A DNA stretch of 34,372 bases, taken from assembly GCA_001803415.1 (NCBI GenBank), contig MHDC01000025.1, positions 1 through 34,372 of the forward strand. The letters are read 5' to 3'. The translations under genes were made by a program, and so were the position numbers. The notes below the pieces were generated by a model. It saw only the letters and a list, made by a program, of their open reading frames with translations, did no database searches and was not told the DNA's origin. The stretch's first letter is position 1. Each line of letters opens with the position of its first letter. Of the stretch, positions 1 through 34,372 are shown in pieces. The DNA is from Microgenomates group bacterium RBG_16_45_19 (GTDB lineage: Bacteria; Patescibacteriota; Microgenomatia; UBA1400; RBG-16-45-19).

Positions 1-2
1 TA

Positions 3-275
3 AATCCTGAATGGTTACCGTTATTTAGGGTGTATTTGGAGAAGAAAATGATAGAACAATGGCCTAAAGGATCAATCGGAGCATCACGTGACGAGAGGCT
101 TATTGCGCGGATCGTTAAACATTTTGGTCCATGGGCTTTATCATACAGTGTGGGGGAGTTGTCAAGATTAGATACTGGCGATTTTGGTAACTCTGACCCA
201 AGGATTCAAGTAGCTAATAAAACTTGGGGTGATAGATCAGCTGAGGGGGGAAGTGGACCGAAGAAGAATCATTAA
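3..275 (+). CDS. C-terminal part of an unidentified protein, probably truncated by the window edge
   Basis: Frame is open from position 3 to the stop at 275; no family recognised; converges with recJ with a 4-nt overlap. Confidence 0.4.
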   Translation, partial: NPEWLPLFRVYLEKKMIEQWPKGSIGASRDERLIARIVKHFGPWALSYSVGELSRLDTGDFGNSDPRIQVANKTWGDRSAEGGSGPKKNH

Positions 276-1987
276 GAATGTTGAATGTCTTTGAGGAGGA
301 GTTGGAGGGAGGTACGGCCGTTGAAGGTATTTTCCTGAAGGGTGAAGGCGAGGTCGAGGGGGGCGATTGACTTCACCCCGGGGGAGACTAGACGCTGACG
401 CTTCTCGCCACCCCCGGGGTGTGAGTTGCTCCCAAAGCCAAAGCCGATGGCCGAGAGGATTTGACCACCGGGGAGTTTAAACGTCAATTTGAGGTGATTG
501 CCGGTCTTACCAACGAGGCGCCGGGAAAACGGTTGAACGCCACGGAGGGCAAAAACCGGTTCCCGGTTACCCAAGCCAAAGGGTTTTAGTGATTGGAGAT
601 CTTGAAAGAGTGCCTGGGTGATGTCTTTGAGCTCGATCAGGCAGTCAATATCAAGGTTGGGGTCAAACAGAGCCGGATCAATGGTTTGAGCAGCGGTAGC
701 AATAATGGCTTCTTTAAATGATTGAATAGAGGCAGTTTGAATGGTGAAACCGGCAGCCATCGGATGACCGCCGGCATTAAGGAGCATCGCCTCATGAGTC
801 CGGATCAGTTCGATAATGTTAACCCCTTTAATTGACCGAGCTGAGGCTTTGGAAATTTCTTGATGTCGGCTGACCACTATCGCCGGACGATAAAAAGTCT
901 CAGTTAATTTGCCGGCAACCAGCCCGATAACCCCTTCGTGGAAAGAGTCAGCGGCGATAAAAATTAACGGTCCAGGTTCGGGGGTGACACTGGAGACGGC
1001 TTGATCAACCAAAGTTTGAGTTAAATCCTGCCGAGTAAGATTGGTTTGATTGAGTTGGGTTGCCAGTTGCTGAGCTCGAGCTTGATGGTGAGTGCAGAGC
1101 AGACGTAATGAATCCATGGCGTTTTCCAGACGGCCGGCGGCATTGAGACGGGGAGCAATCATAAAATTAAGATGATAAGTAGATAACTGGCTACCCGGCT
1201 CCAAGCCGGCGGTTTGTAACAGGGCTTTAAGACCAGGTCGAGTGGTTTGACTGATAGCGATTAAGCCGGATTTAACCAGACTCCGATTCACACCCACCAG
1301 CGGCATCATATCGGCCACGGTGCCAATGGTAACCAGATCCAATGTCTGAGACAGCAAAGATCCGGGATCTGTCTGAACCAGGGCTTTGACGAGGAACCAA
1401 GCGATACCCGCACCGGAAAGGCGATCGGTATGGACTAAAGCTTGATGGGGAGGTAAAGTCTTTCCCGGTTGATGATGATCAGTAATGATCAGCGGAATGC
1501 CCTGGTTAGCTAAAGATTTGGCGGCGGTATGGGCAGTAATGCCATTATCAACAGTTATGATTAATGGCTTATGGTTGATGATTGATGATTGATAAAGAGA
1601 TAAAGCGTCACGAATGCCTTTAACCGAAAGGCCGTAACCGTGCCGCTTGCGCGAGGGAATAAAAGGATAAGCTTGAGCCCCTAAGGCATGCAGGGATTCC
1701 CACAAAATGGCGGTAGCACAGACCCCGTCGGCATCATAATCACCATAGATAATGACGAGTGATTGATGTTTGATGGCTGATTTGATCAAACGGACAGCCT
1801 GATGGAGATGAGATTGATTGAGGCCAGCGGCGGCAGCGTTGAGGGTAAGAGGGGAGGCGGGTTTAAGATAGTGAGTAATGGCCGACTTTGATTTAAGACC
1901 AAGACGAGTAAAAAGCTCAGACATGATTTCTTGGCGGCGGGCGGCGGCCGTGGTCGACTTAAGGGTATGGTTGATGGTCCAGTGCAT
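272..1987 (-). CDS. recJ: Single-stranded-DNA-specific exonuclease RecJ
   Basis: DHH-family motifs: IIYGDYDADGVCATAILW, ITVDNG, IITDHHQPG, MIAPRLNAAGRLENA, and NAGGHPMAAGFTI (DHHA1). Confidence 0.95.
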   Translation of the reverse strand: MHWTINHTLKSTTAAARRQEIMSELFTRLGLKSKSAITHYLKPASPLTLNAAAAGLNQSHLHQAVRLIKSAIKHQSLVIIYGDYDADGVCATAILWESLHALGAQAYPFIPSRKRHGYGLSVKGIRDALSLYQSSIINHKPLIITVDNGITAHTAAKSLANQGIPLIITDHHQPGKTLPPHQALVHTDRLSGAGIAWFLVKALVQTDPGSLLSQTLDLVTIGTVADMMPLVGVNRSLVKSGLIAISQTTRPGLKALLQTAGLEPGSQLSTYHLNFMIAPRLNAAGRLENAMDSLRLLCTHHQARAQQLATQLNQTNLTRQDLTQTLVDQAVSSVTPEPGPLIFIAADSFHEGVIGLVAGKLTETFYRPAIVVSRHQEISKASARSIKGVNIIELIRTHEAMLLNAGGHPMAAGFTIQTASIQSFKEAIIATAAQTIDPALFDPNLDIDCLIELKDITQALFQDLQSLKPFGLGNREPVFALRGVQPFSRRLVGKTGNHLKLTFKLPGGQILSAIGFGFGSNSHPGGGEKRQRLVSPGVKSIAPLDLAFTLQENTFNGRTSLQLLLKDIQHS

Positions 1988-2003
1988 AAGCTAGAATAGG
2001 GGC

Positions 2004-3467
2004 ATGTCAGTCCGTGAAGTTAAGTTACCACAAGTGATTATTTTTGTCTTAAACGAAATGCGCCAAGCCGGTTTTGAAGCCTATATCGTCGGTGGGGCAG
2101 TGCGGGATTGCCTGATCCAACAGCCAACTCACGACTGGGATATCACCACCAACGCCACCCCGGAAAACAGCCAACAAGTCTTTAGCGGCAGTTTTTATGA
2201 CAATATATACGGGACTGTGGGGTTACCCTTTGAAGCTATCAAGCAAATGATGGAAATAAAGGGCTGGCAAGTAGGTCCGACCACTCAATCAGACTTTGCC
2301 AAACAGGTAGTGGAAATTACCACCTACCGAACCGAGCATGGTTACACCGATCGACGGCGGCCGGATAAAGTTGCCTGGGGTAAAACCTTGGCGGAGGACC
2401 TATCCCGGCGGGATTTTACCATCAACGCCATGGCGATGAAGATCGAACCCCAAGAATTGCAGGGCAGGTTAGTACTGGCTAAAAAGCGAGACGAAGCTTT
2501 GGTCCAAATAGAGTTGATTGATCCTTATGGGGGTGAAGCTGATCTAGAGGCTAAATTAATCAAGGCGGTGAGGGATCCACAAGCGCGCTTTGAGGAGGAT
2601 GCCTTAAGAATGTTGCGGGCAATCCGCATCGGCGCCCAATTGGGTTTCAATTTGGAGAAACAAACCTTAGAGGCAATTAGCCTCCAAGCTAATTTAATTA
2701 ATCAAATGGCAATGGAGCGGATTCGGGATGAATTCTTGAAAATTTTAATATCACCGTTTCCGGCCGATGGAGTGAGACTACTGGAGGGCACCGGTTTGTT
2801 AAAAGAAATTATGCCGGAATTGTTAGCCATGCGGGGAATCAGACAAGCCGGCCACCACCGCTTTGATGTCTGGACGCATAGCCTGGAAGCCTTGAAGGCT
2901 TGCCCCAGTTCCGATCCGATTGTCAGACTGGCAACCCTACTGCACGACGTGGGTAAGCCGGTGACTTATCGGGAACAAGGTCCAAGGGGAGTGACCTTTT
3001 ACGGTCATGAAGTGGCGGGAGCCCGGATGGCTAAAACTATCGGCCAGAGGTTGCGTTTATCCCGGAAGGAGATTGACCGGCTCTATATTCTCGTCAGGTG
3101 GCATATGTTTGCCTATACCCCAAATATGACCGATGCCGCCATCCGGCGTTTTATTCGACGGGTGGGTTTGGAGAACATTAACGAGATGATGCTCCTCAGA
3201 GTCGGTGACCGCGTCGGTGGTGGTTCGCGAACGACCTCTTGGCGTCTACGGGAACTCCAGCAGCGGATCGGTGAACAATTGTATGAACCGCTTAACCTGA
3301 AGGATCTTAAGGTGAACGGGACAGAGGTGATGGCGGCGCTACACCTAACCCCCGGTCCACCAGTGGGAAAAATCTTAAATCAGTTATTTGAAGAGGTATT
3401 AGAGGATCCGAGTCTAAACGAAAAAGAAAAGTTACTCAGACGAGCCAAAGAGTTGGCAGCAGCTTAA
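2004..3467 (+). CDS. cca: CCA tRNA nucleotidyltransferase with HD domain
   Basis: YIVGGAVRDCLIQQPTHDWDITTNATPE and RRDFTINAMAM (poly(A) polymerase/CCA family); HD motif LATLLHDVGKP. Confidence 0.93.
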   Translation: MSVREVKLPQVIIFVLNEMRQAGFEAYIVGGAVRDCLIQQPTHDWDITTNATPENSQQVFSGSFYDNIYGTVGLPFEAIKQMMEIKGWQVGPTTQSDFAKQVVEITTYRTEHGYTDRRRPDKVAWGKTLAEDLSRRDFTINAMAMKIEPQELQGRLVLAKKRDEALVQIELIDPYGGEADLEAKLIKAVRDPQARFEEDALRMLRAIRIGAQLGFNLEKQTLEAISLQANLINQMAMERIRDEFLKILISPFPADGVRLLEGTGLLKEIMPELLAMRGIRQAGHHRFDVWTHSLEALKACPSSDPIVRLATLLHDVGKPVTYREQGPRGVTFYGHEVAGARMAKTIGQRLRLSRKEIDRLYILVRWHMFAYTPNMTDAAIRRFIRRVGLENINEMMLLRVGDRVGGGSRTTSWRLRELQQRIGEQLYEPLNLKDLKVNGTEVMAALHLTPGPPVGKILNQLFEEVLEDPSLNEKEKLLRRAKELAAA

Positions 3468-4423
3468 CGGCGGCGTTTTTTAAAGTGAGCCAATTTGGCC
3501 GCCAGACGATCCCATTCGATGAGTAAGGGGGCAGCAATAAAGGGGCTGCTGTAGGTACCGGAAATAGTACCAATTAACAAAGCCATGACAAACCAGCGGA
3601 TAGTGACCCCGCCAAAGAGGAGCAGCGATAAGAGCATAAAGATGATGGTCAGCGAGTTATTAATAGACCGGCCGATAGTTTCGGTTAAAGCTAAATTAAC
3701 TAGGTGAACATAAGGCACACTCGGAAAGCGTTTGGCGCTTTCGCGAATCCGATCGTAAACCACAATAGTGTCGTGGACCGAAAAGGAAAGAATGGTTAAT
3801 AAGGCAGTCACAAACAGGGTATCGACTTCAACCCCATAAAAATAACCCCAGAGCGCAAACAGGCTAATGACCACAAAAGAGTCATGAAACATAGCTAGAA
3901 TCGCCGAGACACCATACTTCAAATTTTTAAAGCGGTACGCGATATAAGCGAGAATAGCTGACCCCGCCAAAAGCAGGGCGACGACGGTTTTTTGGAGCAA
4001 CTCTTGGCCTAGAGTCGGGCCGATGGTCTCAAAGCGAATTTCAGTCATAGGAGCCAATTGAGCGGTGGTGGTAGCATTGACCAGCTCGGCTGAAGCGGTA
4101 GCCAAATGATAGCGGAATAAATCGGCTTGATTTTTGTTGAGCGGACTGGTCCTTAAGACCAAAGTATTCTCCTGAGTATGAACCACGGCGGCCAAAGTCA
4201 CCGTCGAGGGTAGGTAGGCGGCTAATTGAGTATCAGTCAGGGGAAAAGCCGGCGGTAATTGAATTTCCAAAAGTGAACCACCAGTAAAATCGATGGCAGG
4301 TTTGAAGCCGCCAAAAAAAAGCAAGATTAAACCCGGGAGAATTACCACGGCCGAGAGCAAGTAATACCAAGTGCGGTATTTCATGAAATTGAGAGGTGGT
4401 TGCCTAGAATTTGGTGTTTTCAT
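3464..4423 (-). CDS. secF: Protein translocase subunit SecF
   Basis: FTGGSLLEIQ, SFSVHDTIVVYDRIRE, ETIGRSINNSLT; directly downstream of secD. Confidence 0.93.
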   Translation of the reverse strand: MKTPNSRQPPLNFMKYRTWYYLLSAVVILPGLILLFFGGFKPAIDFTGGSLLEIQLPPAFPLTDTQLAAYLPSTVTLAAVVHTQENTLVLRTSPLNKNQADLFRYHLATASAELVNATTTAQLAPMTEIRFETIGPTLGQELLQKTVVALLLAGSAILAYIAYRFKNLKYGVSAILAMFHDSFVVISLFALWGYFYGVEVDTLFVTALLTILSFSVHDTIVVYDRIRESAKRFPSVPYVHLVNLALTETIGRSINNSLTIIFMLLSLLLFGGVTIRWFVMALLIGTISGTYSSPFIAAPLLIEWDRLAAKLAHFKKRRR

Positions 4424-5766
4424 ACGGTCTTACCCCGGTAAAAAATCCTGAGTAAAGTCCGGGTGACGACTATCCCGGTAAACAAACTGATAAGGATACC
4501 TAAACCCAAGGTTAAGGCAAAACCACGAACCATCCCAGAAGTGTTTAAGAAAGACCAATTTAAGGGATTAAACAGGATAATAGCAGTAATAAGGGTGGCG
4601 ACGTTGGCATCTTTAATGCTATCCCAAGCCCGGCCAAAACCTAATTCCATGGCGGTGCGCCACGGTTTACCGGCCCGCATTTCTTCTTTGAGCCGTTCAA
4701 AAATGAGAATGTTACTATCCACGGCCATACCAACCGAAAGTAAAAAGCCGGCCAAACCCGGCAAAGTCAAAGTCACAGGAATAAACTTATACAAGGCTAA
4801 AGTGATGATACCATAAATAATTAGGGCTATATCGGCTAAAAAACCTAACCAGCCATAATAAAGAATCATAAAGAGCATGACCATTTCCAAACCGATCAAG
4901 CCGGCTCTAAGGCTCTTTTGGACTGATTCACGGCCTAAAGAGGCACCGATATTTTTCTGCTCGACGATGGCAATTGGGACCGGTAAGGCGCCGGCATTAA
5001 GCTGGATGCTCAGGTTTTTGGCCTGATCAAGCGTAAATTGGCCGGTGATAACAGCGTTGCCTTGAGTGATGGCCTGGTTAACCGTGGGAATGGTCACCGG
5101 TAAATTATCTAAAAAGATAGCTAAAGGGCGATTAACATTTCGGGAAGTTAAATCGCCAAATAATTGCTGACCAGTGTCATCAAAGCTGATGGTTACCTCC
5201 GGAGCACCAGTTTGACCGTACTGAACCGAAGCCTTTTTCAGATTTTTGCCAGTTAAACCCGTCAGGATAAATTGATCCAGGCTGGCAGCGTCAGTAGCCT
5301 CGGGGGGTAGTTCCCGAAAATCAAGTTGAGCGGTCTGGCCAATAATATCCAGGGCTTGATTAATATTAGTAATGCCGGCTAATTCGACAATCAAGCGATA
5401 ATCATCTCCCACCTGAGCGGTTTGGATTAAGGGTTCGGCGACGCCAAATAAATCGACCCGGCGAGCGATAATGCTCCGGGCGGATTCCAAGGCATCAGCC
5501 TGATCAGCCGCGGCAATTTGACTCATGTCGGTCTGAAGGACAACATGGGTACCACCCTGAAGATCCAGGCCTTGCTTGAGATTAAAATCTTTTTGAAAAG
5601 TATGACCGCCAAAGGTGAAATTAATCACCGGCCGAGTCAGGGTGGTATCAAGGTGGAGCGGGCCATAAGTAAACTTCAAGGGTAAAGAGGCGGGTAAATC
5701 AATGACCGTGGCAATGACCGTTAAAGCCAATATCAAGATGAGTAGACGATGGGACCTCATAGACAA
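4420..5766 (-). CDS. secD: Protein translocase subunit SecD
   Basis: NLKQGLDLQGGTHVVLQ, IIARRVDLFGVAEPLIQ, GMAVDSNILIFERLKEE. Confidence 0.95.
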   Translation of the reverse strand: MSMRSHRLLILILALTVIATVIDLPASLPLKFTYGPLHLDTTLTRPVINFTFGGHTFQKDFNLKQGLDLQGGTHVVLQTDMSQIAAADQADALESARSIIARRVDLFGVAEPLIQTAQVGDDYRLIVELAGITNINQALDIIGQTAQLDFRELPPEATDAASLDQFILTGLTGKNLKKASVQYGQTGAPEVTISFDDTGQQLFGDLTSRNVNRPLAIFLDNLPVTIPTVNQAITQGNAVITGQFTLDQAKNLSIQLNAGALPVPIAIVEQKNIGASLGRESVQKSLRAGLIGLEMVMLFMILYYGWLGFLADIALIIYGIITLALYKFIPVTLTLPGLAGFLLSVGMAVDSNILIFERLKEEMRAGKPWRTAMELGFGRAWDSIKDANVATLITAIILFNPLNWSFLNTSGMVRGFALTLGLGILISLFTGIVVTRTLLRIFYRGKTV

Positions 5767-5802
5767 TGAAAAACAGGTGCTAGTATACGGGGAAAGAATC
5801 AG

Positions 5803-5988
5803 TTAAACCAGAGGCAACTGTCTCATGTTTAGAAAAGTATAAGTAATCTTCCCGGTTTTCAATGACAGGTTAACGTTGACTTTGTCTTTGGGCTTGACGC
5901 CGACTTGCCGGACAAAAGGAGCCGGAATAACGACGGCTAAAGAATGACCAGAGCGGATGACTGATTCGGTTAAAGTGGCGGTGGTCAT
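5803..5988 (-). CDS. AbrB/MazE-like (SpoVT-AbrB fold) small protein
   Basis: ESVIRSGHSLAVVIPAPFVRQVGVKPKDKVNVNL resembles the swapped-hairpin AbrB pattern; 4-nt overlap with the upstream gene. Confidence 0.7.
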   Translation of the reverse strand: MTTATLTESVIRSGHSLAVVIPAPFVRQVGVKPKDKVNVNLSLKTGKITYTFLNMRQLPLV

Positions 5989-6593
5989 ACGCTGGGCTCT
6001 TCCTTGGTGGTCCGATCGACCAAACCCTCTTCATCGCCGATAATCATAATCCGACTTTTAGAAAGGATGGCTAAAAGAAACGGGTCTCGGCGGCTTTTCC
6101 GGAACATAAATTCCGCCTCGGTCATAACGGTGTAATTAATCTCGGTTTTTAAACGGGTTTGTTCCTTTAAGACAATTAGATTTAGTTCAGGCATGACGAC
6201 GTCGCCGACCAAGAGGAGATCAACTTCGTCGCTCAACCGATCTTTACGCCTCACGAATTTTCCGGAAAGCAGAGCAAACTTAACCTTGCCTAGTTTTTTC
6301 CGATTTTCGCGTAGGTTTAAACCGACACCGGTAGATTTGGCGACCAAACTTAACAAATCTTCATAGAAATCGTAGGACTGGTTGATGAAGTAGTAGAGAC
6401 GATTACCCCGCTTTTCTTTTTTAATCAAACCGCATTTGTCCATCCGGTCTAATTCTCGTCTGACCGCATTAATTTCCTCATCGGCTATACGAGTTAGCTG
6501 ACGGACATACAACATTTCCTGGGGATTGTCATAAAAGATTTTCAATAATTTGACCCGGACGCGAGAGATGATGAAGTCCTTCAACTGCGCCAT
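5985..6593 (-). CDS. Winged-helix regulator fused to a nucleotidyltransferase-like domain
   Basis: N-terminal wHTH pattern (MLYVRQLTRIADEEINAVRRELDRMDKCGLIKKEKRGNRLYYFIN) followed by an NTase-like core (LSDEVDLLLVGDV). Confidence 0.65.
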   Translation of the reverse strand: MAQLKDFIISRVRVKLLKIFYDNPQEMLYVRQLTRIADEEINAVRRELDRMDKCGLIKKEKRGNRLYYFINQSYDFYEDLLSLVAKSTGVGLNLRENRKKLGKVKFALLSGKFVRRKDRLSDEVDLLLVGDVVMPELNLIVLKEQTRLKTEINYTVMTEAEFMFRKSRRDPFLLAILSKSRIMIIGDEEGLVDRTTKEEPSV

Positions 6594-6707
6594 AAGAAAA
6601 CCTCCCGGCAGGTTGAATATGCAAATTTCATTTATTGTACAACAAAAGTATACTCAATCGAAGAGTGAAATTAGACTTATGAAGCAGTTAAAGTCTAGAG
6701 ATTGAGG

Positions 6708-7907
6708 TTAATAGGCCACCGGAGTATTAAGACCGACAACGGCCAGCCAAATCCGACCCGGATTAAAAGCTACCGGTTCACCCTTTTTAGTGGTAATAAC
6801 CATCCGGCTTAAACGATCTTTTTTGGACCATTTGGCTTCAATGGCTTGGCCGTCTTGAAAGACGAGGGCTTCACCCTGACCGGCGGTGGCATAAAGGCTG
6901 TGTTTTAATTCATCGATGGAGGACAATTCTTTGGTAACAATGATAACCACATTTTTCGCCGTCAATGGTTCACCGGTATCTAAGTCCAAATGAGGTTCAC
7001 CACCGGTGGAACGTTTATAAAGATTAGCGGCGGCATCATAATCCCAGCGAGCGTCAAACTGCTTATAACCCGACCAGAAGTCATGGCTGATGGTGGCTAC
7101 GGTACCCCGCTGGTCGACGGTGGCTTCGGTTTTAAATTTAAAGGGAACAAAATTTTCAGTCCAATCAACTCCCTTTGGATCTAAGTTAGTCCAACCGCGA
7201 TCAGCACCAACTTGATAGAGGCGATTCAAGCGGGCTTCGACGCTATGTTCCGTGGCGACCGGTTTGCCGGTGCGGGTTTCGTTGCGAATATAGGTGGGGG
7301 CGCCAATGGAAAACTGATCTAAATCGTTGCCTTTGGCATAACGCCAACCATATTGACCGAGTTGTTCAATGGCCTGAGCCCGTTTATCGGTTTTGCAGGG
7401 GCCAAAGTGACCGCTAGGTAATTTATCGGCGCTGCAATTGGCACCGCCGACGTGGGCAAATAAGGGGGTCGCCCCATACTCTGAAACCCAATCAATAAAG
7501 TAAGTCCGCACCGATCTAACCGGAGCCACCACCACATCCGAACGGGCGGCATCACAAAGATAGATGGGCATAAAACGAGTCACCCCACCTTCGGCCACGG
7601 CTTCATAAACAATATCTGAACGATTGAGACCGGAATGGGGCCGAGCATCGGGACTGTTTTCCACCATAACAGCCAAAGGCCGACGTTTTTCCCAAATTTC
7701 CCGTTCTTTGACGGTATACAGGATTCCGTTTAACGGACAAGCCTCTGTCCGAGGGGCCGCCGGGTCAATCACTAAGCTGCCGTCATTGCCGGTAGTGACC
7801 TGGTTGGTGGTGGAGGTGACTGCCTGACTGGAAAAATAGGCGTAACTAGCCGCGGCACTAACGAAATATAGGAGGCAGGCACCCAAGAGCAGGCGTTTTT
7901 GGGTCAT
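6708..7907 (-). CDS. DUF3048 domain-containing (YerB-like) exported protein
   Basis: N-terminal TM/signal; RRPLAVMVENSPDARPHSGLNRSDIVYEAVAEGGVTRFMPIY and PVRSVRTYF are typical of DUF3048. Confidence 0.85.
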   Translation of the reverse strand: MTQKRLLLGACLLYFVSAAASYAYFSSQAVTSTTNQVTTGNDGSLVIDPAAPRTEACPLNGILYTVKEREIWEKRRPLAVMVENSPDARPHSGLNRSDIVYEAVAEGGVTRFMPIYLCDAARSDVVVAPVRSVRTYFIDWVSEYGATPLFAHVGGANCSADKLPSGHFGPCKTDKRAQAIEQLGQYGWRYAKGNDLDQFSIGAPTYIRNETRTGKPVATEHSVEARLNRLYQVGADRGWTNLDPKGVDWTENFVPFKFKTEATVDQRGTVATISHDFWSGYKQFDARWDYDAAANLYKRSTGGEPHLDLDTGEPLTAKNVVIIVTKELSSIDELKHSLYATAGQGEALVFQDGQAIEAKWSKKDRLSRMVITTKKGEPVAFNPGRIWLAVVGLNTPVAY

Positions 7908-7911
7908 AAGT

Positions 7912-8403
7912 TTAAGCTTTCTTTGGCGTTTTCTTTTTTACGGCTAAATCAACGGCTTCGCGCTCTTCTTTAGCAAATTCATAACCGGCTGGTTGGCCGC
8001 TTTTAACGGCTTTAGCATAGATGCGAGTTTGTTCCCGGCTATGAAGCGACGTAATGACAATACCATTATTATTTTTGTCAAGCAAGCAGAGGCAGAAACT
8101 TTGATCACCGCCGGTGTCGGCAAATGGGTTATAGCGGAGAAAACCCAATTTTTGGAAATGAGAATAATTCTCCAATTTAATGGTTTTAAGATCACGATTA
8201 AGACTGTCAATTTCAGAGCCGACTTGAGTAAATGAACGAACCAGGTTGGCTAAGAGGCTTTTTAAGTCTTTTTTAGTAACACCGGCAGTAAATTGGACAA
8301 AAAAATGTTTCAATAAGAAAAGGTAAACGGTTAGCCAGATCAGCCAGACACCCAGGAAACCCAATATAATTAAAATAAGATAGAATTGATTATCTGAGCT
8401 CAT
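7912..8403 (-). CDS. DUF4446 family membrane protein
   Basis: N-terminal TM; HFQKLGFLRYNPFADTGGDQSFCLCLLDKNNNGIVITSLHSREQTRIYAKAV matches the DUF4446 pattern. Confidence 0.8.
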   Translation of the reverse strand: MSSDNQFYLILIILGFLGVWLIWLTVYLFLLKHFFVQFTAGVTKKDLKSLLANLVRSFTQVGSEIDSLNRDLKTIKLENYSHFQKLGFLRYNPFADTGGDQSFCLCLLDKNNNGIVITSLHSREQTRIYAKAVKSGQPAGYEFAKEEREAVDLAVKKKTPKKA

Positions 8404-8436
8404 ATTTGGTTTAGACGCTTATGGTATTATACCTTC

Positions 8437-8667
8437 ATGGCAAAGAGAAGAACTCGGAAAGATAAAGTTCAAGCCAGGCATAGCCTCAGTTATACCTGGC
8501 AGCAGACGACTCCGTTGGAACCTCAAGTCTATGATAACCGATTAAAGCCGACCCAGCTACCGCAAACCGCGACTCGGTTAATCCAACAAGATTTGGGTAA
8601 AAGTCTTCTAATCGCCCTACTGATTATCCTAATAGAAATGGCTATTTTTTGGGTTGACCAACGATGA
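8437..8667 (+). CDS. Small hypothetical protein, one C-terminal TM
   Basis: Basic N-terminus and a C-terminal hydrophobic stretch (SLLIALLIILIEMAIFWV); preceded by a TATTAT box; overlaps the next ORF by ATGA. Confidence 0.6.
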   Translation: MAKRRTRKDKVQARHSLSYTWQQTTPLEPQVYDNRLKPTQLPQTATRLIQQDLGKSLLIALLIILIEMAIFWVDQR

Positions 8668-8840
8668 TTTTTTACTGTCCTAATTGCCAGCAAGAAGTGG
8701 AGGCTATGGTCCGAGAAACGTTAACGACCAAGAATCAGCGTCTGGCTTATAAAGCCAATTGCCCCCGGTGCGGTCAAGACTTATCCGAATTTATGCCACC
8801 AACGACCGCGACAACTCCCCCAGCCAAAGGTGAAACCTAA
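8664..8840 (+). CDS. 58-aa zinc-ribbon-like protein (absent from the supplied ORF track)
   Basis: My translation: MIFYCPNCQQEVEAMVRETLTTKNQRLAYKANCPRCGQDLSEFMPPTTATTPPAKGET*. CPxC...CPxC motif; ATGA overlap with the upstream ORF; ends 2 nt before the next start. Confidence 0.65.
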   Translation: MIFYCPNCQQEVEAMVRETLTTKNQRLAYKANCPRCGQDLSEFMPPTTATTPPAKGET

Positions 8841-8842
8841 AA

Positions 8843-10042
8843 ATGTATAAACCCGACCGCTTCATATTGCAAAAATATGCTGATCTACTGGTGAATTTTG
8901 CCTTAAACTCCGGCCGGGGGGTCAAACCGGGTGAGGTAGTCCAAGTCCTGGTACCCGATGTGGCCAAACCATTCTATGGCGCTTTACAGCGATCAATTCT
9001 TCAAGCCAAGGCCATGCCACTCATGCGCCTCTTAGCCACCGGTTTTGAACGAGACTACTTTAATTTAGCCAATCAAGAGCAACTCAAATTTTTTCCCAAA
9101 GCTTACCTTAAAGCACGAGTTAAATTGCTGGATCATACCATCAGCATTTTGGCTGACAAGGATCTGAAGGCTTTAAGACGGGTACCGCCGGCAAAAATCA
9201 TGACCCATGCCGAAGCCCAGAAGCCTTACCGCATCTGGTTATTCGACAAGGAGTACGAGGGTAAATTTACCTGGACAGTTGCCCTTTACGGGACACCGGC
9301 TATGGCTAAAGAAGCTAATTTAAGTTTAACTGATTATTGGCAAGAAATTATTCGAGCTTGCTATTTAGACGATGAGCAGCCGGTGAAGCAATGGCAGCGG
9401 CTAGAGACCGAGATCAAGCGGCTAACCCGCCGGCTGAATCAATTAGAGATTGAAACGATCAAAATTACTGGTGAGGGGGTCAATTTGACCATCAGTCTAG
9501 GCCAACAACGTCGCTTTATTGGTGGCGGTGGCCGGAACATCCCTAGTTATGAAATTTTCACCAGCCCGGATTGGCGGGGGACCGAGGGCGAGATCAGCTT
9601 TAATCAACCCCTGTACCGCTATGGTAACCTGATTCAAGGAATTACTTTATATTTTCACCAAGGCAAAGTGGTCAAAGCCACGGCTAAACAAGGTCAAAAT
9701 TTGCTGAGGGAAATGCTGAAAAGGCCGAATGCTAATAAAATTGGCGAGTTCAGCTTGACGGATAAGCGCTTTTCCCGTATCCGCCACTTCATGGCTAATA
9801 CTTTATTCGATGAAAATATCGGCGGCAGTCAGGGTAATAGCCATATTGCGTTGGGTATGTCTTACAAAGACGCGTTTGCCGGCAATCCCAAGCAGTTAGG
9901 AACGAAACTAGCAAAAAGCTTGGGTTTTGTGGATTCGGGTGAACATTGTGATATAGTCAGCACCAATAAACGCCAAGTCGATGTCCGCTTGGTTAAGGGT
10001 CGATGGTTGACCATTTACGCGGACGGTTCTTTCTTGATTTGA
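8843..10042 (+). CDS. M29-family aminopeptidase
   Basis: YADLLVNFALNSGRGVKPGEVVQV, EFSLTDKRFSRI, ANTLFDENIGGSQGNSHIALGMSY, SGEHCDIV resemble the M29 thermophilic metalloprotease family. Confidence 0.85.
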   Translation: MYKPDRFILQKYADLLVNFALNSGRGVKPGEVVQVLVPDVAKPFYGALQRSILQAKAMPLMRLLATGFERDYFNLANQEQLKFFPKAYLKARVKLLDHTISILADKDLKALRRVPPAKIMTHAEAQKPYRIWLFDKEYEGKFTWTVALYGTPAMAKEANLSLTDYWQEIIRACYLDDEQPVKQWQRLETEIKRLTRRLNQLEIETIKITGEGVNLTISLGQQRRFIGGGGRNIPSYEIFTSPDWRGTEGEISFNQPLYRYGNLIQGITLYFHQGKVVKATAKQGQNLLREMLKRPNANKIGEFSLTDKRFSRIRHFMANTLFDENIGGSQGNSHIALGMSYKDAFAGNPKQLGTKLAKSLGFVDSGEHCDIVSTNKRQVDVRLVKGRWLTIYADGSFLI

Positions 10043-10074
10043 CGATAACCTAGCTGATTAAGTATCCTTAGAGT

Positions 10075-10473
10075 ATGCGGCAGGTATTGCAGGTGCTGGC
10101 TTTGAGTTTATTACTGATCGGACTGTATTATGTTTATCACCGGACGCCAGTGGTAAGGGATTACTATCTTTGTTATGACCGGGCTTACCAAGTTTACGAC
10201 GAAAAAGGGATGATTATCCGTCGGGCTAACTTAGGTGATGCAGCCATCTGTCTGGAGCGAAAGGCGATAATCCTTCAAGGTTTAGAGTGTATGACGGTGA
10301 TAGACCAGGAAAATCCGATGGGATTAAAAGAGCGACAACGGCTGCAAACTTTAGCCCGGTCAATGCTCTGGGGACCAAAGGATATCACCCAAATGGTCAA
10401 GGAACACAACCAAAAATGTACTGCCCTAAAGACCATGATTAAGTTTGACCCCAGATTAAAGGTGTGGTTTTAA
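10075..10473 (+). CDS. Hypothetical exported/membrane-anchored protein
   Basis: N-terminal hydrophobic segment followed by a soluble domain with several Cys; promoter-like TTGACG-18-TATCCT directly upstream. Confidence 0.55.
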   Translation: MRQVLQVLALSLLLIGLYYVYHRTPVVRDYYLCYDRAYQVYDEKGMIIRRANLGDAAICLERKAIILQGLECMTVIDQENPMGLKERQRLQTLARSMLWGPKDITQMVKEHNQKCTALKTMIKFDPRLKVWF

Positions 10474-10478
10474 AATTT

Positions 10479-11354
10479 ATGTGGTATGGAGCCCATGTCT
10501 CAATTGCCGGCGGAATTGATCAAGGAATACGTCGAGGCGAAGACTTAGGCTGTACGGCCATCCAAACATTTGGCGGGTCACCGCGAACCATTAATTTCAC
10601 CCCAATCGCCCCGACCGTCGTTGCCCACTATCAGCAACTAAAAACCAAAAGTCGGATCAAAGTCCATATCCTTCATGGTGTCTATCTCATCAACTTGGCC
10701 AGCGAGAAAGCCGAATACTTGCAAGCCTGTGTGGCTAACCTGATTTGCTACCAAAAGTTAGCTTATGATCTGGGCGCTTTAGGAACCGTGTTTCATGTCG
10801 GCAGTCATAAAGGTTTAGGTTTTGAAGCAGTCGCCGATCAAGTCGGTGCAGCTTTAACCCAAGTGATTAAAGCCTCACCCCCAGACGTGGACTTAATCCT
10901 GGAAAATACCGCCGGTCAAAACGGAGCCATCGGAGCAGCTTATTCAGAATTAGCCTCTTTGAGAGATAGAGTTGAGAGACAAGGAGCGGCGGGACACCGC
11001 TTAGCCATTGGCTTAGACACCCAACATGCCTTTGGGGCCGGTTATGATTTAAGAAAAATGGCCGAAGTGGAGCGGTTAGTGAATGATATTGATCAAACTT
11101 GGGGCCTGGAAGCTCTTAAAGTCATCCACGTTAATGATTCGCAAGTTGGCTGTGGCACCAAGAAAGACCGTCACGCTAACCTTGGTCAAGGGGAAATCGG
11201 TTTAGCTAGTTTAGGGCAGACCATCAACCATCCTAAGTTACAGAGTAAGCCTTTGATCTTGGAAGTACCCGGAGATGATCATAGCGGTCCCAGACGAGAA
11301 GATGTGGCTAACTTAAAACAATTATTGAGCAATAAAGATGAAAACATGGAGTAA
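10479..11354 (+). CDS. nfo: Endonuclease IV (AP endonuclease); start moved to MWYGAHVS
   Basis: GAHVSIAGGIDQGI, QTFGGSPR, VFHVGSHKG, LILENTAGQ, IGLDTQHAFGAGYDL, VIHVNDSQVGCGTKKDRHANLGQGEIG. Confidence 0.93.
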   Translation: MWYGAHVSIAGGIDQGIRRGEDLGCTAIQTFGGSPRTINFTPIAPTVVAHYQQLKTKSRIKVHILHGVYLINLASEKAEYLQACVANLICYQKLAYDLGALGTVFHVGSHKGLGFEAVADQVGAALTQVIKASPPDVDLILENTAGQNGAIGAAYSELASLRDRVERQGAAGHRLAIGLDTQHAFGAGYDLRKMAEVERLVNDIDQTWGLEALKVIHVNDSQVGCGTKKDRHANLGQGEIGLASLGQTINHPKLQSKPLILEVPGDDHSGPRREDVANLKQLLSNKDENME

Positions 11355-11937
11355 AAGCAAACGCCTGAAAGTGACGGCAGCGGCCAGTCTAATCATTCTG
11401 ATCGCGGCAGTGGCTAGCGGCAGTCTGCTTTATGGAATCAGTCGAACCTTAAACTTAACCGAAAGCCGCTCCTTAAAAGCGTTAAGCTTAAAGTATGCTC
11501 AGAGTGACCCGGAACTGATGGTGGTTTACCTTCAAGATCAACAACAAGCTCATTGCACCGCTCAAACTTTAGGTTTGACCATGACTTATCTAGCCCCGCT
11601 TAAATTATGGGAAAATAGCCAAATCGGTGAGTGTCAATTTGGCTTAACGAGCTATCGGGGTCAGCCTCCCCGAGTTTATTTATCTAAAAAAGAGACAGCC
11701 AAAAGCTTACTAATTGAGCAGCTGACCCTAAGCCTGAAAAGTCCGGAGACAAATAGTTTAGCCCATGACCAGTTTGAGGTGACCAGCATTTGGGGGGAAC
11801 GGGATGGCCGGCCATACCAAGCTTACGTCTTAGCAAGTACCACCGAACAAGCTTATTTAGTGGAATATTATCCGGCTGATCCGGCCGGATTGACTGCGGT
11901 CAAAGAGTTGGTTAAAAGCCTGAGGTCCCGGAATTAA
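11338..11937 (+). CDS. Hypothetical membrane-anchored protein
   Basis: N-terminal TM (VTAAASLIILIAAVASGSLLYG); overlaps the end of nfo by 17 nt. Confidence 0.55.
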   Translation: MKTWSKSKRLKVTAAASLIILIAAVASGSLLYGISRTLNLTESRSLKALSLKYAQSDPELMVVYLQDQQQAHCTAQTLGLTMTYLAPLKLWENSQIGECQFGLTSYRGQPPRVYLSKKETAKSLLIEQLTLSLKSPETNSLAHDQFEVTSIWGERDGRPYQAYVLASTTEQAYLVEYYPADPAGLTAVKELVKSLRSRN

Positions 11938-12118
11938 GTTGTTGTTGATAGCCGGTGACGGCAGTTTCCAGACGATTAAGGGATTGATTGATAGTATCCA
12001 GATTTTGGGGTCCGGTGGTCGGGCTGAAGAGACCCAAAGGGTGAGCCAGAAAAAACCAGTAATATAAACCAATTAGGAGCATAAAACCGAGAAGGAGAGC
12101 CAAGAGACGCATAGACAA
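11912..12118 (-). CDS. Small hypothetical membrane protein
   Basis: N-terminal TM; 3' end overlaps the convergent ORF by 26 nt; directly follows the 12123-12869 gene. Confidence 0.4.
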   Translation of the reverse strand: MSMRLLALLLGFMLLIGLYYWFFLAHPLGLFSPTTGPQNLDTINQSLNRLETAVTGYQQQLNSGTSGF

Positions 12119-12122
12119 TCAA

Positions 12123-12869
12123 CTAGGGTTGATTAGGCAGGCAAAGAATATTAGATATGGTGATCGGCCGGTTTAGATAATAATCGTTACAGCTAAACGG
12201 CGGGGCAGTCATATAGCCAGGCAACGGAGTGGGAGTTAAGGGATTGGGCGGTAGAGTGGGGGTGATGCCTGGTAAGTAAGAGGTAGTGGGGGTGGGACTA
12301 GCACCGGGAGGGGCGGTGGGGACAATGGTAGTCGGTTGAGGGATAGGGGTGGGGGCAAAGGTATCGTTACCGAGATCCTCAAGATTATCAAGGATATCAT
12401 CCAGATCTGAATCGCCCGAACCACCGCCAGTAATGGTGTAAGTATAAGTGCCCATATTGGTTTCAACGATCAGGGTGTAATTGCCTCGACCACGAAGATT
12501 TAGCTGCCATAATTTCATGTTTTTGGCGATATCATCAAGCAAACTATTGACCCGACCAAAGCCCTGGAGGCCGGATTTTATTAGGTTCATATCGGCATCG
12601 TAGAGATTGACCGTACCATCAGCGAGGATTTCCAAATACTCCAGACCATTGGGACCCAGGCGTTTAAGCAGCACCCGTTTGACCTGATGTTGGGTGGGGG
12701 TAGTCGGGGGAGTGTAGCGCAACTCTTGGTTGAGTAGCATTTGCTGACGGGCTCGATAGGCAAAACCGTAGGCCAGTAAACCAATCACCACCAGGCAAGC
12801 CAAAAAAATGAGACCGACGACCAACAGGCTCTTGGGAGTCAAGCCGAGTCTTATTTTCGGGGCAGGCAT
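12123..12869 (-). CDS. Hypothetical membrane protein with Pro/Thr-rich region and C-terminal Cys pair
   Basis: TM (SLLVVGLIFLACLVVIGLLAYGFAY), low-complexity TPIPQPTTIVPTAPPGASPTPTT..., TAGAGT box 6 nt before ATG. Confidence 0.6.
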   Translation of the reverse strand: MPAPKIRLGLTPKSLLVVGLIFLACLVVIGLLAYGFAYRARQQMLLNQELRYTPPTTPTQHQVKRVLLKRLGPNGLEYLEILADGTVNLYDADMNLIKSGLQGFGRVNSLLDDIAKNMKLWQLNLRGRGNYTLIVETNMGTYTYTITGGGSGDSDLDDILDNLEDLGNDTFAPTPIPQPTTIVPTAPPGASPTPTTSYLPGITPTLPPNPLTPTPLPGYMTAPPFSCNDYYLNRPITISNILCLPNQP

Positions 12870-12920
12870 ACTCTTACTCTAACAGGAATTTTTTTCGTTG
12901 GTAAGGGATAAGCCAAACAG

Positions 12921-12954
12921 CAAAAACCCCCCTTCTCTATTTTTCAAGAAGGAG
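12921..12954 (-). terminator. Rho-independent terminator of the pilus operon
   Basis: Minus strand: CCTTCT-loop-AGAAGG stem followed by GGGGTTTTT, ~30 nt past the pilin stop. Confidence 0.75.
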
Positions 12955-12979
12955 AGTTATGCTCTAACGCTCTTTGGCG

Positions 12980-13459
12980 TCAACGTTGAACCATGATGGT
13001 TTGGCCAGGATTAAGCTCGGAAGCGGCCGTAGCCACCAGGCGATTGTTGGCATCAATATGCAAGAAGTAAAGGGTGTTGGCTTGGGATGAAGTCGGACCC
13101 GGATCTTCGGGAATAGCGGGCATATAAGTGGGGACTAGATCGGAGGCCAAGTCAAGTCCGGCGGTACCGGCATCAGTGGGGACGGTGGTAATCTTAGGAT
13201 TACCGCTAATATCCTCAGGGAAATTACCTTCGTGTTCAGTGCTGTACTGATAGAGCGAATTAGTAACGGCGTATAAGTCGGCACGCCGTTGAGTATCACG
13301 AGCGGAGGCAAATTGACGACTGGGATTGACAGCCACCAAGACCACTGCAATTAAAATACCCAAAATACCGATAACGACTAAGAGTTCAATCAGTGTGAAA
13401 CCTTTTTGCCAGGCGGGCACAAGTTTCCTTATGGACATATGGGTTTCACCCCCCTTCAT
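12980..13459 (-). CDS. Type IV prepilin-like protein; actual start may be MSIRKL at ~13438
   Basis: Class III signal: KGFTLIELLVVIGILGILIAVVLVAVNPSRQFASARDTQRRADL. Confidence 0.92.
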   Translation of the reverse strand: MKGGETHMSIRKLVPAWQKGFTLIELLVVIGILGILIAVVLVAVNPSRQFASARDTQRRADLYAVTNSLYQYSTEHEGNFPEDISGNPKITTVPTDAGTAGLDLASDLVPTYMPAIPEDPGPTSSQANTLYFLHIDANNRLVATAASELNPGQTIMVQR

Positions 13460-13535
13460 TTGCCATCACTATCAGGGAAATAATCTTATATCCAGATGGC
13501 AGTACTTTAACTATAGCGAGGTCAAGAAGCTCCTG

Positions 13536-13748
13536 TCAATCTGAGTTTGTCTGATTGTTAACCAGGTTTAAGGCGTCGATAATCGTAGTCTCGGCGGGAG
13601 TCGAGGACGGCGGTAAGGTTTGAGGCTGGCGGCTGAGTAACCAAGCGACGCGACCAAGGTGAAGCAGAGTCAGACTCAGTAAACCCACCCCAATCACCGT
13701 AATGAGGAGATTTAGAGAGAATTTACGGGTTAAAGGTATCAGCCACAT
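13536..13748 (-). CDS. Small single-TM protein in the pilus operon
   Basis: Overlaps the upstream PilO-like gene; TM near the N-terminus. Confidence 0.55.
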   Translation of the reverse strand: MWLIPLTRKFSLNLLITVIGVGLLSLTLLHLGRVAWLLSRQPQTLPPSSTPAETTIIDALNLVNNQTNSD

Positions 13749-14289
13749 AAAGCCTGACAGTGAGCATCACTTCAGCCAAGTCAGTTTGCCCAGGTGAGGT
13801 GATCAACTCCAAATTAGTAATTTCTAATATATACGGTAGACGCTCGAACTGCCGTAAGAAAATAATAGCATTCATGGGGGTGGTCGTCAGTTTGATAGTC
13901 AAGGGAATGACTTGACGGTTAGCCACTATAACCGGTTTAGAGGCACCCAATTTAACCACGCCTTGGGGATCGACGGCCGAGACTACTTGCTCGATATCTT
14001 GAAGGACGTAGACAAAATCATCTTCGGTGGGAAAAACATAATCCAAAGCCGCTAAATCCGCCTGGTGGTTTAAAGCAAAATCCTGAAGCGATTGGCTACC
14101 CTCAGTGACCTGAGATAAATTCACCAACTCCTGCCGGGTCAGGGCGATTTTCTTGACTTGTTGATTGGTTAAGATAATTAACAAGCCAAGGATAACCGCG
14201 GTCAGGCCTAAAGCAGCGAAACTGATTAAGATAAAGATTTGGGCTAAATGGTGGTGATGGCGGGTTTTGGCTTCGACGGGTAGACTCAT
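13723..14289 (-). CDS. pilO: PilO-like type IV pilus assembly protein
   Basis: N-terminal TM and coiled region, position directly after PilM-PilN; C-terminal PLTIKLTTTPMNAIIFLRQFERLPYILEITNLEL resembles the PilO fold. Confidence 0.65.
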   Translation of the reverse strand: MSLPVEAKTRHHHHLAQIFILISFAALGLTAVILGLLIILTNQQVKKIALTRQELVNLSQVTEGSQSLQDFALNHQADLAALDYVFPTEDDFVYVLQDIEQVVSAVDPQGVVKLGASKPVIVANRQVIPLTIKLTTTPMNAIIFLRQFERLPYILEITNLELITSPGQTDLAEVMLTVRLYVADTFNP

Positions 14290-15710
14290 AAACTTGAAAC
14301 TAATTTGAGGTTTAAACTAAAAGTAACATTATCTATCGCTTCCAGAGCGGACAGTGGTAAACCAACCTGATCGATACCGGCCAACTGTTCCAGAGCGGTC
14401 TTATATTCGATTAAATCGGCCCGGGTTTGGGCGAGGCCGGTGAGAGTCAGGGTGTGGGAAGCGACGTCATAAGTGATATGGTGGAGCTGAATCGAGGGCG
14501 GCACAGTCCGGTAAAGTTCATCTAGAAGACTTTCAGGGCTGGTTTTTAAGGGAAATAAATTCAGATACTGGTGCGCATTTTGATTAATCTCGGCTAAATT
14601 TAAGCCCGCTAAATTGGGTTGACTGGCATTGGTTTGCAGGGCAGCGATTTGCCGGTTGATCGTCGTACCATAGACAACGGTGGCCAGCCACAAGACTGCG
14701 CACAGAACCAGACTGGGTAAAGCCAGCATCAGACCAGTAGTCAGACCGTGCTTGGCTTCGGCTTGCTTTAACTGAGCCACATATAAAGCTTGGAGTTCGG
14801 TGGGGAGTAAATTTATCGAGCGGTCATCAGGCGGCGGCAAGACATAAGTTTTGGCCGCAATGTAGGCTAAATGTAAAGCCGAGGTGACACCGGGGACAGT
14901 AAACAAGGTCAACGGCAGGCGAATAAATTGGGCTAAGTAGGTGACCATTTGGGGAGAAGCTTTTTCCCCAGTCAGATAAACCCGGACAGTTTGGTTGGCG
15001 CCACCTTTCTGTAAATATTTTTGGACCATGGCGGTAATGGATTGAGAGATCAGGGTCATGAGCGAAGGTAAATTGGTGGCTGGAGTCAGATTAAAAGTAC
15101 TCGTGGTCAGGGAAGTACCCCGGTAAACCAGAGTGACGCAGGCATTATTGGTTTCCAGTTCCAAAATTATCGCCTCCTCAGCTGGTTGAGTGGTAAGCAT
15201 GCGACTGATCGCCGAAGCTGAGGGTTCGAAACTGATGGGATAAAGACCGGCGTGTTCCAGACAAAGGCGCAGGTGGTCGAGTAGATTCTTGGGGACAGCC
15301 GTAACCAAGACCAGGGTGTAAGTGGTAGTTAACTCTAGCAGTTTCCAATCGACATAAATATCTTCTTTAGGAAAGGGGAAAATCTTATCTATTTGCCAAT
15401 TAACGGCTTCGGCGATTTCGTGTTTCATCAATTTGGGCAAGCGATACTGGCGGGAAAAGGCGTATTTTTCCGGGAAGCAAACAGCGACATAGGCTGAAGT
15501 GAAGCCGGCTTCGGTTTTAAGGCGCTGAAAGGCTTGAATTAAAGCCTGAGGATTGGTGATATCACTCTCTAAAATCGGCTGGGGGAAAATAATTTCGGCG
15601 GAACGGTTAATGGCGCCAGTCGAGGTCAAGGAGACCCCACGCACGGCGTTAGCGTGAATGGAGATACCGGCATGAACTTTTTTAGTAAAGGGTGAGTGAC
15701 CTGATACCAT
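14286..15710 (-). CDS. Type IV pilus assembly PilM-PilN fusion protein
   Basis: PilM-like actin-fold N-terminus (FPEKYAFSRQYRLPKLMKHEIAEAVNWQIDKIFPFPKEDIYVDW) followed in the same frame by PilN-like SINLLPTELQ plus TM plus ISTKT-like coiled domain. Confidence 0.8.
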   Translation of the reverse strand: MVSGHSPFTKKVHAGISIHANAVRGVSLTSTGAINRSAEIIFPQPILESDITNPQALIQAFQRLKTEAGFTSAYVAVCFPEKYAFSRQYRLPKLMKHEIAEAVNWQIDKIFPFPKEDIYVDWKLLELTTTYTLVLVTAVPKNLLDHLRLCLEHAGLYPISFEPSASAISRMLTTQPAEEAIILELETNNACVTLVYRGTSLTTSTFNLTPATNLPSLMTLISQSITAMVQKYLQKGGANQTVRVYLTGEKASPQMVTYLAQFIRLPLTLFTVPGVTSALHLAYIAAKTYVLPPPDDRSINLLPTELQALYVAQLKQAEAKHGLTTGLMLALPSLVLCAVLWLATVVYGTTINRQIAALQTNASQPNLAGLNLAEINQNAHQYLNLFPLKTSPESLLDELYRTVPPSIQLHHITYDVASHTLTLTGLAQTRADLIEYKTALEQLAGIDQVGLPLSALEAIDNVTFSLNLKLVSSL

Positions 15711-15768
15711 AAAGACAAGCCCGACAGGAGCGGGTTACCTTAAAGTGATCTAGTTTCCATGCTACCAT

Positions 15769-16971
15769 CTAGCGCTGCAGCTGCAAATTACCAACCACGG
15801 AATAGAGCGGAGCAATAATCATGAGAATCATGGCCCCGACACCGATGCCGACAACTAACATGACCAAGGGTTCGATCATCTGAGTGGTTTTTTTGACGGC
15901 TTCTTCGACTTCTTCCTCATAGAAAGAGGCCAAATCGCCCAAGGAGGTATCTAAGGTCCCCGATTTTTCACCGGCATTGATCATTTGGATCAGCAAAGCC
16001 GGAAAAACATGATTCTGACTAAAGGCGGCCGCTACGGCTTTACCCTTCATCACCGCCGGGGGGACAGTCTCAGCCAAAATGCGGAAACGGGGGTGGTTTA
16101 AGGAAGACAGGGAAATACTGAGGGCATCACCGATGGGAACGGCCGAGGCAACCAAAGTGGAAAAAATACGGCAAAACCGAGCAATATCTATTTGTTGCAG
16201 CAAGCGGCTGACGATGGGCACAGGGGAAATCAATTTAAGGATCAGGTGTTTGCCGGTGGTGGTCCGTAAAAATAGAAATAGACCGACCATGGCAATGATA
16301 ATAAACGCGATAAGTTGATAACGAAAACGGGCAGTGATAACGGCCACGGTGAATAAAGCTCGGGTAAAGGGCGGTAAGGGAATGGTCATATTTAGGAAGA
16401 CCCGGCCAATTTGGGGGAGGACAAAAAAGAACATTAAGAAACCGATACCGACCATAGCTAAAAATATAATTGATGGATATACCATGGCGGATTTAATTTT
16501 CTGAGTAAGAGAATAATCCGCTCGAAGTTGCTGTTCTAAATATTTGAACGATTCACCTAATGTACCCGATACTTCACCGGTTTTAACTAAGGTTAGAAAA
16601 AATTTATCAAAAGTTTTGGGATAGCTATTTAAAGCATGATTTAAAGGTTGACCGCGCTCTAAGCCATAAATAAGATCATCAATAATTTGTTTTAACAGGG
16701 GATTGCTACTTTCATTTTTTAAAGCGGGCAAGCCTTCGGTTAAAGGTAAGCCGGCAGTGATCATGGTAGTCATGTAACGGCAGAAGGAAATTTTATCAAT
16801 CGGTGCCAAGGAACCGGAAACTTTACCTTTACGGCTTTGGGATTTAATGGTTAAGGGATTAAAGCCTTCTTTTTTAAGAACCACTGCCGCTTCCTCGGCG
16901 GTGGGAGCGGTTAGAGTGCCTTTGGTAACTTGGCCTTTGGCATTGGTGGCTTTGTAAGCAAAGAGCGGCAT
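15769..16971 (-). CDS. pilC: Type II/IV secretion inner membrane protein PilC/GspF
   Basis: MPLFAYKATNAKGQVTKGTLTA, FCRYMTTMITAGLPLTEGL, GEKSGTLDTSLGDLASFYEEEVE. Confidence 0.95.
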   Translation of the reverse strand: MPLFAYKATNAKGQVTKGTLTAPTAEEAAVVLKKEGFNPLTIKSQSRKGKVSGSLAPIDKISFCRYMTTMITAGLPLTEGLPALKNESSNPLLKQIIDDLIYGLERGQPLNHALNSYPKTFDKFFLTLVKTGEVSGTLGESFKYLEQQLRADYSLTQKIKSAMVYPSIIFLAMVGIGFLMFFFVLPQIGRVFLNMTIPLPPFTRALFTVAVITARFRYQLIAFIIIAMVGLFLFLRTTTGKHLILKLISPVPIVSRLLQQIDIARFCRIFSTLVASAVPIGDALSISLSSLNHPRFRILAETVPPAVMKGKAVAAAFSQNHVFPALLIQMINAGEKSGTLDTSLGDLASFYEEEVEEAVKKTTQMIEPLVMLVVGIGVGAMILMIIAPLYSVVGNLQLQR

Positions 16972-16974
16972 AGA

Positions 16975-18648
16975 TCATTCGCTGGTGATCCGAGCGACTT
17001 CTTGAATGGTAGTCAAACCGGCGCTGACTTTATAGAGTCCGTCAACGACCAAAGTGTGCATACCCTCTTTGACGGCAAGGTCGTTGATTTTATCTTCGGC
17101 AACATGTTGAATAATCAGTTCGCGCATTGACTTAGACACTTCCAGAATTTCATAAATGCCGATGCGTCCTTTGTAACCGCTAAAACCACATTCCTTACAG
17201 CCTTCACCGGTAAAAAAGTCGGTGACCTGATAATCACCGGCCAACCGATTAATAAAAGCCAACATATCTTGGGACGGTTCAATCTTATGAATACAGTTGG
17301 TGCAGATTTTACGCACCAACCGCTGGGCGATGATCAGGTTTACAGTGGAAGCTAATAAGAAACCCTCGGCGCCCATATCCAAAAAACGGGGAATGGCCCC
17401 GGCGGCCGAGTTGGTATGCAGGGTTGACAGGACTAAATGGCCGGTTAAGGCGGAATGGATGGCGATTTCGGCGGTTTCGGTATCCCGGATTTCGCCGATC
17501 ATAATAATATCCGGGTCATGACGTAAAAGCGACCGTAAGCCTTTGGCAAAAGTCAGACCAGCTTGGGGATTGACTTGAGTTTGATTAATCCGATTAATGG
17601 AATATTCGATCGGGTCTTCGATGGTACAGATGTTGACTGTCGGGGTATTGAGAATATTGAGCACACTGTAAAGAGTGGTAGTTTTACCGGAGCCGGTGGG
17701 ACCGGTGGCCAAGATCATGCCATGAGGTTTGGTGATATTTTGCTGAATTAAGTGTAAATTGTCGGCGGTTAAACCAAGTTCTTCGAGACTCAAGGGTCGG
17801 CTACTTTCGGCGAGTAAACGCATGACGACGTTTTCGCCAAAAAAGGCCGGCAGAATCGAGACGCGCAAGGAAACATAGTTTTCATAAATTTTAAACTTAA
17901 AGCGGCCATCTTGAGGCACCCGGTGTTCATCGATTTTTAAGGAGGCTAAGATTTTGATCCGGGCAATCAAGGCAGGCTGGATCTCCTTGGGTAAAGTGGC
18001 GATGTCCCGCAAGACGCCGTCAATGCGGAAGCGGATGACTAAGGCCGTTTCGAAGATATTGAGGTGGATATCCGAAGCCCCCTCAGCGCTAGCGTATTCC
18101 AAAATGGTATCGAGGATCTTGATCACCGGCAGGTCGGCGGCAATTTCTTCCACCGATTTGGCTTCTAACTTGGCCTTACGGACATTTTCGGAAATGATAT
18201 CCTGAAAAATATTACGAATATTGCGCTTGTACTGGCCGATAGTTTTTTGGAAATCGCCGGGAGTTAAGTAATACGGAATGACATTGAGGTTGGTTTTCCG
18301 TTTGACAAATTCGATGGCCTCGAAATCTTGAGGATTCTCAATGCCCAAGTGCAAACCGGCAGCATCTTGAGCAAAAGGGATAACATGGAATTGAAGAGCG
18401 GCTTGTTCAGGGATGAGTTGGAGGATTTCTAAGGGAATGACTTTGGTTCTTAAAGTGGCAAATTTAACCCCGTAATGTTCGGCGATTAATTTACCCAGAG
18501 CATCTTCACTGATGATGCCGCGAAAAACTAAAATGTCAGTGACTGGTTGATTAAGATCTTGGGCTGTTTTTAAAGCGGTGTCAAAATCCGCTTGGGTGAC
18601 AAAGCCAGATTTAATCAAAATGTCTTTGAGGTGATCGGGCAGGAGCAT
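16975..18648 (-). CDS. pilB: Pilus assembly ATPase PilB/GspE
   Basis: Walker A GPTGSGKTTTLYS; IMIGEIRDTETAEIAIHSALTGHLVLSTLHTN; metal-binding CTNC...CKECGFSGYKGRIGIYE. Confidence 0.96.
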   Translation of the reverse strand: MLLPDHLKDILIKSGFVTQADFDTALKTAQDLNQPVTDILVFRGIISEDALGKLIAEHYGVKFATLRTKVIPLEILQLIPEQAALQFHVIPFAQDAAGLHLGIENPQDFEAIEFVKRKTNLNVIPYYLTPGDFQKTIGQYKRNIRNIFQDIISENVRKAKLEAKSVEEIAADLPVIKILDTILEYASAEGASDIHLNIFETALVIRFRIDGVLRDIATLPKEIQPALIARIKILASLKIDEHRVPQDGRFKFKIYENYVSLRVSILPAFFGENVVMRLLAESSRPLSLEELGLTADNLHLIQQNITKPHGMILATGPTGSGKTTTLYSVLNILNTPTVNICTIEDPIEYSINRINQTQVNPQAGLTFAKGLRSLLRHDPDIIMIGEIRDTETAEIAIHSALTGHLVLSTLHTNSAAGAIPRFLDMGAEGFLLASTVNLIIAQRLVRKICTNCIHKIEPSQDMLAFINRLAGDYQVTDFFTGEGCKECGFSGYKGRIGIYEILEVSKSMRELIIQHVAEDKINDLAVKEGMHTLVVDGLYKVSAGLTTIQEVARITSE

Positions 18649-18662
18649 AGATTTTGATTGGC

Positions 18663-19064
18663 TTAAGCTGGAGGCTGAGGTAGATTGGCGGGAGTGATCA
18701 AGTTAAGTTCGTTTTGAATGATCCGGACTAATTGAGTGGGGGAAGTGTCGATTTTATTTAAAAAAGTCTTGACTCCCAAAGAATTTAGGCGGTTAATTTG
18801 CTCTTGATTAGCGACTGAGGAAAAAACCAAGACTTTAATCTGAGAGTAAAGGGTGTGCCGTTTTAAGGTTTCTAAAAAAGCAAAACCGTTGATTTTAGGC
18901 ATTAATAAATCAAGGATAATAATGTCAGGTTTAAACTGGGCTACCTGGCGTAAACCTTCCTCGCCATTGGCGGCCACGGCCACCTGGTGATGATCAGCCG
19001 TCAGCCGGGTACTATAAAGTTTTAACAAAACAGTATCGTCGTCAATAAGTAAGACACGAGCCAT
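18663..19064 (-). CDS. Response regulator receiver protein
   Basis: VLLIDDDTVLLKLY, DIIILDLLMPKINGF, VLVFSS, K near FLNKID. Confidence 0.92.
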   Translation of the reverse strand: MARVLLIDDDTVLLKLYSTRLTADHHQVAVAANGEEGLRQVAQFKPDIIILDLLMPKINGFAFLETLKRHTLYSQIKVLVFSSVANQEQINRLNSLGVKTFLNKIDTSPTQLVRIIQNELNLITPANLPQPPA

Positions 19065-19094
19065 AGTTTAAGGTCTATTATAGCGGCTCCATCT

Positions 19095-19862
19095 TTAAGG
19101 AGAAAGGCGATCAATGAAAAGTCCAATTAAGAGGAGACTACCTAAAGCAAAACAATACCAGGCAAAATAGTGGAGACGACCGTGAAGCACTAGTTTTTCG
19201 AGCAGCCTTAAACTGAAAATGGCAGTGAAAAAAGCCGTGACTAAGCCTAAAGTTACCGGTAGCCAAGGCAGGGGTGGGAGCGAGGCACTGACATAAAGCT
19301 GATAAAGATTAGCGCCAATGATGGCCGGAATCGAGATAATAAAAGCGAAAGCCACAGCCGTTTTTCGTGTTAATCCGACTTTTAAACCGGCGTAAATGGT
19401 AGCCCCGGAACGAGAAATTGCCGGTATGATGGCAACGGCTTGAAAAAAGCCGATGAACCAGGCTTGACGGGGGTTGATTTGAGTCATTGATGTCTGCCCT
19501 GAAGGTAAGCGATCGGCCCATAAATTGAGCCAACCGGTAAACAAAAAGCCTAAACCGAGGAGGAGCAGCGAAGACATTAAGAAAGTAAACAGCGGCCCGA
19601 GGAGGAGGCCAGCCAGGACGGCCGGGACAGTCGCCAGAGCGACCAACCACAGGGTCTTAAACTTCAAAACCAAGAGCTGAGCCCGAAAGTAATAGACTAC
19701 CGCTAAGAGAGTAGCGCCATGGAGGAGAACATCATAAAGAACCGGTGGTTCGCTAAAATTTAATAAAGACTGAAATAAGGCCAGGTGGCCGGAACTAGAT
19801 ACGGGTAAAAACTCAGTCAGACCTTGGATCAGGCCGAGAAGGACCGCACTGAAACTGGTCAT
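19095..19862 (-). CDS. uppP: Undecaprenyl-diphosphatase
   Basis: LGLIQGLTEFLPVSSSGHLAL and IPAISRSGATIYAGL. Confidence 0.95.
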   Translation of the reverse strand: MTSFSAVLLGLIQGLTEFLPVSSSGHLALFQSLLNFSEPPVLYDVLLHGATLLAVVYYFRAQLLVLKFKTLWLVALATVPAVLAGLLLGPLFTFLMSSLLLLGLGFLFTGWLNLWADRLPSGQTSMTQINPRQAWFIGFFQAVAIIPAISRSGATIYAGLKVGLTRKTAVAFAFIISIPAIIGANLYQLYVSASLPPLPWLPVTLGLVTAFFTAIFSLRLLEKLVLHGRLHYFAWYCFALGSLLLIGLFIDRLSP

Positions 19863-20572
19863 GCTGATTTTTTCTTAGGCAGTGGTTTGAGACTAACCTG
19901 GTGGTACCAGCGGTTCAACACCTGAGCCACCAAGTCTTTGGCACCTAAGCCGAAGGCCAAACCTAAGGCAAGCACGATCAGCGCCACAAAACCACTAAAG
20001 AGAATGAGAATATATTCTTTAGCAATGCCTAATTCACCGACAGCAATGATGAGAGCGAAAATGACGATGGTATAGCTCGCGACTTTGCCGGCCAAACGGG
20101 CACTGGATAGGTCAATCGGAGCCAAAACGTTTTTAACCAACTGTTCGATAAAGCCAGCCGCAAAAAAGCCAATGAGAAAAATGATTAAGGCGGAGAGGAG
20201 GTTGGGGAGATAATTCAAGAGGTTTTTTAAGAGTTCGGCGATGTCATCTAAACCAAAAATATCTAAAGCACTGATCAAAAAGAGATAGAGGATAAGCCAG
20301 CGAGAGACTTCACCGGCCAAGGCTTCCAGTTTGGGTTCCAAATGAGAGGCCTGATAAAATTTTCCGAGCGAAGTCGTGCCCAGAACTTCCCCGAGACGCA
20401 GCGACTTAATCCCCCGGACGATTAAGATTTTAGCCCATTTAGCCAAGATTATCCCCAATCCCAAAACAATAAAACCTAAAATTAATTGGGGTAAAAATTG
20501 AATTAGAGCATCGAGTAAATTAACCAAGCCAGTGGCCAAAGCGGTAGATAACGAAGGGGCGGTTGTTTCCAT
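19859..20572 (-). CDS. Conserved TM-helix repeat membrane protein (MscS/CmpX-like)
   Basis: Repeated amphipathic TM segments (LPQLILGFIVLGLGIILAKWAK, LPNLLSALIIFLIGFFAAGFIEQLV) and ALGLAFGLGAKDLV. Confidence 0.75.
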   Translation of the reverse strand: METTAPSLSTALATGLVNLLDALIQFLPQLILGFIVLGLGIILAKWAKILIVRGIKSLRLGEVLGTTSLGKFYQASHLEPKLEALAGEVSRWLILYLFLISALDIFGLDDIAELLKNLLNYLPNLLSALIIFLIGFFAAGFIEQLVKNVLAPIDLSSARLAGKVASYTIVIFALIIAVGELGIAKEYILILFSGFVALIVLALGLAFGLGAKDLVAQVLNRWYHQVSLKPLPKKKSA

Positions 20573-20643
20573 TGATTCCTCCTCATAAACATATTACTAA
20601 GCCAGACAGCTAAATGCAAGAAAAGACTGGATTAGGTCGGGTA

Positions 20644-20649
20644 TATAAT
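20644..20649 (+). promoter_or_regulatory. -10 box (TATAAT) of rnpB
   Basis: TATAAT 4 nt upstream of the RNA's P1 helix. Confidence 0.6.
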
Positions 20650-20653
20650 AGGG

Positions 20654-20955
20654 GCGAGTTTGGAGACAGGATGATTGCTCCGGTGTTACACCGGAGAGGA
20701 AAGTCCAGACAGCTGAAAGCAGGGTGGTCCGGTGTCACACCGGACGCGGGTAACCCCGGGGTGAAACCCGGGATCAACCGCCAGTTAGAGCAACAGAGAC
20801 GAGCCCCGGTGTCACACCGGGGGTGAAACGGGCAATCCTCCCCGCTGCAACCCAAATTCAGACCGTTATCAGGATGCTTTCCCGAGGCCTGAGGTTGGGG
20901 CGTGAGATAGATAATCATCTAGAACAGAATCTGGCTTACTCGTCTCCAAACTCGC
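20654..20955 (+). ncRNA. rnpB: RNase P RNA
   Basis: Perfect 14-bp P1 (GCGAGTTTGGAGAC/GTCTCCAAACTCGC); GAGGAAAGTCC, GCAGGGTG, GCAACAGAGAC, GGTGAAACGG and ACAGAATCTGGCTTAC signatures. Confidence 0.95.
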
Positions 20956-20956
20956 T

Positions 20957-21967
20957 TTAAAAAGTTTTAGGCAGGCGGAGCAGACGCATTTCCTTAACAA
21001 TAACTTTAACGGTAATAAAGAAGGGAACGGCAATTAAGGCACCGATAAAGCCGAATAGCCTTAAGCCGATGATCATAATGAGAATGGTGATTAAGGGATG
21101 AATGCCGGCGGCTTTTTTCATAACTCTGGGGACAATGACGGTGTTTTCCAGTTGTTGGATGACAATATAAGCACCGCCGACCAGAATTAGATAAAGAAAT
21201 GAACCTTGGGTATAGGCCAGAATTAAAGCCGGAACGGCCGCCAAAGTGGGACCGATATTGGGAATGATTTCTAAAAAACCGGCCAAGATAGCCAACGGTA
21301 AGGCGTAAGGTAAACCCAGGATGGTTAGCGCCAAGTAGGTGAGAGAGCCAATAATGAGCATTAAGGTTAACTCCCCGCGGACCCAACCGCCAATCTGATG
21401 CTCTAAGTTGTTGACGAAGGCTTCAATGGCCGCTTCGTCGTGAGATCGACCGAAAAGAAGGATTAAATGCCGATGCAGGTGAGGTCGTTCCATTAAAAGG
21501 TAGAAAGTAACGACGCTGAAGGTAAGGGTAATGACAATGACCGAGAACGCAGAGGAAACGGCCTCAACTAATTTAGGCAAACCCTTAAGCTGATTAATGA
21601 TCACCTCAAGATCTTGGAGGTTGTATTCTAAGTTGAGGAAGGACGTCCTGAGCCCGTCCGGGACGGCCAGATGGTTGACTAAAATGGATAATTCCCGAAC
21701 AAAGGGAGGTAAGAGGGCGGCGAATAAAAAGATCAGACTAATAATGATCACCCCAAAAATGAGGCTAATTGCCAGGGAGCGGTTCAGGCCACGTTGTTCC
21801 AATTTGACGACAAAAGGATTGACGGCCGTGGCGATGAGCAGCGAAATAAACAGTGCCAGAATGACATCTTGGAGGCGATAGAATAAATAAAGACCAGTGA
21901 TAATGGCGATAAACCAAAGCATGGTTTTCACCGAAATCACCACCGTCGTTTGACTAACTTTGGACAT
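20957..21967 (-). CDS. AI-2E family transporter (PerM/UPF0118)
   Basis: Multiple TMs; GFLEIIPNIGPTLAAVPALILA, HPLITILIMIIGLRLFGFIGALIAVP. Confidence 0.92.
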   Translation of the reverse strand: MSKVSQTTVVISVKTMLWFIAIITGLYLFYRLQDVILALFISLLIATAVNPFVVKLEQRGLNRSLAISLIFGVIIISLIFLFAALLPPFVRELSILVNHLAVPDGLRTSFLNLEYNLQDLEVIINQLKGLPKLVEAVSSAFSVIVITLTFSVVTFYLLMERPHLHRHLILLFGRSHDEAAIEAFVNNLEHQIGGWVRGELTLMLIIGSLTYLALTILGLPYALPLAILAGFLEIIPNIGPTLAAVPALILAYTQGSFLYLILVGGAYIVIQQLENTVIVPRVMKKAAGIHPLITILIMIIGLRLFGFIGALIAVPFFITVKVIVKEMRLLRLPKTF

Positions 21968-21970
21968 AAG

Positions 21971-22936
21971 TTAACTGTACCAAGTTATGACCCGATCAAC
22001 AACTGACCGTTGCCACTCAGATTGGGACACATCAAACCACAAGACAGGCTCCAGGGTTTTAAACCAAGTCAGTTGACGACGAGCGTATTGCCGTTCACGC
22101 AGCTGCCAGGCGGCCACGGCTTGTTGCCGGGTGAGGCGGTGATCAAGGTAGGCCAACCATTCCCGATAACCGGTGGCGGTGGCGGCCGGTAACTTAAGAA
22201 AATCCGGGTAACGCTGAACTAAAACTTTAACTTCATCAGTAAATTGAAAGGTAGCCCTGGCCTGCACCCGGCGATTAATGCACCGATCGAGCCAAGTGGT
22301 GGGAGCGGTTAGACCAAGCCATAAGACTTGAGACTTTATAGGAGAGGGAAGGTTTAGTTGATAAGCTTGGGGATCGACCGTTGAGACTTCAATCGCCCGG
22401 ATCAGTCGGCGGGGATTAAGTCGGTCAGCCTGATTCATGGCTACCCATTTGGCGGGATTAAGTTGCTTTAACCGACGTTGTAAAGGGATCAGGGAGAGGC
22501 TGGCCAACTGGGACCGGAGTACAAGGTTGGGGGGAACCGGACCGGTGGCCGGCGGGTGAAAGAGGCTGGTAAGGTATAAACCGGTACCGGCAGTAAGAAG
22601 AGGAACTTGTCCCAAACGCCATAAATGGTTGAAAACCGGTTGGATCAAGCTGACGTAGTTCATGACGGAAAATGAGGTAGCTGGGTTGATCAAATCGTAA
22701 CCCCAATGGGAGACAGCTTGGAATTGGTAGACGGGATAGCGATGAGCTTTTAGCCGTACCAGTTTAGTTTTGGCCTGAGGAGGGATATCTTTACCGGTGC
22801 CAATATCCATGCCGGTGTAAACTTGGCGTGAGTCACAGGCGACCAGAGCCCCAGGGACCAGTTTAGCTAAATGAAGCGCCAGTTGGGTCTTACCGACACC
22901 GGTAGGACCACAGATAACGATGAGGCGGCGAGACAT
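21971..22936 (-). CDS. miaA: tRNA dimethylallyltransferase
   Basis: VICGPTGVGKTQLALHLA, ACDSRQVYTGMDIGTGK, LTAGTGLYL, RRLIRAIEV, RQYARRQLTWF. Confidence 0.94.
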   Translation of the reverse strand: MSRRLIVICGPTGVGKTQLALHLAKLVPGALVACDSRQVYTGMDIGTGKDIPPQAKTKLVRLKAHRYPVYQFQAVSHWGYDLINPATSFSVMNYVSLIQPVFNHLWRLGQVPLLTAGTGLYLTSLFHPPATGPVPPNLVLRSQLASLSLIPLQRRLKQLNPAKWVAMNQADRLNPRRLIRAIEVSTVDPQAYQLNLPSPIKSQVLWLGLTAPTTWLDRCINRRVQARATFQFTDEVKVLVQRYPDFLKLPAATATGYREWLAYLDHRLTRQQAVAAWQLRERQYARRQLTWFKTLEPVLWFDVSQSEWQRSVVDRVITWYS

Positions 22937-22940
22937 AAGT

Positions 22941-24095
22941 TTAACTGACGATTTTAGGGCGGCGATAGAGATTACTTTTATTAATCAAATCGTCAAGGAT
23001 ACGCCAGCGGCGCTTTTTTTCCTGAGGTGAGACATCATCTGGGTAAAGACGCCAAGCGGCAGTGCCGGGTCGAGGGGAATATTGAGCCACAAAGGCAACC
23101 TGCCATTGGGCTTGCTTGGCTAGGTCGACCGTAGCGGCAAAGTCAGCCAAAGTTTCCGAAGGGAAACCGACAATTAGGTCGGTACCGATGACCACATCTT
23201 TGACTTGGACTCGGAGTTTTCTAATTAAGCGTAAATAGACAGCTCGGGTGTAACCGCGATTCATCAACTTCAAGATCCGATCACTGCCGGATTGAACTGG
23301 AAGATGGATATAACGATCGATTTTGGGATTAGCGGCAATTTCGGCAATTAACTCATCATGAAAATCCCAAGGATTAGAAGTCATAAAGCGAATGGTTTGA
23401 ATACCGTCGATTCGAGAAATCAACCGGAGTAATTTGACGAAGGGCGGCAAACCCTGAAGTTTGAGATACTGACTTTGATTGGGAGGTAAATCACCTCGGG
23501 TAAATTGACGGTCAGGATTCATAAGCAATTTCCTAAAACCAATGCCGACTTTTTCCAGACCCCAAGAGTTTACATTCATCCCTAAAAGGGTAATTTCGGT
23601 GTAACCAGTCCCCGCGAGGTTTTTGACTTCGGCCAGAATATCAGCCATAGGTCGTGATTTTTCCCGTCCCCTAGAATAAGGCACAATACAAAAGGTACAA
23701 AAGGAATTGCAGCCAACCGAAATCGGTATCCAGGCATGACGTGGGTCTTTCCGGACGGCCGCTTGATTGAAACCAACTTCATTAATGGGCAAGACTTCGT
23801 CGACCATGGGCAGCATCTTGAAGAGCCGGTCTTGACCGTGATGAGTCATGCAACCGGTAAGAATAACTTTAGGTCGTTTTAGCTCATGGCCGGCAAAGTA
23901 TTTGACCACATTGTTTAAAAAGCCCCGAGCCCGTTGTTCAGCTCGTTCCCGGACGGCACAAGTATTGACGACAAGCTCGTCGGTTTGCTGCCAAGTTTTA
24001 GCTTCGGTATAGCCTCGGGCCTGAAAATCACCCGCAATCCGTTCGGAATCGGAAGAGTTGCTTTGACAACCAAAGGTTTTGATAAAGTAGTGCAT
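22941..24095 (-). CDS. miaB: tRNA-2-methylthio-N6-dimethylallyladenosine synthase (radical SAM, MiaB)
   Basis: KTFGCQSNSSDSERI, VNTCAVRERAEQRA, SVGCNSFCTFCIVPYSRGREKSR, LPVQSGSDRILKLMNRGYT, TDLIVGFPSET. Confidence 0.93.
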   Translation of the reverse strand: MHYFIKTFGCQSNSSDSERIAGDFQARGYTEAKTWQQTDELVVNTCAVRERAEQRARGFLNNVVKYFAGHELKRPKVILTGCMTHHGQDRLFKMLPMVDEVLPINEVGFNQAAVRKDPRHAWIPISVGCNSFCTFCIVPYSRGREKSRPMADILAEVKNLAGTGYTEITLLGMNVNSWGLEKVGIGFRKLLMNPDRQFTRGDLPPNQSQYLKLQGLPPFVKLLRLISRIDGIQTIRFMTSNPWDFHDELIAEIAANPKIDRYIHLPVQSGSDRILKLMNRGYTRAVYLRLIRKLRVQVKDVVIGTDLIVGFPSETLADFAATVDLAKQAQWQVAFVAQYSPRPGTAAWRLYPDDVSPQEKKRRWRILDDLINKSNLYRRPKIVS

Positions 24096-24111
24096 CAGGC
24101 TGAATTTTAGC

Positions 24112-24891
24112 TTAACTGGAGGCGGAAGAGTAGCGGCTAAGAGAAAAGTACCAGAGTTTTAAACTTAAGCTGAAAATCAAGCCGGCGCTAAGCAGCACCA
24201 AGAAGGCAGTTCGTGGAGTCAACCACCCTAATAAAGCTTGAGCCGGTAAAGTAAAGGCCAGAGCAATGGGGATAGCAAAGGTTAAAAGGGAACGAATCAA
24301 TTGACCGTAGATATCCACCGGAAAGCGGGCCATACCGGAAAGGTCGCGATAAATCATGATGGTGTGGTCGACTTCGGTGGTGAGGACACCGAGGGCAGCG
24401 ATCAAAATATGCAGCGCAGTAATAATGACGCAGGCGGCGAGGCTAAAGAGGCCGAAAAGTACCAGGTCAGCGGCTTGAAGGGCTAGTGGTAAACGCCAGA
24501 GAGCCAGGATAACGATGATTAAGAGCGGGATATCTAAAATATCGGTTTGACGGGTTAAGACTTGAAATAAAGGATTAAGCGGTTTGACCAAGCGAAAATC
24601 GAATTCACCGGTAACAATTTGGTCCCGAAACCAATAAATACCCCGAAAGAAAATTTGGCCAAACAGGTCAAACAAATTGAAAACTAAAAAGATGACAATT
24701 AATTGCTGGAGTGAATAGCCGGAGACGGCTTGGACTTGACTGCCAATTAGAAATATAAAACCGATAAATAGGACAAAACGAAGCAACTTACCCAAAGTGA
24801 AAAAGACGACGGCCAACCGATTTTCCATAGCGGTTTGTAAGGATAATTTGGCAGTGGTCAGCCAATAGTGGTAATAAACGGTGAGGCGCAT
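24112..24891 (-). CDS. ABC-2 type permease (COG3694-like)
   Basis: Six-TM-like protein; FRGIYWFRDQIVTGEFDFRLVKPLNPLFQVL. Confidence 0.8.
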   Translation of the reverse strand: MRLTVYYHYWLTTAKLSLQTAMENRLAVVFFTLGKLLRFVLFIGFIFLIGSQVQAVSGYSLQQLIVIFLVFNLFDLFGQIFFRGIYWFRDQIVTGEFDFRLVKPLNPLFQVLTRQTDILDIPLLIIVILALWRLPLALQAADLVLFGLFSLAACVIITALHILIAALGVLTTEVDHTIMIYRDLSGMARFPVDIYGQLIRSLLTFAIPIALAFTLPAQALLGWLTPRTAFLVLLSAGLIFSLSLKLWYFSLSRYSSASS

Positions 24892-24893
24892 AA

Positions 24894-25694
24894 TTAATGG
24901 CCAAAGGCCCCATAGACTCGTAAACCTCGCCTAAAGGCAAAGTGAGCCAAGAACATCAAGGCAAACAACCAGCCGAACATGATAATCAGACCGGCGACGG
25001 TGGCTGTTAACGACAAACGGCCTAAATAGATCTGCAGTGGGACCGACAGCATGTAGGCAAAGGGTAGTTTTAAGGCGAATTGGTAAAGCGGAGCCGGTAA
25101 CATATCCAGCGGAAACATGCCGCCGGCAAAAAAATCCATTAAGACAAAAATTAAAAAACGCTGAGGCCAACCCGAACCTTCTGGTATCCAAAAAACGGTC
25201 GCGGAAACGATTAGGCTGAAAAAGAAATAGAGTAAGGTAGCCAAAATCAAGGCACCACCGAAAGCGAAAGCATAGAAGGCGCTGGGGGGTAAGACCAGAG
25301 GCGGTTTAAGGAAGAAAAACAACAAGCCGAATTCGACCACGGCAAAGCCTAGATTGAGCAGCTTATCGGCCATGTCCCGGGAAAACCAATAACCGAAATA
25401 ACTGATAGGCTTTATTAAATAATGATTAAGATTACCTTGGCCGATATCGGCCTGAACCTCCAGTGAACGGCTGGAAAAAACCACCGCCCGAATCAACGAG
25501 GCCAGGAGAATATAGGTCAAGAGTTCGGAGGCAGAGTAACCGGCCGGACTGGGATTGTGACGCAGAATTGCTGCCCAAAGTAAATAGATGGTTAAGAATT
25601 GAACGACGTTACGCACCCGCCACATCAGAAAATTGAGGCGGTAGACAAAGCCAGAGGACCAACCAATAGAAAACACCTGGGCGTATTTACTCAT
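24894..25694 (-). CDS. ABC-2 type permease (COG4587-like); start moved to MSKYAQVFSIGW
   Basis: RNVVQFLTIYLLWAAIL, LEVQADIGQGNLNHYLIKPISYFGYWFSRDMADK; 8-nt overlap with the ATPase gene. Confidence 0.8.
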   Translation of the reverse strand: MSKYAQVFSIGWSSGFVYRLNFLMWRVRNVVQFLTIYLLWAAILRHNPSPAGYSASELLTYILLASLIRAVVFSSRSLEVQADIGQGNLNHYLIKPISYFGYWFSRDMADKLLNLGFAVVEFGLLFFFLKPPLVLPPSAFYAFAFGGALILATLLYFFFSLIVSATVFWIPEGSGWPQRFLIFVLMDFFAGGMFPLDMLPAPLYQFALKLPFAYMLSVPLQIYLGRLSLTATVAGLIIMFGWLFALMFLAHFAFRRGLRVYGAFGH

Positions 25695-26685
25695 TCTTAG
25701 AGAAAACCTCACGGATGATGGCTTCGATGGGTGGTTCTTCAATATTAATGTCATCGATGGGGAAAGACTGCATCAATTTAATAGCCCGATCTTTGGCTTC
25801 CGAACGGGGGACTAAGATTTTCGCTTGGGGATATTGCCAGTCTTTAACCACCCCGATCGGTTTTAAGTCGGTTTTGAGGACGGGTTTAGCAAAAGTGACG
25901 GTGAGGATCTTATTTCGGGCGTATTGATTAATTACTTCTTGAAGTAGGCCATCAAACATGACTTTGCCATTATCGATAATAATGATGCGTTGACAAAGTT
26001 CTTTAACGTCATCCATGTAGTGGCTGGTGAGAATAATGGTTGATTTATATTCACGATTGTAGGCTTTGATGAAATCACGCATGACTTTCTGCATGATGAC
26101 ATCAAGACCAATGGTGGGTTCGTCCAAAAAGAGGACTTTGGGATTGTGGAGGAGGGCGGCGATAAGCTCGCACTTCATCCGCTGACCCAAAGACAATTTG
26201 CGGACTTGGATCTTTAAAATGTCTTTGACGTCTAAGAGTTCAACCAATTGGTTTAAGGTTTGACGGTACTGTTTGTCGGGAATTTCGTAAATTTCTTTAT
26301 TTAAATTAAAAGTTTCCAAGGCCGGTAAATCCCACCAGAGTTGATTCTTTTGACCCATAACCAGGGCAAACTGTTTTTGGAATTCGGGTTGACGCCGCCA
26401 AGGATTAAAACCTAAGACTTCAACCGCACCGCCGGTGGGGTAAAGGAGACCGGAAAGACACTTGAGAGTGGTGGTTTTACCGGCGCCATTAGGACCAATG
26501 AAACCGACCAATTCGCCTTGATCGATAATGAAGGAGATATCATCAACCGCTTTAACTTGTTTGTATTGGCGATGGAAAAGCGATTGAAACGAACCCTTTA
26601 AACCCGGCTCTTTCTCGTGGACTTGATAATACTTGATGAGATGATCAACGTTGATGATCGGCATACTGGCATATTTTACCGCCAA
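25687..26685 (-). CDS. ABC transporter ATP-binding protein (COG4586-like)
   Basis: Walker A GPNGAGKTTTLKCLSG, signature LSLGQRMKCELIAALLHNPKVLFLDEPTIGLD. Confidence 0.95.
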   Translation of the reverse strand: MAVKYASMPIINVDHLIKYYQVHEKEPGLKGSFQSLFHRQYKQVKAVDDISFIIDQGELVGFIGPNGAGKTTTLKCLSGLLYPTGGAVEVLGFNPWRRQPEFQKQFALVMGQKNQLWWDLPALETFNLNKEIYEIPDKQYRQTLNQLVELLDVKDILKIQVRKLSLGQRMKCELIAALLHNPKVLFLDEPTIGLDVIMQKVMRDFIKAYNREYKSTIILTSHYMDDVKELCQRIIIIDNGKVMFDGLLQEVINQYARNKILTVTFAKPVLKTDLKPIGVVKDWQYPQAKILVPRSEAKDRAIKLMQSFPIDDINIEEPPIEAIIREVFSKNE

Positions 26686-26700
26686 ACTCTGAGGATAACA

Positions 26701-27489
26701 TTAGGAGCTGACGCTTTCGTAAGCGCGTAAACCTATAGACCAGAAGCGGCGGGTCAGCCAAAAACTTAGGGCGGCAATAAAGGGTGAAAGCCAAATCAGC
26801 CAGTTGAACCGCCCGAGGAGGGCTTGAGCCGGAATGGTGGCGATAAAAATAACCGGGAAGATAGTTAACAAACCTTTTAACAGGGTGCCGAAGATATCGA
26901 TAGGGTAGCGGGAAACCGAGATAAGAGTATTGAATAGATAAAATAGTTCACCCGACAAAGCCCAAAAGGAAACAGTCGCGGCCATAAACATCAAACTGAA
27001 ATAAACCACCAAGGCACTAATAAAGGTCAGGCTAAAGAGCAGGCTTTGAGCGAAAGTGGGATGCAAATTTAGATGGTTGATCACCCAAAAGAAAAAGGCG
27101 AGGCCAAAACCGACGCGAAAGAGGTTGGTAATATGAACGTAGCGGGTAGAGGCCAACCACATCGAGTCTTTGGGTTGAAGTAACAAATGATCAAAAGTCC
27201 CCTGGTGGATAAGCCGATGTAGGCCTTCAATACCGCTACCAAAGAAAAAGATAACTAGGCCGATGATTAAAAGGGAGAGGGCGGCAATTAAATAGGCTTC
27301 GGTTTGAGAGTACTGGCCCAAAGTCGAAGTATGCGAGAAAAAGGCACCGATCATAATCACCGATACAGCCAATTCGACCAGGGCTCGAACCAGACGTAAG
27401 ATAAAATTGGCTCGATATATAGCGGCCTGTTCGTAGGACATGAGGATGACTGCTTTCAAGTAATGCCAATATGAGGTAATTTTGGTCAT
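26701..27489 (-). CDS. ABC-2 type permease (COG3694-like)
   Basis: GIEGLHRLIHQGTFDHLLLQPKDSMWLAS, SRYPIDIFGTLLKGLLT; similar to the 24112-24891 product (ARFPVDIYGQLIRSLLT). Confidence 0.8.
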   Translation of the reverse strand: MTKITSYWHYLKAVILMSYEQAAIYRANFILRLVRALVELAVSVIMIGAFFSHTSTLGQYSQTEAYLIAALSLLIIGLVIFFFGSGIEGLHRLIHQGTFDHLLLQPKDSMWLASTRYVHITNLFRVGFGLAFFFWVINHLNLHPTFAQSLLFSLTFISALVVYFSLMFMAATVSFWALSGELFYLFNTLISVSRYPIDIFGTLLKGLLTIFPVIFIATIPAQALLGRFNWLIWLSPFIAALSFWLTRRFWSIGLRAYESVSS

Positions 27490-28286
27490 ATACCAACGGC
27501 GGTATATTTTTTAAGGGCTTGGCTGTAAATCAGTTTGACACCGACGAACATGACGATTAGCCAAAAGACGGTGACGAAGAGATAAGGCAAGATCAGGCGC
27601 GGATCGATGGTGCCGGTCAGAAGATCAACCGGGAAACCGACTAAGGCGTAAAAAGGCAGCAGCAAACTGAGGTTGGCTAACCAAGCGGGCATGAGACGCA
27701 AGGGGATAAGCAAACCGGAGAGAATATCAGTGATGAGGATTAAGAGCATAAAGGTACCGTAGGCGTCCTCAAGCCAGAAAGTGCTGATCCCGACAATCAT
27801 CTGCAGACAGAAGTTGAGGCAGTAACCCAGGATTAGAGCGCTGAAAAATAATCCCAGCCGGGTAGGAGTCAGGATCAGCTGAAAGGCGGAACTAAACAGA
27901 CTTAAAAAAATCAAGACGAAAGGGAGGAGTGAAATCAAGCGAACCAGTCTTAAAGCTTGATCTTTGGCCAAGAGATCATGGACGACCGAAAAGGGTCTAA
28001 TCAGAAAGAAACTGAGGCGACCGTCTTTGATTAGGTTGATTAAATCCTCGGCTAACCAAGTTTGGGTTAAGCGAACGACAATGATCGACATAAGATAGTA
28101 AGTGACAATTTCGGTTGAAGATAAAGTCAGTGGCTGGCTCTGATTCACCACTAACCAAATAATCATTAAGATCAAGGGGGTGACAAAGCCATTCACAATC
28201 CAAAGAACCGCCCCCAAACGATATTGAGCGTGAACTTGCCAATAAGCACCCATCAAGAGACTGATCAACCTTAGGTGTCGCTCCAT
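27486..28286 (-). CDS. ABC-2 type permease (COG4587-like)
   Basis: TWLAEDLINLIKDGRLSFFLIRPFSVVHDLLAKD; 4-nt overlap with the next permease. Confidence 0.8.
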   Translation of the reverse strand: MERHLRLISLLMGAYWQVHAQYRLGAVLWIVNGFVTPLILMIIWLVVNQSQPLTLSSTEIVTYYLMSIIVVRLTQTWLAEDLINLIKDGRLSFFLIRPFSVVHDLLAKDQALRLVRLISLLPFVLIFLSLFSSAFQLILTPTRLGLFFSALILGYCLNFCLQMIVGISTFWLEDAYGTFMLLILITDILSGLLIPLRLMPAWLANLSLLLPFYALVGFPVDLLTGTIDPRLILPYLFVTVFWLIVMFVGVKLIYSQALKKYTAVGI

Positions 28287-28303
28287 ATTAAGCGGGGTGA
28301 GGA

Positions 28304-28579
28304 TTACCAGACAAGCTTTTTGAATGGTTTGCCGACGCGGAAATTAACTACCCGGTGAGATTTGATGGTTTGGCGCTTGTCTTCCTTGCCAAAGGGGACG
28401 ACCTGTTTATCGGCCACTTTGGACATATAAAAAGTCCCGAAGCCGGAAAGGACGACCTTTTCACCTTTCTTCAAGGCTTTACGGATTTCATCTAAAAATA
28501 CCTCAACCGATTCAGCCGAAGCTTTTTTAGTCAAATGACCTTTCTTGGCCACGATGTTGATCAGTTGGGATTTAGTCAT
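28304..28579 (-). CDS. HU/IHF-family DNA-binding protein; start moved to MTKSQLIN
   Basis: MTKSQLINIVAKKGHLTKKASAESVEVFLDEIRKALKKGEKVVLSGFGTFYMSK. Confidence 0.92.
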   Translation of the reverse strand: MTKSQLINIVAKKGHLTKKASAESVEVFLDEIRKALKKGEKVVLSGFGTFYMSKVADKQVVPFGKEDKRQTIKSHRVVNFRVGKPFKKLVW

Positions 28580-28712
28580 AGGGCAGCTCCTTAGAACAAA
28601 TAAATAATTTTTTACCTGGTATATCCACTTTAAGCAGAGGAAACGGCCACGGTCAAGTACCAATTTTAACCATATGCCAAGGTTTATCTGGGTTGGACAA
28701 CAGAATGGGCGG

Positions 28713-30299
28713 CTACGAGGCTACAGCTGAAGCGCGGACCTCGCGAATGACATTGACGGTGACGGTACCCGGATAAGTCATTTCGTTTTTAATCCGATCC
28801 CGGATTTTATCAGCGACAACGACCGCTTCGTCATCGTTTAATTGCTGAGGATCGATAAGCACCCGCAGTTCCCGACCGGCTTGAATGGCATAAGCCTCGG
28901 AGACACCCTTAAAGTTTTTAGCGATCGTCTCCATGGTGTCTAAACGCTTGACGTACTCGTCGTAATTTTCAAAGCGGGCTCCGGGTCGAGCCCCGGAAAT
29001 GGCATCGGCGATATAGACCAAAATGGCTTCCTTAGTAGTAAAGGCGGTATCTTCATGGTGCTGGGCGACACAGTCGATCACCGATTGAGGCAGGTTGTAT
29101 TTTTTTAAGAGCTTAACGCCCAGGTCAACGTGACTGCCTTCCTCATCGGTAATGACCTTGCCGATATCGTGGAGTAAACAACCGAGACGGACGGTATCAA
29201 CGTCGGCGTTGACTTCATGAGCCAGACTGAGACCAATTTTGGTTTCCTCCAAAGTATGAGCGATCATATTTTGGCCATAGGAGGAACGATATTTAAACCG
29301 ACCTAAAATGGCCATTAATTCATGAGGGACGTTAAAGGCTCCGACGGCCAAACATAACTTTTTGCCCTCTTCAAACATGACTTTGTCGATATCTTGTTTA
29401 GCTCGGGTAACATATTCTTCAATCCGGGTGGGTTGGATGCGACCGTCGGCAATCAACCGTTTCAAGGCTTGACGGGCAACCTCTCGCCGGACCGAATCAA
29501 AAGAGGAGAGACGGACCACGCCTGGTTGCTCATCCAAATCCAAATCGACGCCGGTAGCCCGTTCGAAGGTCCGAATGTTGCGGCCTTCTTTACCAATTAA
29601 ACGGCCTTTAATGTCTTCACTGGGTAATTCAACGGTAGAAACGGCATATTCGGCGACATAATCGGTGGCGGCATGACGCATGGCGTCGACTAAAATCTCT
29701 TTAGCCTTTTCATCGGCTTCTTCATTGGCTTGTTCCTCGGTGGCCTTAATTTTTAGGGCAATGTCTTTGGCCGAGCGTTTTTCGACGGCTTGGAGCAACT
29801 GCTCCCGGGCTTGTTCCCGGGTCATGGAGCCGACTTCTTCTAATTTGTCGACGAGGCGCTTTTTCAACTTCTCATTAGCTTCTTCATCACGCCGAGTCTC
29901 CTGTTCCAACTTGGTCAAATAGCGCTCTTTTTCGGAAAGGACGGCGTCTTGGCGGACAAGTTCGTGTTCCTTCTGGTCAAAAGCGGTTTGTTGATCGAGC
30001 AAGCGTTGGTTCATTTGCCTGGATTTCAACTCCGAGGCTTCACGAATTTTTAGGGCTTCATCTTTAGCTTCAAGGACGATTTCCCGCGCTTTGGCTTCGG
30101 CTTCCCGGATGAATGTATCAGTAGTCAGCCTGGCGGTAGGCGACGGCGGGGCTGACGGAGGCGGCAACGGTTTAACCGGGCGGCTCATCAATTCGGGCCA
30201 CTTAGGGGTCTTTGCCGGAGCTTTACTGGGTTTGGCCGGTTTACCGGAGGGAGTCAGTGGTGGTTTGAACACTTGAGATAGACGACTAAATAAGGACAT
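28713..30299 (-). CDS. rny: Ribonuclease Y
   Basis: KH domain (IKGRLIGKEGRNIRTFERATGVDLDLDEQPGVVRLSSFDSVRREVARQAL) and HD domain (LGCLLHDIGKV); PGTVTVNVIRE C-terminus. Confidence 0.95.
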   Translation of the reverse strand: MSLFSRLSQVFKPPLTPSGKPAKPSKAPAKTPKWPELMSRPVKPLPPPSAPPSPTARLTTDTFIREAEAKAREIVLEAKDEALKIREASELKSRQMNQRLLDQQTAFDQKEHELVRQDAVLSEKERYLTKLEQETRRDEEANEKLKKRLVDKLEEVGSMTREQAREQLLQAVEKRSAKDIALKIKATEEQANEEADEKAKEILVDAMRHAATDYVAEYAVSTVELPSEDIKGRLIGKEGRNIRTFERATGVDLDLDEQPGVVRLSSFDSVRREVARQALKRLIADGRIQPTRIEEYVTRAKQDIDKVMFEEGKKLCLAVGAFNVPHELMAILGRFKYRSSYGQNMIAHTLEETKIGLSLAHEVNADVDTVRLGCLLHDIGKVITDEEGSHVDLGVKLLKKYNLPQSVIDCVAQHHEDTAFTTKEAILVYIADAISGARPGARFENYDEYVKRLDTMETIAKNFKGVSEAYAIQAGRELRVLIDPQQLNDDEAVVVADKIRDRIKNEMTYPGTVTVNVIREVRASAVAS

Positions 30300-30303
30300 A
30301 AAA

Positions 30304-30330
30304 CCTCCTAAAGTCCAAACGCTGGACTTT
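30304..30330 (-). promoter_or_regulatory. Hairpin abutting the rny Shine-Dalgarno
   Basis: Minus strand AAAGTCCA-GCGTT-TGGACTTT-AGGAGG-TTTT-ATG; 8-bp perfect stem, no U-tract. Confidence 0.6.
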
Positions 30331-30502
30331 AATGATAGGGCGTGACACTTTGGGGTTGAAAAAGAAGCAACAGAAGAAGTAACAATCAGTTCATGACTGG
30401 GATTTAACCAGCTTTAAGGATGAGTCGGTGTTTGGGTATGGCTGTCGGCATGAGTTTGATGAGAATTCTTCTGGATCTGATTCAACTGTAGGGGTATTGT
30501 AA

Positions 30503-30976
30503 TCACGATGGGGTATAACCGTCAATGACCGGGATAATAATGGTTGAGGGGTAACCACGACTGGCTAAATAACGGTAAATTTTGGCTTTGTTGGCTAAAT
30601 TTAAGGGCAGCGGATAGTGCCGTTTGGTCAGCAAATGCCGAGCTTGAGACTGCCAGGCGGTCGGGGCAATGGCTAGAAGGGGGGAATCGATTAAGTCAAG
30701 ACTAATACCTTTGCGTTTAAGTTCCTGACGAATAAGTATTGGCCCTTTGTCTTGGCGGAAGCGATAATTGACCCAGTCGATGGCGAACTTAGCATCATTT
30801 AATAAATTAAATTGAAGTAGTTGATCAATAACACCTTGGGTGAGGGGTTGATTCTGACCAGTTTTATTATTTAAATAGTCAACCATTTCCTGAGTCGAAC
30901 GCGGCCTGACTGCCAAGTAGCGCAGAGCCGATTGGTAGAGTTGAGATTGATCTAACCCTTTTTGAACCGGAGGCAT
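30503..30976 (-). CDS. recX: Regulatory protein RecX
   Basis: LYQSALRYLAVRPRSTQEMVDYL, LNDAKFAIDWVNYRFRQDKGPILIRQELKRKGI; directly downstream of recA. Confidence 0.88.
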   Translation of the reverse strand: MPPVQKGLDQSQLYQSALRYLAVRPRSTQEMVDYLNNKTGQNQPLTQGVIDQLLQFNLLNDAKFAIDWVNYRFRQDKGPILIRQELKRKGISLDLIDSPLLAIAPTAWQSQARHLLTKRHYPLPLNLANKAKIYRYLASRGYPSTIIIPVIDGYTPS

Positions 30977-30985
30977 AACCAGCAG

Positions 30986-32077
30986 TTAGACTTCGGCTTC
31001 AGTGGATTCACCGATGTCGGTGGGCAAGCTTTGGGCAGCCCGGACTTTGGCCCAAATTTTACTTTCGATATCTTTGGCCAATTTAGGATTATCCGCCAAG
31101 GCCATTTTGGCCGCTTCCCGGCCTTGACCTAAAACCTGATCCTCATATTTATAGAAAGATCCGGATTTATTGACAATATTAAATTCCACGCCAACATCGA
31201 TTAAACCACCAGTTTGGGAAACACCACCCAGGTTCATAATGTCGAATTCGGCTTTACGAAAAGGCGGGGCAATTTTGTTTTTGACGACTTTAGCCCGATG
31301 TTGGGAGCCAATAATTTTATCGCCTACCTGGATGTTACCGATCTTACGCATATCAATCCGCACCGAGGCATAAAATTTTAAAGCTTGGCCACCCGTGGTA
31401 GTTTCGGGATTGCCGAACATGATGCCGATTCTCATGCGGAGCTGGTTGGTGAAAATCAAGGCAGTTTTGCTTTTGCTGATAGCTCCGGATAATTTACGCA
31501 TAGCCTGACTCATTAACCGGGCTTGTAAGCCCATGACGGCGTCGCCCATTTCACCTTCGATTTCGGCTTTAGGAACGAGGGCGGCCACGGAATCAATGAC
31601 CAAGACATCGACGCCGCCGGAACGGATGAGCGTCTCGGCAATTTCCAAAGCTTGTTCACCGGTGTCGGGTTGGGAAATGAGGAGATCGTCTAAATTGACA
31701 CCGATGGATTGAGCCCGACCGGGATCCAAAGCGTGTTCAGCATCGATAAAGGCAGCCGTACCACCCCGTTTCTGAACTTCAGCGATGACATGCAGGCAAA
31801 CGGTGGTTTTGCCGGAAGCTTCGGGGCCATAAATCTCGGAAATCCGCCCTTTGGGAATGCCGCCGGCACCCAAGGCAATATCCAAGGCAATCGAGCCAGT
31901 CGGAATCACTTCGATGGTTAAATCTTTTTTAATCGAGTCACCCAAACGCATGATCGAACCGACGCCGAATTGTTTGGTAATCTGCTCCATAGCAATGTTG
32001 ACAGCCTGAAGTTTTTCTGAAGTCTGACTGACGGCGGCGGACGGTGAGGCATTGGTTGATTTAGGCGGTCTACCCAT
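30986..32077 (-). CDS. recA: Recombinase RecA; start moved to MGRPPKST after AAGGAG
   Basis: [85 protein letters not shown]. Confidence 0.97.
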
Positions 32078-32172
32078 AGTCTCCTTATTTTGCTTGCTAC
32101 TATAAGATTTATGGTCATTCAAACACAGGCCTATGACTTTTGCAAGCTGCGTTTAGCAGAATCGCTTCCGTG

Positions 32173-32178
32173 TATAAT
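32173..32178 (+). promoter_or_regulatory. -10 box (TATAAT) upstream of the partial tRNA / GIY-YIG / tRNA-Pro unit
   Basis: TATAAT 12 nt upstream of the partial tRNA-Pro copy; no strong -35 seen. Confidence 0.5.
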
Positions 32179-32190
32179 TAAGAACGAAGG

Positions 32191-32246
32191 CGGGGAGTAG
32201 TATACCCGCCGGGCAGAGCCCTCTGGGCGGCGCCGGCAGTACACGC
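32191..32246 (+). pseudogene. Partial tRNA-Pro 5' half with a 28-nt GC-rich hairpin inserted in the D-loop region
   Basis: CGGGGAGTAGTATACC and CCGGCAGTACACGC together match the first 28 nt of the intact tRNA at 32516-32543, with a 28-nt hairpin-forming insertion between them. Confidence 0.85.
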
Positions 32247-32258
32247 AGTACTGAACAT

Positions 32259-32525
32259 ATGAGTTACGTCTACCTGTTAAAAAGTTTGAAAGATAATAAT
32301 TACTATATCGGATCTACAAAAGATGTTAAAAAAAGATTTTATCAACATCAAAAAGGCTTAGTTAAAGCTACCTGCTATCGTCGCCCTTTGAAATTGCTCG
32401 GTTACCAAAAATGTCAAACGATTCTTGAAGCCTCAAGTCTTGAAAAGAAATACAAAAAATCACATGACGCCTTACAAAGAGCAATAAAGAAAATGAAATT
32501 TAAAATTATTAACATCGGGGAGTAG
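32259..32525 (+). CDS. GIY-YIG domain nuclease (88 aa)
   Basis: YVYLLKSLKDNNYYIGSTKDVKKRFYQHQKG...LEASSLEKKYKKS; the last codons GGG GAG TAG lie inside the tRNA 5' end. Confidence 0.9.
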   Translation: MSYVYLLKSLKDNNYYIGSTKDVKKRFYQHQKGLVKATCYRRPLKLLGYQKCQTILEASSLEKKYKKSHDALQRAIKKMKFKIINIGE

Positions 32526-32586
32526 TATACCGGCAGTACACGCGCATGGGGTGCGCGTAGAGGGAGTTCAATTCTCCCCTCCCCGA
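32516..32586 (+). tRNA. tRNA-Pro (anticodon GGG), no encoded CCA
   Basis: Acceptor CGGGGAG/CTCCCCG; D-arm GTAT-ACCGGCA-GTAC; anticodon arm CGCGC-ATGGGGT-GCGCG; T-arm GGGAG-TTCAATT-CTCCC; discriminator A. Confidence 0.93.
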
Positions 32587-33659
32587 CTAGGTAACTGATG
32601 ACGACTTTTTAGCATTTCATGAAATGGTGGTTTTAACCGATATGACGCCACTTTATCGTTATCGACTGTCAGGTTCAAGAATAAATATCGACAAATTTGG
32701 TCTTTGACTTCTGGAATATCAGATTTAGCCAGTAAGACAGCATTTTTAGACAGGTTCAAGAATTGTTCTAGGGTTAATTTATCTTTTTCTGGGTCGGTCA
32801 ATTGGCTTTCAATCTTGGCTATATCAGCTTCAATCTCAACCCGCTTCGACTCAAGAGTTCTTAATTTATTTTCCCCCGACTTGTAAATTGTGCTTCCCTT
32901 ATTATCAACATGCTTGAGTAATGCTAGTGAAATATCATCTATCTCCCTTTTGACTGCCTTCAACGCTCCACGCTTACTGTTAAGCTCCATTTGTACCTTT
33001 TCCCTCTTCTCACCCATAATTCCATTTATCCCTTCGTAATACCGCTTGTAATCGGCTTGGGTGAGGTTCAAACCATCAGCTAAAAAGTCATAGATGAAGT
33101 CAAATATAATTTTGGCTCTAATGGACTTCTTTTGCCTTGAACAAACTTTGTTATCACACCTGTAATATAAAAATTTTCTACCTGTATGGCTGGTAGAAGG
33201 CCCGACACGCATACTGCTTCCGCAAGATGAACATAATACCATTAGCCTTAGCGGGTAAAATGCCAGTTTATGAGGCTTGGAAGGCTTCATACGACGATAC
33301 GAGAGGCTCTGGACAATGTTGTAATCTTCTTCGCTGACTACTGGTTCAAAGTCATAAATATCTCGTAAATCAACCTGCTGTTTTGCTTGCACTAACAATC
33401 CGTAATAAAATGAGTCTTTGAAAATATCGCTGAGCTCTTGGATATCTATCCGTAGCTTCTCACCAGTCGACTTAACTATTCGATGAAAATTATGTTCATT
33501 AAGATAATCTGCAATCTTTTGTAGCGATGTTCCAATCTTCCTCATCTGCCACGCTTCCTTCATCAGCTCAAAGTTGTCACCATCTGGACTATATAAACCA
33601 CCTTCGTTGAGGTAACCATACTTCGGCGTTGGGGTCTTGCGGAAGTGAACCCCATTTAC
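32568..33659 (-). pseudogene. Large serine recombinase, C-terminal part; N-terminal catalytic domain separated by an IS element
   Basis: Frame is open back through ...VNGVHFRKTPTPKYGYLNEGGLYSPDGDNFELMKEAWQMRKIGTSLQKIADYL (recombinase domain), zinc ribbon LVLCSSCGSSMRV...YYRCDNKVC, and coiled coil; no resolvase catalytic N-terminus before the IS junction. Confidence 0.8.
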
Positions 33660-34372
33660 TGTACCAGTACGACTTCAGTTAGTTCTTAGATTTAACGGCG
33701 TTTTCCGTACTTTTTAATGTAATCCAAAGGCGACACATTACCGATTGACGAGTGTCGTCTTTTTTCATTGTAATACTTAATCCGTGCTCGTACCACCAAG
33801 GTGACTTCTTCTCTGGTTTGGCATTCCCAAAAGAGGTCCCGGTTTTCCTTTTTAAATCTCCCGTTAAATGATTCCATGGCCGGGTTATCTTTAGCCCCTC
33901 TTAAAGCGTAGGAGAGTTTCATATTGTGACAGATCAACACCTGGCAGAGCCACTCATAACTAATGTAGGCCGAACCCTGATCATGATGGACGATGGCTCC
34001 CTCCAGCTGGTAACCCAAGTGCCTAACCCCTTCACCGGCATTGGTGAGGGCTTTGGCAGCCGCCTCACTAGTCGCGGTACTGCCTAAGGCAAACCCCGGA
34101 CAATATTTACTTTGATGGTCAATTAAAGGCATAAGTTGGACCTTCTTTCTGCCTTGGTCATAGAGGATTTCGGTAAAGTCGGTGGTGAACATGGTAAAAA
34201 TACCAATAATTACCTTACCCTCGGTCTCTTTATCGAGGAGTGGTCTATACAGATTCATTTTGTTCCCAAGCTTTAAAAGGATTGGCCGGATTGGGCCTTC
34301 CGGTGGCCGGTTAACCGCTCTTAGGGTCACCAATTCCTGATCCTTCATTAGTTTCTGGACCAATTTATGGTT
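33660..34372 (-). mobile_element. IS3-family (IS150-like) insertion sequence, truncated by the window edge
   Basis: Transposase plus putative terminal sequence TGTACCAGTACGACTTCAG starting at ~33660, where the recombinase frame begins. Confidence 0.7.
33692..34372 (-). CDS. IS3-family OrfB transposase (rve/DDE), 5' end outside window
   Basis: DDE-type pattern: FTTDFTEI, IVHHDQGSAYIS, NPAMESFNGRFKKE, YYNEKRRHSSIGNVSPLDYIK. Confidence 0.92.
   Translation of the reverse strand, partial: NHKLVQKLMKDQELVTLRAVNRPPEGPIRPILLKLGNKMNLYRPLLDKETEGKVIIGIFTMFTTDFTEILYDQGRKKVQLMPLIDHQSKYCPGFALGSTATSEAAAKALTNAGEGVRHLGYQLEGAIVHHDQGSAYISYEWLCQVLICHNMKLSYALRGAKDNPAMESFNGRFKKENRDLFWECQTREEVTLVVRARIKYYNEKRRHSSIGNVSPLDYIKKYGKRR

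Follow-up and report, generated by a model that had tools for sequence, protein, structure and literature searches.

The question raised by this locus is how a nuclease gene that comes with neither an integrase nor an intron can occupy the 5′ half of a tRNA gene while the tRNA itself is kept. The locus belongs to a stretch of 34,372 nucleotides (the window) from contig MHDC01000025.1 of Microgenomates group bacterium RBG_16_45_19. Its conserved left neighbour, which sets the synteny for empty sites, is recA (30986–32122, minus strand; identified from the ORF list and its translation). On the plus strand, a TATAAT box read directly at 32173–32178 is the native −10 box of the original tRNA-Pro gene. 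Behind it lies a non-functional copy of the tRNA (32191–32246, plus strand) which holds all 28 nt of the 5′ half of tRNA-Pro(GGG). This left copy runs from nt 1 to nt 16 (CGGGGAGTAGTATACC, 32191–32206, 16/16 identical to the intact tRNA), is broken in its D-loop by a 26-nt palindrome of what we call family A (CGCCGGGCAGAGCCCTCTGGGCGGCG, 32207–32232, given no strand), and resumes with nt 15–28 (CCGGCAGTACACGC, 32233–32246, 14/14 identical). The palindrome has CC on both sides; the dinucleotide thus appears twice in the left copy and once in the intact tRNA, a 2-bp duplication. The original prediction described a 28-nt hairpin at this point. The interruption is real, but its nature is different: it is a mobile 26-nt palindrome with the 2-bp CC duplication, and it recurs elsewhere.

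The only ORF between the left copy and the intact tRNA is an 88-aa GIY-YIG nuclease gene (32259–32525, plus strand; Pfam PF01541, E = 1.6e-15). Its last codons and stop, GGG GAG TAG, fall inside the restored tRNA, with the stop codon being T8-A9-G10 of that tRNA. The restored tRNA-Pro(GGG), found intact by ARAGORN at 32516–32587 on the plus strand, lies 325 bp downstream of the left copy. A TTAAAAT motif within the 3′ end of the ORF (32500–32506, plus strand) was read directly and may be its −10 box, as suggested by the decayed relatives discussed below (L156–L159), where just the 3′ end of the ORF is retained upstream of the tRNA. The restored tRNA is the sole match of its kind found in the source genome, which is about 87% complete, and the restored copy is therefore probably the functional one. 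It is identical at 72/72 nt to the element-free tRNA-Pro(GGG) of another genome, G050.

The 88-aa ORF stands alone inside the unit, where no tyrosine or serine integrase was found, and no Rfam intron was detected in the whole window at the gathering threshold. A reading as a group I intron of the I-TevI type was rejected on the lack of an Rfam match and on the intact tRNA that follows uninterrupted. The main outline of the original prediction is upheld by these results: the first 28 nt of the tRNA occur twice, 325 bp apart, with the TATAAT box before the left copy, a complete right copy, and a single 88-aa GIY-YIG gene between them. So is its general idea of a minimal GIY-YIG mobile element in a tRNA gene, without integrase or intron, in which the tRNA is rebuilt downstream and the left half keeps the promoter.

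Two other genes, both on the minus strand, were noted to the right of the unit. A serine recombinase gene (32568–33563), truncated so that only its Recombinase and zinc-ribbon domains remain, reaches into the 3′ end of tRNA-Pro, and an IS3-like transposase with rve domains follows it at 33692–34363, at the contig end. The tRNA-Pro gene seems to have been invaded from both sides. Next to recA in another genome (L232 in G034), a second tRNA-Pro-like acceptor stem, CGGGGTATA...TACCCCGA, holds a dispersed hairpin repeat just upstream of an intact tRNA-Pro(GGG), and the GIY-YIG gene is absent there.

The origin of the duplicated half can be read from its similarity to other tRNAs. Twenty loci have 15 nt or more of left copy ahead of the palindrome. 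In these, the left copy matches the tRNA downstream of it at 98.6% and element-bearing tRNAs of that isotype from elsewhere at 79%; in all 19 testable cases the closest match was its own tRNA. The half was therefore duplicated locally. The similarity mostly begins at nt 1 of the tRNA and hardly extends any further upstream, with about 12 nt more in a few loci (L018, L089). Where the segment after the palindrome is long enough, it usually also comes from the host's own tRNA (14/14 in the window). With the parts on both sides of the palindrome derived from the host, the left copy is the host tRNA split by the palindrome, with the ORF placed after it. The original prediction had the element carry in a replacement 5′ half, and this part has to be given up. 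The restored gene part is not foreign, as it would be in the fungal mitochondrial mORFs discussed below.

The unit in the window is not a one-off: it belongs to a family of very small mobile elements that extends through the phylum Patescibacteria (CPR). A search with the window protein found GIY-YIG relatives in 224 of the 384 genomes of the window's class, most of them MAGs; the loci surveyed were picked by similarity to this one protein, best matches first, which leaves distant families under-sampled. Among 116 distinct loci of this one class, 60 have a same-strand tRNA directly downstream and 19 more have one directly upstream, while a tRNA on the opposite strand is nearby in one locus only, in addition to its other tRNA. 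About one third of the relatives have no detected adjacent tRNA. The isotypes involved are Pro, Gln, Asn, Asp, His, Arg, Cys, Tyr, Trp, Val, Gly, Ala, Ser, Lys, Glu, Ile and Phe. A copy of the tRNA's own 5′ end, defined as at least 11 matches to its first 12 nt at 200–470 bp upstream, precedes 44 of the 79 tRNAs that have a GIY-YIG gene immediately 5′ of them, but none of 87 control tRNAs (Fisher p = 9.5e-19). Direct repeats around the ORF with a score of at least 16 occur in 35/116 loci, compared to 7/1500 cross-pairs. The same architecture in dozens of loci is far beyond chance, and the association of the homologs with tRNA 5′ duplications, on which the original prediction had staked itself, is strong. 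Elsewhere in the phylum, 13 of the 25 loci from other classes lie immediately 5′ of a tRNA, and a left copy and hairpin can be seen in many of them. The relatives in a named collection were three Patescibacteria MAG loci and one contig of a Bacteroidales MAG. A phage or plasmid origin was considered and dropped: phages and plasmids gave only four weak matches, and viral contigs none.

Insertion and decay can be followed at several sites. The tRNA-Pro site is empty in a member of the same order (L228 in G225), where recA, the TATAAT box just upstream of the tRNA, and tRNA-Pro(GGG) itself are arranged as in the window but with no insert; the tRNA-Pro(GGG) of G050 has no insert either. In a second genus, a tRNA-Gln(CTG) locus that follows the same gene in each case has no element in three species (L183, L184 and L197), one element in G061 (L064), and in G340 (L177) another GIY-YIG gene, whose palindrome differs too. 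Of a GIY-YIG ORF, four species in a third genus (L156–L159) retain only the last 50–100 nt, before tRNA-Cys. Taken together, the empty and occupied tRNA-Pro and tRNA-Gln loci and the tRNA-Cys remnants demonstrate both insertion and decay, and occupied and empty alleles of one conserved site are what is looked for in a homing element. It had been anticipated that relatives without the ORF might still carry both tRNA copies, which would have spoken against an insertion; those compared have a single copy.

Other forms of the unit add to this picture. In the mirrored units (L061, L096 and L037), a complete tRNA lies upstream and an orphan 3′ part lies downstream of the GIY-YIG ORF. The order of complete tRNA, GIY-YIG ORF, and then an orphan 3′ half or a palindrome-bearing copy of the same tRNA was noted in these three and in L123 and L091; the full order in L123 is tRNA, ORF, palindrome-bearing tRNA, and ORF remnant. 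A tandem array in G335 has about 12 units with a 357-bp period, each consisting of a tRNA-Ser 5′ half, two hairpins and a GIY-YIG ORF. The array (L046, G335:C2:1-6500, minus strand) is made of identical units, adjoins tRNA-Val and continues up to the contig end; in G376, of the same genus, a GIY-YIG gene is also found at a contig end.

The original prediction also spoke of a nuclease-only element, and this needs to be revised, for the palindrome is a clade-specific second component that co-evolves with the nuclease. Of the left copies that could be fitted to their tRNAs, almost all hold a GC-rich palindrome, located in the D-arm or the anticodon arm or replacing part of it. A hairpin statistic based on perfect stems was too strict at its threshold and was replaced by these fits to the tRNA. 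The notion that palindromes are confined to tRNA loops was dropped, since many are in the 5′ strand of the D-stem. The palindrome families follow the nuclease tree and not the host. For palindromes delimited by hand from the tRNA fits before the test was run, the Spearman correlation of palindrome similarity with protein distance is −0.35 (46 loci), −0.33 for pairs from different host families, and −0.29 when the tRNA isotypes differ as well; in each of the three cases none of 2000 permutations was as strong, with the element phylogeny modelled by the protein tree alone. Two genomes, G361 and G202, each hold two elements with unrelated palindromes. In the nuclease clade of the window, palindrome A is present in seven of the eight loci, from six host families, with L043 as the exception; it is interrupted by a second hairpin in L017 and has 3 mismatches in G187.

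These palindromes are also dispersed on their own. An exact second copy of the 26-nt palindrome in the source genome (C34:7748-7774) lies inside a gene assigned by eye to the LCP family. Exactly or with at most 3 mismatches, palindrome A was found in 14 of the 384 genomes of the class (the window genome and 13 others), and a control search with the reversed pattern returned 0 matches. There are 19 copies in G318 alone. Solo copies are found in and between genes, usually with CC flanking both sides, and the family C palindrome reaches up to 14 copies per genome. As in REP/RAYT systems, dispersed short palindromes are here coupled to an enzyme clade, and the palindrome is probably a DNA feature that is recognised or moved by the nuclease, judging from sequence comparison. 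The idea that the palindromes are general inserters into hairpin loops was rejected: solo family C copies are not preferentially within inverted repeats, and a long flanking stem was seen around 2 related copies only. At nine loci in G318 (L248, L254, L256, L258, L260 and L262–L265), palindrome A lies inside a larger dispersed repeat with an ATTCTGG...CCAGAAT-like stem.

The protein has little beyond the catalytic domain and no separate DNA-binding domain. Its residues Y5, Y16, G18, R26, H30 and E62 are invariant in 46/46 loci, as would be required of an active homing endonuclease, and we take this set to be the catalytic set of I-TevI. The catalytic domain of I-TevI is also the best solved structural relative. 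The source genome has a second GIY-YIG gene (L001, on C27), a 90-aa open frame about 124 bp downstream of tRNA-Trp, with similar hairpins (CGGGTAC...GTACCCG) on both sides.

How the unit came to its present form is a matter of interpretation. We think it probable that a mobile element of about 325 bp, consisting of a GIY-YIG gene of about 85 aa and its cognate GC-rich palindrome, entered tRNA-Pro(GGG), and that the tRNA was rebuilt through local duplication of its 5′ part. The nuclease would make a break within the 5′ half of the tRNA gene; its repair would put in the nuclease gene and duplicate the tRNA from nt 1, the mature 5′ end, onward. The outcome would be a promoter-proximal broken copy with the palindrome in the D-arm or anticodon arm, and a complete tRNA rebuilt at the 3′ end of the ORF. 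Because the complete tRNA is rebuilt, the host would survive and tolerate the element, even though the tRNA gene it occupies is essential and present in a single copy. The anatomy of the unit, its recurrence and mobility, the local origin of the duplication and the coupling of palindrome and protein are seen in the sequences; that this protein cuts the tRNA gene and recognises the palindrome, and the repair pathway, are what we infer from the arrangement. One point speaks against this mechanism: the intact tRNA, still present downstream after insertion, would seem to retain a nuclease site. It is also possible, as a more tentative proposal, that the GIY-YIG protein mobilises its palindrome in a REP/RAYT-like transposition. 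Autonomous copies, made of palindrome and gene, and solo palindromes would then be moved by the same enzyme, the latter as non-autonomous copies that in family A come with the 2-bp CC duplication, and tRNA genes would be a safe landing site for the autonomous copies, the tRNA 5′ part being duplicated on entry.

The strongest rival is a segmental amplification like that of phage SegB, in which tRNA and ORF are duplicated in tandem and one tRNA copy is later broken by a palindrome and eroded. The tandem amplification of tRNA and segB in phages is a precedent (PMC13096335), and the tRNA-Ser array of G335, the order in L123 and the local origin of the duplicate all agree with it; a tandem duplication followed by palindrome insertion would give much of this picture. 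Slow erosion, however, does not fit well with left 5′ parts that have hardly any mutations in a copy whose remainder is rearranged, and amplification by itself does not explain why the palindrome tracks the nuclease clade. We consider it unlikely as the whole explanation, and it may be a part of the element's life cycle. Classic homing, in which the 5′ half of a donor tRNA is swapped in by homologous recombination after a double-strand break, would work in the way of the fungal mitochondrial mORFs (PMC3630166), with the flanking tRNA sequences presumably serving as homology arms. The incoming half and the native left copy would then be expected to differ, as they do in the fungal cases, and the high identity within each locus compared to that between hosts of the same element clade leaves this reading strongly disfavoured and very improbable.

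Still less probable, and likewise strongly disfavoured, is that the palindromes have nothing to do with the element and are host repeats or terminators which landed by chance in a redundant tRNA copy. Such palindromes are indeed dispersed in these genomes, inside ORFs as well as in intergenic DNA, but in G187, G361 and G101 the sole family C match is the one in the element; moreover, the palindrome family goes with the nuclease clade whichever the host family, and the elements of a single host can differ in their palindromes. Finally, the GIY-YIG domain is common to the UPF0213 proteins (1zg2, 1ywl), and the gene could be taken for an ordinary host gene of the UPF0213/YhbQ type that is next to a tRNA incidentally. 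Its patchy presence, the many tRNA isotypes, the same-strand bias and the structural match to I-TevI do not fit such a gene, and the comparisons with empty sites refute it.

Several known systems share some features with the local-duplication element that we favour. Elements with tyrosine integrases and an attB site in a tRNA gene restore their target gene after insertion; the present units differ in having no integrase, in duplicating the 5′ and not the 3′ part in the main class, and in their size of 0.3 kb compared to many kb. REP/RAYT systems pair palindromes with the gene of a small RAYT enzyme, a Y1/HUH protein, and have both solo and enzyme-linked copies. The REPs are short dispersed palindromes (PMC3733652), and the likeness lies in such palindromes co-evolving with a small enzyme gene, although here the enzyme is a GIY-YIG and not a Y1/HUH protein and the target is tRNA genes. 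The closest precedents are SegB and the fungal mORFs, and a palindrome partnership is absent in both as far as the accessible part of the SegB source goes. SegB, one of the related free-standing GIY-YIG homing endonucleases of phages T4 and T6, is described there as cutting within tRNA genes of many isotypes and as being amplified in tandem with them (PMC13096335), and the tie of a GIY-YIG nuclease to tRNA genes of many isotypes is the shared trait. SegB is a phage gene, and that part of its description mentions neither a duplicated tRNA 5′ half nor a cognate palindrome, whereas the Patescibacteria family is chromosomal, has only a catalytic domain of about 85 aa, and sits between a broken and an intact copy of one and the same host tRNA. 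In the mORFs (Allomyces atp6; Glomus atp6, atp9, cox2 and nad3), a nuclease ORF is inserted in an essential gene whose function is preserved by a duplicated part, a foreign C-terminal part brought by the element (PMC3630166). In the present case it is the 5′ part of an RNA gene that is duplicated, locally, in bacteria, and with a partner palindrome. The insertions in CPR rRNA genes include group I and II introns with LAGLIDADG or, rarely, GIY-YIG proteins, mostly at the top or base of stem-loops, and these GIY-YIG proteins were judged to be outside a homing context (PMC11270868). They are likewise nuclease-coding and in structural RNA genes of the same phylum; however, they lie inside the rRNA gene and many are introns, whereas the tRNA unit is intron-free with an intact tRNA beside it. 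A literature search that covered few subscription journals and preprints found no work pairing GIY-YIG, tRNA genes and Patescibacteria, and novelty is provisional given this partial coverage.

If the favoured reading is true, a whole phylum of streamlined bacteria carries autonomous elements of about 300 bp, each made of one domain of about 85 residues and one palindrome, which live in essential tRNA genes and leave the host alive. It would mean that the 5′ half of a tRNA gene can be invaded without an intron or an integrase, and it would join homing nucleases with mobile REP-like palindromes, which are usually separate. It would also offer a concrete and testable source for the dispersed palindromes of CPR genomes, and a chromosomal counterpart, with clear before and after alleles, to the SegB-like associations of tRNA and nuclease genes.

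The loci without a tRNA neighbour have features of their own. Terminal inverted repeats with a score of 12 surround the ORF in 11 of 46 such loci, compared to 12 of 1500 cross-pairs, and from their sequences these loci look like a related insertion-sequence form. Seven GIY-YIG ORFs away from tRNAs (L210, L044, L024, L020, L021, L205 and L207), in units of about 280–340 bp, are candidate GIY-YIG insertion sequences, with terminal inverted repeats of the CCCCCACACC[AT]ATTG or ACCCTGTTAAAT types. Double hairpins were noted in the left copies of tRNA-Ser and tRNA-Cys in four loci (L213, L220, L203 and L224), placed in the T-loop or the anticodon loop; they resemble the double-hairpin elements of fungal mitochondria.
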